Origin: an uncultured Acinetobacter sp.
Lineage (GTDB): Bacteria > Pseudomonadota > Gammaproteobacteria > Pseudomonadales > Moraxellaceae
Reading direction: 5' to 3'
DNA: 64,000 bases
NCBI RefSeq assembly: GCF_947493735.1
Contig: NZ_CANLSL010000008.1
Coordinates: 1-64,000 of the forward strand
Positions within the stretch are counted from its first letter, which is position 1. Each line of letters starts with the position of its first letter. Below are positions 1 to 64,000 of the stretch, piece by piece. A program made the translations under genes and the position numbers. The notes under the pieces are model-generated. The model saw nothing but the letters and a program-made list of their open reading frames with translations. It had not been told where the DNA came from and did no database searches.

Positions 1-86
1 TCAAAGCCTTTGATTTAGTGTTCTTTTATATCAATAATGGATTCGTTTAATGCCAGCATACTTTTTGAAACACCACCCGAAATAAT

Positions 87-398
87 ATGACTGAACCAGA
101 GAAAAGGCTTTGGTCAGTTCTTCGGAATAAACAATTTGGTGTGAAATTTAGAAGACAACATGGAATAGGTCACTATATTGCTGACTTTTATAGCCCTGAA
201 ATCAGATTGGTTATTGAGTTGGATGGAGATTCACATTTTCACCAAGATGCAATCCAATATGATGCTGTGCGGGATGAGTATATGCGAGCGTTAGGTATCG
301 TGGTCATTCGTTTATTAAATCAAGATGTTATGTGTAAGTTTGATGCTGTGCAGTCTTATATCCAAGCACAAATAATAGATAGAAAAGCGAATATTTAG
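87..398 (+). CDS. DUF559 family protein (Vsr/endonuclease-like fold)
   Basis: This 103-residue protein matches the DUF559 pattern. It opens with MTEPEKRLWSVLR, followed by GVKFRRQHGIGHYIADFY and VIELDGDSHF, the family's usual order of helix, Arg-rich strand and acidic catalytic-like strand. The family is related in fold to very-short-patch-repair-type nucleases, but its cellular role is not established. ATG 87 is the first usable start because the frame has a stop about 20 bases upstream; no clear ribosome binding site is visible. DUF559 genes often sit beside short GC-rich palindromes, and one lies immediately downstream here. The function is unproven. Confidence 0.75.
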   Translation: MTEPEKRLWSVLRNKQFGVKFRRQHGIGHYIADFYSPEIRLVIELDGDSHFHQDAIQYDAVRDEYMRALGIVVIRLLNQDVMCKFDAVQSYIQAQIIDRKANI

Positions 399-408
399 CG
401 GGTGCGAA

Positions 409-513
409 CCCTCCCTAGCCCTCCCTTAGAAAGGGAGGGAATTACGCTTATTAGCGGATGTTGGTTCTAAACCTGCATTACTCCTCCCTTCAAAGGGGAA
501 GTTGGGTGCGGTT
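409..513. repeat. CCCTCCC-type palindromic repeat cluster
   Basis: A perfect 9-bp stem with a 3-base loop (ccctccctt-aga-aagggaggg, 419-439) is followed about 50 bases later by a diverged, oppositely oriented version (ctcccttcaaaggggaagttgggtgcgg, 482-510 region). Both carry the flanking words 'ggtgcg' and 'gaacc' or 'ggttc'. The layout resembles dispersed GC-rich palindromes that accompany DUF559 genes in many bacteria. The copy number in this genome cannot be seen from one window. Confidence 0.55.
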
Positions 514-517
514 CTAC

Positions 518-549
518 AAAAAAGCACGCTAAATTTAGCGTGCTTTTTT
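518..549. terminator. Bidirectional intrinsic terminator between DUF559 gene and phoX
   Basis: A palindrome (agcacgct-aaattt-agcgtgct) is flanked by an A tract on the left and a T tract on the right, so it can terminate transcription on both strands. It sits between two convergent genes: the DUF559 gene on plus and phoX on minus. Confidence 0.85.
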
Positions 550-570
550 ATGGATTTGAACTACTTGGAA

Positions 571-2775
571 TTAACCTGCGATCACGCCACCATCATCACG
601 AGTGATCACGACGGTAGCTGAACGTGGACGTGCGGTTGAGTTCGTACGATCTGTCTGAGATGCAGGCCAGTGGCTGGTTGGTGCGTCAAAGCTTGCCGAG
701 TCTTCACCCGGATGTTGCACATTGATAAAGATCGCTTTGTGATCAGGTGTAGTCGTCACACCAGTGATCTCACATTCTTTAGGGCCTGTCAGGAAGCGAC
801 GTAGATTGTCATCAGTGACTTGTGCGCCAACGATGGTGGTTTGACCATTTGAAGTGGTTGCTGTTGTGCCATCACCAACTTCACCCGGCAGCGCCGCTAG
901 CATCATACAGTTAGTGGTGTCGGTATATGCACCGTCATCTGTTTGAAGCCATAATACACCACGTGTATCGAACCACATGCCATCTGGGCTAGAGAGGTCG
1001 TTGGCATCAGTAAGTTTAGATAGATTGATTGTTGGATCCATTGCCGCTTCTGCACCGAATAGATAAATATCCCAAGCAAATGAAGTCGCTGTGGTCATAT
1101 CGTCTGCTTCACGGAAGCGAATCACGTGACCATTAATATTGCCTTTATTGGTTTTTTCATCACCGTCGATTGCAGGGTTGTCATAGGTGTCTTGATAGTT
1201 TCGTGGATTCGCTGCATCGGTTGAATAGCTTGTACCACGGTTAGAGTTGTTGGTAAGGGTGACGTAGACTTCACCATTCATTGGGTTGACTGCACACCAT
1301 TCTGGACGATCCATCTTGGTTGCGCCAACTGCATCCGCAGCGAGGCGTGCAAATGTCACCACATCTGCCTGCGAGCCAAAAGGGTAGACTGCGTTGCTTT
1401 CATCTAAGCCATTTTTACCATAAGTCAATGCAATCCATTCACCTGTACCATCATCATTGAACTTGGCAACATACAAAGTGCCATTGTTCATGTATTTGTC
1501 ACCTGCGCTATAGCCACCGTTGATGTCGCTATTGCTCCACGTTGCATCAGATACAAACTTGTAGATGTACTCGCCACGTGAGTCATCGCCCATGTAAAAA
1601 GCAAGCGGTTGCCCTTCAATGGCACGGCTAGAACGACAGTCTTCATGCGCAAAACGACCGAGAGCAGTACGTTTTACAGGATTTACAGAGCGGTCGAATG
1701 GGTCGATTTCAACAATCCAACCAAAGGTATTTGCGCTATTACGGTAATCTTGAGTTGCATCACCTGCGATCACAGATGAATTCCAACGGTCGAAAAGATC
1801 TTGCTCATTGGTGCTCGAAATCGCTGATTCCCAACCATAGCGAGAAGATGCTTTTTGTTTTAAGCCATAACGATTCAGTGCAACGACTTCTTTGGCACTG
1901 CGTAGCGCATCATCGCCATCGTTACGAACGAAGTAGCCAATAAAGTTTTCTTCTGTTGTGAGGTAAGTCCCCCAAGGTGTATAACCATTACCACAGTTGT
2001 TATGTGTACCACGTGTCTTGGTACCATTCGCAGAGTATGCTGTGCGTACAAGATCAGAATTTTTTACAGGACCTGCAAAATCCATCTCTGTTGATGCAGT
2101 GATACGACGGTTAAAGTCAGAATCTTTTTTGATGGTAACAACTTGGGTTGTTTCATCTTTTTCAAGGTGAATCACAGATACACCGTGCGAATTCATTTCA
2201 CGAAGCACTTCATCTTCTGGACGACGACCTTCGGCATCAACCTGTGGTCCTGCATTGTGCAAAAAAGTTTGATTGATGTATTCATGATTCATCACCAATA
2301 AGCCTTGCTCAGAAACATTGGCATCGTATTTGCCACTTGCCAAACCAAAGAAAGTCATACCATCGTGGCAGTCACCTGAACGAAGCTCAAAGCTTGCACC
2401 TGACGGCACGTTATTATCATTCCAAGCAGATTCAGTTGCGTTCAATGGATCACCCAAAGCATACAGCACAGTTGCAGTATAGCCTTCTGGGACAGTCACC
2501 CAATCATTCAAATTCTTATCAACTGCTTTAAAAGTGAGGCTTTCAGGGCGTTGGTTGGTTGGTTCTTCTGGTATTGGTTCTTCAGATGAATTGTTATCGT
2601 CATCGCTACAAGCGACAAGGCTTGATGCAAGTGTCAAAGCCACCGTTGCCGATGCTGTTTTTTTAATTAAACTACGACGTGAAATATGATGTTCTAAAAT
2701 GTCACGAAAATGTGGATTGTCTGAGTTGTTGTTATCTAACTCTTGGTCTTCAAAGTATGGTGTACGCTCGGTCAT
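571..2775 (-). CDS. phoX: PhoX-family (DUF839) alkaline phosphatase, Tat-exported
   Basis: A 734-residue PhoX/DUF839 protein, a Ca/Fe-dependent phosphomonoesterase that releases phosphate outside the cytoplasm. A twin-arginine motif (SRRSLIKK, residues 32-39) precedes a hydrophobic stretch ending in a lipobox-like SLVAC (Cys56), so it may be a Tat-exported lipoprotein. Family landmarks are visible: NHEY, NNCGNGYTPWGTYLTTEE, the MDRPEW segment and SSPDGMWFDTRG. It lies 206 bp downstream of tatC on the same strand with no clear terminator between, which places a Tat substrate directly behind its translocase. The ATG is preceded by cagggaat as a plausible ribosome binding site. Identification is firm; the exact substrate and the lipidation are inferred. 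Confidence 0.93.
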   Translation of the reverse strand: MTERTPYFEDQELDNNNSDNPHFRDILEHHISRRSLIKKTASATVALTLASSLVACSDDDNNSSEEPIPEEPTNQRPESLTFKAVDKNLNDWVTVPEGYTATVLYALGDPLNATESAWNDNNVPSGASFELRSGDCHDGMTFFGLASGKYDANVSEQGLLVMNHEYINQTFLHNAGPQVDAEGRRPEDEVLREMNSHGVSVIHLEKDETTQVVTIKKDSDFNRRITASTEMDFAGPVKNSDLVRTAYSANGTKTRGTHNNCGNGYTPWGTYLTTEENFIGYFVRNDGDDALRSAKEVVALNRYGLKQKASSRYGWESAISSTNEQDLFDRWNSSVIAGDATQDYRNSANTFGWIVEIDPFDRSVNPVKRTALGRFAHEDCRSSRAIEGQPLAFYMGDDSRGEYIYKFVSDATWSNSDINGGYSAGDKYMNNGTLYVAKFNDDGTGEWIALTYGKNGLDESNAVYPFGSQADVVTFARLAADAVGATKMDRPEWCAVNPMNGEVYVTLTNNSNRGTSYSTDAANPRNYQDTYDNPAIDGDEKTNKGNINGHVIRFREADDMTTATSFAWDIYLFGAEAAMDPTINLSKLTDANDLSSPDGMWFDTRGVLWLQTDDGAYTDTTNCMMLAALPGEVGDGTTATTSNGQTTIVGAQVTDDNLRRFLTGPKECEITGVTTTPDHKAIFINVQHPGEDSASFDAPTSHWPASQTDRTNSTARPRSATVVITRDDGGVIAG

Positions 2776-2981
2776 GATGATTCCCTGGCAAGTGCGTGTT
2801 AAGGTAAAAATGTTTTAGCTTAGGCTAAGCAGGGAATATGTCAGTGCGGTGAAGTTTTCTTTACAAAGTGATGAATTGGGAAAAATATTCAAAAAATCAA
2901 ATTGTTGTAAATTAAAAGTAATATATTTTTAGGGCGTTTAAGCCGAATTTATATAATCCAACAGTCATCCATGTTGTTAAA

Positions 2982-3761
2982 TTATTCTACCTCTTTACGC
3001 TTTTCAATCAATTTACCAAACAACAATCCCAATTCAAAAAGCATCCACATCGGAATCGCCAACATCAACATAGAAATGGCATCAGGCGGCGTAGCAAACA
3101 TTGCCACAAAGAAACAACCGACAATGATAAAACGACGTTTTTCAATCAAATCTTGCGTGCTCACCACACCAATCATGATTAACAACAAGGTCGCGACAGG
3201 TATCTCAAAAGTCAGCCCAAACACCACAAATAGTTTTAAACAAAAACTGAGATAGCTATTGATATCGGTCATCGGTGCGACGGTTTCAGGGGATACGTGG
3301 ATAAAAAAACCTAAAATCGCAGGCAAAGTAATAAAATAGGCAAAAGCAATCCCAATATAAAACAAGCTGATACTGGCGATGAGTAATGGCAGGGCAAGTT
3401 TCTTTTCACGTTGATACAGCGCAGGTTTGAAAAATGCCCAAATTTGATACAACACATACGGCATCGCAATCATAAATGCCAAAAAGAAATTCAGCTTAAA
3501 CGGTGCCATGAATGTCGCTGTCACATCAGTGGCAATCATGGATGAGGTCGAAGGAAGCTGTGCTCGCAAAGGCTCAGACAGCAGTTGATACGTATCATTG
3601 GCAAACGGCAATAATGCAAAAAACAGTACCAAAAGCGCAATGACCACCTTGATCAAATGCCCACGCAAGATCATCAGGTGCTTGGTGATCGGCATACTGT
3701 CTAATGCTTCTGATGTGTTATCTAAATCGATTTGTGAAGTGTTGGCATTGGACTGTGTCAT
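2982..3761 (-). CDS. tatC: Sec-independent protein translocase TatC
   Basis: A 259-residue polytopic inner-membrane protein and the core receptor of the twin-arginine translocase, which exports folded proteins. Six hydrophobic segments and the family landmarks are present (SMIATDVTATFMAPFKLNFF, FFKPALYQREKK, YLSFCLKLFVVFGLTFEIPVA, FATPPDAISMLMLAIPMW). Glu119 in QREKK corresponds to the signal-peptide-binding glutamate of E. coli TatC (Glu103), but the N-terminal HLIELR motif reads HLMILR, so the residue equivalent to Glu15 is Ile31. It is the third gene of tatABC, 52 bp after tatB. Confidence 0.97.
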   Translation of the reverse strand: MTQSNANTSQIDLDNTSEALDSMPITKHLMILRGHLIKVVIALLVLFFALLPFANDTYQLLSEPLRAQLPSTSSMIATDVTATFMAPFKLNFFLAFMIAMPYVLYQIWAFFKPALYQREKKLALPLLIASISLFYIGIAFAYFITLPAILGFFIHVSPETVAPMTDINSYLSFCLKLFVVFGLTFEIPVATLLLIMIGVVSTQDLIEKRRFIIVGCFFVAMFATPPDAISMLMLAIPMWMLFELGLLFGKLIEKRKEVE

Positions 3762-3813
3762 ATCGAATACTACATTTTGATGATGATTGGTGTGGTATGG
3801 CTAGGTTGAATGG

Positions 3814-4293
3814 TTAGACAGCATCTTGATATTCAAAGGTGACGCATTTTGCACGCTGTAGAAACTGCGTTTGAAATGGAATATTTAAGCTGTATTCAGT
3901 GCAATATTGATATGAACGATTCACAATTTTATTTGTGCTAATTGGTGCATTGACCGTTTGTTTAAGCTCAACAATATCATCACTCACCAGTTCGCCATTA
4001 CCCACAACAGGCGATTTAAATGGCATCAATTTTTGATGTTTGGCTTGCTCATATTGCGCTTGCATTTTGGCTTCTAAGTCTTTGATGCGTTGTAGCTCTT
4101 GTTGCATCTGTGCTTTGAGTTCGGACATGCGTAGTTCACGATCAATGTCGTTTTGTACGCTATTGACCATGCGTTTCAGCTTGCCATACCAACGCCCTGC
4201 AAAGCGTGCAGCCTCAGGCAGTTTGTCAGGGCCCAGCACAATCAATGCGACCACAGCAAATAAGAAAAGCTCGGAAATTCCCAAATTAAACAT
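3814..4293 (-). CDS. tatB: Sec-independent protein translocase TatB
   Basis: A 159-residue single-span membrane protein. Its N-terminal helix (FNLGISELFLFAVVALIVLG), the hinge motif GPDKLPEAAR and a long charged amphipathic helix are standard for TatB, which pairs with TatC to bind Tat signal peptides. The C-terminal third is poorly conserved and ends in an unrecognised segment with a cysteine. It lies between tatA and tatC with gaps of about 50 bp, consistent with one operon. Confidence 0.95.
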   Translation of the reverse strand: MFNLGISELFLFAVVALIVLGPDKLPEAARFAGRWYGKLKRMVNSVQNDIDRELRMSELKAQMQQELQRIKDLEAKMQAQYEQAKHQKLMPFKSPVVGNGELVSDDIVELKQTVNAPISTNKIVNRSYQYCTEYSLNIPFQTQFLQRAKCVTFEYQDAV

Positions 4294-4340
4294 AAATGTT
4301 CTACTTGATTCTGCTCAGACAGCGAGTCGCTAAAAATTAT

Positions 4341-5683
<1,343 letters not shown>

Positions 5684-5740
5684 GAGCTACTCAGATTTTG
5701 GCTTTTAAGCATAGTAAAGGGTAAAGCATTTTAGGGAAAT

Positions 5741-6346
5741 TTATTTCATCATAGATTTGAGCGCAGCACGAATCAGTCCTGCGCTATCGTCATGTTCTGA
5801 TTTTACCGCAGCTATGGCTTTTTGGGCTTCGGCAGGTTTGTAGCCAAGACTGACCAATGCAGACTCAGCTTCTGCTACAGGCGAGTCAGGGATAAACTGA
5901 ATACGTTCTAAGCCACTTGAACTAGAACTCGTCGTACTATTTCCAAGCGCTTTTAGGCGATCACGAAGTTCAATGATTAGACGCTCTGCGGTTTTTTTAC
6001 CGATTCCCGGTACTTTGACCAAAGTATTTACATCTTCAAGCTCAATGCAATGAATTAGCATCTCAAAGCTTAGACTGGATAAGATGCCTAAAGCCATTTT
6101 TGCACCGATGCCATTGACTTTGAGTAAGGTGCGGAAAATCACTTTATCTTGGAGTTCGCTAAAGCCATATAATTGCTGTGCATCTTCACGTACTACGAAA
6201 TGCGTCCAAAGCGTGACGGTTTCGCCACGTTTGAGTTGGCAAAAAGTGGAGAGTGGTGTATCGACTTCATAGCCGACACCGCCGACATTGAGGATAACGG
6301 TAGCACCTTCGAGGTGTTGGATTTCGCCAGTAAGTGAGCCGATCAT
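5741..6346 (-). CDS. ruvA: Holliday junction branch migration protein RuvA
   Basis: A 201-residue protein that binds the four-way junction as a tetramer and recruits RuvB. It has the N-terminal OB fold (MIGSLTGEIQHLEG...VGGVGYEV), two helix-hairpin-helix motifs (LLKVNGIGAKMALGIL and VPGIGKKTAERLIIEL), a short Ser/Thr-rich linker and the RuvB-contacting domain III (ESALVSLGYKPAEAQKAI). It is the first gene of the ruvAB unit. Confidence 0.98.
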   Translation of the reverse strand: MIGSLTGEIQHLEGATVILNVGGVGYEVDTPLSTFCQLKRGETVTLWTHFVVREDAQQLYGFSELQDKVIFRTLLKVNGIGAKMALGILSSLSFEMLIHCIELEDVNTLVKVPGIGKKTAERLIIELRDRLKALGNSTTSSSSSGLERIQFIPDSPVAEAESALVSLGYKPAEAQKAIAAVKSEHDDSAGLIRAALKSMMK

Positions 6347-6443
6347 AATAATAAATTTCTTAATCTAAGGTTTTGAACTGCAACTATTATAATGAAAAAA
6401 TAGTCAATGTTGGATTTAATAGATTTCATGGGAGCTGATACAT

Positions 6444-7781
6444 TTACAGTAATCCCACTTTATTTCCCTGTAACTCTTGCGAGATCGCATAAGCCTGATG
6501 ATCCGAAAATTTACTAATCACATCCAAAACCTGCATGACATTTTGGAAATAATCCTCGCCAATCTGAATCCCCAAACTATTGAGAATAATCATCAAGCGC
6601 TGTTCTTTAAAACTCACTCGACGTTCAGGATCAGTCAGCGGAATAAACGCATTGAGTAAATGTTGAACACTGGCATGTGCCAATAGCTCCAAATCGGCTT
6701 TATGACGATGATTGAAAATTTTCGTGCGTGCTAAATCTTTGGCTTTTTGAATGCCGTGCGCAATGTCGGCACTGCAATAATGCAACAAACCATGTGGCAA
6801 TTCGCCTGCAAGCAATTGATCATGATGATTGGCAAATGCTGTGGTCACTTCATCGACCAAGCGTTTCATGGCTCGACCACGAAGAGCCGCAATTTTTTGT
6901 TGCCAAGAGGTATTTTGCCCAAGCTCCTCAGGCAGACCATAGTCGGCAACCAGCTCGGTAAAAATCGGCTCTACTTCTTCATAGCTGAGCATATTGAGGA
7001 TAATGCCATCTTCCAAATCAATCAGCGCATAGCAAATATCATCAGCAGCTTCGAGTAGATAGGTCAGCGGATGACGGCAATAATGATATTCACCGAGTTG
7101 AATCAGTCCAAGCTGTTCAGCAACCAATTGCAACACATCTTTTTCCGTGCGATAGCAACCAAACTTCGGTCGATGATGATTCGGTGTACGGTCTGTATCA
7201 TCAATGATTTTACTGAGCCAAGGATACTTTAAGTAAGCACCAAGCGTGGCATAAGTCAGGCGCATTCCACCATCGTTGGGATGATAATCAAGACGTGACA
7301 GGACTCTTAAACCTTGCGCATTACCTTCGAACTGACGCAAATCTGCCCATTGTTCTGAGGTAAAAAGATAGGGTTTATTTAGATAGGTCTGATCAAACCA
7401 ATCTCGAATCGCATATTCACCCGCATGACCAAACGGTGGATTGCCAATATCATGCGCCAAACACGCAGCTTGAATGATTGCACCGACATCGGCAGGACTA
7501 ACCCAAGACGGTAGGTGCTTTTCGATCTTTTCCGCAGCCAGCATCCCGAGCGAACGACCGATACAAGATACTTCGAGGGAATGAGTCAGGCGAGTATGAA
7601 TGCCGTCGTGCTGGGTCAGTGGATGGACTTGGGTTTTACGGTTCAGTTGTCTAAAACTTTGTGAAAAAATGATCCGATCATAATCTTTGTGAAATGGGCT
7701 ACGTGCTTGTTCTGATGTGCTTTTTTTACTGCCAAGACGTGAGGCGGCGAGCAAGTTTACCCAATTCATCTGTGTTGTCAT
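6444..7781 (-). CDS. dgt: Deoxyguanosinetriphosphate triphosphohydrolase-like protein
   Basis: A 445-residue HD-domain protein of the dGTPase-like family. The metal-binding residues are visible in HTRLTHSLEVSCIGRSLG and CLAHDIGNPPFGHAGE, with a later aspartate in LLEAADDICYALIDLEDG. Such enzymes hydrolyse dNTPs to the nucleoside and tripolyphosphate, and the dGTP preference is inferred from family naming. It is transcribed alone on the minus strand, divergent from the IclR gene. Confidence 0.9.
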   Translation of the reverse strand: MTTQMNWVNLLAASRLGSKKSTSEQARSPFHKDYDRIIFSQSFRQLNRKTQVHPLTQHDGIHTRLTHSLEVSCIGRSLGMLAAEKIEKHLPSWVSPADVGAIIQAACLAHDIGNPPFGHAGEYAIRDWFDQTYLNKPYLFTSEQWADLRQFEGNAQGLRVLSRLDYHPNDGGMRLTYATLGAYLKYPWLSKIIDDTDRTPNHHRPKFGCYRTEKDVLQLVAEQLGLIQLGEYHYCRHPLTYLLEAADDICYALIDLEDGIILNMLSYEEVEPIFTELVADYGLPEELGQNTSWQQKIAALRGRAMKRLVDEVTTAFANHHDQLLAGELPHGLLHYCSADIAHGIQKAKDLARTKIFNHRHKADLELLAHASVQHLLNAFIPLTDPERRVSFKEQRLMIILNSLGIQIGEDYFQNVMQVLDVISKFSDHQAYAISQELQGNKVGLL

Positions 7782-8039
7782 TCTCTGTAAACTCTCTCAT
7801 TTAGTGATTTCTAATCATTGGCTTATCATGCCATGACTTTGTGAAAAATTCATTAGCATAGCGACTTGGTTTGTCGCCTCTCTTTCTTTCAGTGCAGTTT
7901 TATTTTTAAAAATAAATTCTAGGTTAACTAAATCTTGAACCTACTTTAATAATGTGAATAATTAATAGTCGGTTAAAACAAATATAGAATGAAGCATCTC
8001 AGCCGATTTATTTGCTATTTTTTTGATTGGTTCTGAGTG

Positions 8040-8840
8040 ATGGAGTATGTGTTGAGTACATCGAGTTTTGCCCGCATATTGATGATTTTGGATCTTTTTT
8101 CAGTCCAGCGTCCTGTCATTGATGTGGATGATATTTGCAACGAGCTTGATGTATCGAAGCCGATGGCGTACCGCTATCTGAAAGAATTGGTCGAAGTTGG
8201 TTTGTTGAAAAAAGCGCACCATCAGGTTGGCTCTTATGTGCTTGGCTCAAAGGTAGCGCTATTGGATTATGTTGCTCGAGAAAGCGATCCGTGGGTACAG
8301 CTCTGCATTCCGCAGATGCGAGAAGTGGTTAATCGTACTGAAATGTTGTGTTTAATCACGGCATTAGAGGGCAAGAGTTGTATTGATATTCATCATGAAT
8401 CATATCGTAATGAAGGCTTGGTCTATGGTCGTGGTTGTCCGCGCGCCTTGTCGGCTGGATCATCGGCAAAGATCATCTTGGCAAATCTGACGAAAAAACA
8501 GCAAATCGAATATTATCAATATCTCTCAAATGATCTACTCGAAAATGGTTTTGCGAGTTCTGAGCAGGAATTTATCACCAAGCTCAGACAAATCAAAAAG
8601 CAGGGCTACTATGTTTCTCAAGGCGAGTTGCATCCTGATTTTTCTAGTATTTCGGTACCTGTGCGCTATTCGAGTAAAGAAGCACCATGGGCGTTCACTG
8701 TATTGGCATCGACTAATCGTTTTGAATTCATTGATACGCAAAAAATCGTGGAGATGCTCAAACGTAGTACTGAAGTGGTAGAGCAACAGGCTTTGCAAAT
8801 TGAAAATGAGATTGTGCAAAGTCCTGAAACCGATAAATAA
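8040..8840 (+). CDS. IclR-family transcriptional regulator
   Basis: A 266-residue regulator with an N-terminal winged helix (residues about 8-70: FARILMILDLFSVQRPVIDV...SKPMAYRYLKELVEVGLL) and a C-terminal IclR ligand-binding domain. The ORF track starts at GTG 8037, but ATG 8040 directly follows and is the more likely start. The ligand and targets cannot be read from the sequence. Neighbouring dgt and purL are nucleotide genes, but this gives no safe hint because IclR proteins usually control catabolic genes. Confidence 0.88.
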   Translation: MEYVLSTSSFARILMILDLFSVQRPVIDVDDICNELDVSKPMAYRYLKELVEVGLLKKAHHQVGSYVLGSKVALLDYVARESDPWVQLCIPQMREVVNRTEMLCLITALEGKSCIDIHHESYRNEGLVYGRGCPRALSAGSSAKIILANLTKKQQIEYYQYLSNDLLENGFASSEQEFITKLRQIKKQGYYVSQGELHPDFSSISVPVRYSSKEAPWAFTVLASTNRFEFIDTQKIVEMLKRSTEVVEQQALQIENEIVQSPETDK

Positions 8841-9034
8841 ACCTGCTGATTTTTTATTTTGGCAAATTCAAGCAAGAAGTTCTGAATTAATTGTCCGCTG
8901 TTGCTAGCTGAAAATGTCGATTCGCAGTAGAATATGACTCTTCATTTTTGCCGTATTGTCACAGATATTTTCTTTGTCACAATCTTAGTCACATTGCGCA
9001 GGTTCAAAAGACTTGCCGTGGAGCCAAAATCAAC

Positions 9035-12000
9035 ATGTTTATCGTGGCCGGTGCGTCTGCACATTCTGCTTTTAAGCAAGCTCAATTACTCTCTCGCCTA
9101 TCGTCAATAGATACTGTCCAAAGTGTGGAAAGTCAATGGGTTTACTTGTTTGATCAAGCCTTAAATGATGAAACTTTGCAATCGGCGAATGCGCTGTTAA
9201 ACGACAGTCAAGCCTTTGCGCTTCGCCAAGCAGGTGGTGATGAAGTGCAAGTTTTGGTGACACCTCGTGTCGGGACGATTTCGCCGTGGTCATCAAAAGC
9301 AACTGATATTTTTAAGAACTGTAATACCCCAGTACATCGCCTAGAACGTGGCGTGCTATACACGTTGAAAGGTGTATCAAGCGTTTCAAACACATTGAAA
9401 CTGGCATTGCACGATCGCATGACTGAAAGCGTGTTTGATCAGATTGACGATGCCAAAGCATTATTTGTGGAAACAGCACCAAAACCATTAAATAGCATTG
9501 ATATTCTTGGGCAAGGTAAAGAAGCCTTAGTTCAAGCCAATCGTGAATTTGGTTTTGCACTTTCTGATGAAGAAATTGATTATTTAACTGATGCGTTCAA
9601 TAAGCTCGGACGTAATCCGCATGACATCGAATTGATGATGTTTGCACAGGCAAACTCAGAGCATTGCCGTCATAAAATCTTTAATGCCCAGTGGACAATT
9701 GATGGTGAAAAACATCCACTCTCATTGTTCCAAATGATTAAAAATACCTATAAAGAATCGCCAACGGACGTCCTGTCTGCTTATAAAGACAATGCTTCAG
9801 TGATCGTTGGTTATGACACCATGCGCTTTTATCCAAAAGCCGATGACAATGGGCAATATGTCTATAAATACAAGAGTCAAGCTGCTCATATCTTGATGAA
9901 AGTGGAAACCCACAACCATCCAACAGCGATTTCTCCATTTGCAGGGGCGGCGACTGGTTCGGGTGGTGAGATCCGTGATGAAGGCGCAACTGGTCGTGGT
10001 GGTAAGCCAAAAGCAGGTTTAACAGGTTTTACCGTATCGAATTTGAATATTCCAGGTTTTGAACAACCGTGGGAAGACAACTACGGCAAGCCATCTCGTA
10101 TGGCATCACCGTTACAAATCATGATTGATGGGCCTTTAGGCGGTGCAGCATTTAACAATGAATTTGGTCGTCCAAACTTAACCGGTTATTTCCGTACTTT
10201 TGAACAAAATATCAATGGTGAAGTGAAAGGCTTCCATAAGCCGATCATGATCGCTGGTGGTTATGGCAACATTCGCCCTGACCATGTAGAAAAAGATCCC
10301 ATCCAAGAGGGTGATTTACTGATCGTGCTTGGTGGGCCTGCCATGTTGATCGGTCTTGGCGGTGGTGCAGCGTCTTCTGTAGATAGTGGCACCATGGGTG
10401 AGAGTTTAGATTTTGCTTCGGTACAACGTGAAAATCCTGAAATGGAACGTCGTTGCCAAGAAGTGATTGATACCTGTTGGCGTTTAGAAGATGCCAATCC
10501 GATCGTGTCAATACATGATGTCGGTGCGGGCGGTATCTCCAATGCTATGCCTGAATTGGTCAATGACCATGAGCTCGGTGCGGTGCTCAATCTGCGTAAG
10601 ATTCCATCGCTTGAACCGGGTATGTCACCGATGGAAATTTGGTCGAATGAAGCGCAAGAGCGTTATGTCTTGGCGATTCGTCCAAGTTCGTTGGCGCAGT
10701 TTGAAGACATCTGTGCTCGTGAACGTTGTCCATTTGCGGTATTGGGTGAAGCGACTGAAGCACGTCATTTGACCGTTGAAGATCCGTTATTTGAAAATAA
10801 TGCGGTGGATATGCCGATGCAGGTCATGCTTGGCGGTACACCACGTATGCAACGCAGCTATGAAACAGTGACTCGTCAAGGCAATGACTTTGATGCGTCG
10901 AAAATTGATCTCAGCGATGCGATTTTCCGTGTATTGAAAAATCCAACTGTGGCTTCGAAATCGTTTTTGATTACTATTGGCGACCGTTCAATCACAGGCA
11001 TGGTTGCTCGTGATCAGATGGTCGGGCGTTGGCAAGTGCCTGTTGCAGATGCAGCGGTGACTACGACCAGTTTGCAAGGCTTCACAGGTGAAGCGATGGC
11101 AATCGGTGAGCGTCCGCCAGTGGCATTGCTAAATCCTGCGGCATCGGTGCGTCTTGCGGTGGCAGAGGCGATTACCAATATTGCTTCAGCAAATATTGAA
11201 CAACTCAGCGACATTAAACTCTCTGCAAACTGGATGGCAGCCGCAGGACAAAAAGGTGAAGATCAAGCCTTGTTTGAAGCGGTGAAAACTGTGGGTATGG
11301 AAATCTGTCCTGCGCTTGGTATTGCTATTCCTGTGGGTAAAGATTCATTGTCGATGCGTACCACATGGCAAGATGATGGCGTGGATAAATCAGTCACTTC
11401 ACCTGTTGCAGGTGTGATGACGGCGTTCGCTCCTGTGAACGATGTGCGTAAAACATTGACACCAGAATTAAAATCAGGCAGTGAATCGGTATTGGTGCGT
11501 ATTGATTTATCCAAAGGTCAATTCCGTCTTGGTGCATCGATCTTAGCGCAAGTTTATAAGGCGATTGGTACGACAGCACCTGACGTGGATAGCTTCGACG
11601 ATCTGAAAGCATTCTTTGCCTTAATTCAAGATTGGAATAATCGTGGACTCATTCAAGCCTATCACGATATCGGTGATGGCGGTGTATTGGCAACTGTGAC
11701 AGAGATGATGTTCGCATCTCGTCTAGGTGTTGCTCTTGAGCCACAAACGATTGAAAGCCTATTCGCAGAAGAAATTGGTGCAGTCTTACAAATTAAAGTA
11801 TCGGATTGGGAAAGTCTGCAGAGTGAAATTACCAATTCTAGCCTAAAAGATGCTATTTCATTGCTTGGTCAAGTGAATGATAATGATCAATTGATAGTGA
11901 ATGGTTTGACCTTTGAACGTATTGCACTACAACAGGCATGGTCAGAAGTATCCCATCAAATCCAACGTCTACGTGACAACGTGGAAACCGCAGATCAAGA

Positions 12001-12868
12001 ATTTGCTTTGATTGCAGATACAGGTCATCAAGGTTTGATTGCCAAGCCGACCTTTGATTTAAATGAAGCGATTGAAGCGTCCATGATCAATGTACGCCGT
12101 CCAAACATGGTGATCCTGCGTGAACAAGGCGTGAATGGTCATGTTGAAATGGCTGCTGCTTTTGATAAAGTTGGCTTTAATACGGTCGATGTGCACATGA
12201 GTGATTTGCTTGCAGGTCGCATTAATCTTGATGATTTTGAAGGTTTAGTGGCGTGCGGTGGTTTTTCATACGGTGACGTTCTTGGTGCAGGCGGCGGCTG
12301 GGCGAAGTCCGTGCTATTCAATGCCAAACTCCGTGATCAGTTTGAAAAATTCTTTAATCGTGATGAGACTTTCAGCCTCGGTGTGTGTAATGGCTGTCAG
12401 ATGTTGTCACAGCTTGCGCCATTAATTCCTGGTGCTAATCATTGGGGTCGTTTCCATCGCAATACTTCGGAAGTCTTTGAAGCACGTAGCGTCAATGTCC
12501 GTATCGAAAAATCAGCGTCTGTGCTTTTGGATGGAATGGAAGGTTCGATCTTACCGATCGCTGTGGCGCACGGTGAAGGGCGCTTGGTGGCAAGTGCAGA
12601 AAATCTTGCAACATTAAATGCGAACAGCCAAGTAGTGATGCGCTATGTCGATAGCCAAGGTAATCCGACCCAACATTATCCACTGAATCCGAACGGTTCA
12701 CCTGAAGCAATTACAGGTCTAACGTCGCTCGATGGACGTGCAACGATCATGATGCCACATCCAGAGCGTAACTTCCGTGCGCTACAACACTCTTGGAAGC
12801 CTGAAGATTGGCAACAAGATGGCGCATGGTTGCGTATGTTTAGAAATGCACGACGTTTCTTGGGTTAA
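9035..12868 (+). CDS. purL: Phosphoribosylformylglycinamidine synthase (FGAM synthase)
   Basis: A 1277-residue single-chain PurL catalysing FGAR + ATP + glutamine to FGAM in purine synthesis. The synthetase domains carry [24 protein letters not shown], and the C-terminal glutaminase has the nucleophile motif GVCNGCQML and the late HPERNFR triad region. The ORF track begins at 8948, but the family start [13 protein letters not shown] lies at ATG 9035, with ggag 11 bases upstream, and gives the usual length. It is transcribed alone, followed by hairpins. Confidence 0.96.
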
Positions 12869-12879
12869 ATATATTGTAA

Positions 12880-12990
12880 ATGACCATAAAACCATCGGTA
12901 AGTGGTTTTATGGTCTTGTTTGCTTTGGCGTTTTTGATTGTCTATTGGCAAAATAAACAGCACAATTCACCAATGTCAGCGCAAGTATAA
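12880..12990 (+). CDS. Possible 36-residue single-span membrane protein downstream of purL
   Basis: An ORF too short for the track starts 11 bases after the purL stop. It encodes a peptide beginning MTIKPSVSGF, followed by a hydrophobic stretch (MVLFALAFLIVYW) and a polar tail (QNKQHNS). This is the pattern of a small bitopic membrane protein. It ends 4 bases before a strong intrinsic terminator, as a real last gene would. Against it, no convincing ribosome binding site is present, and its first codons coincide with a 13-bp hairpin that could itself be the purL terminator. I do not recognise a family. Confidence 0.4.
   Translation: MTIKPSVSGFMVLFALAFLIVYWQNKQHNSPMSAQV
12882..12915 (+). terminator. 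13-bp hairpin after purL (terminator or attenuator)
   Basis: The arms gaccataaaacca and tggttttatggtc pair perfectly around an 8-base loop, followed by a moderately T-rich run (ttgtttgctttgg). It can act as a purL terminator, or as a translation-sensitive attenuator if the 36-codon ORF is real, because it covers that ORF's first codons. Confidence 0.5.
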
Positions 12991-12994
12991 TATG

Positions 12995-13027
12995 TCGAGC
13001 TGATTGATTCAGCTCGATTATTTTTTG
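12995..13027 (+). terminator. Intrinsic terminator of the purL transcript
   Basis: The stem tcgagctga / tcagctcga (9 bp, 5-base loop) is followed by ttattttttg on the plus strand. It lies between purL with its small ORF and the convergent nadB gene. Confidence 0.75.
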
Positions 13028-13050
13028 ATTTTACAGCGTTGAATACGAGT

Positions 13051-14685
13051 TTAATTGTCTACCAAAGGCTGACTCACCAAGAAGTCAGGTGGTGTCAAAA
13101 TAGTATCTCGGATTTCATTGGATAACTCAGGATAATCCAATGTGTAATGCAAGCCACGAGATTCTTTGCGCTGCATTGCACAACGCACAATCATTTCAGA
13201 CACTAAAACCAAATTGCGTAGTTCAATGAGATTTTTGCTGACTTTATAGCCTTGATAATATTCCTCAATTTCTCGTTTTAGCATTTCGATACGGTGCAAA
13301 GCACGTTCCAATCGTTTGGTTGTACGCACAATGCCGACATAGTTCCACATCGAGGTGCGTAGCTCATCCCAGTTTTGTAGAATGACCACATCTTCATCAG
13401 GATGTTCTACCTGAGAGGCATCCCACGGATTGACTTGATCAAATCGTGGCGCATTGTCGATTTGTGATTGAATATGCTTGGCTGCGCTCATACCATAGAC
13501 AAAACATTCCAAAAGAGAGTTGCTCGCCATACGATTGGCACCATGCAATCCAGTTGATGAGGTTTCACCAATCGCATACAGCCCTGCAATATCCGTTTCA
13601 CTATGTTGATCGACGATCACACCACCACAGGTGTAATGTGCTGCGGGAACTACAGGGATTTTGTCCTTAGTAATGTCTATGCCGAGCTCGAGCAAACGTG
13701 CATACAGTGTCGGAAAGTGCTCTCTGACAAAACTTTCAGGTTGATCGGTGATGTCGAGCCAAACATGACGCAGACCAAGACGCTTCATCTCATAGTCAAT
13801 GGCACGAGCCACCACATCACGAGGTGCAAGTTCGGCACGTTCGTCAAAACGAAGCATAAAACGCTCACCATCAGGCAGGCGTAGATATGCACCTTCACCA
13901 CGCATGGCTTCAGTGATTAAAAAAGAGCGCGCTTTAGGATGGTAAAGACAGGTTGGGTGGAACTGATTAAATTCCATGTTGGCAATACGACAGCCTGCAC
14001 GCCATGCCATGGCAATACCGTCACCAGTCGCAATGTCGGGATTCGATGTGTAAAGGTAAGCTTTCATTGCACCGCCACAGGCGAGCGCAGTAAATGGTGC
14101 TAAAAATGTTTTGACTTCGCCTGCTGTTTCATCCAGCGCATAAACACCAATTGCACGATTTTCAGAATGTTCTATCTGGGCTTTTTGTGTGGTGATGACA
14201 TCAATTGCTACCACATTTTCAAATAAGTGAATATTTTCTTTTTCTTGAGCACGTTCAACCAAAGTCATGGAAATCGCTTTGCCTGTCGCATCAGCAGCAT
14301 GAATGATACGACGCTGTGAATGTCCACCTTCACGAGTAAGGTGTAAATTCTCATGTTCATCTAAAGTGAACTGCACACCTTGCTTGAGTAGAAAGTCAAC
14401 GGCATCTTGCCCACCTTCAACGGTGAATTTAACCGCATCTAGATGACATAAATGACCGCCTGCAATCATAGTGTCATCTATATGTTGTTCAATCGAGTCC
14501 GTTTGATCGAGCACAGCAGCGACACCGCCTTGTGCATAATACGTGCTCGCATCGTTTAGATGGGATTTTGCCAATACAGCGATTTTATAATGTGCTGGTA
14601 GTGAAAGCGCTAAGGTTAAACCCGCACCACCACTACCGATAATGACGACATCAAATTGCTGAGAATGTTGCTGAGCGAAATTCAT
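13051..14685 (-). CDS. nadB: L-aspartate oxidase
   Basis: A 544-residue flavoenzyme oxidising L-aspartate to iminoaspartate, the first step of de novo NAD synthesis with NadA. Visible are the FAD-binding Rossmann motif ([17 protein letters not shown], residues about 13-29), the succinate-dehydrogenase-like segments [11 protein letters not shown] and [13 protein letters not shown], the [17 protein letters not shown] region and the [16 protein letters not shown] flavin loop. It is monocistronic on the minus strand and divergent from the capsule locus, marking that locus's left chromosomal border. Confidence 0.96.
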
Positions 14686-14990
14686 AGTTGAAGATGTTGA
14701 GTGTAAAAAGTAATTTAAGATACTACAAAGTGCTCGTAAGGTGCATTGAAATTAATTGATAACAGTTATTTATCGATTGGATGGTGAGTGATATAGTTGT
14801 CCTTTGTGATGTTTGTCATAATATTGCAAACATTTCGTTACGGTAAATTGAGGCTGGTCATGTTAAAAATGCTTCGCCTTGATTTTGTAGAAAGTCATAA
14901 AGGTTATTGCTTGGATAAAGTGAATTAATTGCAGTGATTCGTCTTTTTGAAAGGTCGTACTTAAAAAACTCTGTGGGTGGTTAGATTTTA
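14686..14990. other. Intergenic region between divergent nadB and kpsM
   Basis: These 305 AT-rich bases should hold both divergent promoters. I see no convincing sigma-70 pair, no JUMPstart/ops-like sequence and no ORF with a plausible start signal. One PhoB-like half-site (ttgtcat near 14813) has no matching partner. Confidence 0.4.
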
Positions 14991-15818
14991 ATGTCAGACA
15001 ATTCAGAATTTCAGCTCAAAAGATTGCCTCGATTTAAACCACGTGGCGGTATTGAGGTAATGTATGCCTCTATTCGTGCGTTATTTTTGCGCGAGTTGCA
15101 AACGCGATTTGGACATTACCGGATTGGGTATGTTTGGGCGTTGCTTGAGCCTGTATTAAGTGTAATTTTTATGCTTATCCTATTTGGAGCGATTGTTAAG
15201 CGAGTTTTGCCAGGTATCGACTATACAGTTTTCTTGATCAATGGAATTTTGCCCTATTATGCATTTATGGGCTCTGTAACGCAGTCTATCCCTGCGATTG
15301 AGGCAAATAGAGGGTTGTTGAGTTATCGCAATGTCAGACCAATAGACACCGTAATTGCTCGAACTAGTTTAGAGTTTGTACTTTATTTTGTTTGCTATCT
15401 CTTGTTATCAGCAGTGATGTTGTGGTTGGGCTTTTCGATTAGTTTTTCTTTTATTCCGACTTTGTTGTTCTATTGGCTATGCCTTATAGGCTTAACATTG
15501 GGTGTGGCAAGTATTATGATGGTGGTTGGAGAGTTAAGCAAAGAAGTTGGAAAATTAGTGAGTTCTGTTTCTATAATTCTTTATTTTATGTCTGGGGCGA
15601 TCATACCGTTACATCAAGTTCCTAGTGAGTATCTAAAGTATTTTATGTGGAATCCTTTGGCGCATGTGTTTGAACTCATGCGACATGCAGTGTCGCCAAG
15701 TTATAGTGTGGTCTCGGGTACGAGCCTTGGCTACTTTTTGGTATGCATGATCGTAGTATTGTTTTTAGGGTTGTTATTAAATCAATCTTTATCAGAGAGG
15801 TTGATGAAAACCAAATGA
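14991..15818 (+). CDS. kpsM: Capsule polysaccharide ABC transporter permease KpsM
   Basis: A 275-residue ABC-2 type permease with about six hydrophobic segments and the family's N-terminal signature FLRELQTRFGHYRIGYVWAL. KpsM proteins form the inner-membrane channel that moves complete, lipid-linked group 2 capsular polysaccharide across the membrane. It overlaps kpsT by ATGA (stop and start share bases), which indicates translational coupling. It opens the capsule locus. Confidence 0.92.
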   Translation: MSDNSEFQLKRLPRFKPRGGIEVMYASIRALFLRELQTRFGHYRIGYVWALLEPVLSVIFMLILFGAIVKRVLPGIDYTVFLINGILPYYAFMGSVTQSIPAIEANRGLLSYRNVRPIDTVIARTSLEFVLYFVCYLLLSAVMLWLGFSISFSFIPTLLFYWLCLIGLTLGVASIMMVVGELSKEVGKLVSSVSIILYFMSGAIIPLHQVPSEYLKYFMWNPLAHVFELMRHAVSPSYSVVSGTSLGYFLVCMIVVLFLGLLLNQSLSERLMKTK

Positions 15819-16483
15819 TTGAGCTTAAAAATATTACCAAATCTTATGCAACGCCAAAAGGTCGTCATTTTGTTTTTAAAAATCTCAATGCAACCTTGCC
15901 TGAAGATAAAAGCGTTGGATTGTTAGGTAAAAATGGTGCAGGTAAAAGCACCTTGTTGCGTATTATTGGGGGGATTGACTTTCCTGACGCAGGACGAGTC
16001 ATTACGAAGAAAACCATATCATGGCCTGTGGCATTGGCGGGTGGGTTTCAGGGGAGTTTAACTGGTCGACAAAATGTACGCTTTGTCGCAAGGTTGTATG
16101 CTTCAGAAAAAGATGTTCGGCAAGTGGTTTCATTCGTTGAAGAGTTTGCCCAACTAGGAAAATATTTTGATATGCCAATCAAAAGCTATTCTTCAGGGAT
16201 GCGATCTCGGTTGGGTTTTGGTTTGAGTATGGCATTTGATTTTGATTATTATTTGCTTGATGAGGTGGGTGCGGTCGGTGACGCTGTATTTCGTAAGCGG
16301 AGCCAAGCATTGTTGGATGATTTGAAGAAAAATTCGAATATTATTATGGTTTCACATGATCTCAATGATTTGATACGTAACTGTGATGTGGGCTTTGTTG
16401 TGCAGGATGGTCAGGCACAATATTTTGAAGATATTAATGAAGCGGTAGAGGTTTATAAAGAATATGCGCTGGGTAAACAATAA
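15815..16483 (+). CDS. kpsT: Capsule polysaccharide ABC transporter ATP-binding protein KpsT
   Basis: A 222-residue ATPase that powers capsule export with KpsM. Visible are Walker A (GLLGKNGAGKSTLL), the signature YSSGMRSRL and Walker B (DYYLLDEV), plus a switch histidine in MVSHDLNDL. The tracked ORF starts at 15743, but homologous sequence begins MIELKNITKSY at ATG 15815, which overlaps the kpsM stop by 4 bases. Confidence 0.94.
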   Translation: MIELKNITKSYATPKGRHFVFKNLNATLPEDKSVGLLGKNGAGKSTLLRIIGGIDFPDAGRVITKKTISWPVALAGGFQGSLTGRQNVRFVARLYASEKDVRQVVSFVEEFAQLGKYFDMPIKSYSSGMRSRLGFGLSMAFDFDYYLLDEVGAVGDAVFRKRSQALLDDLKKNSNIIMVSHDLNDLIRNCDVGFVVQDGQAQYFEDINEAVEVYKEYALGKQ

Positions 16484-17573
16484 TCGTTCTGCGCTGCAAG
16501 CGTATCTTCTTATGGTGGTTATTCCGCTGATTGTAATTGTTTTGTACTTGTTGTTTTTTGCTCAGAATCGTTACTTGACGGATGCTACAGTTATCGTTAA
16601 ACAGGTTGGTGAAATTAATACTGATGCTTCGAGTACGGGGCTTGGTGCTTTGCTGGGAGTGAGTAATACCAGTATTGAAGATTCTCAGTATTTGAAGGAG
16701 TTTATTCAATCTCGAGATTTGGTTGAAAAGTTAGATAAAGAGATGGATTTGATGATCGCTTTTCAAGGAACGGGCGGGGATCCTATTTTTGAGCTTTCAC
16801 AAAATGCCTCAAAAGAAGAGTTGGTAGAGTATTATAATAAGCGTGTTAAGGTAAATTTGGATGAACAGACGAACCTACTGCATATTTCCACAGAGGGGTT
16901 TAGTCCTGAATTTTCTTTGAGGCTAAATCAGAAAATTTTAGCTGAAAGCGAAGCGTTTATTAATGATATTTCTCAGGATGTGGCTAAAGATCAGTTGGTT
17001 TTTGCTACAGATCAGCTCAATGAGGCGTTAGAGAATCTAACACAATCTCGAGAAGCTTTGATTAATTATCAAAATAAAAATCAAATGTTTGATCCTTTGG
17101 CGCAAGCTCAAGCAGTAGCTCAAATTGTTGTTCAGCTTGAATCAAATTTAGCACAGCTACGTACAGAAGAGCGAACTTTACTTAGCTATTTAAATCCAAC
17201 TGCACCACAGGTTGTGGCTTTAAAAAGTCAAATCAAATCTGTTGAAAAGCAGATTCAAGATGAAAAGTCGAGACTAACATCACCAAGTAATTCAGATAAG
17301 CTTAACCGAAGTGCAGCGGACTTTGAAGGCTTAAAGGCTCAGGTCGAATTTAATACTGACCTTTATAAATTGGCATTGGGTTCTTTAGAAAAAGCCAGAC
17401 TTGAAGCGGCAAGAAAGCTTAAGAATGTGATCGTTATTACTAGTCCAAGGTTGGCGCAAGATGCACTATATCCAAGAGTTTGGTACATTATCTTTAGTGC
17501 GTTTTTACTTTTAAATTTATTATTTGGCATCGTGATGTTGGTGCGCTCAGTGATTCGTGAGCATAAGGAGTAA
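16464..17573 (+). CDS. kpsE: Capsule export inner-membrane/periplasmic protein KpsE
   Basis: A 369-residue polysaccharide co-polymerase type protein. It has an N-terminal transmembrane helix (residues about 13-33), a periplasmic region with Wzz-like sequence (DSQYLKEFIQSRDLVEKL), a long coiled coil (about 170-300) and a C-terminal helix (YIIFSAFLLLNLLFGIVML). KpsE links the KpsMT transporter to the outer-membrane exporter. The start lies 20 bp inside kpsT, again suggesting coupling. Confidence 0.9.
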   Translation: MRWVNNNRSALQAYLLMVVIPLIVIVLYLLFFAQNRYLTDATVIVKQVGEINTDASSTGLGALLGVSNTSIEDSQYLKEFIQSRDLVEKLDKEMDLMIAFQGTGGDPIFELSQNASKEELVEYYNKRVKVNLDEQTNLLHISTEGFSPEFSLRLNQKILAESEAFINDISQDVAKDQLVFATDQLNEALENLTQSREALINYQNKNQMFDPLAQAQAVAQIVVQLESNLAQLRTEERTLLSYLNPTAPQVVALKSQIKSVEKQIQDEKSRLTSPSNSDKLNRSAADFEGLKAQVEFNTDLYKLALGSLEKARLEAARKLKNVIVITSPRLAQDALYPRVWYIIFSAFLLLNLLFGIVMLVRSVIREHKE

Positions 17574-17578
17574 AGTTG

Positions 17579-19291
17579 ATGAATAAGAAGTTTCTAGCCA
17601 CGGTTTTGGCAAGCCAAATCAGCTTAGTTTATGCGGCGACAGACTCTACGCTATTGCCAAGTGATTACGAAGTTAGCTCTGGACCAAGTGGCTCGGCAAG
17701 CCAAACTGTTGATGCGAGTGCAAATCAAGAACAAGCACAGGCTGCGGCAATGTTGCCGTCGAGCTCGGTGCTTAATCTCGGAAATACAAATACTAAATAC
17801 AATCAAGTTAAGAGTCGGATGTTTGGTGCCCAGCTGTTTAAAGGTGCTTTTGCATCAAGTGCGGGGAGTACCTTTAACAATAGTTATGTGATTAATCCTG
17901 GTGATAATATTAATTTGAGATTATGGGGTGCATATCAATTTGCTGGGAGTCTTACCGTTGATCCTCAAGGTAATATTTTTATTCCAAATGTAGGACCTGT
18001 AAAAGTTTCGGGAACAACCAATGGTAATTTACAAGGTTTAATTGAGCGTAATGTTCGTCGTGTTTATGTGTCTAATGTAGGTGTATATGCGGCACTTGAG
18101 CAAGCGCAACCAGTTAAAGTGTTGGTGACTGGTTTTGTGAATCAGCCGGGTAGCTACGGTGGCGTGGCAAATGATACTGTGCTTGCTTATCTTGATCGTG
18201 CAGGTGGTGTTGATCCACAGCGTGGTAGCTATGTCGATATTCAAATTCAACGTAATGGTCGAATGATTCAGTACGTGAATCTTTATGATTTTTTATTGGC
18301 TGGACAGATTCAACCATTTTCATTTAAAGATGGTGATGTGATTGTGGTTGCTCCGCGCAAACATACATTTAGCGTCAGTGGAGAAGTGTTTAACTCTTTT
18401 GATTTTGAGTTTAATGTTGATCAACTTACTGTTGCCCAAGCGCTATCGGTAGCAAAGCCAAAGCCGGGTGCAACACATGTGGGCATTAGCCGTCGTCAGG
18501 GTGCAGAATACAGAAGTGAATATTATGCGATTGCCGATGCACAAAATGTGGTGCTACAAGATGGCGATGTACTTAGTGTGACTGCAGACCGTTATGCCGG
18601 TACGATTCAAGTACGTATTGAGGGTGCGCATAATGGCACGAGAGCATTGGTATTGCCATATGGTGCGAAGTTGTCTGAAGTACTTCAACAGTTACAGCCG
18701 AACCAACTCTCTCAGGTGCAAAACTTGCAGTTGTTTAGACCGAGTGTCGCAAAGCGTCAAAAAGAAATGTTGAATGTTGCTTTAGATAAGCTAGAGGAAG
18801 CTACCTATTCTGTGCGTTCGGCAACTAAAGAGGAAGCATCGCTACGCTTGCAAGATGCACAATTAGTGAAGCAGTTTGTTGAAAAGGCAAGACAAGTTGA
18901 GCCTAAGGGTCAAGTTGTATTAAATCCAGAATCTTTCTCTAATGTGATTTTGGAGCAAGGTGATGTGTTAAATATTCCTGAGAAAACCTCTGTCATTATG
19001 GTGCATGGTGAAGTGATGTTCCCAAATGCTGTGGAGTGGCAAAAGGGCATGTCTGCACGAGATTATATTGATCAAGTGGGCGGGTTTACTCAAAAGTCAA
19101 ATAAATCCAAAGTCATCATCGTTCATCAAAATGGCGAATCTGAGTTAGTAAAGTCAAGCTATCAGTTGGTTCAAGGCGATGAGATTATGGTTCTACCTAA
19201 AGTATCATCAAAAGGCGTCGAAGTTGCTAGAGGTTTGACAACTATTCTCTATCAAATTGCGATTGCAGCGAAAGTGGCTTTGGATATTTGA
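17579..19291 (+). CDS. kpsD: Polysaccharide export protein KpsD (OPX family)
   Basis: A 570-residue OPX/Wza-type protein with a signal peptide (MNKKFLATVLASQISLVYA), the polysaccharide export domain (NPGDNINLRLWGAYQFAG..VDPQGNIFIPNVGPV) and several SLBB-like domains (VTGFVNQPGSYGGVANDTV; VHGEVMFPNAVEWQKG). It carries group 2 capsule through the periplasm and outer membrane. The track starts at TTG 17576, but ATG 17579, with aaggag 8 bases upstream, is the better start. Last gene of kpsMTED, followed by a terminator. Confidence 0.92.
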   Translation: MNKKFLATVLASQISLVYAATDSTLLPSDYEVSSGPSGSASQTVDASANQEQAQAAAMLPSSSVLNLGNTNTKYNQVKSRMFGAQLFKGAFASSAGSTFNNSYVINPGDNINLRLWGAYQFAGSLTVDPQGNIFIPNVGPVKVSGTTNGNLQGLIERNVRRVYVSNVGVYAALEQAQPVKVLVTGFVNQPGSYGGVANDTVLAYLDRAGGVDPQRGSYVDIQIQRNGRMIQYVNLYDFLLAGQIQPFSFKDGDVIVVAPRKHTFSVSGEVFNSFDFEFNVDQLTVAQALSVAKPKPGATHVGISRRQGAEYRSEYYAIADAQNVVLQDGDVLSVTADRYAGTIQVRIEGAHNGTRALVLPYGAKLSEVLQQLQPNQLSQVQNLQLFRPSVAKRQKEMLNVALDKLEEATYSVRSATKEEASLRLQDAQLVKQFVEKARQVEPKGQVVLNPESFSNVILEQGDVLNIPEKTSVIMVHGEVMFPNAVEWQKGMSARDYIDQVGGFTQKSNKSKVIIVHQNGESELVKSSYQLVQGDEIMVLPKVSSKGVEVARGLTTILYQIAIAAKVALDI

Positions 19292-19313
19292 TTTGTAGTT
19301 TTGATGTAAGGGA

Positions 19314-19346
19314 AACCTCTTCCAAGAAATGGAAGAGGTTTTTTTA
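19314..19346 (+). terminator. Intrinsic terminator after kpsD
   Basis: The stem aacctcttcc / ggaagaggtt (10 bp, 7-base loop) is followed by ttttttta. It separates kpsMTED from the convergent manB operon, whose stop codon is immediately to the right. Confidence 0.88.
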
Positions 19347-20720
19347 TTAGGCTAGAGATTGAATTAAAGTGCTTAATTCATCGGTTTTTTGCTTGAGTAA
19401 TGCTTGTGCATGTTCGTCTCGAGTTTCAATATTGAGCCTTAAAAGTGGTTCTGTGTTCGAGCTTCGGATATTGAAACGCCAATCATCAAAAGCACATGAA
19501 ATACCATCAGTAAGGTCAATTAAAGGATGTTCCTGACGGTATTTGTCTAAAATTGTATTGATCACCGATTGACTATCACTGACTTTAAAATTTATTTCAC
19601 CACTACAAGGATATTTTTGAATCATGCCATTGACCAATGCAGACAATGAAGTTTCTTTTTTAGAGAGTAGGTCGATGACCAGCAACCAAGGGATCATACC
19701 ACTATCGCAATAGCCAAAATCACGGAAATAATGATGTGCACTCATTTCTCCACCATATACGGCATTTTCTTCGCGCATCACTTGTTTGATGAATGCATGA
19801 CCAGATTTGGATTGAACGACTTGGCCGCCATATTGCTGAACGATATCGATCGTGTTCCATGTTAATCGAGGATCATGAATGATTTTTTCATTTGAAGATT
19901 TATTTAGAAATGCCGCGGCAAGTAAACCTACAATATAATATCCCTCAATAAATTGTCCATTTTCATCAAATAAGAAGCAACGGTCAAAATCACCATCCCA
20001 TGCGATTCCTAGATCTGCACCATGAGCAATCACTGCATCCTGTGTTACCCCTTGATTTTCAAGTAAGATGGGATTAGGAATACCGTTTGGGAAGGTGCCA
20101 TCTGGTTGATTATGAATTTTGATCAATTCAATTGGAACAGCGTTTGCTTGGAAATGTTGCTCGATTGCATCAATTACTGGTCCTGCAGCACCATTACCCG
20201 CATTTAATACCAATTTCATTGGTTTCAATTGCTTTAAATCAACATAGGACATCAAGTGTGTAATGTACTCTGGCAGGATATTATAAGATTGAGTTGAGCC
20301 TTTTAGAGAAGGAGTTTTAAATTCACCAAGTTCAGCAATTTCTTGTATTTCTTTTAAACCCGTATCGATACTGATTGGACGTGCATTTTCTCTAACAAGT
20401 TTCATTCCATTATAGTTCATAGGGTTGTGGCTTGCTGTAATTTCAATCCCCCCTTGTACATCTAAATGAAAGGCTGCAAAATAAACCTCTTCCGTACCAG
20501 TCATGCCAAGGTCAAGTACATTTACTCCTGCATCATTAAGCCCTTTGATTGTTGCTTGCTTCAAAGATTCACTTGAAAGTCGAATATCACAACCCACTGC
20601 AACAGTTTCTGGTTGATAAAGATCGCCGTAAGCGCGACCGATCCGATAAGCAACTTCTTCATTAAGTTGTGTTCCTAATTCACCACGAATATCATAGGCT
20701 TTCACACAGGTGATTTTCAT
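19347..20720 (-). CDS. manB: Phosphomannomutase
   Basis: A 457-residue alpha-D-phosphohexomutase interconverting mannose-6-P and mannose-1-P for GDP-mannose synthesis. Visible are the phosphoserine loop TASHNP (Ser97), the Mg-binding DGDFDR, the sugar-binding [10 protein letters not shown] and the C-terminal phosphate-binding RSSNTEP. The sequence follows the CpsG/ManB pattern rather than GlmM. It closes a three-gene minus-strand operon (ugd, glycosyltransferase, manB) with gaps of 3 and 14 bases, and pairs with manC elsewhere in the locus. Confidence 0.9.
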
Positions 20721-20734
20721 TTTGACTCCATTGT

Positions 20735-22207
20735 TTATTTGCTGTCGCTGTAAGAGAATGATTTTGAATAAGCATTGAGCACTTGATTTTCCACCAAAAG
20801 TGCTTTTGGGGCGCTGTATTTACGTTCACTACTTTGTAAAAAAGGTGTGATAAATAAGTTCTGAGAATGTTGGATTGCTTGGATATGCCATCTATTCCAT
20901 GATTCCCAATAGTCTAAACGGTCTTTAGGAATACGTTGATTAACAAATCCAGTATCAGGTGCATTCATAAGTGAATTTTCATGATGAGCACCAATAGCAA
21001 GCGGGAGTTTAATCTTTTTTACTGACTTTTCACCAAATTGAAGTTTGATTCTGTTTAAAAATTCAGAATCCGCACCCGTTCTAACGCTATCCCAAAACCC
21101 GATCTGCTTCATTATTTTTTTTCGTCGGAAAAGCGGGGATGAAGGATTGAGTCTAGAAATGGGATAAATACTTCTAGTATAGATTTCACCTGTGTCGGAG
21201 AGGCGAAACCAATTAGAAGTGGTAGCAACTAACTTTTTATTCTGAAGGAGAGGGATTATTTGTAATTCTAAACGTTGGGGGTGCGACCAGTCATCCGCAT
21301 CATGACACATGACAAACTCACCTTTAGCCATTAATAAAGCTCTATTCTTGGCGATATACGTCCCCGCATTTATAGGCTGCTGCAATGCTTTAATGCGCTT
21401 ATCTTGCGCCATAAGCTGTAGGATAATTTGCCAAGTTGCATCAGTGCTACAATCGTCAATGATGATAATTTCAATATGTTTATAGGTTTGTAGGAGTAAG
21501 CTGTTTATTGTACTTTCAATAAACTGTTCGGCATTAAAACTTGTAACGATTATGCTAATTAAACTTTTCTGCTTTCGCATTGATGGCTGAACTGGAATTG
21601 CCTGAATATTTTTGACATTACATGTGCTTAAAGGGTCTTTTTTTTCAATTAATGCCAATTGATGTGTGTGAAATATTTCATTGATTGCATTCATTGCGCA
21701 GACATTGCTTTGTTGTGATTGTAAATGCACACTCAATAGTTTCAAATTGATCCAATCTTCTTGATTGGCACGATTGATTTGTTGGAGTAATTGCTCAGCC
21801 TTCTCAAATTGAGAATGATAAATCAATAAGGCTACTACCATTGCGCTGTTGATATTATATTTTTCAGCAAGATCTAAGGCTAATTTCGCTTGATAAGGTG
21901 CTAAAGCCTCAATTAAAGTGGAGATAGAGCTAGGAAATCGTTGTTCTATTTGAGATGTTAAATTGTTCAGTTGGTTGGTGTCTCCACAGGCGGCATTGGA
22001 TACTGCATAAGCTAACAAAGTCCTAAAGCTCGAGCTTTGATCTGTCGGAGTGTTTAAGATTGTTTGGTACATCGAGAGTTTGAACAAACTCCATATACTG
22101 ACTTCATCTTGAATTTGTTTACTCGAAGTTTGTGCTAAACAGTGGGAATACTTCGCTTGTTGAAACAAATGGCGTCGGTATCCCCGCTGAACTAACCGAT
22201 AGAACAT
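20735..22207 (-). CDS. GT2-family glycosyltransferase with helical N-terminal region
   Basis: A 490-residue protein. Residues 1-210 form an unrecognised, alpha-helical region with repeat-like spacing. A GT-A fold glycosyltransferase family 2 domain begins near residue 216 ([19 protein letters not shown]), with DDCSTD at about 251 and the metal-binding [10 protein letters not shown] near 300. It probably adds a capsule sugar, with donor and acceptor unknown. The stop of ugd and this start are 3 bases apart. Confidence 0.8.
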
Positions 22208-22210
22208 TTT

Positions 22211-23380
22211 TTATGAATCTTTACTAAATAAATCACGAGTATAGATCTTTTCTAAGCAGTCTGATAGTTCTGGAGCAAGTCGATTGGCAACAATCACATC
22301 GGATTGTAGTTTAAATTGCTCGATATCTTGAATGACTGGAAGTTTGTTAAAATATGCTTCATTTAATGATGGTTCATAGATGATGAGTTCTATGCCTTCA
22401 CTTTGCAGTCTTTTCATCACTGCTTGTATAGAAGAAGCTCTGAAATTATCAGAACCTTGTTTCATGATTAAGCGGTAGATACCGACGACTTGAGGTTTTT
22501 TCTCGATGATTGAGTCTGCAATAAACTCAATGCGTGTAGTATTCGAGTGAACAATCGCCTGAATTAAGTTTTGCGGGACGTCTTTGTAATTTGCGAGCAA
22601 TTGCTTGGTATCTTTCGGTAAGCAATATCCACCATAACCAAATGACGGGTTATTGTAATGATTTCCAATTCGAGGGTCTAAGCTCACACCTTGAATAATT
22701 TCAGCGGTGTTTAAGTTGTGAATTGAAGCATAGGTATCTAGTTCGTTAAAATATGCGACACGCATTGCTAAATAAGTATTGGCAAAGAGCTTTATTGCTT
22801 CTGCTTCAGTACTTTGTGTAAACAGGATGGGGATATCTTTTTTAATTGCACCATTTACCAAAAGGTGAGCAAAATTTTGTGCACGCTCAGATTGTTCACC
22901 TACAATGATACGTGATGGATACAAATTATCATATAGCGCAAATCCTTCTCGTAAAAATTCTGGTGAAAATATAATATTGTCGGTGTTAAATTTTTCTCTA
23001 ACTTGTTTTGTGTAGCCTACAGGAATGGTTGATTTAATGACGATCAATGCTTTTTGATTGCATTCTAGTATCTTCTCAATGACACTTTCCACACTTGATG
23101 TGTCAAAATGATGCGTGATTTCATCATAATTTGTTGGTGTAGCAATGATGACAATATCTGCGGTTTGATAGTGTATTGTATCTGTACTGGCTTGAAGGTT
23201 CAACGCGTTATTTGATAAATAGTATTGAATTTCTTTATCTTCAATGGGAGATTGCTTATTATTGATTTGCTTAACTTTGTTTGGGTCAAGATCAATTGCA
23301 ATCACATTATTATGCTGAGCTAAAAGTACGGCATTAGATAACCCAACATAACCTGTGCCTGCAACAACTATGTTTTTCAT
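22211..23380 (-). CDS. ugd: UDP-glucose 6-dehydrogenase (catalytic cysteine present)
   Basis: A 389-residue nucleotide-sugar dehydrogenase of the short type. It has an intact NAD-binding motif ([16 protein letters not shown]), the conserved KSTIPVGYT segment, the substrate-site lysine in [16 protein letters not shown] and the catalytic cysteine in [10 protein letters not shown] (Cys253). It converts UDP-glucose to UDP-glucuronate, a common capsule precursor. It is first in the minus-strand ugd-GT-manB operon. A second, degenerate dehydrogenase lies beside galU in the same locus, so this is probably the working copy. Confidence 0.88.
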
Positions 23381-23494
23381 TATACAACCTATATAATTAT
23401 AGTCAGATGAGTAAAAAAATCATGTCTATAATATAGGTTTTTTTAAGCGAATGCGATAAGCGAATATCCCTCGACTTTTGTAGTCACCTTTTAG

Positions 23495-23820
23495 TGAACC
23501 GCCCCGAGCTTGTCGGAGAATTATTTAACTGAGAGAATAGACAAATGAGTAGACATAAGCACGCCCCTGAGATAAAAGAACGTGCGGGTCGGATGTTGAT
23601 TGAAGCTGAATCTGATTATCCATCTTTATGGGTAGCAGTGAATGTGATTGCGCCAAAGATTGGTTGCGTATTGGTTCAACAGAAAGCGACTACATAGCGC
23701 CAATGATTATGTACCGCCACTCACGAAAGAGGAAAATTGCGATGCTAGACTACCCGTCTGACGACTTAAAAAGCCGCCTGACTCAAATAAAACTGTCACC
23801 AAGATATTCGGAGTGGTTCA
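23495..23820 (+). mobile_element. Internally deleted IS3-family (IS51-like) remnant
   Basis: The left end tgaaccgccccgag (23495) and right end gagtggttca (to 23820) form imperfect inverted repeats, 16 of 24 positions by hand. They enclose a short piece of an IS3-type OrfA. A complete element of this type is about 1.2-1.3 kb, so roughly 0.9 kb is missing. No direct repeat is visible at the ends. It lies between the divergent capsule transcription units. Confidence 0.65.
23545..23697 (+). pseudogene. IS3-family transposase OrfA fragment
   Basis: The 50-codon reading frame begins [20 protein letters not shown] and continues [20 protein letters not shown], which is the start of IS3-family OrfA proteins (a helix-turn-helix transposase subunit). 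It then loses similarity and stops at 23697. The overlapping tracked ORF 23628-23825 is another frame of the same remnant. No function is expected. Confidence 0.7.
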
Positions 23821-24012
23821 ATTGAGGTTGAGGTATTGTAAAATTCGTACAGAAGATGATGACATTACAGTATGATAAAAACAGTTGTTGCAAAATAATT
23901 TTATTTTTCTGGCATCCTTAATTGGTATTGGCTAATCTGATATAGAATGTTTTTGTTTTTTGCTTGGATCCCATAGAGTTTTAATAGCTGCACCATAGAG
24001 AAATTTTAAGAT

Positions 24013-25635
24013 ATGAATAAAGTAATTGTGTTAGGTCATCATTTGTGTGACCTTGCAAGAGTGGAAGGTATATTGATGCAACATGGTTTGAGCCCAGCTC
24101 GACCTTCTGCGCGTGATGGTTATTTGCCAGATGAAATTACAAATATCATCTGTAGGGCTAATAAAGTTTGTGATGTGACTGAAGTCCAACACGAATATCA
24201 ATTAAATTCAGTTGTTATCAATCCTTTGTGGAATAATTTGGTTGCAGATTTGTTAGTGGGGAATGTTGAAAATGATTTTTGGGGGTGGGCGGACACGCAA
24301 ATACTTCCGTTATTAAGGTATTGGCATGGCATGGATTTAGGGTTTAAGTATGTTTTGATTTACTCTCATCCACAAATGATTTTAAGAAAATTGATGCGTG
24401 CAGGAGTCTTTGGGAAAAAAGAAGTGAACGATGGATTAGTCAATTGGTATATTTATAATAAAAAAATGTTGGATTTTTATAACGATTTCAGTGATGAGTG
24501 TGTCCTTGTTGAGGAGGGACAAGTTTTTGCATCAACAAACCAGTATTTGAAGCAGTTAAAGTGTCATATCGATGATTTGTCGATTGATAATAATGATGTG
24601 GTAACTACACAAGCTCAATATAGTGGACAAGATGAGATTGGAGAATTCTTAGAAAAAAAAATGCTTTTGCAGTATCGCAATGTAATGGATTTGTATGATC
24701 TATTGCAAAAAAACGCTCATCTACCAGGATTGCAGAAGGAAGAAGAGTTTGAAGAATTTAAAATGTGGGAAAGCTACTCTCAATTCAAAAAAACTGAAAT
24801 CGAGTTAAATTTGTTGCGAAGTGAAATTGGCGCTTTAAAGGAAAGCGGTTTAAGTGAACGTGTAACGCTTGAGAGTGTAAAAAATAAAAGTAAAGAAGAA
24901 GTGCGGGTTCTAACGCAGCAATTAAGTATTTTACAGACACATCTGATTAATCAAGTAAATGATGTGGCTAACATTAAAGAACAAAATAAAAAAATGATAT
25001 CTGAAAGTGGTGAGAAAATTGTAGCCTTACAGGTTGAGGTTGAGCATATTAGAGATGAGAAGAGTAAATTACAAAGTGAGCATGAGAGAAGGATAAAGCA
25101 GTTAAAAGATGAAAATGTTATTTTAAAGAAGGATCTTGAGAATAAGGGGCAGTCTTCTAGTGAATATGAATTGGTCTTAAATCAATTGTATAAAACACAA
25201 GAAGAGTTGCAAAAATCACTTTCTCAAAATGATATGTTAAAGAATCAATTAGATCATAATGTGAAATTTAAAAGTGAAAAGGAAATGCGCCAATTAAACG
25301 GTGCTGTAGAGCGTGTAAAGCGTGACTTGCCTTACCAGCTTGGTTTGAGAGTCGTTGATAGCTCAAAAAACATTAAGGGCTTGGTGAGGCTGCCAACTAT
25401 TTTAATAAAAGATTTACCTCAGTTAAAAAAAGTTGCGAGCGAGATGGAGAAGCTACCATCCTTGGAGTTATACGCAGATTATAATGAGGCTGAGAGAGTA
25501 AAAAGACATTTGTCATATCGAGTTGGTAATGCATTGGTGTTGGGTATGAAGTCACCTAGTAGTATGATTAAACTTCCATGGGTGCTGGGTGTGGAATTTT
25601 TATCCTATAAGAAGCAGAGTCGTAAAAAATTGTAA
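24013..25635 (+). CDS. Sulfotransferase-like protein with long coiled coil and tandem C-terminal repeat
   Basis: A 540-residue protein with no confident family. Residues 1-190 resemble bacterial sulfotransferase-like enzymes of polysaccharide loci (VIVLGHHLCDLARVEGIL at the position of the P-loop, then YVLIYSHPQMILRKLMR and NKKMLDFYNDFSDECVLVEE), but the usual PAPS-binding GxxRSGT motif is absent. Residues about 230-430 are a charged coiled coil. The C-terminus holds two similar units (ERVKRDLPYQLG...LPTIL and ERVKRHLSYRVG...LPWVL), a motif also seen in capsule glycosyltransferases. It is the first gene of the AT-rich transferase block. Confidence 0.55.
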   Translation: MNKVIVLGHHLCDLARVEGILMQHGLSPARPSARDGYLPDEITNIICRANKVCDVTEVQHEYQLNSVVINPLWNNLVADLLVGNVENDFWGWADTQILPLLRYWHGMDLGFKYVLIYSHPQMILRKLMRAGVFGKKEVNDGLVNWYIYNKKMLDFYNDFSDECVLVEEGQVFASTNQYLKQLKCHIDDLSIDNNDVVTTQAQYSGQDEIGEFLEKKMLLQYRNVMDLYDLLQKNAHLPGLQKEEEFEEFKMWESYSQFKKTEIELNLLRSEIGALKESGLSERVTLESVKNKSKEEVRVLTQQLSILQTHLINQVNDVANIKEQNKKMISESGEKIVALQVEVEHIRDEKSKLQSEHERRIKQLKDENVILKKDLENKGQSSSEYELVLNQLYKTQEELQKSLSQNDMLKNQLDHNVKFKSEKEMRQLNGAVERVKRDLPYQLGLRVVDSSKNIKGLVRLPTILIKDLPQLKKVASEMEKLPSLELYADYNEAERVKRHLSYRVGNALVLGMKSPSSMIKLPWVLGVEFLSYKKQSRKKL

Positions 25636-25670
25636 TTTGGACGTAATGATACGTATTAGGAGTAATTAAG

Positions 25671-26738
25671 ATGGCTGTGAGTTTTTCTGACATTCTTAAG
25701 GATGTGAGTAAATTAGAAGTGGATGGTGATTTGGTGTCTGCATTGCGAGTACTCGAAGAAAATAAAAATGATAGCGATTTTAAAGATGTGAAATTTATGT
25801 TTCAAATGAATATTGATAGATTGTTGTTGCGTATTAATAATCTTGCAAGTGAGTATTTTTTGGGGGGGGATGCTATATATGAACATCCTAGAAACCCTAG
25901 AACTTATGCTTTTGACTCGAAAGGTTTAGCTAATAAAGAGCTCCTTCCTATAATTTCGCTTACCACAATTAGCACGAGAATTGATCGTGTTTTAATGACG
26001 ATTGATTGTATCAAAAAACAGTCAACACCAATTCATAGCATTAATTTGTATATTTCGGATGAGCCGTATTTGCTTGATGAGGGAATTGATAGAAACCATC
26101 CCATTTTATTGGAGCTGTATAAGCTAGGAGTAAATATATACAATGTGTCGAATACAGGACCTTACCGTAAACAATACCCAGTTATCTATCAATTAAAAGC
26201 TAGTGGTGCTCCTGCGAAAACACCTATTATTACGATAGATGATGATGTCTTATATCCCGAAGATATTGTTGAAAAGCTGGTATGTGCAAAGGATAGTTTA
26301 TCGGCAGTAGTGTCTCATCGAGGTCGACAAATGATTTTAGGTCAATATAAAATGGGACAGTATAAGGAATTTAAGCCACCATTAAATAATCTAGATTATT
26401 TAAACCTTGGAACAGGTAAAAACGGTATTTTATATCGTTTGGATTTCTTTTCGGATAAGTTTGAGGAATATGTTGGGCCTATCATCGCGCCAACGGCAGA
26501 TGATTTGTGGTGTAAGTGGGTAACAGCTTTAAAGTGTATTCCAACTATTATTGTTGAGCCAAATGCGGCATATGAGCCATCATTGGATTTCAAGGAATCA
26601 GCACCCGAGGATAAGGTGGGGTTGTTTCATAAATTTAATGCAAAAGGACGGAATGATGTGGCAATATCGAATTTAGAGACATATTTTTCTCTTTTGGGAA
26701 ACAATCTTTTTTCAATTTATTCTCGGAAGTTTAACTAA
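25671..26738 (+). CDS. Putative capsule glycosyltransferase (GT-A-like, paralogue of next gene's C-terminus)
   Basis: A 355-residue protein. From about residue 90 it has a GT-A-like pattern: IISLTTISTRIDRVLMTIDC, then PIITIDDDVLYPED with a DDD metal-binding motif (about 190) and a downstream acidic motif TADDLWCKW. The same pattern recurs in the C-terminal domain of the next protein, so the two are paralogous. The N-terminal 80 residues are helical and unrecognised. It has a strong ribosome binding site (taggag), and its stop overlaps the next start by one base (TAATG). Substrate unknown. Confidence 0.6.
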   Translation: MAVSFSDILKDVSKLEVDGDLVSALRVLEENKNDSDFKDVKFMFQMNIDRLLLRINNLASEYFLGGDAIYEHPRNPRTYAFDSKGLANKELLPIISLTTISTRIDRVLMTIDCIKKQSTPIHSINLYISDEPYLLDEGIDRNHPILLELYKLGVNIYNVSNTGPYRKQYPVIYQLKASGAPAKTPIITIDDDVLYPEDIVEKLVCAKDSLSAVVSHRGRQMILGQYKMGQYKEFKPPLNNLDYLNLGTGKNGILYRLDFFSDKFEEYVGPIIAPTADDLWCKWVTALKCIPTIIVEPNAAYEPSLDFKESAPEDKVGLFHKFNAKGRNDVAISNLETYFSLLGNNLFSIYSRKFN

Positions 26739-28765
26739 TGAAGTATGATGTAGCAATTGTTACTCCTTTTTATAATACCGAAGATTATTTGCATAGGTGT
26801 ATCCAAAGCGTTTTAGATCAAAAAGATATTAATTTGCAATATTTTTTAATTGATGATGGATCAACAGATCGTTCTGCATATATTGCAAAATATTATGCTG
26901 ATAAAGATGATCGAATAACTTTTATACAGCAAGAAAATAAGGGTCAAGGTCCAGCCAGAAACTTGGCAATAAAAAAAGCGAATGCTGAGTTTGTTTATTT
27001 TGTTGATAGTGATGATTATTTATTTTCAAATAATACATTGTCTATTTTATACAAAACTGCTTTGGAGCATAATTTGGATGTTTGTTCTCCAGATGTACCG
27101 AAGCATTATTTTGAAAAACCATTGGAAGCGATTGCTTGTATTCCTTGTAAGTCGCAATTTATTCGAATGGATTTAATTCGTAAGTTTGATATCTTGCAGC
27201 CTGATGCGCGTAGTGGTCAGGATGGTGTGTTTAGCCATCTAGCTTTAACACATTGTCAGCGTATAGGTATGACTGCTCATGCTAAGTTTCATTACACACA
27301 TGCTCGTGAGGGGTCAACATTTTCTGCATATTTGAAAAATCATGATGCAGTTTCCAATTTGATTAAAATTCATTTTGAAACGATCGAAGCACACTATAAT
27401 AAGTTTAATTTATGGGGGAAAAATGCTCTTCGATTATTGAATTTCATTACGGATGAGACTATTAGGAATAGATTTAATCCGCACTATATTTATTTTACTG
27501 ATAAGCAAAAAATAGAGTGTTTAGATGTTTTGAAACCTATTATTTCAAAGGCTTTAGATAATCTGGATTATAAAGATAAGCATCTGATTTCTCCTGTCAT
27601 TATTTATTTAAATTCAAATAATACTAATGATATTATTGAAAGTTATGGAAAAGAATGGTTGGAACTAAGTTTTACACCGAAATTTAGTGAAAATCATAAT
27701 ATTGTTAAAAATGATTTGGTGGTATGTAAAATTGCAAATAAAAAATATCAGCCTGAAAATTTTAGGAAGAAAGTCGTAGAAAAAGACGTAACTGCAATAC
27801 AAGGTTCAGTAAATACGAAACTGGATAGTAGTTCCCCTAATTTTGATTCACAACTATCAAGATTGCAATCGGATGTAAAAAGCCTAAAAGGGAAGTTGGA
27901 TTTATTGCTAAATACGATGACGAATTCGACAGCACAAATAGTATCGAGTATTCGGAACAAGCCCACGAATCTTTCCGTTGGTCAGGCTGACTTAATTGTT
28001 AGTTTGACAACACTGCCACATAGATTGCCATTAGTTCATTATGCAATTGAGTCCATTTTTTCTCAGACTGTTTTACCAACCAAGGTGGTACTATGGATTA
28101 CGGATTCTATAAATGAGCATATGATTACACCTGAATTAAAATCTTTAATTTCTAGAGGATTGGAAATCAAGAAGGTAAAAGATGTTGGGCCACACACAAA
28201 ATTAATTTATGCATTAAAAGCATATCCGACGAAAAGTATTGTAACGGTTGATGATGACATTATTTATCCAATTAACATGTTACAGTATTTGTGGGATCAA
28301 CATACCAAACACCCGAAAGCAATTGTGGCGAATTGGGCTAGAGAATTGGCTTTCGATACCGCTGGTCAGGTTAAAGGTGTTAGAGCTGGAAAATTATTAA
28401 CCCCTGTAAGATTAGAGAATGAAATCGAGCAAGCGGAGTTATTTGAAAGTCGTCCAAACTTAATCGCATTTCCTTATGGTACATCGGGTGTGTTGTATCC
28501 GCCTAAAGCATTGCATGAAAAAGTGATAGATGTGAGCTTGTTTAGAAAGCTATGTCCTAAAGAAGATGATATATGGTTTAAGGCAATGGCTATACTGAAT
28601 AAAACACCAGTAGTTGTTACAAATTTAGGGATAAATCCAGTGCATCATAGTCTAACAGGGACACAGTTGGTAGCGCTAAGACATGATAATCACGGCTTAA
28701 GTCAAAATGAACAGCAAATGAGAGCTGTGTTTGATTACTTTAACTTGTATAAACTATTGAAGTGA
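26738..28765 (+). CDS. Two-domain glycosyltransferase (GT2 plus second GT-A-like domain)
   Basis: A 675-residue fusion. The N-terminal GT2 domain has VAIVTPFYNTEDYLHRC, DDGSTD (38-43) and FVDSDDYLF. A middle region with a coiled-coil stretch (LSRLQSDVKSLKGKLDLLL) leads to a second domain from about residue 415 (LIVSLTTLPHRLPLVHYAIE, VTVDDDIIYP, KEDDIWFKAMA) that is homologous to the preceding gene product. Such two-transferase proteins are common capsule polymerases or assembly enzymes; a role in building a repeat unit is inference. It is notably AT-rich. Confidence 0.7.
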   Translation: MKYDVAIVTPFYNTEDYLHRCIQSVLDQKDINLQYFLIDDGSTDRSAYIAKYYADKDDRITFIQQENKGQGPARNLAIKKANAEFVYFVDSDDYLFSNNTLSILYKTALEHNLDVCSPDVPKHYFEKPLEAIACIPCKSQFIRMDLIRKFDILQPDARSGQDGVFSHLALTHCQRIGMTAHAKFHYTHAREGSTFSAYLKNHDAVSNLIKIHFETIEAHYNKFNLWGKNALRLLNFITDETIRNRFNPHYIYFTDKQKIECLDVLKPIISKALDNLDYKDKHLISPVIIYLNSNNTNDIIESYGKEWLELSFTPKFSENHNIVKNDLVVCKIANKKYQPENFRKKVVEKDVTAIQGSVNTKLDSSSPNFDSQLSRLQSDVKSLKGKLDLLLNTMTNSTAQIVSSIRNKPTNLSVGQADLIVSLTTLPHRLPLVHYAIESIFSQTVLPTKVVLWITDSINEHMITPELKSLISRGLEIKKVKDVGPHTKLIYALKAYPTKSIVTVDDDIIYPINMLQYLWDQHTKHPKAIVANWARELAFDTAGQVKGVRAGKLLTPVRLENEIEQAELFESRPNLIAFPYGTSGVLYPPKALHEKVIDVSLFRKLCPKEDDIWFKAMAILNKTPVVVTNLGINPVHHSLTGTQLVALRHDNHGLSQNEQQMRAVFDYFNLYKLLK

Positions 28766-28769
28766 TAAT

Positions 28770-29951
28770 ATGAAAATTCTAGGAACAATTCGCCAATCTG
28801 TAGCCCATGGTTCGCTTGGCGGAATGGAGTTGGTAACTCATGATCTCTACCGAGGATTGGTCGAAAAAGGATTTGAAGTTTTGGTTCTTACCACTGCCTT
28901 GAAAGATTCTGATGAGCAAGAAAAAATAGTGGATGGGGTGAAATATATTTTTATTCAAGAATCTATTTCTGGAATGTACAGTAATGAATATCATCGAGGG
29001 GTGAAGGTTTTTTTTGATAAAATGGCAATAGAAGCTAACTTGCCTGATATTATTCATTCTGCATCTGGGGCTGCTGCATCTTTATTACAAAATAAAGAGG
29101 GCGTTCCAGTGGTGGCGACTTGGCATGGGACACGCTTAGAAGAGGAGTTGGATAAGTTATCTGATTATGCATATATTAAAAAAGGTAAACTTTTACCATT
29201 TCATTTTGAGCGCCTGTATTTAAATGGAATTACTAAACTCGTTCAACAAAATGAATTTGGTAAGTTCGATGCTCATGTGGCTATTTCTCCATTTATGAAG
29301 CAATGCATTACTTCTTATGGTGTGCATGAAGCACAGACTCATGTCATACGAAATTCATTACCAAAATATTTCTCTCGGCAAATTAGCAAAAAAAATGTAG
29401 TTGGTAATCGTATTGTACTAGGGCTTGTTGGACGTTTGATTCCGATGAAGGGACATATGTTTTTTGCCGAGGTGGCAAAACAGTTGGACCCTAATAAATA
29501 TCAATTATTATTGATTGGTGCAGGTGAGTCGCAGGATGTTTATCAGAATTGTGGCTTGGAAGTATCTTCGGTGCGTGTTGATCGTGACAAAATACCAGAC
29601 ATGTATCGGATGATGGATATTTTTGTTAATCCAACATTTCGCTATTCAGGTTTTGATTTGACTGTACAAGAAGCGCTAGCGAGTGGCGTGGTAACGTTAG
29701 TATCGGATGTTACGCCATACCATGAGTATTTCATTGAATTAAACGAGCGCTATGGAAATCAAAGTCCGTATTATGAATTCAAAGTCGCTGATATTGAAAG
29801 CTGTTTAAATGCAATCAACCGAATAGTCGTAAATAAGGCGACTAACGAACATAGTGATGACTTTCAAAAAGAATTTAGTTTTGAATTAATGATTGATAAA
29901 TATATCGCAGTTTTTCAAAAACTAAAAAAAGAGCGCCAAGCAGATGGCTGA
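28770..29951 (+). CDS. GT4-family glycosyltransferase
   Basis: A 393-residue GT-B protein. The N-terminal region (LGTIRQSVAHGSLGGMELVTHDLYRGL) is the acceptor-side start of GT4 enzymes. The C-terminal nucleotide-sugar domain has LGLVGRLIPMKGHMFFAEVA, the MYRMMDIFVNPTF segment and the EALASGVVTLVSDV EX7E-type region. Donor and linkage are unknown. Its end overlaps the next, broken gene by 8 bases. Confidence 0.82.
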   Translation: MKILGTIRQSVAHGSLGGMELVTHDLYRGLVEKGFEVLVLTTALKDSDEQEKIVDGVKYIFIQESISGMYSNEYHRGVKVFFDKMAIEANLPDIIHSASGAAASLLQNKEGVPVVATWHGTRLEEELDKLSDYAYIKKGKLLPFHFERLYLNGITKLVQQNEFGKFDAHVAISPFMKQCITSYGVHEAQTHVIRNSLPKYFSRQISKKNVVGNRIVLGLVGRLIPMKGHMFFAEVAKQLDPNKYQLLLIGAGESQDVYQNCGLEVSSVRVDRDKIPDMYRMMDIFVNPTFRYSGFDLTVQEALASGVVTLVSDVTPYHEYFIELNERYGNQSPYYEFKVADIESCLNAINRIVVNKATNEHSDDFQKEFSFELMIDKYIAVFQKLKKERQADG

Positions 29952-30222
29952 TATAGATGTTTTGCTAGATAATGATGCACTAAAGGTCTTTTTTCTGAAA
30001 GGAAATTCTGATTTTTTAGTAGTAACTTTCAGCCCTATGAATTTTAACCCGTCCTCTTTAGATGATTTTTATTGTAAAGCACCTTTGGTTAAGCTAGGGA
30101 TTAGTGGGATTAGCATTACGGCAAAGCAAAATCATTGGTATCCTGAAAAATATATGAATGAAGCCATGTCATATATCGTTCAAATAACTAAACAATATAA
30201 ATACGCTTGGACTAAAACTTGA
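29944..30222 (+). pseudogene. 5' part of a capsule-locus gene broken by IS30-type insertion
   Basis: About 90 native codons (MADIDVLLDNDALKVFFLKG...) run into the IS30-family element at about 30214 and stop within it. The preserved part ends ITKQYKYAWT. Its layout resembles the beginning of alpha/beta-hydrolase-like proteins found in polysaccharide loci, in which the nucleophile-elbow glycine motif would follow directly; that motif is missing here because of the insertion. The family assignment is a weak inference. It overlaps the upstream GT4 gene by 8 bases, showing it belonged to the same operon. Confidence 0.6.
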
Positions 30223-31275
30223 AGTGCGACACGCCCCCACCCATTAAAGGGAAAAGGAGAAATACCGTGTCGTATACTCAACTTAGCTTCGAAGATCGTA
30301 CAGCACTCATGCTAGAATCCCGCAAAGCTGATTTTTCACCGAGAACATTTGCTCAACAAATCAATCGGCATCATAGTACGATATATCGTGAATTAAGTCG
30401 AAATACAGTCAATGAATTATACCAAGCACAAACTGCATTAGATCAATCAATGAGTCGGCGACGACGTGGGCATAGAAAGCTGAAACTTGATTCACTGCTA
30501 TGGAAGTTTATCGTTGAAGCCATACGTTGTTTATGGTCTCCTGAGTAAATATCGAAACGATTAAAACAAGTTAATGGATTAGACCATACGATGAATATTA
30601 GCCACACCAGCATTTATTCAACCATCCGAGCCTTACCTAAAGGTGAGTTGAAAAAGGATTTACTGTCATGCTTAAGGCATGAGAATAAGAAACGAAAAGC
30701 CAAAGGGGTATCTAAAAAAGATTCAATATTACAAGATATTAAGACGATACACGATCGTCCTAAAGAGGTTGAAGAGCGAAAAATACCTGGGCATTGGGAA
30801 GCAGATTTAATCAAAGGTAAAGACAATAAAAGTGCGGTTGCAACGCTTATTGAACGCAATACACGATTATGTGTTCTTGCCGTGCTACCTGACGCTAAAG
30901 CAGAATCAGTACGCTTGGCATTAACAGAAGCCATGGCGTACTTACCCACAGAACTTAGAAAAACCTTGACCTATGATCGTGGTCGAGAAATGGCTGAATA
31001 TAAGGTTTTAGAACGAGATTTAGGAATAGAGGTGTATTTTTGTGACCCACATTCACCATGGCAACGTGGGACAAATGAAAACATGAATGGGTTAATTAGA
31101 CAATATTTGCCTAAAGGAGTTGACTTGACCCCAGCGACTCAAGAATACTTAAACAAAATTGCGATGTCTTTGAATTGCAGACCAAGAAAAGCTTTAAATT
31201 GGCAAACGCCATTGGAGGCTTTTGCTCAACTGGTTGATTATCATAGTGCTTTTAAATCTGTCGCACCTCATGTTT
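30215..31275 (+). mobile_element. IS30-family insertion sequence
   Basis: Terminal inverted repeats aaacttgaagtgcgaca (30215-30231) and tgtcgcacctcatgttt (31259-31275) match at 15 of 17 positions, and an IS30-type transposase fills the interior. The length, about 1.06 kb, is right for the family. The exact ends may be a few bases further out. No matching 2-3 base target duplication is visible on the flanks. It separates the GT4 gene from manC and has broken the gene between. Confidence 0.85.
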
Positions 31276-31277
31276 GA
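30267..31277 (+). pseudogene. IS30-family transposase with an in-frame stop codon
   Basis: GTG 30267 with aaaggaga upstream starts SYTQLSFEDRTALML, the IS30 N-terminus, with its helix-turn-helix (RTFAQQINRHHSTIYRELSRN). At 30546 a TAA follows WSPE where the family normally continues with Gln, and the same frame resumes immediately (ISKRLKQVNG...). The catalytic half (GHWEADLIKGKDNKS, TYDRGREMAEY, CDPHSPWQRGTNENMNG: DDE residues present) is intact. A single CAA-to-TAA change therefore probably inactivated it, unless the stop is read through. Confidence 0.85.
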
Positions 31278-31523
31278 ATTCGCCCTAGTAGTACAAAAAA
31301 TGTTTATATATGCCAAACTGAGCCAAGCAATATGACACCTTTTTTTATGTATAGAAAAATTGATGATTTTTATGTAATTAGTAATGGTAAATATTATGCC
31401 ACAGCTACCCCTAAACAAACTGTTGATTTTGGAGTTGCGCATATTAAAAATTGGGAGAAATTTTATAAAGTAAGTTTGCAGCGCTATATCGAAAATTTAG
31501 GAACTATTGGAGAAAGTAAATGA
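31278..31523 (+). pseudogene. 3' part of the gene interrupted upstream of manC
   Basis: The frame is open from the end of the IS to a stop at 31523, which overlaps the manC start by ATGA. It encodes about 81 codons ending IENLGTIGESK; the tracked ORF is its 31332-31523 part. It is likely the tail of the gene whose head lies before the IS30 element, because the overlapping stop and start show an old operon. Head plus tail give only about 170 residues, so the two may not be all of the original gene. No domain is recognised. Confidence 0.5.
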
Positions 31524-32926
31524 TCATTCCTGTTATATTGGCTGGTGGTTTCGGTACGAGACTTTGGCCTTTATCTAGAACGCAATATCCTAAGCAATTT
31601 TTATCCTTGCTAAATAAAGATTCGACTTTATTACAGGAAACTTATTCGAGGTTGATCGGGTTGCCAATAGAAAAACCGATTGTTGTGTGCAGTGAGGAAC
31701 ATCGATTTTTAGCAGCAGAGCAGTTGCGGTTGGTTGGTTTGGAAACTTCTAAAATTATTTTAGAGCCTGAAGGTAAAAATACCGCCCCTGCAATTGCATT
31801 GGCTGCGCTTACAGCTTTGAAGAGTGGAAGTGATGCGACATTATTGGTGCTATCTGCGGATCATTTAATTGCAAACACTGAAAAATTTCAGCAATGCATA
31901 GTGTCAGCGATGCCTCTGGTTGAGCAAGATAAATTAGTAACGTTTGGTATTGTTCCTACTCAAGCAGAAACGGGGTATGGTTATATTGAACAAGGTGAAA
32001 AAAATGGTAATGGCTTTGAAGTATTACGATTTGTTGAAAAACCAAATAAAGAAACTGCTCAGCAATACATAGCAAGCCAAAAATTTCTTTGGAATAGTGG
32101 GATGTTTATGTTTAAGGCATCCCAGTATCTTGCTGAGCTAGTAAAGTTTGCGCCAGAAATTGAAAGTGCGTGTCAGCAAGCAATTTCAAATACTGCAGAG
32201 GATGGTGTGTTTGTTCGTGTTGGAAAAGAAGCATTTGGTGTATGTCCAGCGGATTCGATTGATTACGCAGTGATGGAGAAAACTAAGAATGCTGTTGTCG
32301 TACCTTTGGATGTGGTTTGGAGTGATGTAGGGTCCTGGTCTGCTCTGTGGGAAGTTAGTAAGCAAGACGAAAGTGGTAATGTCACTCACGGCGATGTGTT
32401 GATACACGAGAGCGAGAATAATCTAATTTATTCGAATAGTAGATTGGTTTCTGTAATAGGCTTGCATGATACCATTGTAGTAGAAACCAAGGATGCTGTA
32501 CTGGTTGCAAATAAAACAAATGTTCAAGATGTTAAAACGATTGTTGATCAACTAAAAAAAACTGGACGCCAGGAGTACTATAATCACCGTGAAGTTATGA
32601 GGCCGTGGGGTGTTTATGATAGTGTTGATAGTGGCTTGAGATATCAGGTTAAGCGAATAACGGTTAAACCAGGTGCTAAGTTGTCTGTTCAAATGCACTA
32701 CCATAGAGCTGAGCATTGGATAGTTGTCAGTGGTACAGCCAGAATATCTAATGGTGAAAAAACATATTTGTTAACTGAAAACCAATCTACTTATATTCCT
32801 AGTGGTGAAGTACATGCATTGGAAAACCCTGGAAAGATTCCGCTTGAGTTAATTGAAGTTCAATCAGGTTCATATTTAGGTGAAGATGACATCGTAAGGT
32901 ATGAAGACAAATATGGGCGTATTTAA
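31520..32926 (+). CDS. manC: Mannose-1-phosphate guanylyltransferase / mannose-6-phosphate isomerase
   Basis: A 468-residue type II bifunctional enzyme supplying GDP-mannose. The N-terminal nucleotidyltransferase carries GGFGTRLWPLSRTQYPKQF and the FVEKPNKETAQQY motif. The C-terminal cupin isomerase domain has VKPGAKLSVQMHYHRAEHWI with metal-binding histidines. It forms the GDP-mannose route with manB. The start codon overlaps the preceding broken gene's stop. The IS30 insertion may have made manC depend on a promoter inside or beside the IS. Confidence 0.95.
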   Translation: MIIPVILAGGFGTRLWPLSRTQYPKQFLSLLNKDSTLLQETYSRLIGLPIEKPIVVCSEEHRFLAAEQLRLVGLETSKIILEPEGKNTAPAIALAALTALKSGSDATLLVLSADHLIANTEKFQQCIVSAMPLVEQDKLVTFGIVPTQAETGYGYIEQGEKNGNGFEVLRFVEKPNKETAQQYIASQKFLWNSGMFMFKASQYLAELVKFAPEIESACQQAISNTAEDGVFVRVGKEAFGVCPADSIDYAVMEKTKNAVVVPLDVVWSDVGSWSALWEVSKQDESGNVTHGDVLIHESENNLIYSNSRLVSVIGLHDTIVVETKDAVLVANKTNVQDVKTIVDQLKKTGRQEYYNHREVMRPWGVYDSVDSGLRYQVKRITVKPGAKLSVQMHYHRAEHWIVVSGTARISNGEKTYLLTENQSTYIPSGEVHALENPGKIPLELIEVQSGSYLGEDDIVRYEDKYGRI

Positions 32927-33016
32927 GGGATAAAGTTTAAAATAATTGCATATGAACTTATTTTATATTTCTCTTAGTGGTGTTTGTAGTTGGTTTTTAG
33001 TATTGAAAATTTAAGT

Positions 33017-33042
33017 CAACCCCTACCAATAAGGGGCTGTTG
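33017..33042 (+). other. Hairpin in the manC-galU gap
   Basis: The sequence caac-cccct-accaata-agggg-ct-gttg can fold into a two-part stem just before galU. No T tract follows, so it is not a standard terminator. It could be a processing or regulatory stem within the operon. Confidence 0.3.
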
Positions 33043-33070
33043 AGTTAAAAGTAAATTAAGGTGTTTTGTT

Positions 33071-33940
33071 GTGAATGTAAAAAAAGCTATTCTACCTGTT
33101 GCGGGGTTTGGTACACGGTTATTACCAGCAAGCAAGTCTATTCCTAAAGAAATGATTACAGTAGTTGATCGTCCAGCAATTGATTATGTTGTGCAGGAAG
33201 CGATTGAGGCGGGTATTGATACGATCATCTTGGTGAATCATCCTGCAAAACAAGCTATTGAAAATTATTTTGATCGTAATGCGGAGCTTGAGAATCTTTT
33301 AGAGAAAAAGAAAAAAACCAAAATCTTAGATGAGATTCGAGCAATTGTGCCTGATCACGTGACTGTGGTTGCTGTACGTCAGCCTGAGCCACTTGGCCTG
33401 GGGCATGCAGTACTCTGTGCGGAAAAAGTGATTGGTAATGAACCTTTTGCAGTATTACTTCCAGATGTATTGGTCGACTCTGCTGATCAGAATAATTTGG
33501 CGCAAATGATTGCGCAATTTGAGCAAAATCAAGCGTCACAAATCATGGTGGAAGACGTTGCGCCTGAACGTGTTGATCAATATGGTATTGTTAAACTCGA
33601 GAAGCAAGGTGAGAAAAACACCACCAATATTTTGGGCTTGGTTGAAAAGCCTTCGGTGGGTGAGGCGCCATCGACTTTGGCAGTGGTGGGGCGTTATGTG
33701 TTTACACCTGAAATCTTTAAATACTTAAAAGAGACGCAGGCGGATAAGTCTGGTGAAATCCAGTTAACCGATGCCATGGCAAAATTGTTAGATGTTCAAA
33801 ACATCCAAGCATTCACCTTGCATGGACAAACTTATGATTGTGGGAGTAAGATTGGTTATTTAAAAGCGATCTTGCATTATGCAACACAGCGTGATGAACT
33901 CAAGGATGAGCTACTAGAATTTATTAAAACATTAAATTAA
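33071..33940 (+). CDS. galU: UTP-glucose-1-phosphate uridylyltransferase
   Basis: A 289-residue enzyme making UDP-glucose from UTP and glucose-1-P. Landmarks are KAILPVAGFGTRLLPASKSIPKEM at the nucleotide-binding N-terminus, VRQPEPLGLGHAVLCAE, LPDVLVD and the GLVEKP motif. It starts with GTG and has aagg upstream. UDP-glucose feeds Ugd (UDP-glucuronate) and GalE (UDP-galactose). It begins the galU-ugd-pgi-galE module characteristic of Acinetobacter capsule loci. Confidence 0.96.
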   Translation: MNVKKAILPVAGFGTRLLPASKSIPKEMITVVDRPAIDYVVQEAIEAGIDTIILVNHPAKQAIENYFDRNAELENLLEKKKKTKILDEIRAIVPDHVTVVAVRQPEPLGLGHAVLCAEKVIGNEPFAVLLPDVLVDSADQNNLAQMIAQFEQNQASQIMVEDVAPERVDQYGIVKLEKQGEKNTTNILGLVEKPSVGEAPSTLAVVGRYVFTPEIFKYLKETQADKSGEIQLTDAMAKLLDVQNIQAFTLHGQTYDCGSKIGYLKAILHYATQRDELKDELLEFIKTLN

Positions 33941-33953
33941 GTTGGTTTAGGTT

Positions 33954-35207
33954 ATGTATATCAGGGTTTTAGGCGCATCAGTAAATGCAGCTGTGATGGC
34001 ATATCGTATGTCCTTAATCGGCCATCATGTCAATTGGCAAACATTGGATAAAGACTTGTCCAATCGGTTGAAACAATCAGAAATGATTTTTGATGATTGT
34101 GAGTTGAGTTGTAGTTTGCGAGAACAGATGAGCCTTAACCTATTGAACGTCGATGAGCCGTGTACAGAATACACCTATACTGTGTGTATTCTTGCGATAA
34201 ATAACGAGCAATATTTGGCCTTTGATTTGTTGCGAGAAAATTTTTCTCGGTATAAATATAAATTAGTGATTAATTATGCCAACTTAGGCATGGGGAAAAC
34301 TCGTGAGTTACAACAAGAACTTGCGATTAAGAATATCGTTTATATTCCTGATGCGATACAAGAGGGGCGTTTGCTGACAAGTTTCTTGGATAGTGGGCTG
34401 ATTGTTGGCAATGAAAACCCTGAGAATGAAGTCATTATTCGTGAAATGTTTCGACCGATTTATCCTCTGAGCCAACAATATAACTTTCTCAGCATTCAAG
34501 CGGCAGAGTTTACTAAATTATCTGTATCAGGATTCTTGGCGGCAAAAGTCAGTTTTATGAATGACTTATCTAATGTTGCGGAATCACTTGGGATCGATAT
34601 TGAAGAAGTGCGAGTCGCAATGTCGATGGATGAACGTGTAGGTGCGCATTATTTGTATCCAGGCTGTGGCTTTGGTGGGAGTAATTTTACCCGTGATATT
34701 TTAAAGCTCAAAGAAGTGGTGCTGGAAACAGGAAATGTCAGTGGCTTGCTGGATAAGATTTGGGATATTAATGAAAATCAAAAAGAAATCATTTTCCGTA
34801 AAATATGGAAATTGTTTGATTGTCATTTAGAGAATAAGGTTATCGCCTTTTGGGGTGCATCATTTAAACCCAATAGTAAAAGCGTTGCGCAGTCGCCAAT
34901 TTTAAAAGTGTTGGAGGCATGTTGGTCGCAAGGAGCAATTACCCAAGTACACGATCCACGGGCATTATCGGAGTTGCAGGCGCTTTATCCAGATCAGCAT
35001 TTATTAAAATTGTATGATGATCAATATGATGCAGTCGATGGTGCGGATGTCTTATGTTTGGTGACAGAGTGGAAGCAATACTGGAGCCCTGATTACCAGA
35101 AGTTAATTAAAAAAATGCGCCATCCAAATCTCATTGATGGTCGTAATATTTATAATCCTTTATATGTTGAAAACCAAGGGTTTAATTATATTGGTATTGG
35201 ACGCTGA
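33954..35207 (+). CDS. UDP-glucose dehydrogenase-like protein lacking the catalytic cysteine
   Basis: A 417-residue homologue of UDP-glucose/GDP-mannose dehydrogenases. The middle and C-terminal domains align well (EFTKLSVSGFLAAKVSFMND, MSMDERVGAHYLYPGCGFGG, then VIAFWGASFKPNSKS). However, the active-site motif GGSCFPKD reads GGSNFTRD, so the cysteine is Asn244 (AAT at 34683), and the N-terminal NAD motif GxGxxG is degraded to VLGASVNAAVMA. Without the cysteine the family's two-step oxidation should fail. The frame is intact, so it may be a regulatory or structural pseudoenzyme, or a recent loss covered by the intact ugd at 22211. Confidence 0.8.
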   Translation: MYIRVLGASVNAAVMAYRMSLIGHHVNWQTLDKDLSNRLKQSEMIFDDCELSCSLREQMSLNLLNVDEPCTEYTYTVCILAINNEQYLAFDLLRENFSRYKYKLVINYANLGMGKTRELQQELAIKNIVYIPDAIQEGRLLTSFLDSGLIVGNENPENEVIIREMFRPIYPLSQQYNFLSIQAAEFTKLSVSGFLAAKVSFMNDLSNVAESLGIDIEEVRVAMSMDERVGAHYLYPGCGFGGSNFTRDILKLKEVVLETGNVSGLLDKIWDINENQKEIIFRKIWKLFDCHLENKVIAFWGASFKPNSKSVAQSPILKVLEACWSQGAITQVHDPRALSELQALYPDQHLLKLYDDQYDAVDGADVLCLVTEWKQYWSPDYQKLIKKMRHPNLIDGRNIYNPLYVENQGFNYIGIGR

Positions 35208-35219
35208 GAGGATTGAACT

Positions 35220-36857
35220 ATGTCACCACTTATGATGAAAGTGCTTGATCAGCTTGCAGAGCAATTTAAAAATACGCATATTACCGAGTTGTTTGAACGG
35301 GATGTGAGTCGATTCCAGTCGATGCATATTAAAAGTAATGGGATTTTATTTGATTTTAGTAAGCAGCGTATGGATGCAAGTGTGCTTGATGCGCTGATTC
35401 AACTTGCCGATGAAAAACAACTTTTCGAATGGATTCAAAAACTATTTTCGACAGCATGTATTAATCATACCGAACAGCGCAGTGCAATGCACTGGGCGCT
35501 ACGAATGCCGAAACTGCAAGATGAATCTGATGTTAATTTTCAGGTGAATCAACAGGTTCATCTGCAACTTGAAAAAATGCAAGAGTTGGTTGATAAGATT
35601 CATTCTGGGCAATTCCGTGGTGCGACAGGTGAAAAAATTACTGATGTCGTCAATATCGGAGTCGGTGGGTCAGATCTTGGACCGTTGATGGTGTGTAATG
35701 CGTTGGCATCACATCGTTCTGATCCTGATGTTCGAGTGCGTTTTGCTTCGACTATGGATGGTAGCCAGCTGAGCCAGATTCTGCAAAAGCTTCGTCCAGC
35801 ATCGACATTGTTTATTATTTCCTCAAAATCATTTACCACCATTGATACCTTGTCAAATGCACAAACTGCAAAACAATGGCTGATGCAGTCTTTAGGTCAA
35901 AGTGCCTCTGTATTGAATTGCCATTTTATTGGTGTCTCTACACGAAGCGACAAAATGACCGAGTGGGGAATTGCACCAAATTTACAGCTTAATCTTTGGG
36001 ATTGGGTGGGTGGTCGTTATTCGTTGTGGTCAGCAATTGGTTTGCCGATAGCGATTACCTTTGGTATGGATGCGTTTAACGAGTTGCTTCGTGGTGCGTA
36101 TGATATGGATCAGCACTTCAAAACCATGCCGTGGCAAAGTAATATTCCAGTATTGTTGGCATTGATTGGGATTTGGAATACCAATTACTTGGATATTCAG
36201 ACCCATGCGATTTTGCCTTATGATGGGCGGTTGGAATATTTGACATCTTATTTGCAACAACTTGAAATGGAGTCAAATGGAAAGTCGATTCGTCGTAATA
36301 ATCAAGATGAAGTGGACTATAGTACCTGCCCGATTATTTGGGGAGAAGTGGGACCAAATGCACAGCATGCTTTTTATCAGTTGCTCCATCAAGGCACCAT
36401 CACGGTATCAACCGATTTTGTCATTACTAAGCATCGCAAGTATTATCATCAATCGATTGCGAAACAAGAATCGCACTATGAGGCTTTGCAACAACAACAC
36501 CAATTGGCGATTGCGAACTGTCTTGCGCAGTCACGTTTGCTTGCATTTGGTAATCAAGCAGTACAAACTCAAGATGGCGAAGAAGTGCCTAAATATCGTC
36601 AATATCATGGCAATAAACCAAGTTCAACCATTATTCTTCAACAGCTTAGCCCATATTATTTAGGGCAATTAATTGCTATGTACGAACATAAAGTCTTTGT
36701 GCAGTCGGTAATTTGGGATATTAACCCTTTCGATCAGTGGGGGGTTGAAATGGGTAAAGCCATTGCCAAAGAGATTTTGCCTTATCTTGCTGAAAATCAA
36801 ATTGACCATCACATTGATGCATCAACGCAAGGCTTACTACGAGAATTTTTAAGTTAA
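35220..36857 (+). CDS. pgi: Glucose-6-phosphate isomerase
   Basis: A 545-residue phosphoglucose isomerase interconverting glucose-6-P and fructose-6-P, which links central metabolism to sugar-nucleotide synthesis (mannose through fructose-6-P, glucose through glucose-6-P). Landmarks are [14 protein letters not shown], the phosphate-binding [14 protein letters not shown], the signature [18 protein letters not shown] and the C-terminal [13 protein letters not shown]. It lies 12 bp after the ugd-like gene with gagagg as ribosome binding site. Confidence 0.97.
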
Positions 36858-36869
36858 TTTGAGGTTTTT

Positions 36870-37892
36870 ATGATTTTAGTGGCTGGAGGTGCTGGATATA
36901 TTGGCTCACATACTTGTGTTGAATTAATCAAACACGGCTATGAGATCCTTGTGCTTGATAATTTTTCGAATAGCTCACCAAAAGTTTTTGATCGTTTAAA
37001 GAAAATTACTGGTCAAGATATTCCTTATGTTGATGTGGATATTCGGGATGAAGTCGGTCTTGAGACAGTATTTTCTAAATATAATATTCAGGCTGTGATT
37101 CATTTTGCAGGTCTCAAAGCGGTCGGCGAAAGTATGCTGAATCCTTTGGCTTATTTTGAAAATAACATTTCAGGCACATCGACTTTGCTCAAAGTGATGA
37201 AAAAGTTTGCTGTAAAGCACATGATTTTTAGTTCTTCAGCAACGGTTTATGGTGAGCTCAATCCAAGCCCTTATCAAGAATCAATGCAGACAGGGATGCC
37301 AACGAATAATTATGGTTATACCAAGCTAGTGATTGAACAAATGCTACAAAAGCTTGCTCAGGCGGAGGATGGATGGTCTATTGCCTTGCTTCGTTATTTT
37401 AATCCGATTGGCGCCCATCCAAGTGGTCTGATTGGTGAGCATCCAAAAGGCATACCAAATAATTTATTGCCATTCTTGACGCAAGTTGCGGTTGGGATTC
37501 GTGAGAAACTCAATATTTTTGGTGGTGATTATGATACCGCCGACGGTACAGCTGTCCGTGATTATTTACATGTTGTTGATTTGGCGGTGGCACATGTGTT
37601 GGCATTGAAAAACCGATTAAATAATACAGGTTGTGATGTTTGGAATGTTGGGACAGGGAATGGCTACTCTGTTTTGGCGATTACAAACACCTTTGAGCAA
37701 GTCAACCAGTTGCAAGTACCATATGAAATTGTTGAGCGCCGAGAAGGTGATTTGGCAAGTTTTTATGCAGACTCATCGAAAATTCAAAATGAATTGGGTT
37801 GGAGTGTACAGTATCAATTGGATGATATGTTGCGACACAGTTGGAATTGGCAAAAAAACAATCCAAATGGTTATGATGTGTTAGAAAGTTAA
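36870..37892 (+). CDS. galE: UDP-glucose 4-epimerase
   Basis: A 340-residue short-chain dehydrogenase family epimerase making UDP-galactose (or UDP-GalNAc) from the gluco form. Visible are VAGGAGYIGSHTCVEL, SSSATVYG with the catalytic Ser, YGYTKLVIEQML with the YxxxK pair and the RYFNPIGAHPSGLIGE substrate loop. It ends the galU-ugd-pgi-galE module and lies 12 bp after pgi. UDP-Glc versus UDP-GlcNAc preference cannot be decided from sequence alone. Confidence 0.93.
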   Translation: MILVAGGAGYIGSHTCVELIKHGYEILVLDNFSNSSPKVFDRLKKITGQDIPYVDVDIRDEVGLETVFSKYNIQAVIHFAGLKAVGESMLNPLAYFENNISGTSTLLKVMKKFAVKHMIFSSSATVYGELNPSPYQESMQTGMPTNNYGYTKLVIEQMLQKLAQAEDGWSIALLRYFNPIGAHPSGLIGEHPKGIPNNLLPFLTQVAVGIREKLNIFGGDYDTADGTAVRDYLHVVDLAVAHVLALKNRLNNTGCDVWNVGTGNGYSVLAITNTFEQVNQLQVPYEIVERREGDLASFYADSSKIQNELGWSVQYQLDDMLRHSWNWQKNNPNGYDVLES

Positions 37893-37900
37893 ATTTATTT

Positions 37901-37940
37901 TGATCATCATAGTGTTAAAATACTTCTATAACACTGATCA
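37901..37940 (+). promoter_or_regulatory. Inverted repeat directly upstream of kpsC
   Basis: tgatca-tcat-agtgtta pairs with taacac-tgatca around an 11-base loop. It ends 9 bases before the kpsC ATG, where no clear ribosome binding site is visible. It may be an operator-like palindrome or a translation-controlling stem. No regulator is suggested by the sequence. Confidence 0.35.
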
Positions 37941-37949
37941 TGGTTAATT

Positions 37950-39968
37950 ATGCTTGTTACATCCAAAGGTTTGCTTGCAATAAAGGGTTTGTCGCAACTG
38001 GTCGATGAACCCGTACAACACTTTGCCAACTTTAATAATTCTAAGCATCAATGCGTAGCAGGATGGGGACGGAAAAAAAGCTTTTTCCGTGCGCAGCGTT
38101 ATGCACAAAAACATCATTTGCAATTGGTCTGTTTAGAAGATGGTTTTATTCGTTCAATGGGCTTGGGTAAGGATAATTATCCTCCATTATCGATTGTTTA
38201 TGATAAAACAGGTATTTATTTTGATGCCACACAGACTTCTGACTTGGAAAGCTTAATTAAAAAATTTGAACATGAAGCAGATAACCTGCGAGCAAAAAAA
38301 TTGATAGAAGCCATCATTGATGCGGAAATCAGCAAATATAATTTAAAATTTCAAGAGATAGATCCAAAGCAATTTCAGCCACAAAAAAATATTCTGGTTG
38401 TTGATCAAACGTTTGGGGATCAATCCATCGGCTGTGCAGGTGCAGATCAAACCAGTTTTTATAAAATGCTTGAGATTGCGATCTCTTCTCACCCTAACGC
38501 AAAAATTTGGCTCAAAGTCCATCCTGATGTGGTTGCGGGGAAAGCTAAGGGACATTTTAACCCTATTGATTTGAAAAAATATTCTCAAGTTGAATTATTT
38601 GCAGATTATGTCAATCCCATTGCACTCATAAAGCAAATGGATGAGGTGTATGTGGTGAGTTCGCAAATGGGCTTTGAGGCATTATTGTGTGGCAAAAAAG
38701 TCCATTGTTTCGGCGTACCTTGGTATGCAGGATGGGGGCTCACTGATGATCAGTACGCACCTTTAGACATTTTAAAAGATCGTCGCAAAGTGCAACGCTC
38801 GCTTGCGCATTTATTTAGCTGTGCTTATTTGAAGTATGCACGTTATCTTTCGCCTGTAACAGGTGAGCGTTGTGAGTTTGAAGTGCTTCTTGAATTGATT
38901 AAGGTAAATATTTCAGCGCAAAAACAACTTCCCGATCAGTTGGTTGCTTACGGGTTTTCACGGTGGAAAAAACGCTTCTTGCCACAATATTTGCAGTTTT
39001 CTCATGTGCAACTATCATTTAATACATGGACCAAGCCGAAGTCAAATAAATACGTGGTTGCATGGGGTAAAAAAGCACGCATACTCAAGGATCAAGATTT
39101 TAAACATGTGACGACGGTTGAAGATGGTTTTGTTCGCTCAAGTGGTTTAGGTGCAAATCTGATTCGACCGTACTCTTTGGTTTTTGATGATGTGGGGATT
39201 TATTATGATGCGACCCGACCGTCTCGATTAGAGCAACTGCTTAATGATATTGAGCTTGATCAGCATCAAGTCGAGCGCGCCAAGAAGCTTATTGAGCAAC
39301 TCAACCGACTATCAATCAGTAAATATAATATTGGCGAACGAAAAGAATTACTACGTCCACAGCATGAACGTGTGTTACTTGTGACTGGGCAAGTTGAAGA
39401 TGATGAATCAATTCGCTTAGGTAGTTTGCAAATCAAAACCAACTTGGCACTGCTAAAACATGTTCGTGAACAGCATCCTGATGCTTATATTATTTACAAG
39501 CCACACCCAGACGTTCATGCAGGGTTGCGACTTGGAAAAATCCAAGATGCCGATCTCGAACGGTATGCTGATGCAGTCGAGCTAGATGCATCGATTGTGG
39601 AGTGTTTTGGGATCATTGATGAGCTACACACCATCACATCATTGAGTGGTTTTGAAGCCTTACTTCGAGGGAAACAGGTGTATTGCTATGGCATGCCATT
39701 TTATGCGGGCTGGGGGCTGACAATAGATACTGAACAAATTCAACGTCGCCAACGTCGTCTAAATCTTTTCGAGCTCACCTATGGCGTGTTGGTTGAATAT
39801 GCTACGTACAATTTGCCACAGACTGCGCCGTACAAATTAGCAAGAGTTAACTTGGAGGATGTCATTACACAAGTCGTTTCTGAGCGCACTCAAAATATTA
39901 GTTCTCCAAAACTACAGTCGACTTTTGCCAAAATTCGTGCCAAACTTATATATAGTAAATGTTTGTAA
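37950..39968 (+). CDS. kpsC: Capsule polysaccharide beta-Kdo transferase KpsC
   Basis: A 672-residue protein with two tandem homologous transferase modules: AGWGRKKSFFRAQRYA...LEDGFIRSMGLG in the N-terminal half and VAWGKKARILKD...VEDGFVRSSGLG in the C-terminal half. Each is followed by a YDATxxSxLE stretch and ends in a FYAGWGL-type motif. KpsC alternately adds beta-linked Kdo residues to build the linker on phosphatidylglycerol that anchors group 2 capsules. Together with KpsS it shows that this locus makes an ABC-transporter-dependent capsule. The order and length are normal. Confidence 0.94.
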   Translation: MLVTSKGLLAIKGLSQLVDEPVQHFANFNNSKHQCVAGWGRKKSFFRAQRYAQKHHLQLVCLEDGFIRSMGLGKDNYPPLSIVYDKTGIYFDATQTSDLESLIKKFEHEADNLRAKKLIEAIIDAEISKYNLKFQEIDPKQFQPQKNILVVDQTFGDQSIGCAGADQTSFYKMLEIAISSHPNAKIWLKVHPDVVAGKAKGHFNPIDLKKYSQVELFADYVNPIALIKQMDEVYVVSSQMGFEALLCGKKVHCFGVPWYAGWGLTDDQYAPLDILKDRRKVQRSLAHLFSCAYLKYARYLSPVTGERCEFEVLLELIKVNISAQKQLPDQLVAYGFSRWKKRFLPQYLQFSHVQLSFNTWTKPKSNKYVVAWGKKARILKDQDFKHVTTVEDGFVRSSGLGANLIRPYSLVFDDVGIYYDATRPSRLEQLLNDIELDQHQVERAKKLIEQLNRLSISKYNIGERKELLRPQHERVLLVTGQVEDDESIRLGSLQIKTNLALLKHVREQHPDAYIIYKPHPDVHAGLRLGKIQDADLERYADAVELDASIVECFGIIDELHTITSLSGFEALLRGKQVYCYGMPFYAGWGLTIDTEQIQRRQRRLNLFELTYGVLVEYATYNLPQTAPYKLARVNLEDVITQVVSERTQNISSPKLQSTFAKIRAKLIYSKCL

Positions 39969-40108
39969 GAATTTGTTTACTGTTTTGCGATTTGAAATCT
40001 TGATAAAAAGTAAGCCATTTTAAATGGTTTTATTTTTAATGAGATGGCTTGAAGAGTCAAACAGCTATCGAGTTTTGATTTCGAAAATTTTCTAAATGAG
40101 GGCTCGGT

Positions 40109-41389
40109 ATGTCGTTACATCTTCATCAGTTGATGAAATCTGAACGCCTCATGATCCTTCAGGGGCCAATGGGAAATTATTTTACACAGTTTTGCCATTG
40201 GTTAGAGCGACATCAAAAATATTATTATAAAGTCAATTTTAATGGTGGGGATTGGTTTTTCTCACGTGGACTAAATAATCTTCACTATCGTGGACAGCTC
40301 GCCGAATTCGAAGATTGGTTAGTGCTGCACATTAAAGATAAGCAAATAGATGCGATGGTATGTTTTGGTGATTGTCGTTTTTATCATCGCATTGCTAAAC
40401 GCGTTTCTGAAGAGTTAAATATTGACTTCTTTGTCTTTGAAGAGGGTTATGTTCGACCAAACTATATTACTTTTGAGCATAATGGCGTCAATGACTTCTC
40501 CGATTTTAAAAAATTTTATGATCGCTCGGATCAAACCATTCCTGATTTACCTCTACCTGATCACCCACAAGAAGTTTATCCAAGTTTTACTTTTTTGATT
40601 CGCTCGGCGGTTTGTTTTTATTTGATGTGGGTGATATGTACTTTTCTCTACCCACATTATCGTCATCACCGAATGATTAGACCTTCTGTTGAGGTGTTTT
40701 ATTGGCTCCGGGCTGGAGTACGCAAGCTGATTAATAAACAAGTGGATTCATATAAGTTTCTAAATTTGATTCAGCATCATACCGACCGTTATTTTACCGT
40801 AGCACTACAAGTACACAACGACTCACAAGTGCAAGTGCATAGTGATTATGTCGATGTGCGTGATTTTATTCACGAAGTGGTGATATCTTTTGCAAAAGAA
40901 GCCGATACGTCTCTGCATCTTGTTTTTAAGCATCATCCAATGGATCGTGGTTATAGACATTATGGCCAATTGTTGCGCGAGTTAGCCAGTGAATATGGTC
41001 TTGATGGGCGAGTGCATTATATGTGTGATGTGCATTTGCCGACATTGATGAAGCACAGTTTGGGGGTGGTTACCATCAATAGCACGACTGGGATTCAGGC
41101 TTTACATCATGGCAAACCAGTAATTGCATTAGGGCGTGCGATTTATAATTTACCGAAGTTAACCTTTCAGGGAAGTCTAGATCAGTTTTGGAAAAACCCA
41201 GGTCGTGTCAATCGTTTACATTACCGTCGCTTCCGCTATGCTTTGGTGCATTATTCACAGCTCAATGGTGCGTATTATGGTCGATCGCCATGGATGCAAG
41301 CCTATGATGAAAAAGGCTTTGATCATCGCTTCAGTCACTTATTAGAGAGCCAAAAGACCAAAGAAAAGTTACGTGTTGTAAAGGATTAA
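40109..41389 (+). CDS. kpsS: Capsule polysaccharide Kdo transferase KpsS
   Basis: A 426-residue KpsS/LipB-like protein. It starts the Kdo linker by adding the first beta-Kdo to lyso-phosphatidylglycerol, and KpsC extends it. The family start ILQGPMGNYFTQFCHWLE, the central FVFEEGYVRPNYIT (glycosyltransferase active-site region) and VFKHHPMDRGYRHY / INSTTGIQALHHGKPV are visible. It is the last capsule gene, separated from kpsC by about 140 bp and followed by a thioesterase 10 bp later. Confidence 0.93.
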   Translation: MSLHLHQLMKSERLMILQGPMGNYFTQFCHWLERHQKYYYKVNFNGGDWFFSRGLNNLHYRGQLAEFEDWLVLHIKDKQIDAMVCFGDCRFYHRIAKRVSEELNIDFFVFEEGYVRPNYITFEHNGVNDFSDFKKFYDRSDQTIPDLPLPDHPQEVYPSFTFLIRSAVCFYLMWVICTFLYPHYRHHRMIRPSVEVFYWLRAGVRKLINKQVDSYKFLNLIQHHTDRYFTVALQVHNDSQVQVHSDYVDVRDFIHEVVISFAKEADTSLHLVFKHHPMDRGYRHYGQLLRELASEYGLDGRVHYMCDVHLPTLMKHSLGVVTINSTTGIQALHHGKPVIALGRAIYNLPKLTFQGSLDQFWKNPGRVNRLHYRRFRYALVHYSQLNGAYYGRSPWMQAYDEKGFDHRFSHLLESQKTKEKLRVVKD

Positions 41390-41399
41390 TGCATTCGAT

Positions 41400-41840
41400 A
41401 TGAGTCAATTATTTGAAAGCGTCTTGCATGTGGAAGAAAAACATTTGGATCAATTGGGTCATGTGAATAATGTACAATATGTGACGTGGATGCAAGATGT
41501 TGCCTTAGCACATTCAGAGACTTTAGGTTTGGGCTTGGCTGATTATGTTCGCTTAAATCATGCGATGGTTGCCAGTGAACATCATGTGAAATACCGCAAA
41601 GCGTGTTTTGCAGGTGATGAGTTGGTACTTCGCACATGGCTGGGCGAGCAACAAGCCTTTTCTTCGATTCGTCATTATCTATTTTACCGAAAAAGTGATC
41701 AATCTATTGTTTTTCAAGCACATACTTTGTGGGGGTGTGTTGAGATATCGACAGGTCGACTGAAACGTTTGTCGCCAACATTTATTCAAGCCTACCAACC
41801 TTTAGACGCAAGCATCGATCCGTACCTCTTAAATGTGTAA
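41400..41840 (+). CDS. Acyl-CoA thioesterase (hotdog fold, YbgC/4HBT-like)
   Basis: A 146-residue single hotdog-domain protein. The family's active-site helix is visible in HLDQLGHVNNVQYVTWMQDV (with the conserved Asp and HVNN), followed by EHHVKYRKACFAGDELVLRTWL. Its substrate, an acyl-CoA or acyl-ACP, is not predictable. It starts 10 bp after kpsS, so it may be co-transcribed, but it is a common chromosomal gene and marks the right border of the capsule region. A terminator follows. Confidence 0.8.
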   Translation: MSQLFESVLHVEEKHLDQLGHVNNVQYVTWMQDVALAHSETLGLGLADYVRLNHAMVASEHHVKYRKACFAGDELVLRTWLGEQQAFSSIRHYLFYRKSDQSIVFQAHTLWGCVEISTGRLKRLSPTFIQAYQPLDASIDPYLLNV

Positions 41841-41904
41841 TCCTTAGAATGTCTGTATCAATCCGCAGGCTTTTTGATTATACTGCTGTCTATTTTCAAC
41901 TTCG

Positions 41905-41943
41905 TCAAAACTCACGCTTTTGAGTTTTGAGTTCGTCTTTTTT
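41905..41943 (+). terminator. Intrinsic terminator before lepA
   Basis: The stem tcaaaactca / tgagttttga (10 bp, 6-base loop) is followed by gttcgtctttttt. It would end the transcript from kpsS and the thioesterase ahead of lepA. Confidence 0.6.
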
Positions 41944-41975
41944 AGACGTAATTATTTGGATGTTTAAGGTCGTTC

Positions 41976-43796
41976 ATGGCAGCAGTTAAAAAATCCACGC
42001 CACTCGCTCAAATTCGTAATTTCTCAATTATCGCCCATATCGATCATGGTAAGTCGACCCTTGCCGATCGCTTTATTCAAATGTGTGGCGGTTTACAAGA
42101 TCGTGAAATGCAGGCACAAGTACTTGATTCAATGGATATTGAGCGTGAGCGTGGTATTACCATCAAAGCCGCATCGGTGACCTTGTATTATCAACATCCG
42201 AATGGTCAAGAATTTCAGCTCAACTTTATTGATACACCGGGACACGTTGATTTTTCATACGAAGTGTCACGCTCGCTCGCAGCTTGTGAAGGTGCACTTT
42301 TGGTTGTCGATGCCGCGCAAGGTGTTGAGGCACAATCGGTTGCAAACTGCTATACAGCAATCGAACAAGATTTAGAAGTTTTACCTGTTTTAAATAAAAT
42401 TGATTTACCGCAAGCTGAGCCTGAGCGGGTAATCAATGAAATCGAAGAAATTATCGGGATTGAAGCGACGACGGCACCAACGTGTTCTGCGAAAACTGGA
42501 TTAGGTGTTGATGGTGTTTTAGAGCGGTTGGTTGAAGTGATTCCTGCGCCTGAAGGCGATCGTGATGCGTCGTTACAGGCGCTGATTGTCGATTCATGGT
42601 TTGATAGCTATCTGGGTGTCGTGTCTTTGGTCCGTATCAAAGAAGGGCGAATCCGTAAAGGCGACAAGATGTTGGTTAAATCCACAGGGCAGGCTCATGT
42701 GGTGACCTCTGTAGGGATGTTTAGTCCTAAACATACCGAAACAGACTTGCTTGAAGCGGGTGAAGTGGGCTTTGTCATTGCGGGGATTAAAGATATTTTT
42801 GGTGCGCCAGTCGGTGATACCATTACCTTATCCAATACACCGCAAGTCACGGCTTTACCTGGTTTTAAAAAGGTCAAACCACAGGTGTATGCAGGATTAT
42901 TCCCGATTGATTCCAGTGATTTTGAACCGTTCCGTGAAGCGCTACAAAAACTACAAATTAATGATTCGGCATTATTTTTTGAGCCTGAAAGTTCAGATGC
43001 TTTGGGTTTTGGTTTTCGCTGTGGCTTCCTCGGCATGCTACACATGGAGATTGTTCAAGAACGTTTAGAACGTGAATATGATCTTGATCTGATTACGTCT
43101 GCGCCAACGGTGATCTACGAAGCTGTGACCAAAAAAGGCGAAACGATTTATATCGATAGCCCATCGAAAATGCCTGATGGTTCGACCCTTGAAGATTTAC
43201 GTGAACCGATTGCAGAGTGCCATATCCTGACCCCTCAAGAGTATTTGGGCAATGTTATGACCTTGTGTAATGAGCGTCGTGGCATTCAAAAGGATATGAA
43301 GTTTTTGGGTGCACAAGTGTCGATTACCTTTGAAATTCCGATGGCGGAAGTGGTGATGGATTTCTTCGACCGTTTGAAATCCTGCTCTCGTGGTTTTGCG
43401 TCGCTCGATTATAATTTCGTGCGTTTTGAAAGCTCGAGCTTGGTCAAAGTTGATGTGCTGATCAATGGTGAAAAAGTCGATGCCTTGGCAATGATTTGTC
43501 ATCGTGATGATGCACGCCATCGTGGTATTGCATTGGTTGAGAAAATGAAAGACCTGATACCACGTCAGATGTTTGATGTGGCGATTCAAGCAGCGATTGG
43601 CTCACAGATTGTGGCACGTTCTACCGTCAAAGCGATGCGTAAAAACGTTTTGGCAAAATGTTATGGCGGTGACGTCAGTCGTAAGAAAAAATTGCTTTCT
43701 AAACAAAAAGAAGGCAAAAAACGTATGAAGCAAGTCGGCAGTGTGGAGATTCCACAAGAAGCCTTCTTAGCCGTTCTCCAAGTGGATAAAAAATAA
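41976..43796 (+). CDS. lepA: Elongation factor 4 (LepA)
   Basis: A 606-residue translational GTPase that back-translocates or remodels stalled ribosomes. G motifs are visible ([32 protein letters not shown]), as are the elongation-factor domains and the LepA-specific C-terminal end ([21 protein letters not shown]). It is followed 9 bp later by lepB, the usual arrangement. Confidence 0.98.
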
Positions 43797-43804
43797 GGTG
43801 CGGT

Positions 43805-44860
43805 ATGGATTTTGATTTTAACTGGATATTGGTTCCTGCAACGCTGATCTTTTTCGGTATTTGGTTGTTGGACAAGTTGGTATTTAAGCAATATCAACAG
43901 TTGAAAGACAAGAAACAGGCTGCATTGGAGGCGGATCAGAACATCCAGCAGCAACAACAGCATTTTGAACAAGTCAAATCGAAATATCCACAGTTGGCTT
44001 TGTCAGAGTCTGTCACCAACCCTGATGATCCTGTCGATGTGACGCAAGCACGTGACCAACTCAGTCAAGCCAAAGGCGATGCGGTACGTGCGCATGCCAC
44101 GCATGATGCGCACAAAGTTAATCCAATCATTAATTGGGCGTATGACTTTTGGCCGGTATTAGCAGTGGTTTTGGTGGTGCGTTCGTTTTTGTTTGAGCCG
44201 TTTAATATTCCATCTGAGTCGATGAATCCAACTTTGGAAACAGGCGATTTTATTCTCGTGAATAAGTTTGCTTATGGTGTGCGCTTGCCACTAATTAATA
44301 CGAAAATTATTGATACAGGTGCGCCAGAGCATGGCGATGTGGCGGTGTTCCGTTATCCAGTTGATCCAAGTATCAGTTATATTAAACGTATTATTGGCTT
44401 ACCTGGTGACACGATTTCTTATCAAAATGGTGAGTTATTCATTAATGGTGAAAAGCAGTTTTCCCAAAAAGGTAATGAAGTCAATTTGCCTGTACATTAT
44501 CAAGATGCATCGGGACAACAACAAAAAATCATCGTAGATGCACAGCAATGGGTGGTGAATATTGCATCCCATCGATTTATCACACAATATATCAAGGCAA
44601 CACAATCAGATGGCATTGCTCAGCAATTCATTCAGCAATACCAACAAAAAGCACCGCTATCACTTGAGCAAAATTGGGAAGTGACTGTACCAGAAGGTGA
44701 GTATTTTACGATGGGTGATAATCGTGATCAAAGTGCAGACAGTCGCTATTGGGGATTTGTTCCAGAAGCAAACTTAACGGGGAAAGCGACCTATGTGTGG
44801 ATGCATAAAGCACCGGGATTAAATTTACCGAGCTTTAAGCGCAATGGCAGTATTCCATAA
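43805..44860 (+). CDS. lepB: Signal peptidase I
   Basis: A 351-residue inner-membrane serine protease that removes signal peptides from Sec and Tat substrates. It has an N-terminal transmembrane helix (about 5-25), a Gln-rich cytoplasmic loop, a second helix (about 116-130) and the periplasmic catalytic domain with Ser139 (SESMNPTL), Lys194 (YIKRIIGLPGD) and MGDNRDQSADSRYWGFV. It is a little longer than E. coli LepB because of insertions in the loop and in the catalytic domain. Confidence 0.96.
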   Translation: MDFDFNWILVPATLIFFGIWLLDKLVFKQYQQLKDKKQAALEADQNIQQQQQHFEQVKSKYPQLALSESVTNPDDPVDVTQARDQLSQAKGDAVRAHATHDAHKVNPIINWAYDFWPVLAVVLVVRSFLFEPFNIPSESMNPTLETGDFILVNKFAYGVRLPLINTKIIDTGAPEHGDVAVFRYPVDPSISYIKRIIGLPGDTISYQNGELFINGEKQFSQKGNEVNLPVHYQDASGQQQKIIVDAQQWVVNIASHRFITQYIKATQSDGIAQQFIQQYQQKAPLSLEQNWEVTVPEGEYFTMGDNRDQSADSRYWGFVPEANLTGKATYVWMHKAPGLNLPSFKRNGSIP

Positions 44861-44913
44861 CTATTGCGATAGATCCAAGTATGTGGGTTGAAAATAAGGA
44901 AAAGAGGTCAATA

Positions 44914-45288
44914 ATGAAAAATCAACGTGGTGCATCATATTTAGGTATTTTCTTTGCCATTATTTTATTTGCTTTGGCAGCGAAAATCGCTGTGGCTGTT
45001 TGGCCAGCGTATTGGGATGATCGCATTATCAATTCTCAAATTGAAGAAGCTTTAGCAACCCTGCCTAAAGACACAACGCAGAATAAATTCAAACAAGATT
45101 TATCACAACGCTTAGAAATGAATAATATTCGTGACATTAAAGTTGATGATATTTTGCAAGTCACCAATACCGCAGGTCTTGCTGTGAAAAAAGACTATGA
45201 GGTACGTAAGCCATTTTTGATGAATATGTCATTATTGATGACATTCCAAAAAGATTTTGATCAGAGGTCTGCAAATACAGGTGAATGA
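44914..45288 (+). CDS. DUF4845 domain-containing membrane protein
   Basis: A 124-residue protein with one N-terminal hydrophobic helix (YLGIFFAIILFALAAKIAV) and a small extracytoplasmic domain. Its position between lepB and rnc and its sequence match the DUF4845 family. The track begins at 44881, but ATG 44914 (MKNQRGASYLG), with agagg upstream, is the better start. No function is established for the family. It overlaps the chosen rnc start by 8 bases. Confidence 0.82.
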   Translation: MKNQRGASYLGIFFAIILFALAAKIAVAVWPAYWDDRIINSQIEEALATLPKDTTQNKFKQDLSQRLEMNNIRDIKVDDILQVTNTAGLAVKKDYEVRKPFLMNMSLLMTFQKDFDQRSANTGE

Positions 45289-45958
45289 TCCCCGATTAAT
45301 GTCAAGACTGGGTTATCAGTTTCGGCAGATTGAGTTATTAAAACTGGCGCTGACGCACCGCTCGGTGAGTCAGCGTCATAATTATGAGCGCCTGGAATTC
45401 TTAGGCGATTCCTTGCTTGGGACGATCATTGCACAGTGTTTATACGAGCGATTTCCTAAAGAAAAGGAAGGTAATCTAACTCGGATGAGGGCAACATTGG
45501 TACGCCAAGAGTCTTTAGCCAAGATTGCGAAGGATTTACAATTGAGTAAGTCATTAGTACTGAGCACTGGCGAGCTGAAATCAGGCGGTCATCATCGTGA
45601 GTCAATATTGGCAGATGTGGTCGAATCAATCATTGGTGCGATTTATTTAGATTGTCAGCAGTTTGATCAACTACAACAGATCGTATTGCAGTGGTATGCG
45701 CCATATCTTGAGCAGATTCAACCGACGGAACAACTGAAAGATCCAAAGTCACGCTTACAAGAATGGTTGCAAGGGCAAAAATTGCCTTTACCAAAGTATG
45801 ACGTGATCGAGATACAAGGCGATGCACCAAATCAGCATTTCACCATTCTCTGTGAAGTTGAAGGAATGGAGAATGTGAAGGGTGAAGGTGCTAGTCGCCG
45901 ATTTGCCGAACAAGCCGCAGCTGCGGAGATTTTAAAACGAGTGGAGCAGGCCAAATGA
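45281..45958 (+). CDS. rnc: Ribonuclease III
   Basis: A double-stranded RNA endonuclease that processes rRNA precursors. The catalytic motif NYERLEFLGDSLLG, the later SILADVVESIIGAIYLD acidic cluster and a C-terminal dsRNA-binding domain (DPKSRLQEWLQ...GEGASRRFAEQAAAAEIL) are present. The start is uncertain: the track uses TTG 45257, while GTG 45281 or ATG 45299 are alternatives. I chose GTG because it keeps the residues before DPRL and overlaps the previous gene only slightly. The stop overlaps the era start (ATGA). Confidence 0.96.
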   Translation: MNDPRLMSRLGYQFRQIELLKLALTHRSVSQRHNYERLEFLGDSLLGTIIAQCLYERFPKEKEGNLTRMRATLVRQESLAKIAKDLQLSKSLVLSTGELKSGGHHRESILADVVESIIGAIYLDCQQFDQLQQIVLQWYAPYLEQIQPTEQLKDPKSRLQEWLQGQKLPLPKYDVIEIQGDAPNQHFTILCEVEGMENVKGEGASRRFAEQAAAAEILKRVEQAK

Positions 45959-46962
45959 GCACCGAAGATCAACACGCTACTGGCAAACAAGACATTATTA
46001 ATCAGTTTTTTAATGATGAGAAGAAGCCGATTCCTGCGGATTTTCGCAGTGGTTTTGTGGCGATTGTTGGTCGCCCGAATGTCGGTAAATCGACACTAAT
46101 GAATCATTTGCTCGGTCAAAAGCTTTCGATTACCTCTCGTAAACCACAAACCACACGGCATAAAATCATTGGTATTGATAGCCGTGAACATATGCAAGCG
46201 GTCTATGTAGATACGCCGGGGATGCACAAAAAAGAAGTGCGTGCCATCAATAAAATGATGAACAAAGCTGCACACTCTGCGCTACGAGATGTGAATCTGG
46301 TGTTGTTCGTGATTGACGGACAGAAGTGGACACAAAATGATGATTTGGTCTTAGAAAAACTCGTCAACGCCAGCATGCCTGTAATCTTGGTCATCAATAA
46401 AGTAGATACGCTTGAGGATAAAAGAGCCATTTTACCGCTGATTGAGCAACGCACAAAGTTGATGCAATTTGCTGAGATCGTTCCTGTATCGGCACTCCGT
46501 GGTTCAAACCTCGATCACTTGCGCGATACGATTGGTAAATATTTACCATTTTCTCCGCCATTGTATGCGATGGATCAAGTGACAGATCGTTCTGAGCGTT
46601 TCCTTGCTAGCGAGGTGATTCGTGAAAAGATCATGCGTCAGCTTGGTGAAGAGTTACCTTATGATCTCACCGTACAAATCGAAAGTTTTAAAACTGAAGA
46701 ACCTACTGTGAACCCAAAGACAGGGAAGTTAAAAGAAGCATGTACTTATATTGATGCGACGATTTTTGTAGAGCGTCAGGGGCAAAAAGCCATCGTGATT
46801 GGTGATAAAGGTAAAAAACTCAAACAAATCGGTATGGATGCACGTACCGATATGGAAAAAATGTTTGAGCAAAAAATCATGCTCACGCTTTGGGTGAAAG
46901 TCAAAGGTGGTTGGTCTGATGATGAGCGTGCCTTGAAAAGCCTTGGTTATAGTGATATTTAA
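45955..46962 (+). CDS. era: GTPase Era
   Basis: A 335-residue essential GTPase that binds 16S rRNA during 30S maturation. G1 (AIVGRPNVGKSTLMN), G2 (SRKPQTTRHK), G3 (VDTPGMH), G4 (NKVD) and the C-terminal KH domain with IVIGDKGKKLKQIG are visible. The N-terminus is about 30 residues longer than in E. coli. It is translationally coupled to rnc, as is usual. Confidence 0.98.
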   Translation: MSTEDQHATGKQDIINQFFNDEKKPIPADFRSGFVAIVGRPNVGKSTLMNHLLGQKLSITSRKPQTTRHKIIGIDSREHMQAVYVDTPGMHKKEVRAINKMMNKAAHSALRDVNLVLFVIDGQKWTQNDDLVLEKLVNASMPVILVINKVDTLEDKRAILPLIEQRTKLMQFAEIVPVSALRGSNLDHLRDTIGKYLPFSPPLYAMDQVTDRSERFLASEVIREKIMRQLGEELPYDLTVQIESFKTEEPTVNPKTGKLKEACTYIDATIFVERQGQKAIVIGDKGKKLKQIGMDARTDMEKMFEQKIMLTLWVKVKGGWSDDERALKSLGYSDI

Positions 46963-46993
46963 CTTGAATCAATATGCTTCAGAGGAAGGTTAG

Positions 46994-47179
46994 GTGAAAA
47001 CATCATTATCACTCGTATTTTTAAGTGTATTTGCACTGCAAGGCTGTATTCATAAAGTCGTGACTGTACCAGTTAAAGTGGCTTACAAAACCACCAAAGG
47101 TGTGGTGAAGGGTACGGCAGCGGTTGCAGGTGCGGTGATTCCAGATGGCGATGATGAAGATGACAAGGAAAAAGATTAA
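46994..47179 (+). CDS. Small lipoprotein (61 residues)
   Basis: GTG start with aggaagg upstream. The signal peptide ends in a clear lipobox (FALQGC, Cys at about 18), followed by a Lys/Val/Thr/Gly-rich segment and a strongly acidic tail (DGDDEDDKEKD). It resembles small lipoproteins annotated as hypothetical in Acinetobacter. The function is unknown. It lies between era and recO. Confidence 0.75.
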   Translation: MKTSLSLVFLSVFALQGCIHKVVTVPVKVAYKTTKGVVKGTAAVAGAVIPDGDDEDDKEKD

Positions 47180-47284
47180 AACCTCACGCATCTAAAGCCA
47201 TCATCAAGACGTATTGAATCATGTGTTGAGTGAAATTATCACAATGATTATTTGATTAAAAACTTTGAGGTATTTATCAAAGCC

Positions 47285-47977
47285 ATGATGCGAAATCAAT
47301 CCTTAACAGGCTTTGCGATTCATCAACGGCGCTATCGAGAGCGCAGTTATATTTTACATTTTTTTAGTGAAGAGTTTGGGCGTGTTGATGGTGTGACACG
47401 ACAGCAACCACCTGCGCTTTATCATCGAACTCAGCTCCAAGCGACTGGTAAATCAGAATTAAAAAACTTTAGCCAAATCGACGTACAAGGTCAGCCATTT
47501 TATTTACAGCATAAAGCCTTGTTTGCAGGGTTTTATCTCAATGAAATTTTATTAAGATTAATGCCACCCGAAGAGCCAATGCCTGATACTTATCAAACTT
47601 ACCAAGCGACATTGGAACAGCTGAAAAATCTCGCCAAAGATGATCCCAAAGATTTACAACTAAAATTGATCTTGCGTCAATTTGAACAAGTTTTTTTGCA
47701 AGAGCTTGGTTATGCCATTGATTTTAGCCAAGATGCCAATGGACAGGATATTGCGCCGACGGTGTATTATCAGTTTATCCCACAAGAAGGCTTTGTCATT
47801 GGGCAATATGGGCAAAATTTCCTAGGACAAGATTTATTGAATCTTGCGCAAAGTGAGCAAATCAACTCGGAAAATGTGAGCTTACTTGCTAAACTATACC
47901 GACTGATTCTGACAGAATTATTAGGCAATAAACCGCTGAAAAGCCGTCAACTGTGGGTGAGTCAATTGCAAAGTTAG
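47285..47977 (+). CDS. recO: DNA repair protein RecO
   Basis: A roughly 230-residue recombination mediator that helps load RecA with RecR. It has an N-terminal OB fold (GFAIHQRRYRERSYILHFFSEEFGRVDGV) and a helical C-terminal region (LKLILRQFEQVFLQELGYAID). The zinc-binding cysteines found in some RecO proteins are absent. The track starts at TTG 47252; ATG 47285 or 47288 fits the family N-terminus better. It is followed by pdxJ, the standard order. Confidence 0.9.
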   Translation: MMRNQSLTGFAIHQRRYRERSYILHFFSEEFGRVDGVTRQQPPALYHRTQLQATGKSELKNFSQIDVQGQPFYLQHKALFAGFYLNEILLRLMPPEEPMPDTYQTYQATLEQLKNLAKDDPKDLQLKLILRQFEQVFLQELGYAIDFSQDANGQDIAPTVYYQFIPQEGFVIGQYGQNFLGQDLLNLAQSEQINSENVSLLAKLYRLILTELLGNKPLKSRQLWVSQLQS

Positions 47978-48085
47978 CTGGATTGTACAGCGCTTAGCGG
48001 ACTACCCATTTTGCAGTCCCAAGTTAGTTTCAATTAGCTTCAACAAGTAGTCATTCAAATCATTCAGATATCGTAGGAAAGTTTC

Positions 48086-48805
48086 ATGGCAGCACTTTTA
48101 GGTGTCAATATTGACCACGTTGCAACACTTCGCCAAGCACGAGGCACGATTTATCCTGATCCTGTCAATGCGGCTTTGATTTGTGAGCAAGCAGGTGCGG
48201 GAGGCATTACTTTACATTTACGTGAAGATCGTCGTCATATTCAAGATGCTGATGTCTATCGAATGCGCCCACTTTTGACCACACGCATGAATCTTGAAAT
48301 GGCAGTGACTGAAGAAATGCAAGCGATTGCACTTGAAGTGATGCCACAACATGTTTGTTTGGTGCCTGAGCGTCGTCAAGAAATCACGACTGAGGGTGGT
48401 TTGGATGTGCTGACGCATTTTGAAAAAGTCAAAGCCATGACGCAGACTTTGGTTCAAGCAGGTATTGATGTGTCACTGTTTATTGATCCTGATGCGGCGC
48501 AGATTGATGCTGCAATCCGCTGTGGTGCACCGACCATTGAGATTCATACAGGCGCTTATGCGGATACGACAGGTGAAGCACAACAACATGAATTGATGCG
48601 TATTCAACATGCCGTGCAGTATGCAGAAGGTCGCTTAATTGTGAATGCAGGGCATGGGCTAAATCTAGATAATGTTACGCCGATTGCAGCACTTCCACAG
48701 ATTCATGAGTTAAATATTGGTCATGCCATCATTGCAGATAGTGTGTTTGTTGGCTTGGCGCAAGCGGTGCAACAGATGAAAGCTGCAATTCATGCTGCAC
48801 GTTAA
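48086..48805 (+). CDS. pdxJ: Pyridoxine 5'-phosphate synthase
   Basis: A 239-residue TIM-barrel enzyme condensing 1-deoxyxylulose-5-P with 3-amino-1-hydroxyacetone-1-P in vitamin B6 synthesis. Family landmarks are [59 protein letters not shown] and NAGHGLN. Ribosome binding site taggaaa. It follows recO by about 110 bp. Confidence 0.98.
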
Positions 48806-48840
48806 TTCATTTCCCAATTTTAAACTGAATAGTTCTTCCT

Positions 48841-49515
48841 ATGTCTGATGATTTAAAGCACTCCAATGATTTAAGCAGTCGTGGCTTAGACAATTTAATG
48901 CAACCTGTCTACGAATTTCTCGGTTGTCGTACACCGCAGGCATGGTTAGATGCGGCGACTGAAAATATGGAATTATTGATCCAAGATCATGCCAACTGTG
49001 AAAAGAAAGCAGCAGGTACTGCGATGAATCTGATGTTTCGCTATAGTTTTTTTACCGAATTACAAGTCAAATTGGCACAATTGGTTCGTGAAGAAATGTT
49101 GCATTATGAGCAAGTATTAGAATTTATGGCGAAGCGTGGGCAGGAATGGAAAGCAGTGAGTGCAGGGCGTTATGCGAGTGGCTTACGGAAAGAGATTCGC
49201 ACCTATGAACCTGAGGCTTTGGTCGATGTGTTGATTATTGGTGCGTTTGTAGAAGCACGTTCCTGCGAGCGTTTTGCTACATTGTCGCCGATCGTGGATG
49301 AGGAGCTTGGGCGCTATTATCGTTATTTGCTCAAGTCTGAAGCACGACATTTTGAGGATTATTTGGCATTGGCAAAAGATGTGGCAACCACCGCAGAGAT
49401 GAAAAATCCTGACGAAGATATTGCCGAGCGTATCGCACATATTCGTCAAGTGGAAGCGGATTTAATCCAACGCCCAGATCAACAATTTCGTTTTCATAGT
49501 GGCGTGCCTGCTTGA
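48841..49515 (+). CDS. miaE: tRNA 2-methylthio-N6-isopentenyladenosine hydroxylase MiaE
   Basis: A 224-residue ferritin-like diiron monooxygenase that hydroxylates ms2i6A-37 in tRNA. Its metal ligands are recognisable in ANCEKKAAGTAMNLM, REEMLHYEQVLEFM, GAFVEARSCERF and SEARHFEDYL. It starts 35 bp after pdxJ. The role depends on MiaA/MiaB elsewhere in the genome. Confidence 0.92.
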   Translation: MSDDLKHSNDLSSRGLDNLMQPVYEFLGCRTPQAWLDAATENMELLIQDHANCEKKAAGTAMNLMFRYSFFTELQVKLAQLVREEMLHYEQVLEFMAKRGQEWKAVSAGRYASGLRKEIRTYEPEALVDVLIIGAFVEARSCERFATLSPIVDEELGRYYRYLLKSEARHFEDYLALAKDVATTAEMKNPDEDIAERIAHIRQVEADLIQRPDQQFRFHSGVPA

Positions 49516-49660
49516 TTGTTTCAGTTGAAACCTTATCTTTTGTATGCTGAAAAATCAGTTTACAAATTTATGAATAAGGATTTTGCAAGCAAGCTGACTT
49601 TGTTTTAAAACTATTTAAATCGAATTTATGTTTAGTGATTTTAAATAAGGAAAGCTCAAA

Positions 49661-49996
49661 ATGGCAGGATGGTTTGAAGTCGATAAGGCAAAAGACGGAC
49701 AGTTTAAATTTGTACTCAAAGCAGGCAATTCAGAGATTATTCTCACCAGCGAGCTTTACAAAACCAAAGCTTCTGCGATGAATGGTATTGCTTCTGTGCA
49801 AAAGATTAGCGGCGATGATGCACGCTATGACCGTAAAGTGGCAAAAAATGATAAACCATATTTCAATTTAAAAGCGGCGAATCATCAGATCATTTGCACC
49901 AGCCAATACTACGCCAGTGAAGCATCACGTGATAATGGCATTGAATCTGTGAAGAAGAATGGTTCAAGTGAAACGATTAAAGATTTAACGGTATAA
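49661..49996 (+). CDS. YegP-family DUF1508 protein
   Basis: A 111-residue protein with two tandem DUF1508 repeats. Each has the pattern F-x-L-K-A-x-N-x-x-I-I-x-T/C-S-x-x-Y followed by a NGI(A/E)SV helix (first repeat about 12-45, second about 61-95). The first residues, MAGWFEVDKAKDGQFKFVLK, are typical. The family is widespread with no firmly assigned role. It has a good ribosome binding site (aagga) and its own terminator. Confidence 0.88.
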   Translation: MAGWFEVDKAKDGQFKFVLKAGNSEIILTSELYKTKASAMNGIASVQKISGDDARYDRKVAKNDKPYFNLKAANHQIICTSQYYASEASRDNGIESVKKNGSSETIKDLTV

Positions 49997-50015
49997 TTTC
50001 CTGTAGAAAATATTG

Positions 50016-50042
50016 AAAAGACTTCTACGGAAGTCTTTTTTA
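50016..50042 (+). terminator. Intrinsic terminator of the DUF1508 gene
   Basis: The stem aaaagacttc / gaagtctttt (10 bp, tacg loop) continues into a T run. It is a strong standard terminator just after the DUF1508 stop codon. Confidence 0.88.
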
Positions 50043-50070
50043 TAAGTTGTTAGGTGATCGACAGGAAAAT

Positions 50071-50277
50071 ATGTGTCGAAGTCATTATCTCAAGTGTGGT
50101 GCTTTGGCGACTTTGCTATGGTCGCCGTTATTGATTTTTGGTTTGTATGGTATTCCGATACTCATTCCGATTGTATTATTTCTTTTGATTGTGGTGTTTC
50201 CGACGACGCTGATTTGTGCGGAGTTGGAGTGGCGAGCACATCAAAAAAAATTGATCATTCGATTTTTTAGTACATAA
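50071..50277 (+). CDS. Small hydrophobic membrane protein (68 residues)
   Basis: From ATG 50071 (cgacaggaaa upstream) the frame encodes a short basic N-terminus with two cysteines (MCRSHYLKCG), two closely spaced hydrophobic segments (LATLLWSPLLIFGLYGI and LIPIVLFLLIVVFPTTLI) and a basic C-terminus (RAHQKKLIIRFF). This is a helical-hairpin membrane protein of no family I recognise. It is followed directly by a terminator shared with convergent acnA. The overlapping frame 50073-50270 lacks such structure. Confidence 0.55.
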   Translation: MCRSHYLKCGALATLLWSPLLIFGLYGIPILIPIVLFLLIVVFPTTLICAELEWRAHQKKLIIRFFST

Positions 50278-50306
50278 AAAACAGCCACATCAAGTGGCTG
50301 TTTTTA
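50276..50306. terminator. Bidirectional terminator between small membrane gene and acnA
   Basis: The stem acagccac / gtggctgt (8 bp, 5-base loop) is flanked by an A run on the left and a T run on the right, so it serves both convergent genes. Confidence 0.88.
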
Positions 50307-50327
50307 TATTTTTAGAGTGTAAATACA

Positions 50328-53138
50328 TTACGCATTTTTACTGGCAAGTTGTCGTAACACATAATGCAAGACACCACCATGACGAACATATTCACGTTCT
50401 TTCGGTGTTTGCAACATGACATTGACTTCGAAGCTCTCCGTTGAGCCGTCGGCTCGGGTTGCAGTTACTGTAGCGACATCACTTTCGCCATTGTCTAGTC
50501 CAGTGATGGAAAGCACTTCTGAACCGTCCAAATTGTGGCTTTGAATCGATTCGCCGTCTTTGAAAGTCAATGGTAATACGCCCATGCCGACCAAGTTTGA
50601 GCGATGAATCCGCTCAAAAGATTGTGCGAGGACAGCTTTGACACCGAGTAGAATCGTGCCTTTTGCCGCCCAGTCACGACTTGAACCTGTACCGTATTGC
50701 TCGCCACCAAGTACGACCAATGTGCGATTTTGCTCTTTATATTTCATCGCTGCATCGTAGATTGGCATTTTTTCGCCGTCAGCTAAACTGGCTTGATCTG
50801 CTTGGAAATAGAGGGTGTTACCACCTTCTTCACCATTCATCATCAAGTTTTTGATGCGAATATTAGCGAATGTGCCTCGTGTCATCACTGCATCATTACC
50901 ACGACGTGAGCCGTAACTATTAAAGTCTTGCTCCATCACACCACGACTTTGCAGATATTGACCTGCAGGAGAGTCAGGCTCGATGCTACCTGCAGGTGAA
51001 ATGTGATCTGTAGTAATCGAATCGCCAAACAGGCCTAAAATACGTGCATTTTCAATATCGGGAACGCCCTCAGCCTCCATGTTCATACCATCGAAAAACG
51101 GCGGATTTTTGATATAGGTCGATTCATCATTCCATTGATACAGCTCAGAGTCAGGCGAGCTAATCGCATTCCACTCTTCACTGCCTTCGAAGACTTCGCC
51201 ATAATTTTTATGGAACATTTCCGCATCGATATTGTTGGCAATCAATTCGTCGATCTGCGCACTGCTAGGCCAAATGTCTTTTAAGAAGATATCTTTACCG
51301 TCTTGATCTTGTCCGATTGAGTCATTGGTCAGGTCAATATCCACTGTACCTGCCAAGGCATACGCCACGACTAATGGGGGTGACGCAAGATAGTTGGTTT
51401 TGACATGTGAGTGAATACGCCCTTCGAAGTTACGGTTACCTGACAAGACAGATGCAACCACGAGATCATTTTCCTCAATGCCTTTTTCAATGGCATCAGG
51501 CAGTGGCCCCGAGTTACCAATACAGGTGGTGCAACCATAACCCACCAAATAGAAACCTACCGCTTCCAGCGCATCCATCAAATCGGTTTTTTCTAAATAA
51601 TCAGTGACCACTTTAGAGCCTGGTGCGAGGGAAGTTTTCACCCAAGGCTTGGCTTTTAAGCCGAGTTTTGCAGCATTCTTCGCCACCAAGCCTGCACCAA
51701 TCATCACCGCAGGATTGGACGTGTTGGTACATGAGGTAATCGCTGCAATCACCACCGAACCATCACGCAGTTCAATGTCATTTTTATCTAAAGTGATTTT
51801 CGAGATAAGGCGTTGCAGTGCATTTTTATCTTGGCTTTTAGCTGAATTAGGCGAAGCTGCAAGGTCGTCTGCTTGCGATTGTTCACCACCTTCGTTGGCA
51901 AAACGAGATTCATCGTCTCTAGTTTGACGAGATTTGCTCATTTCGCCCAAGGTTTCCACAAATCGGCTGTGCATATCAGAGAGTGCAATACGGTGATGCG
52001 GTAGTTTTGGTCCAGCAAGTGATGGTACGACTGTGCTTAAATCCAACTCAAGATTGCTTGAGTACTTTGCAGTTGGAGAGCTTTCGTCATGCCATAATCC
52101 TTGTGCTTTGGCATATTGTTCGACCAAGGCAATTTGCGCTTCATCACGACCAGATAGGCGTAAATAATCTAATGCAACTTGGTCAATCGGGAAAATACCA
52201 CATGTTGCGCCATACTCTGGCGCCATGTTGGCAATGGTTGCACGATCGGCAAGTGGCATGTTGTGCAAGCCGTCGCCATGAAACTCGACAAACTTCCCAA
52301 CCACGCCATGCTCACGCAACATTTCAGTGACTCTAAGCACTAAATCCGTTGCCGTGACACCTTCTTTGAGTTTACCTTTGATCTTAAAACCGACCACTTG
52401 AGGAATCAACATTGACGCAGGTTGACCGAGCATTGCCGCTTCCGCTTCAATCCCGCCAACGCCCCAACCCAGCACACCAATACCATTGATCATGGTGGTG
52501 TGGCTGTCTGTACCAAATACCGTGTCAGGATAGGCGTACAGCTCACCATCTTGCTCAGATGCCATCACCACACGGGCGAGGTATTCTAAGTTGACCTGAT
52601 GCACAATCCCTGTAGCAGGTGGCACGACTTGGAAGTTTTGAAAAGCCTGACGACCCCAATGCAAAAATTCATAACGCTCTCGGTTGCGTTTAAATTCAAT
52701 TTGTTTATTTAAATCTAGTGCATCCTCACGCCCGTAAACATCGACTTGCACCGAGTGATCAACCACCAACTCACTTGGAATAAAGGGATTAATTTGTTCG
52801 GCTTTACCACCGAGCTTGACCACGGCATCACGCATCGCTGCCAAATCGACGACCGACGGTACACCGGTAAAATCCTGCAACACCACACGAGCAGGCATGA
52901 AGGCGATTTCTTGACTTGGTTTGGCGTTGGCATCCCAGTTTGCCACAGCTTCGATGTGACTTTTGCCGACACTTTGCCCGCCATCTTCATTGCGAAGTAG
53001 ATTTTCCAACACGATTTTCATGCAAAAAGGGAGCGTTTCAATGTTTGAAAAACGTTCTGACAACTTTGCTAAACTATAATAATTGTGGTTTTTTCCATCA
53101 ACATCCAGTGCACTTTTGACTTCAAATATATCTGACAT
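50328..53138 (-). CDS. acnA: Aconitate hydratase A
   Basis: A 936-residue aconitase of the AcnA/IRP1 type, isomerising citrate and isocitrate in the TCA cycle. It has the Fe-S cysteines (SCTNTSNP and GCTTCIGNSGPL), DSHTTMINGIGVLGWGVGGIEAE, and the C-terminal swivel domain with SRDWAAKGT and SFERIHRSNLVGMGVLPL. A hydrophilic, low-complexity insert (about 395-440, RQTRDDESRFANEGGEQSQA) makes it longer than E. coli AcnA (891). It is monocistronic and divergent from the glycosyltransferase gene. Confidence 0.97.
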   Translation of the reverse strand: MSDIFEVKSALDVDGKNHNYYSLAKLSERFSNIETLPFCMKIVLENLLRNEDGGQSVGKSHIEAVANWDANAKPSQEIAFMPARVVLQDFTGVPSVVDLAAMRDAVVKLGGKAEQINPFIPSELVVDHSVQVDVYGREDALDLNKQIEFKRNRERYEFLHWGRQAFQNFQVVPPATGIVHQVNLEYLARVVMASEQDGELYAYPDTVFGTDSHTTMINGIGVLGWGVGGIEAEAAMLGQPASMLIPQVVGFKIKGKLKEGVTATDLVLRVTEMLREHGVVGKFVEFHGDGLHNMPLADRATIANMAPEYGATCGIFPIDQVALDYLRLSGRDEAQIALVEQYAKAQGLWHDESSPTAKYSSNLELDLSTVVPSLAGPKLPHHRIALSDMHSRFVETLGEMSKSRQTRDDESRFANEGGEQSQADDLAASPNSAKSQDKNALQRLISKITLDKNDIELRDGSVVIAAITSCTNTSNPAVMIGAGLVAKNAAKLGLKAKPWVKTSLAPGSKVVTDYLEKTDLMDALEAVGFYLVGYGCTTCIGNSGPLPDAIEKGIEENDLVVASVLSGNRNFEGRIHSHVKTNYLASPPLVVAYALAGTVDIDLTNDSIGQDQDGKDIFLKDIWPSSAQIDELIANNIDAEMFHKNYGEVFEGSEEWNAISSPDSELYQWNDESTYIKNPPFFDGMNMEAEGVPDIENARILGLFGDSITTDHISPAGSIEPDSPAGQYLQSRGVMEQDFNSYGSRRGNDAVMTRGTFANIRIKNLMMNGEEGGNTLYFQADQASLADGEKMPIYDAAMKYKEQNRTLVVLGGEQYGTGSSRDWAAKGTILLGVKAVLAQSFERIHRSNLVGMGVLPLTFKDGESIQSHNLDGSEVLSITGLDNGESDVATVTATRADGSTESFEVNVMLQTPKEREYVRHGGVLHYVLRQLASKNA

Positions 53139-53473
53139 TTTGGCTTCCTTTATCTTTTATACAATGAAAAAATCGAGCGATTCAGTTTTTGATAAAATGT
53201 TCGGTGGCTACAAGATTCAGCTTAACAAATGGATGCTAATTTTAAGTTTTTAAAAATGTATAACTTGGTGGGAAAAATGTAATGGATATAATCTGTTACA
53301 GAATAAGTATTTGAAAATGAATTACGAAATCAACGTGCAAAATGAATGCACATAACTGTTATTTTGGAATGACTAAAATCAAAGATTGTCAAAAAACTGT
53401 CATCAATTGATCATGAAATGGTCAAATACCAAGTTTAATATCGCAGAATAAGAAAACCAACTTGGAAAGATGC
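53139..53473. other. Divergent promoter region, acnA / GT4-PAP2
   Basis: These 335 AT-rich bases should drive acnA leftward and the glycosyltransferase gene rightward. A good PhoB box lies at 53386-53403 facing right. A tataat-like word (ggatataatctg near 53290) is present but has no clear -35 partner. No ORF or RNA structure stands out. Confidence 0.5.
53386..53403 (+). promoter_or_regulatory. Putative PhoB box upstream of GT4-PAP2 genes
   Basis: TTGTCAA-aaaa-CTGTCAT gives two direct half-sites with the correct 4-base, all-A spacer. Half-sites match the Pho box at 12 of 14 positions, the second perfectly. It faces the glycosyltransferase gene and ends about 70 bases before its ATG. No strong -10 is seen at the ideal distance. 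Regulation by PhoB is inferred. Confidence 0.55.
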
Positions 53474-54730
53474 ATGATCAACTCATCAGCAAAAGTGCTG
53501 GATTGTACGCAAGCAAAGCATAACCTTGAAAATAAAAAGCAACAAGAAAATCAACCACAACGCCCTGCACGAAAATTAAGAATTGCCATCGTCACTGAAA
53601 CTTGGCCACCTGAGATCAACGGTGTGTCTCTTTCTGTGATGCAACTGACCAAAGGCTTACAACGTCGTGGTCATAAAATTTTATTGGTTCGTCCACAGCA
53701 AAGTGAAAAAAATCACAGCTTTTACCCAGATCAAGAATGCGTGGTGCGTTCGCAGTCGATTCCAAAATATCCGCAGATGCAATTTGGCTGGCCACAGATT
53801 TTTAAAATTGGTCAGGCATTGGATCAATTTAAAGCAGACATTGTGCATATTGTGACTGAAGGGCCGCTTGGATTGGCAGCACTCAATCAAGCCAAACTGC
53901 GCAATATTCCGATTTCGAGTGGATTTCACTCGTCATTTCATGATTTTAGTCGTTATTTTGACATGGCATTCTTAGTGAGACCTGTACGCCAATATCTAAA
54001 ATGGTTTCACAATCAAACGGATCTGACCCTTGTGCCTAGTGCAGATACACGTCAAGTGTTAAAAGATGAGTTTGGTCTGCGTTGCCCGATGCGAATCATT
54101 AGTCGTGGTGTGGATAGCCAACGCTTTAATCGCAACTTGCGGAGTTCTGGGCTACGTCGTCAGTGGCAAGTGGATGACAATACTACGGTATTGTTGTCTG
54201 TAGGACGAGTTTCCCCTGAAAAAGAAGTGCCATTTATCATCAAGAGTTTCTATGCGCTGAAAAAACATCAACCTCAACGCAAACTAAAAATGGTTGTGGT
54301 CGGTGATGGCCCAATTCGTGAGGATTTGGAAAAACAATATCCTGATGTGATTTTCATGGGTGCGCAAATGGGGGAGGCGTTGGCAATGTGTTATGCCAGT
54401 GCAGATGCCTTCTTATTCGCCAGTGAAGTTGATACTTTTGGTAATGTTGTATTAGAGGCGGTATCTAGTGGTTTGCCTGTTTTGGCATATAACTATGCAG
54501 CACCTGCGCTGATGGTCGAGAATGAGCGCACAGGTTGGTTGCTACCATTTGGTGATAAAGAAGTGTGGCAAAAAACCTTACTCAACTTGCCGTCGTTAAA
54601 AGACTTGGCACATATGGGACAAATTGCCAGTCAAAAAGTGGGTGATTGTGGTTGGGATCGTCCTGTGGCGGATTTTGAAAGTGCCTTATTGCATTATGCA
54701 AAAAAGCCAACCATGTACTTGCTGTTTTAA
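53474..54730 (+). CDS. GT4 glycosyltransferase, probable glycolipid synthase
   Basis: A 418-residue GT-B enzyme. After a polar N-terminal extension, the GT4 start is IAIVTETWPPEINGVSLSVMQL, followed by the GFHSSFHDFSRYF acceptor region, the donor-domain start LLSVGRVSPEKEVPFIIKSF, VVGDGPIREDLE and the EVDTFGNVVLEAVSSGLPVLAY EX7E motif. This arrangement is typical of enzymes glycosylating diacylglycerol (SqdX/MgtA/Agt-like). The track starts at TTG 53462; ATG 53474 with ggaaag upstream is better. The PAP2 neighbour and the PhoB box suggest membrane-lipid remodelling under phosphate limitation. Confidence 0.8.
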   Translation: MINSSAKVLDCTQAKHNLENKKQQENQPQRPARKLRIAIVTETWPPEINGVSLSVMQLTKGLQRRGHKILLVRPQQSEKNHSFYPDQECVVRSQSIPKYPQMQFGWPQIFKIGQALDQFKADIVHIVTEGPLGLAALNQAKLRNIPISSGFHSSFHDFSRYFDMAFLVRPVRQYLKWFHNQTDLTLVPSADTRQVLKDEFGLRCPMRIISRGVDSQRFNRNLRSSGLRRQWQVDDNTTVLLSVGRVSPEKEVPFIIKSFYALKKHQPQRKLKMVVVGDGPIREDLEKQYPDVIFMGAQMGEALAMCYASADAFLFASEVDTFGNVVLEAVSSGLPVLAYNYAAPALMVENERTGWLLPFGDKEVWQKTLLNLPSLKDLAHMGQIASQKVGDCGWDRPVADFESALLHYAKKPTMYLLF

Positions 54731-54929
54731 TGTGCTTTGCAGGTGAATGCTTTTGAAGTAGCTTTTTTGAAATCAGTGTTTTAAAATCAGTGTTTTGAAA
54801 TTTAGTTCGCTTGATTTTGAAAATTGGAAGAGAAGTTGGAATTAAACCACGGTACGATAAAAGCGTGATCGCACCATCAATATGAAAAAACAGTCAATAT
54901 TTATTGACATCAATACTAGGAGTAGTCGC

Positions 54930-55484
54930 ATGAATAAGATGAAAATTGCGCAAAAAGCGATACTAGATTGGGATTTACGAGGTTGTGTTTACCTGAATCA
55001 TTGGTCATCACACCCTTATGTGGCAAAGTTTTTTAAAGCGGTAAGTCGTCTTGGTGACGGTGCATTTTGGTACATCATGCTTGCCATCGTATGGGGCATG
55101 AAGGGCTTGGCGTACTTTAGCCAAGTGATCTATATCATCCTTGCAGGCAGTGTCGGTACGTTAATTTATAAACTCTTAAAACGTCATACAGTTCGTCCGC
55201 GTCCTTATCAGGTACATCAAGTGATTAGTTTGGGTGAGCGACCACTGGATCATTTTAGCTTTCCGTCAGGGCATACTTTACACGCAGTTTTAGCATGTAC
55301 AGTCTTGGGTAGTATTGAATCCGTGTTACTTGCAATCATGTTGCCATTTACCATTTTGGTGGGCTTGTCACGTATGATCTTGGGTTTGCATTATCCGACG
55401 GATGTGATCGTTGGGGCGAGTATTGGTTTTATGGTGGCGATGTTGACGTTGTGGTGTGCGCCATTCTTAGGTATCGTGCTTTAA
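54930..55484 (+). CDS. PAP2-family membrane phosphatase
   Basis: A membrane phosphatase of about 184 residues with the three PAP2 motifs: KRHTVRPRP, PSGH (in FSFPSGHTLHAV) and SRMILGLHYPTDV. Several hydrophobic helices surround them. Such enzymes dephosphorylate phosphatidate, undecaprenyl diphosphate or similar lipids. The track starts at 54882, but ATG 54930 has a good ribosome binding site (taggag). It follows the GT4 gene by about 200 bp in the same direction. Phosphatidate as substrate would supply diacylglycerol to the GT4 enzyme, which is inference. Confidence 0.85.
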   Translation: MNKMKIAQKAILDWDLRGCVYLNHWSSHPYVAKFFKAVSRLGDGAFWYIMLAIVWGMKGLAYFSQVIYIILAGSVGTLIYKLLKRHTVRPRPYQVHQVISLGERPLDHFSFPSGHTLHAVLACTVLGSIESVLLAIMLPFTILVGLSRMILGLHYPTDVIVGASIGFMVAMLTLWCAPFLGIVL

Positions 55485-55645
55485 TCCATGCAAACCAATT
55501 CATCCGTTCATAAATAAAAGGGATTAACTGGTTGGATGAGTCTTGGTTTGATATGGGGTAAGCATTGCGTCTGTGCTGAATTTTGTTAAAGTAGCTTGCA
55601 TTGATCTCGTAAATTAACTTTGTAAATAGAAATAAAGGCTAAGCT

Positions 55646-55846
55646 ATGGCACTCCGTTGGACAGATTCGATTGATATTGCGATTGAGCTTTATGAAGCGC
55701 ACCCAGATGTCGATCCGCAATATATTCGTTTTACCGATTTGCACCGTTGGATTTGTGAATTACCTGACTTCGAAGATGATCCAAACAAATCCAGCGAAGG
55801 TATTTTAGAAGCCATTCAAATGGCATGGATTGACGAAGCACGTTAA
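55646..55846 (+). CDS. iscX: Fe-S cluster assembly protein IscX
   Basis: A 66-residue acidic protein matching IscX/Yfh[35 protein letters not shown] and [12 protein letters not shown]. IscX binds IscS and iron and modulates Fe-S assembly. Here it is separate from the isc operon, located upstream of ndk. The start has ggc/aagct upstream only, but the family N-terminus supports it. Confidence 0.93.
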
Positions 55847-55984
55847 CTTCATTGGTGAAAGCTTTTTGTGTCAAATCACGCACTAATACATTTGCATTTT
55901 GTCGAAAAAGTTTAGATTGAATCAAAATCAAGACAAATTGCACTATATCTTGCGCCTATCGCTCGTATATAATGCGCCAAATTT

Positions 55985-56240
55985 TCCGTTTTTATGAGGG
56001 TCTGCTGGCATTTCACAGATGCTTGCGACAATGGAAGCTTTGTAGGCGATACTAGGCATGAATGAAGAAGTTTAGTACTTCTAAATGATTCGTTCATAAC
56101 GACGTAGCGTCAAAAAGCTTCCTTGTCCCGAAGGGTTATAGCTAAAACAGCCATAAACTTCGTTATGAAACTTGGCAAGGGAGTGACCATTCCCTTCGTT
56201 TCATGCCTTGTTTATGTGGTTTTAGCTGATAACGCAATGC
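55985..56240 (+). ncRNA. Strongly structured RNA candidate upstream of ndk (possibly C4-like sRNA)
   Basis: The 449-bp gap between iscX and ndk contains nested complementary arms. Hairpin I joins ggaagcttt (56033-41) with aaagcttcc (56114-22) and encloses smaller stems (agaagt/acttct, gacg/cgtc). Hairpin II joins gttatagctaaaac...ccataaac (56135-58) with gtttatgtggttttagctgataac (56210-33); inside it atgaaac pairs with gtttcat and aaggga with tccctt. A TATAAT word lies at 55967-72. It could be a separate sRNA, perhaps related to the C4-like RNAs that are abundant in Acinetobacter, or a long ndk leader. Identity is unproven. Confidence 0.5.
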
Positions 56241-56295
56241 ATGGTTGAAATACCAACAGACCCTATCCAGTTCTCAGACATTTAAGGAGCCAATC

Positions 56296-56727
56296 ATGGC
56301 GATTGAACGTACTTTATCTATCATCAAACCTGATGCTGTAGGCAAAAACCACATCGGTGACATTGTTGCACGTTTCGAAAAAGCGGGTCTTAAGCCAGTT
56401 GCAATGAAATACAAGCAACTTTCTCAAGCGGATGCAGAAGGTTTCTACGCAGAGCACAAAGAACGTGGCTTCTTCAATGACTTAGTTGCATTCATGACTT
56501 CTGGCCCTGTGGTTGTATCTGTACTTGAAGGCGAGAATGCTGTACTTGCGCACCGTGAAATTTTGGGTGCAACAAATCCTAAAGAAGCAGCGCCTGGTAC
56601 AATCCGTGCAGACTTTGCGGTAAGCATCGACGAAAATGCTGCTCACGGTTCTGACTCTGTTGCATCTGCTGAGCGTGAGATCGCTTACTTCTTCAATCCA
56701 GACGAGATTGCAGCGCGTACGCGTTAA
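56296..56727 (+). CDS. ndk: Nucleoside diphosphate kinase
   Basis: A 143-residue enzyme that balances NTP pools by phosphate transfer through an active-site histidine (NAAHGSDSV, His117). It starts [21 protein letters not shown] at ATG 56296 with aaggag upstream. The track's 56245 start adds a non-homologous extension. Its own terminator follows. The long structured leader or sRNA region upstream is unusual. Confidence 0.98.
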
Positions 56728-56786
56728 TTCGATCGGGATGGTGTTTGTATAGTGCGTCTTGCCTAGCAAACATTTCTCATCGTGAT

Positions 56787-56828
56787 AAAGCTAGATCAGT
56801 GTTATACTTATCTAGCTTTTTTGTTTTT
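56787..56828 (+). terminator. Intrinsic terminator after ndk
   Basis: The stem aaagctaga / tctagcttt (9 bp, 15-base loop) is followed by tttttgttttt. Confidence 0.75.
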
Positions 56829-56940
56829 CACTAGGGTAAACGGTGAAAAACGGATATAATTTGCGCCCTCGATTTATCATTCAATATTTTTTATTGATCA
56901 GTTCCATTTCTCGCTCCTCATATTGCATGGCAGGTTTTGC

Positions 56941-58218
56941 ATGAACACAGCTCAATCCATTTCTACGCTTGCGCAAGATGCGACTTTGCAGGAAAAAACT
57001 GTGCAGAAAAAAATGGTGCAGGATCAAGCTGTGCCAAAAAAAGTGCAAGTGAATTCGTCAAAAGCCAATTTATTGGGTATGACACGTGCTGAGCTAGAAG
57101 CTTTTTTTGAGAAAATCGGTGAGAAGAAGTTTCGTGCAGGACAGGTGATGAAATGGATTCACCAGTTTGGCGTGACTGATTTTGAAGAAATGACCAATAT
57201 TTCAGGCAAACTTCGGGAAAAGCTGGTCAATATTGCAGAAATTCAAGCGCCTGAAGTGGTGCATCGTCACTATTCTAAAGACGGCACACGAAAATGGGTA
57301 TTCCGTGTAGGCGATGGTGAGGGCTCTTTGGTTGAAACAGTTTTGATTCCTGCCGAAGACAAAACAGGCTCACGTAAAACCTTATGTATTTCATCACAAG
57401 TCGGCTGTGCGCTAGATTGTTCATTTTGTTCAACGGGTAAACAAGGCTTTCAACGTGACTTAACCCCTGCGGAAATCATCGGTCAGCTTTGGGTGGCAAA
57501 TCAATCTTATATGGAAGATGTGCCAGTTAGTGATCGTACTCGCACCGTGACAAACGTCGTGATGATGGGTATGGGTGAACCATTACTGAATTTTGATCCA
57601 GTGGTTGCGTCGATGTCGTTGATGCTTGATGACTTTGCCTATGGCATGTCTAAGCGTCGAGTGACGTTATCGACTTCGGGTGTAGTGCCAATGATTGATA
57701 AGTTGGCTGCGACCATCGACGTTGCATTAGCGATTTCACTGCATGCGCCAAATGATCCACTGCGTAATGAGCTTGTACCGATCAATAAAAAGTATCCGCT
57801 AGAGCAATTGATCGCAGCTTGCCAACGCTACTTGGCAAAAGATGGTAATGAAAGTAGTCGTAAGCACATTACCATTGAATATGTCATGCTCGATGGTGTG
57901 AATGACAAACCTGAGCATGCGTTACAATTATTAAAACTATTAAAAGATTTACCAAGTAAAATCAATTTGATTCCGTTTAATCCATTTCCACATGCGCCTT
58001 ATGGACGGTCGAGTCGCAATCGCATTATGGCATTTCAAAAAACTTTGTCAGATGCAGGATTTGTCTGTACCATTCGTCAGACACGTGGCGACGATATTGA
58101 TGCAGCATGTGGTCAGTTGGTGGGGCAAGTTGCGGATCGTACACGTCGTGCTGAGAAGTGGAAGCAGAAAATCGCCAGTCAGCACAATGAAATTTTAAGA
58201 ACACAAAGTGATTCATAA
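56941..58218 (+). CDS. rlmN: Dual-specificity RNA methyltransferase RlmN
   Basis: A 425-residue radical SAM enzyme that methylates A2503 of 23S rRNA and A37 of some tRNAs. The Fe-S motif [19 protein letters not shown], the [12 protein letters not shown] segment and the C-terminal [18 protein letters not shown] with the catalytic cysteine are visible. The first ~45 residues are a low-complexity extension. ATG 56941 is preferred over the track's 56923. It begins the conserved rlmN-pilF-rodZ-ispG-hisS string. Confidence 0.96.
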
Positions 58219-58278
58219 CGCATTGATATGATGGAAATGTGAGTCACAAGCGATGAAAATATTGAGGTCTTTGTTTGA

Positions 58279-59118
58279 ATGATGGTTACTCGTTTTAACC
58301 CAAAGGGGCAAACAGTATTAAAGTCTACATTAGGTGCGGTTGCACTCAGTGCTTTGATCGTGATGTCTGGCTGTGTAACCACGACACCTGCGACCCGACT
58401 TGGGGAGAAAGATCCTGAAAAAGCAGTACAACTGCGCACACAACTGGCAGCTGAATATATTCGTACAGGTGAGTTGGATAAAGCCAAACAAGAGCTTGAT
58501 CAGGCGTTAAATACAGATTCACGTTCTGTCGAAGCCAACCTGATGATGGGTGTCTTGCTACAGCAAGAAGGTAGCCCGACCAATATGGCAAAAGCAGAAG
58601 AGTATTTTAAACGTGCGATTTCCATTGATGGGTCGCATGCCCAAGCACGAAATAACTATGGTACATACTTGTATCTTCGTGAACGCTATCCTGAAGCGAT
58701 TGCACAGTTCAAGGTGGCAGGGGCGACCTTGGGCTATACTCAGCGTTATGCGGCACTTGAAAATTTGGGACGTACCTATCTGAAAGTCGGTGACAATGCC
58801 AATGCGGAACAAGCCTTTACCCAAGCCTTGCAAGCCAATCGTGACTCATTGATCTCACGCTTAGAGCTTTCCGAATTGCTTTATTTTCAGCAACGCTTTA
58901 CATTGGCGGGGCAGATGTATGAAGATTATATCCGCTATACAGGGCAAGCCAGTCAAGGGGCAAGAGCACTTTGGATTGGGCTACGTCTAGCACGAGCTCG
59001 TCATGATGATTTAGGCATGCAAGTACTTGCCAATCAATTGCGAGCACAGTTTCCTGATAGTCAGGAATATAAACGATATTTAGAGTTAAAACAGAGTTCT
59101 GAGGCGGTATGGAAATAG
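58279..59118 (+). CDS. pilF: Type IV pilus biogenesis/stability protein PilF (PilW)
   Basis: A 279-residue outer-membrane lipoprotein (lipobox IVMSGC at about 32) with tetratricopeptide repeats (LAAEYIRTGELDKAKQELDQAL, ANLMMGVLLQQEGSP..., ARNNYGTYLYLRERYPEAIAQF, ALENLGRTYLKVGDNANAEQAF). It is the pilotin that assembles the PilQ secretin. Its end overlaps the rodZ-like gene by 10 bases, suggesting coupling. Confidence 0.9.
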   Translation: MMVTRFNPKGQTVLKSTLGAVALSALIVMSGCVTTTPATRLGEKDPEKAVQLRTQLAAEYIRTGELDKAKQELDQALNTDSRSVEANLMMGVLLQQEGSPTNMAKAEEYFKRAISIDGSHAQARNNYGTYLYLRERYPEAIAQFKVAGATLGYTQRYAALENLGRTYLKVGDNANAEQAFTQALQANRDSLISRLELSELLYFQQRFTLAGQMYEDYIRYTGQASQGARALWIGLRLARARHDDLGMQVLANQLRAQFPDSQEYKRYLELKQSSEAVWK

Positions 59119-59909
59119 ATACGAATACACCTAAAAATAAATCTTCAACGCCTTCGAGCATTGGCAGTGCACAGCGTCCGGGTGAATATTTGCGTCAAGT
59201 TCGCATGTCGCAAGGGAAAGAGCTGTCTGAAGTAGCACAAGAGCTAAAAATTTCTGAAAAGCAGTTGGTCGCTTTAGAAAAAGATGACTATCAGTCTTTG
59301 CCACAAGCGCCTTTTATCAAGGGCTATTATCGTGCTTATGCAAAGTTTCTCAATGCAGATGCAACCGCATTGATTCATCGCTTTGATGAGATCTATAGTA
59401 GTGATACAGGCTTGACCTCAAGTCACACTTTGAAAGATTCTCCAATTAAGTCGATGGGGCGTCTGACTCGTGGTAAGCGCCGTGGTTCAAATACATGGCT
59501 GAAACGCATTGTCTTATTGCTATTGATCATTGCAGTTGTATGGGGACTTTGGTCGGTCGTTTCAAAATGGATGAGTAAAAATAATCAAACTCAACCTGTT
59601 GATAATGCAAACGGTGTTGAAGTGATTGAATTCGATTCGGCGGGTTTTGGTACGGCAACAGCTGTAAGCAGTGGCGATCAGTTGGTTTTAGATTTTAACC
59701 GTCCAACGTCAGTCATGATCCAAGACGCATCGGGCAATACTTTGGCTCAAGGTCGTCAAAGTGAAAGTTTGACATTATCAGGACAAGCACCTTTTAGTAT
59801 TCGCCTTGATGATGCACAAGCTGTAAAACTCAAACTAAATAATGAAGATATCGCATTAACCAGTTATACCAATGCGAGCGGTGCTGCTGACTTTAGATTG
59901 TCACCATAA
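59109..59909 (+). CDS. rodZ: RodZ-like helix-turn-helix membrane protein
   Basis: A 266-residue protein. A cytoplasmic helix-turn-helix (GEYLRQVRMSQGKELSEVAQ...PFIKGYYRAYAKFLNAD, about 25-90) is followed by a basic linker, one transmembrane helix (IVLLLLIIAVVWGLWSVV, about 137-154) and a periplasmic beta-rich DUF4115-type domain. RodZ couples MreB to the elongasome and controls rod shape. It shows the usual position upstream of ispG. Confidence 0.85.
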   Translation: MEIDTNTPKNKSSTPSSIGSAQRPGEYLRQVRMSQGKELSEVAQELKISEKQLVALEKDDYQSLPQAPFIKGYYRAYAKFLNADATALIHRFDEIYSSDTGLTSSHTLKDSPIKSMGRLTRGKRRGSNTWLKRIVLLLLIIAVVWGLWSVVSKWMSKNNQTQPVDNANGVEVIEFDSAGFGTATAVSSGDQLVLDFNRPTSVMIQDASGNTLAQGRQSESLTLSGQAPFSIRLDDAQAVKLKLNNEDIALTSYTNASGAADFRLSP

Positions 59910-59952
59910 TTGTGAACAATACAAAGCGTCATCTGTTAGAAGGTAAGTCATC

Positions 59953-61071
59953 ATGATCGTCAATCCAATTCAACGTCGTCCAACACGTAAAATCCGTGTT
60001 GGTTCGGTCTATGTCGGTGGTGATGCGCCAATCTCTGTGCAGACTATGACCAATACCGAAACTTGCGATGTCGATGCGACGGTTGCACAGATTCAACGCT
60101 GTGCAGATGCAGGTGCTGATATTGTTCGAGTATCTGTGCCGACTATGCAAGCTGCTGAGGCTTTCGGGAAAATCCGCAAGCAAGTCGAAGTGCCATTGGT
60201 CGCAGATATTCATTTTGATTATAAGATCGCTTTAGCCGTTGCCGATCATGGTGCGGATTGTTTACGTATTAACCCTGGCAATATTGGCTCTGAAGATAAA
60301 ATCCGAGAAGTGGTTGCTGCGGCACGTCATCATGATATTTCCATGCGCATAGGCGTCAATGCAGGTTCATTAGAAAAAGATTTGCAAAAGAAATATGGTG
60401 AGCCGACAGGTGAGGCACTGCTTGAATCTGCTATGCGCCATATTGATATTTTAGACCGTTTAGATTTTCATGAGTTCAAAGTCAGCGTCAAAGCATCGAA
60501 TGTGTTTCTGACCATGGATGCCTATCGGTTATTGTCCAAACAGATTGATAATCCACTGCATCTCGGTGTCACTGAGGCAGGGATATATCGCACAGGTACG
60601 GTCAAATCAGCGATTGCACTCGGTGGGCTACTGCTCGAAGGCATTGGCGATACCATGCGTATTTCACTCGCTGCTGAGCCAGAAGATGAAGTGAAAATTG
60701 GTTTTGATATTTTAAAATCATTAAGTTTACGTTCGAACGGCATTAATTTTATTGCTTGTCCAAGCTGCTCACGCCAAGAGTTTGACGTGATCAGAGTCAT
60801 GCAAAAGCTTGAAGAACGTCTGGAAGATGTCCGTGTGCCAATGGATGTATCGGTGATTGGTTGTAAGGTCAATGGACCGGGTGAAGCTAAAGAAGCGGAT
60901 ATCGGTGTGGTCGGTGCAAGTCCAAGATCATTGGTCTATCAAAATGGTGAAAAGAGTCATTTGATCGACACCGATCAATTAGTGGATGAAATTGAAAGCA
61001 TGGTGCGTCATCGGATTCAACTCTCGGAAGAAGCGAAAGCGAAAGAGATTATCCGCACCAGTTCTAAGTAA
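59953..61071 (+). CDS. ispG: 4-hydroxy-3-methylbut-2-enyl diphosphate synthase (flavodoxin)
   Basis: A 372-residue [4Fe-4S] enzyme of the MEP isoprenoid pathway, making HMBPP from MEcPP. Landmarks are [39 protein letters not shown] and the cluster ligands in [10 protein letters not shown] and [16 protein letters not shown]. The start has aaggtaag upstream. It is followed by hisS. Confidence 0.98.
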
Positions 61072-61145
61072 TTTAGATCTTTAATGAAATAGTTCATGAA
61101 GGTCGTGTATTGAAATAGCGTATTTAAAAGTGTGTTAAACAGATC

Positions 61146-62435
61146 ATGAGTTCAATTGTTGCAATTAAAGGGTTTAACGATTTTCTACCCAACCAAACGC
61201 CTGCTTGGCGCAAGCTAGAAGCACATTTATCGGCTTTGATGGATGCGTATGGCTATCAGCAAATCCGTTTACCGATCGTTGAACAGACCAATTTATTCAA
61301 GCGTTCGATCGGAGATGCGACCGATATTGTTGAAAAGGAAATGTACACCTTTTTAGACAAGGGTAATCCACCAGAATCATTGACTTTGCGTCCAGAAGGT
61401 ACAGCAGGGTGTGTGCGAGCGATGCTTGAACACAATTTACTGCGTGGTGCGACGCCTCGTGTATGGTATGTCGGACCGATGTTCCGCTATGAAAAACCAC
61501 AAAAAGGACGCTATCGTCAGTTCCATCAGTTTGGTGTAGAAACCTTTGGTGTTGCTACACCTGATATGGATGCCGAAGTGATCTTGATGACAGCACGCCT
61601 TTGGCAACGTATGGGTGTGGCGGACAAAGTACAGCTTGAACTGAATACTTTGGGCGAGGTCGATGAGCGCACTGAATATCGCAATGCTTTAGTTGCGTAT
61701 TTAGAGCAACACAAAGAAGCGCTAGACGAAGATTCACAGCGTCGTTTAAGCACTAATCCACTACGTATTTTGGATTCAAAAATTGAATCGACACAAAAGA
61801 TTATTGCCGATGCACCAAAGTTACATGACTTCTTAACAGAAGACAGTCTGAATCATTTTGAACAGCTTAAACAATATTTAACTGATGCAGGGATTCAATT
61901 TTTTATCAATCAAAAACTCGTTCGTGGCTTGGATTATTACAACAAAACTGTCTTTGAATGGACAACCACACGTCTTGGCTCACAAGGTACAGTCTGTGCA
62001 GGTGGTCGTTACGATGGTTTGGTTGGACAGCTAAAAGGCAAGGCGGATCAATCAGTGCCTGCGGTTGGTTTTGCGATGGGTATGGAGCGTTTGCTACTCT
62101 TGCTCGAACAGCAACTTACTGAAACTTCGACGGACTGTGAAGTGTTTTTATTGGCAGAGCCTGCCTATCAAGGTAAAGCATTGGTACTTGCTGAGCAGTT
62201 GCGTGATCAGTTTGAACAGGTACAATCATCCATTCGCTTAAAAACAGGCTCGCAAGGCAGTATGAAAAGCCAAATGAAAAAAGCCGATCAATCAGGTGCA
62301 AAATTCGCCTTGATTTTGGGTGAGCGAGAATGGCAAGATCAACTGGTTTTGGTGAAAAACTTACAGACTGCTGATCAGCAACAGATTGCAATCGCTGAGC
62401 TTGCATCATTTTTAACCGCCACTTTTGGTAATTAA
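61146..62435 (+). CDS. hisS: Histidine-tRNA ligase
   Basis: A 429-residue class II synthetase charging tRNA-His. Motif 1 ([16 protein letters not shown]), motif 2 ([21 protein letters not shown]), the histidine-binding [15 protein letters not shown] and motif 3 ([15 protein letters not shown]) are visible, with a C-terminal anticodon-binding domain. Normal length and order. Confidence 0.98.
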
Positions 62436-62493
62436 TATTTTTTTTCGCTAGATTTTTGTTAGCGTAGCGCCCAAATGGGCAAAGGATAGATTC

Positions 62494-63267
62494 ATGGTAG
62501 CAATGACTGACGAAGAACAGAAAGAACAGCTCAAGTCGTTTATGAAGCGTTACGGCTCGCCAGTTATTATAGGTGTGCTTTTGGCGCTGTGTGCATTTTT
62601 TGCATGGCAGTGGTGGAATAAGAAACAAGCGATCGAGGCGAGTAATCGTACTGCGCAGTTCCAAGAAATTCTGAATCAGCAAGAGAATGCCAGTAGTGAT
62701 GATGCAGCCTACAAAAAGCTTCAAGCTGATGCCAATGCGTTAATTCAAGAAAACCCTGATAGTGCGCAAGCGGTACAGGCGCAACTGGTACTTGCAAAAT
62801 TGGCGTATGAAAAAAAAGGCTATGCTCATGCTACCAAAATTCTGACGGCTGCACAGACTAGCAAAGTTGATGACGAAGGGCTGAAAGCGATTGTGAATGT
62901 ACGTTTGGCTTATACGCAAATCGACCAGAATCAGCTTGATCAAGCGTTAAAAACTTTAGATCAAGTTAAACTTGAGAGCTTTATCCCAACAGTAGAAGAA
63001 GCACGCGGTGATATTTTTGTGGCTCAGAAAAAAATCGCTGATGCACAAAAGTCTTACAAAAAGGCGTGGGATGTGTTGGTAGAACGCAAGCAAGTCCGTG
63101 AATTATTACAAATTAAATTGGCAAATGTCGGCGTAATGGTGGAAGATCCTGAAATTGAAAGCCCAATTCAGACACCTGCCCAAGGCGCTACACCTACTGT
63201 GAGCACTGCCGAAGCAGAAAGTGCTGAACAAAGTACCCCGACTGAAAACACTGCGAGTGAGTCTTAA
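62494..63267 (+). CDS. yfgM: YfgM-family tetratricopeptide membrane protein
   Basis: A 257-residue protein with a cytoplasmic N-terminus (TDEEQKEQLKSFMKRYG), one transmembrane helix (VIIGVLLALCAFFAWQWW, about 25-42) and a periplasmic TPR domain. YfgM is an ancillary SecYEG-associated protein linking translocation to periplasmic chaperones. The C-terminal ~40 residues are Thr/Ala/Glu-rich and low complexity. It lies between hisS and bamB, the conserved order, with 3 bases to bamB. Confidence 0.9.
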   Translation: MVAMTDEEQKEQLKSFMKRYGSPVIIGVLLALCAFFAWQWWNKKQAIEASNRTAQFQEILNQQENASSDDAAYKKLQADANALIQENPDSAQAVQAQLVLAKLAYEKKGYAHATKILTAAQTSKVDDEGLKAIVNVRLAYTQIDQNQLDQALKTLDQVKLESFIPTVEEARGDIFVAQKKIADAQKSYKKAWDVLVERKQVRELLQIKLANVGVMVEDPEIESPIQTPAQGATPTVSTAEAESAEQSTPTENTASES

Positions 63268-63270
63268 GAC

Positions 63271-64000
63271 ATGAAAAATATGATCAAACTTCCTTTTGCT
63301 GCGACCGTCTTGTCTTTGGCATTGATTGGCTGTGCCAGTAAAGGTGGGATCAAGGTCGAAGAGGCGAAGCCAAATCCATTACCAAAGATTCAAGCGACTC
63401 AAGCTTTAAATCTAGTATTTTCGAATACCGTATCGTCGAGTCCGAAACACGACTCGCTACACTTACAGCTTGATCGTGCCAATAATGTGTTTTATAGCGC
63501 AGACCCAGATGGTGAAGTTGCAGCATATGATGGCAAAAAACAGCTATGGGAAGTACGCCCAACTAAAGATCTCACCGCAGGTGTATCTGTAGGTGGCAAT
63601 GTGGCGGTGGTTGGTAGTCGTCAAGGGAAACTAATTGCCTTGAATGCACAAACTGGCGAAACGCTTTGGACACAACAACTTTCAGGTTCGATTTTGAGTC
63701 CGTCGTTGATTGAGCAAAACCGTGTCGTGACGATTACCAATGATGGTACAGTCTATACCCATGATGCAGAATCAGGGCAGATGGTGTGGACATTTGACTT
63801 GCCAAATACACCGCTGAGTGTACGTGGTTATGCGATGCCAACTTTACTCGATAGTCGTACCGTAGGTATTGCAACAGCGAATGCGTATGTCTATGCGCTT
63901 GACTTGATCACAGGTGTGCCTCGTTGGCAACGTCGTGTGGCGGTGAGCGAAGGACGTGGAGATATTGCACGTTTAGTCGATATTGATAGTCGTCCTGTCG
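63271..64000 (+). CDS. bamB: Outer membrane protein assembly factor BamB (partial, runs off the window)
   Basis: This frame is absent from the ORF track because no stop occurs before 64000. ATG 63271 starts a lipoprotein signal (ATVLSLALIGCASKGG). It is followed by beta-propeller blades with PQQ-like repeats (ADPDGEVAAYDGKKQLWEV; GKLIALNAQTGETLWTQQL; GTVYTHDAESGQMVWTFDL; AYVYALDLITGVPRWQRRV). About 243 codons are present of a usual ~380. BamB is a scaffold in the BAM complex that inserts outer-membrane proteins. Confidence 0.95.
   Translation, partial: MKNMIKLPFAATVLSLALIGCASKGGIKVEEAKPNPLPKIQATQALNLVFSNTVSSSPKHDSLHLQLDRANNVFYSADPDGEVAAYDGKKQLWEVRPTKDLTAGVSVGGNVAVVGSRQGKLIALNAQTGETLWTQQLSGSILSPSLIEQNRVVTITNDGTVYTHDAESGQMVWTFDLPNTPLSVRGYAMPTLLDSRTVGIATANAYVYALDLITGVPRWQRRVAVSEGRGDIARLVDIDSRPV

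Follow-up and report, generated by a model that had tools for sequence, protein, structure and literature searches.

The gene between galU and gpi in the window (the whole stretch of DNA analysed, 64,000 nucleotides of an uncultured Acinetobacter sp.) encodes a homologue of UDP-glucose dehydrogenase (Ugd) that lacks both the catalytic cysteine and a recognisable NAD-binding motif. Loss of the cysteine is not confined to one strain: it is common to the whole genus and to several other families. We give about an even chance to the reading that this protein, here called pseudo-Ugd or pUgd, is an ancient dead UDP-glucose dehydrogenase that now serves as a sensor or adaptor, binding UDP-glucose or a related UDP-sugar and adjusting the Gpi-Pgm-GalU route. 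In this reading the loss of activity, the binding and the regulatory role in UDP-glucose supply are inferred. The following features of the window are involved.

33954..35207, + strand: pUgd, a protein of the UGDH fold without the catalytic cysteine or the NAD motif; 417 aa, frame open
34674..34697, + strand: former active-site motif GGSNFTRD (canonical GGSCFPKD), residues 241-248
34683-34685, + strand: Asn244 (codon aat) at the position of the catalytic cysteine
33966..34001, + strand: degenerate NAD-binding motif VLGASVNAAVMA (canonical VxGxGYVGLVxG)
34515..34517, + strand: Lys188, corresponding to human K220; invariant in 89/89 pUgd
34635..34637, + strand: Arg228, corresponding to human R260 (glucose contact across the dimer); invariant in 89/89 pUgd
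34866..34868, + strand: Lys305, corresponding to human K339; 88/89 pUgd
35142..35144, + strand: Arg397, corresponding to human R442; invariant in 89/89 pUgd
33071..33940, + strand: galU, UTP-glucose-1-phosphate uridylyltransferase (TIGR01099 above cut-off); 13 bp 5' of pUgd
35220..36857, + strand: gpi, glucose-6-phosphate isomerase (NF001211 above cut-off); 12 bp 3' of pUgd
36870..37892, + strand: galE-like UDP-glucose/galactose epimerase, next in the tight run (assigned by reading the sequence)
22211..23380, - strand: intact UDP-glucose dehydrogenase of the PRK15057 type with GGYCLPKD, a distant paralogue

An earlier note on this DNA had described asparagine in place of the catalytic cysteine, a degraded N-terminal NAD motif and an otherwise well preserved protein with an open frame, and all of this was borne out. 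Asn244 lies in GGSNFTRD, and the N-terminus reads VLGASVNAAV, as against VxGxGYVGLV in true Ugd. In Pfam, the central domain PF00984 and the UDP-binding domain PF03720 were matched (E 8e-24 and 6e-23, respectively) and the NAD domain PF03721 was not found. The NCBIfam nucleotide-sugar-dehydrogenase profile gave 183.2 bits, just under the cut-off of 189.8. The intact ugd that the note had placed in the same locus is indeed present about 10.6 kb away; its product has all three Pfam domains and passes the NCBIfam cut-off. The pUgd gene belongs to a tight run of UDP-glucose genes, galU-pUgd-gpi-galE-like.

The same window contains genes for KpsM-, KpsE- and KpsS-like proteins, an ABC ATPase and a polysaccharide export protein (14991-19291 and 37950-41389, scoring under the curated equivalog cut-offs), and a KpsC-like protein (37950-39968) called solely from its position and repeat architecture. 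The capsule locus is apparently of the ABC-transporter type, whereas the K loci of A. baumannii are of the Wzx/Wzy type. An IS30-family transposase gene (30591-31277) lies between glycosyltransferase genes and a manC-like gene; it is probably truncated at the 5' end, as the match spans profile positions 70-267 of 267.

Relatives of pUgd were found by protein search in 170 of the 176 Acinetobacter genomes, one in each. Five are 60-64% identical to the window protein and the others about 42-50%. When homologues were aligned at residue 244 across Acinetobacter, a check that the earlier note had proposed, all 91 species copies lacked cysteine and had asparagine (89 copies), serine (L004) or histidine (L122). 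The active-site loop GFGGxNFSxD is strongly conserved within the genus. The motif is GGENFSHD in the copy L171 from genome G006, which we take to be A. baumannii on the strength of one match to a diagnostic blaOXA-51 20-mer primer, found in no other genome of the set. Relatives without the cysteine are also present in named records of Alkanindiges, Alcanivorax, Alloalcanivorax and Aidingimonas, in other Moraxellaceae, Alcanivoracaceae, Halomonadaceae and several families of the same order, and in at least two further, outlying gammaproteobacterial families; the names of the families f37, f38 and f44 were assigned via similarity to named records.

None of the 89 non-redundant members has cysteine in column 244, as opposed to all seven true Ugd, which excludes chance. 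The residues observed at this position are N (57), G (12), S (9), H (6), A (2) and T, Y and Q (1 each), with one row gapped. Profile scores are largely bimodal, most members without the cysteine lying above, and Ugd with GGSCFPKD at or below, about 410-420 bits; the diverged forms from Moraxellaceae score lower still. In a quick maximum-likelihood tree with SH-aLRT support only, where true Ugd are represented by seven sequences, all members without the cysteine and the diverged Moraxellaceae forms make up one branch (SH-aLRT 100, length 0.79) apart from true Ugd. Sequences within this branch largely track families. The simplest reading of these sequences is one ancient loss followed by mainly vertical descent, and both the cysteine and the NAD motif would have been lost long ago, in an ancestor common to many bacteria.

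The losses extend beyond the cysteine. Compared with the seven true Ugd, the pUgd family is missing part of the NAD motif (glycines two and three and the YV), the acidic residue that follows strand 2, the VGTPPxEDG loop, the DDMRE motif and, within GGSCFPKD, the Cys, Pro and Lys. The second glycine of the NAD motif is present in 1/89 pUgd, and the position of human Glu161 is occupied by Asp in 79/89. The mean identity in the NAD domain is 31% within the pUgd family versus 56% in true Ugd, and the C-terminal UDP domain is equally conserved in both (55% and 53%, respectively). Pfam detected a weak NAD domain in 57 of the 96 alignment rows, seven of these being true Ugd.

The equivalents of the UDP-sugar ligands are retained, K188, R228 and R397 in all 89 members and K305 in 88. 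Their correspondence to human K220, R260, R442 and K339 was assigned by alignment. The human enzyme uses Arg260 to reach the glucose held in the next subunit, and Lys220 to steady the transition state (PMC3184952). The invariant basic residues of pUgd are consistent with binding of a nucleotide sugar, another suggestion of the earlier note. Another residue, W285, is invariant in pUgd and occurs in none of the true Ugd with which it was compared, and R282 and Q326 are near-invariant in pUgd. The diverged Moraxellaceae forms (L185-L188) have Arg for K188 and Gln or Lys for R397 and retain FRKFW and the gpi neighbourhood; their active-site motifs include GGTTLPAE and GGKSLPSE. They are a second step of divergence, and since they have lost K188 and R397, UDP-sugar binding may not be universal in the family.

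The AlphaFold2 model built from the 96-row alignment has pLDDT 94.4 and pTM 0.88; it was used instead of a model from an 18-sequence alignment, in which the domains were poorly packed. Foldseek matched it to BceC (2y0c) with TM 0.93-0.94. The predicted structure is that of a member of the UGDH fold superfamily, with a Rossmann domain, a central dimerisation helix and a UDP-binding Rossmann domain. As the alignment contained true Ugd, this match is not an independent result and shows no more than that the sequence could adopt the complete fold.

The median dN/dS of pUgd is 0.047 with the range 0.008-0.085 (Nei-Gojobori, 61 non-independent Acinetobacter pairs with unsaturated synonymous change), and the medians for galU and gpi of the same loci are 0.036 and 0.020, respectively. 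The values for the three domains of pUgd are 0.057 (N-terminal), 0.033 and 0.042. In the window's own clade synonymous sites are too diverged for a reliable ratio, save for the pair L002-L003 (0.030/0.637). A ratio near 1, named in the earlier note as the sign of simple decay, is excluded, and this alternative is thus refuted. The gene is under strong purifying selection and has been retained since the ancient loss, so its product most likely has a different function. That pUgd is a slowly decaying pseudogene, open by chance, has a negligible probability: its N-terminal domain diverges faster than the remainder, but even there the ratio is 0.057, and the frames are open in all listed genomes. 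Decay of a single copy was also rejected, given both dN/dS and the cysteine loss common to several families.

The genomic context of pUgd is stable. Both galU and gpi were found within 1.5 kb, on either side of pUgd, in all 31 Acinetobacter loci tested. The order galU-pUgd-gpi was also observed in Alkanindiges and Alcanivoracaceae, galU-pUgd in Aidingimonas-like genomes, and gpi-pUgd in one further family, other Moraxellaceae genera and the two outlying families, so that pUgd adjoins galU and/or gpi in every lineage examined. Moreover, the 170 of 176 Acinetobacter genomes that have pUgd are precisely those that have galU, and the other six have neither. Both genes are absent from the near-complete genomes G002, G029, G074, G102 and G108, which have probably lost the whole precursor module. 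Gene fusions were considered as evidence of partnership and rejected: the long frame in G200 (640 codons) is a GC-rich extension with no evident second domain, and the locus of the candidate fusion with galU in G351 shows no continuous frame. The suggestion of the earlier note that pUgd is a pseudoenzyme, preserved without catalysis, is supported by the low dN/dS, the single ancient clade, the synteny, the predicted fold and the UDP-sugar ligands.

The note had further proposed a regulatory partner of the active Ugd. As a general role this is unsupported, the constant neighbours being galU and gpi. A PRK15057-type Ugd (E below 1e-100) was found in 71 of the 176 Acinetobacter genomes (70 with pUgd and one without it), and a TuaD-like second copy at E <= 1e-20 was found in none of the 176. 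By search with these two query types, about 100 of the 170 pUgd carriers have no recognisable true Ugd, which makes an obligate partnership unlikely; as a general role it was rejected on this ground. A looser version, with pUgd as a regulatory subunit or heteromer partner of true Ugd, could appeal to the intact Ugd in the same locus of the window and to the true Ugd genes found near pUgd in some Alcanivoracaceae. However, carriers without either type of true Ugd and the placement of the intact window copy in a subfamily distant from pUgd in the tree make it very unlikely. The genome from which the window comes has a second intact PRK15057-type Ugd (G000:C15:23013-24161), 60% identical to that of the window. 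The genes named ugd2-ugd5 in A. baumannii are presumably of the PRK15057 type as well.

Published data on A. baumannii capsules agree, indirectly, with an inactive common Ugd. The ugd gene, annotated as UDP-D-Glcp dehydrogenase with the product UDP-D-GlcpA, is listed as constant in 237 K loci, and D-GlcA in the capsule is linked to the additional genes ugd2-ugd5, found in 24 loci (PMC9676051); KL71 uses ugd4 (PMC11619341). A gene present everywhere, with D-GlcA nevertheless tied to ugd2-ugd5, is what one would expect of a common Ugd that does not form UDP-GlcA. In one phage-resistant A. baumannii mutant, described along with mutants in gpi and pgm, an IS interrupts ugd at nt 1137 (PMC10904470); the insertion may be polar on gpi. 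In the transposon fitness papers that we found, ugd is not reported in the main text. Our literature search retrieved no statement of the missing cysteine in the common Ugd and none pairing UDP-glucose dehydrogenase with a pseudoenzyme; an earlier remark on inactivity of Ugd may be present in the 2018 Ugd2 paper (doi 10.1093/glycob/cwy074).

In the reading that we prefer, pUgd would no longer make UDP-glucuronate. Acting as a sensor or adaptor, it would bind a UDP-sugar (UDP-glucose or a related one) and adjust the supply of UDP-glucose by the Gpi-Pgm-GalU route, probably through contact with GalU and/or Gpi via the lineage-specific central helix (E274...F281-R282-K283-x-W285). Synteny with the pathway genes is no proof of contact with the proteins that they encode. 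The main rival is a purely structural role, since the diverged Moraxellaceae forms have lost K188 and R397 and still have FRKFW and gpi as a neighbour. Here pUgd would be an adaptor that holds together enzymes of capsule-precursor synthesis, either GalU and Gpi or others, senses no UDP-sugar and uses its basic residues structurally. The conserved neighbourhood and the family-specific W285, R282 and Q326 would fit such a scaffold; however, retention of the four UDP-sugar ligands in nearly all 89 members goes beyond structural need, and we consider this explanation unlikely, although it is the strongest of the alternatives.

Two other possibilities retain an enzyme. Loss of the cysteine alone may be compatible with residual or changed chemistry, because the human mutant C276A still oxidises the aldehyde intermediate, according to a secondary citation in PMC3184952. 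A changed reaction (lyase, epimerase, isomerase or hydrolase) on a UDP-sugar, with no nucleotide cofactor and proceeding via Lys188 and Asp248, would agree with the invariance of Lys188, the presence of Asp248 in 71/89 members and the strongly conserved loop of Acinetobacter. It is nevertheless improbable: the former cysteine position varies freely by lineage and Asp248 has been lost in 18/89, unlike what is seen in a new catalytic site. Still less credible is a UDP-glucose 6-dehydrogenase with an unusual mechanism. The predicted fold is intact and this is the function annotated in the 237 K loci, but the cysteine, the NAD glycine motif, the acidic residue after strand 2, the NAD loop and DDMRE have all been lost, and K types with D-GlcA are assigned to the additional ugd2-ugd5 (PMC9676051, PMC11619341).

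The name ugd and the UDP-glucuronate role in all A. baumannii K-locus references feed the prediction of capsule structures, metabolic models and lists of drug targets. If pUgd lacks this activity, the UDP-glucuronate assignments are mistaken for a genus of clinical importance, and the capsule-precursor operon contains a constrained protein of another function. If it senses UDP-glucose, the supply of polysaccharide would have a control point built from the pathway's own enzyme. Somewhat more tentatively than for the protein itself, we propose that an unrecognised, widespread family of pseudoenzymes derived from UDP-glucose dehydrogenase senses UDP-glucose and controls the Gpi/GalU flux in gammaproteobacteria including A. 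baumannii, in which each capsule locus has the gene listed as a functional ugd; the chances are rather against this wider claim.

With the long-form Ugd (BceC, TuaD, human UGDH; PF03721-PF00984-PF03720), pUgd shares the three-domain fold (TM 0.94 to BceC 2y0c), the K188/R228/K305/R397 ligands, the DGRN motif and the C-terminus. However, it has no catalytic Cys, GxGYVG, NAD loop or DDMRE, has Asp for Glu161, has W285, R282 and Q326 of its own, and forms a separate clade. The PRK15057-type Ugd belongs to the same superfamily and differs in having GGYCLPKD and an intact NAD domain, in being a distant subfamily, and in occurring in only 71 of the 176 Acinetobacter genomes.

Two precedents concern the proposed role. 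GalF, the enterobacterial paralogue of GalU (NCBIfam TIGR01105), is described as a regulator of GalU. It is a precedent for a pathway-enzyme paralogue with little activity of its own that is encoded in a polysaccharide locus and acts on GalU. GalF descends from GalU itself and pUgd from the enzyme one step further along the pathway, and the two are not homologous. UgtP of B. subtilis and OpgH of E. coli are active, moonlighting glycosyltransferases that sense UDP-glucose. The likeness to the proposed role of pUgd is that a protein of UDP-glucose metabolism serves as the UDP-glucose sensor; both differ in being active glycosyltransferases of an unrelated fold.

Follow-up and report, generated by a model that had tools for sequence, protein, structure and literature searches.

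The window, by which we mean the whole stretch of 64,000 nucleotides analysed, carries a gene for a GT4 glycosyltransferase followed by a gene for a PAP2 lipid phosphatase. A tandem array of PhoB half-sites lies in front of the pair, and acnA diverges from it; a second tandem pho box region is found elsewhere in the window. The features are as follows.

53386..53425, forward strand: four in-phase PhoB half-sites at 11-bp spacing, TTGTCAA (starting at 53386), CTGTCAT (53397), TGATCAT (53408) and TGGTCAA (53419), recognised from the sequence and from a footprint conserved in 110 loci
53436..53441, forward strand: TAATAT, probable -10 element, 10 nt past the last half-site
53474..54730, forward strand: GT4 glycosyltransferase, Agt2-type (Pfam Glyco_transf_4, 3e-31; identity and trees)
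54930..55484, forward strand: PAP2 lipid phosphatase (Pfam PAP2, 1.6e-22; motifs KxxxxxxRP, PSGH and SRxxxxxHxxxD)
50328-53138, reverse strand: acnA, divergent from and adjoining the GT4 gene
571..4293, reverse strand: tatA, tatC and the alkaline phosphatase gene phoX (Pfam PhoX, 7.8e-132, and TatA)
4612..4651, reverse strand: second tandem pho box region, in front of tatA-tatC-phoX

Both genes named in the preliminary description correspond to real open reading frames with the Pfam matches listed above. The GT4 gene more likely starts with ATG 53474 than with TTG 53462; for the PAP2 gene we favour ATG 54930, which stands behind AGGAG, an upstream ATG at 54882 being less likely.

The PhoB box originally noticed upstream of the GT4 gene, TTGTCAA-aaaa-CTGTCAT with agreement at 12 of 14 half-site positions, was found at 53386-53403 of the forward strand, where it has two mismatches to the CTGTCATNNNNCTGTCAT consensus, and it proved to be the first two of four half-sites. 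PhoB-regulon promoters are characterised by at least two CTGTCAT-like half-sites at 11-bp spacing with a -10 element about 10 nt downstream, and all of this is present in the window. The four half-sites and the TAATAT sequence have the layout of a PhoB-activated promoter, to which PhoB is predicted to bind.

The genome from which the window was taken (G000, 2.6 Mb) contains 33 pho-box sites with two mismatches, compared with 9 for the reversed pattern. Since the box upstream of the GT4 gene is one of these 33, several of which are intragenic, the single site is by itself weak evidence, and it could be a chance match or belong to divergent acnA, with GT4 and PAP2 serving constitutive lipid or cell-wall metabolism. 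We therefore relied on conservation. Among 110 Acinetobacter loci with this GT4, most of them 52-57% identical in protein, which come from related genomes and so are not independent counts, yet have diverged in flanking sequence, the best box upstream of the GT4 gene had at most three mismatches in 73. Dinucleotide shuffles of the same upstream regions gave an expectation of 1.15 boxes per 110, and regions upstream of the neighbouring genes iscX (0 of 110) and ndk (0 of 109) contained no box at this threshold (0 of 219 in total, same loci). A box upstream of PAP2 was present in 5 of the 110 loci. Reversed upstream regions gave 36 of 110 at three mismatches or fewer; this control was set aside in favour of the shuffles and the neighbouring upstream regions, since reversing a tandem repeat leaves partial matches.

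Alignment of the 110 upstream regions revealed four repeats and, at the place corresponding to the -10 element, a TAa.CT consensus at a fixed distance. Of the 110 Acinetobacter loci, acnA was detected beside the GT4 gene in that of the window alone; the footprint nevertheless holds its place and phase across loci where acnA is not the neighbour. Because the box stays with the GT4 gene where acnA does not adjoin, we reject both a chance match and ownership by acnA; we give this explanation very little probability. The phosphate regulation of GT4-PAP2 that had been proposed is thus strongly supported by footprint and promoter layout, and the operon appears to be under a genus-wide phosphate-starvation switch. 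In 37 of the 110 loci no box within three mismatches was found, and many carry degenerate boxes, so control may vary by species.

A second PhoB box next to a phosphate-related function had also been reported for the window, and it was recovered at 4612-4651 of the reverse strand, preceding tatA, tatC and phoX, which are presumably phosphate-regulated. Two-mismatch sites in the same genome also precede a PstS-type binding protein and a weak PHO4-like permease match, which, together with tat-phoX, indicates that the motif is used in this genome. With these two included, six other pho-box-like sites were located near the starts of genes for a GGDEF protein (C6:102241, L031; one mismatch), the PstS-type binding protein (C12:46957, L049), a DUF2057 protein (C18:22403, L053), a choice-of-anchor-I lipoprotein (C25:6237, L059), the PHO4-like match (C25:8236, L060) and a PF10118 hydrolase (C5:40250, L042). 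These are candidate members of the PhoB regulon.

The gene order GT4-PAP2-iscX-ndk is kept in all 110 Acinetobacter loci. The gap between GT4 and PAP2 measures 12-46 bp in 104 of them and 199 bp in the window, which makes co-transcription less certain here. A strong GT4 orthologue is present in about 127 of 149 Acinetobacter genomes. Among three relatives found in a single-sequence scan of genome contigs, the nearest named species was Acinetobacter sedimenti (91% in GT4). Of 29 Pseudomonadales loci that are more distant, 19 have PAP2 near the GT4 gene. Two tandem GT4 copies precede PAP2 in two Acinetobacter loci, L112 (genome G070) and L122 (G069). Three Acinetobacter genomes have a broken or split GT4 gene (G033:C6:24357-25478, G100:C5:164009-166528 and G138:C1:2640151-2641343), which could mean that the trait has been lost here and there. 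A Verrucomicrobia MAG (L143) also has a GT4, with 37% identity to that of the window.

Pseudomonas has two GT4s related to the enzyme of the window. The first, 32-33% identical to it, lies directly behind a PlcP-like metallophosphoesterase, as expected for Agt1; the second, about 40% identical, has no linked PAP2. In genome G499 a GT4 of the second type, 38% identical to that of the window, adjoins plcH and a plcR-like gene. PA0842 (Agt2) presumably adjoins plcHR in P. aeruginosa, and from this we infer that the G499 gene is Agt2/PA0842 and that G499 belongs to the P. aeruginosa group. By identity the GT4 of the window is thus closer to Agt2 than to Agt1 (38% vs 32-33%), and in the tree it groups with Agt2 against PlcP-linked Agt1 with support of 100/100. 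All PAP2-linked GT4s fall on the Agt2 side with the exception of that of L196, which is on the Agt1 side. Expressed in E. coli, Agt2 (PA0842), which is induced by low phosphate, gives glucuronosyl-diacylglycerol, and Agt1 gives monoglucosyl-diacylglycerol (PMC8528852). The glycolipid synthesis suggested for the GT4 in the preliminary description is accordingly supported by tree and synteny, which link it to an enzyme of published activity, and the sugar added would most likely be glucuronic acid or glucose, taken from the UDP form.

Two genes of UDP-sugar dehydrogenase type are present in the genome of the window. The window itself has a gene of this type at 22874-23374 (reverse strand) and a further GT4 at 28818-29354 (forward strand); they may belong to a locus for surface polysaccharide and are a possible source of UDP-glucuronate.

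The GT4 scored far below the cut-off of every curated model, the best being those for GlcNAc-phosphatidylglycerol synthase and monoglucosyl-diacylglycerol synthase, so that sequence alone does not define the acceptor. One could imagine that the pair makes another surface glycoconjugate under phosphate control instead of a bulk diacylglycerol glycolipid, with the sugar placed, for example, on lipooligosaccharide, phosphatidylglycerol or a polyprenol lipid. The top curated model, N-acetylglucosaminyl-phosphatidylglycerol synthase, points in this direction, albeit with 105 bits where the cut-off is 480, and GT4 and PAP2 enzymes occur in polysaccharide pathways too. We consider such a product improbable, given that the GT4 groups with Agt2, a demonstrated diacylglycerol glucuronosyltransferase, and that neither of its conserved neighbours, iscX and ndk, is a polysaccharide gene.

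The PAP2 protein matches its Pfam family with all three motifs intact. Its further matches are mixed (SepP, PgpB and LpxE): the nearest solved relative is LpxE, PgpB being another, the best NCBIfam match is undecaprenyl-diphosphatase, and the NCBIfam PgpB model gave 39.8 bits where the curated cut-off is 261, which does not place it among the PgpB-type phosphatidic acid phosphatases. The same genome has one other PAP2 protein, a paralogue with 35% identity over 103 aa. Known substrates of the PAP2 family also include phosphatidylglycerophosphate (PGP), undecaprenyl-PP and lipid A, and the substrate of this one is not readable from its sequence.

What argues for PAP2 as the supplier of diacylglycerol is the make-up of the genomes. 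PlcP was found in none of 148 Acinetobacter genomes, the positive control being found in 9 of 12 genomes, and a search for PC-type phospholipase C yielded none in the genome of the window and matches in 63 of the 148. With neither enzyme detected there, PAP2 is the best candidate for the diacylglycerol source, a role that its conserved adjacency to the GT4 and its intact motifs make plausible. PlcP and a PAP2-linked GT4 occur together in some other families, so that PAP2 cannot be regarded as a mere substitute for PlcP. It could also be that only the glycosyltransferase serves PhoB-regulated glycolipid synthesis. PAP2 would then dephosphorylate PGP or undecaprenyl-PP, or serve to scavenge phosphate, with phospholipase C or normal turnover supplying the diacylglycerol. 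The mixed PAP2 matches, the PC-type phospholipase C genes of the 63 genomes and the Agt2-type GT4s of Pseudomonas that manage without a linked PAP2 fit this division, as does the annotation of A. baumannii A1S_0496, probably the same PAP2, as phosphatidylglycerophosphatase B (PMC3758355). We nevertheless think it rather unlikely, since PAP2 adjoins this GT4 clade in several families, including all 110 Acinetobacter loci, and since the genome of the window has neither of the two phospholipases.

Taken as a whole, the lipid-remodelling cassette of the preliminary description is upheld, its regulation well, its glycolipid product with good support and the role of PAP2 with moderate support. We regard it as probable that GT4-PAP2 is a PhoB-activated two-gene operon for a phosphate-free membrane glycolipid, the sugar, acceptor, PAP2 substrate and physiological effect being those we infer. 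When phosphate is scarce, phosphorylated PhoB would bind the four half-sites and recruit RNA polymerase to the -10 element at 53436. PAP2 would dephosphorylate phosphatidic acid, or a lipid phosphate like it, and so release diacylglycerol along with free phosphate. The diacylglycerol would receive a sugar from the Agt2-type GT4, and the resulting glycolipid would replace phospholipid.

The operon is most likely a variant of PlcP-Agt lipid remodelling in which the glycosyltransferase has another partner enzyme. In the PlcP-Agt1/Agt2 lipid renovation pathway of P. aeruginosa (PA3219, PA3218 and PA0842; PMC8528852), Pho boxes likewise stand ahead of GT4 diacylglycerol glycosyltransferases, on whose Agt2 side our GT4 lies; in Acinetobacter, however, no PlcP was detected and PAP2 directly follows the GT4. 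The PlcP-Agt pathway of marine heterotrophic bacteria (PMC4796936) also relies, when phosphate is limiting, on a glycosyltransferase that turns diacylglycerol into glycolipid, but there PlcP is the diacylglycerol source. A. baumannii has OlsB-dependent ornithine and lysine lipids (PMC11828411), which are likewise free of phosphate, controlled by PhoB/PhoR and formed when phosphate is limiting; they are aminolipids produced by acyltransferases, and their genes and chemistry differ from those of GT4-PAP2.

According to the same study, A. baumannii in low phosphate forms ornithine lipid, lysine lipid and a third lipid, U3, left unidentified, and a phoR mutant lacks all three; free amines are reported there for U1 and U2 only, U3 not being among the ninhydrin-positive lipids. 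A glycolipid would fit U3, and we hypothesize that GT4-PAP2 is the gene candidate for it. We matched the genes of the operon to A1S numbers from gene order: A1S_0493 is ctp (PMC7281292), and an expression table lists A1S_0494 as "putative glycosyl transferase" (PMC4567131). L090 is the one locus besides that of the window in which the gene upstream of the GT4 was read through; there it encodes a Ctp-type S41 peptidase, which fits this order. The A1S_0494 table entry and the A1S_0496 annotation mentioned above were all that we found in the literature on the operon itself.

Somewhat short of an even chance, in our estimate, is a wider scenario in which the PAP2-Agt2 operon is the original glycolipid system of the Pseudomonadales, with a phosphatidic acid phosphatase rather than PlcP turnover of phospholipids feeding Agt2. 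Pseudomonas would later have lost the PAP2 linkage, and U3 would be the product of the Acinetobacter operon (A1S_0494 and its neighbour in A. baumannii). If our reading of the operon is true, Acinetobacter, including A. baumannii, would have, next to the ornithine and lysine lipids, another phosphate-controlled route of lipid replacement, and a gene would be named for the U3 lipid of the 2025 study. Since the matching P. aeruginosa glycolipids change antibiotic sensitivity, the operon would then bear on the antibiotic response of phosphate-starved cells. It would also show that glycolipid remodelling can draw its diacylglycerol from a phospholipase-free source, one that several families have conserved.
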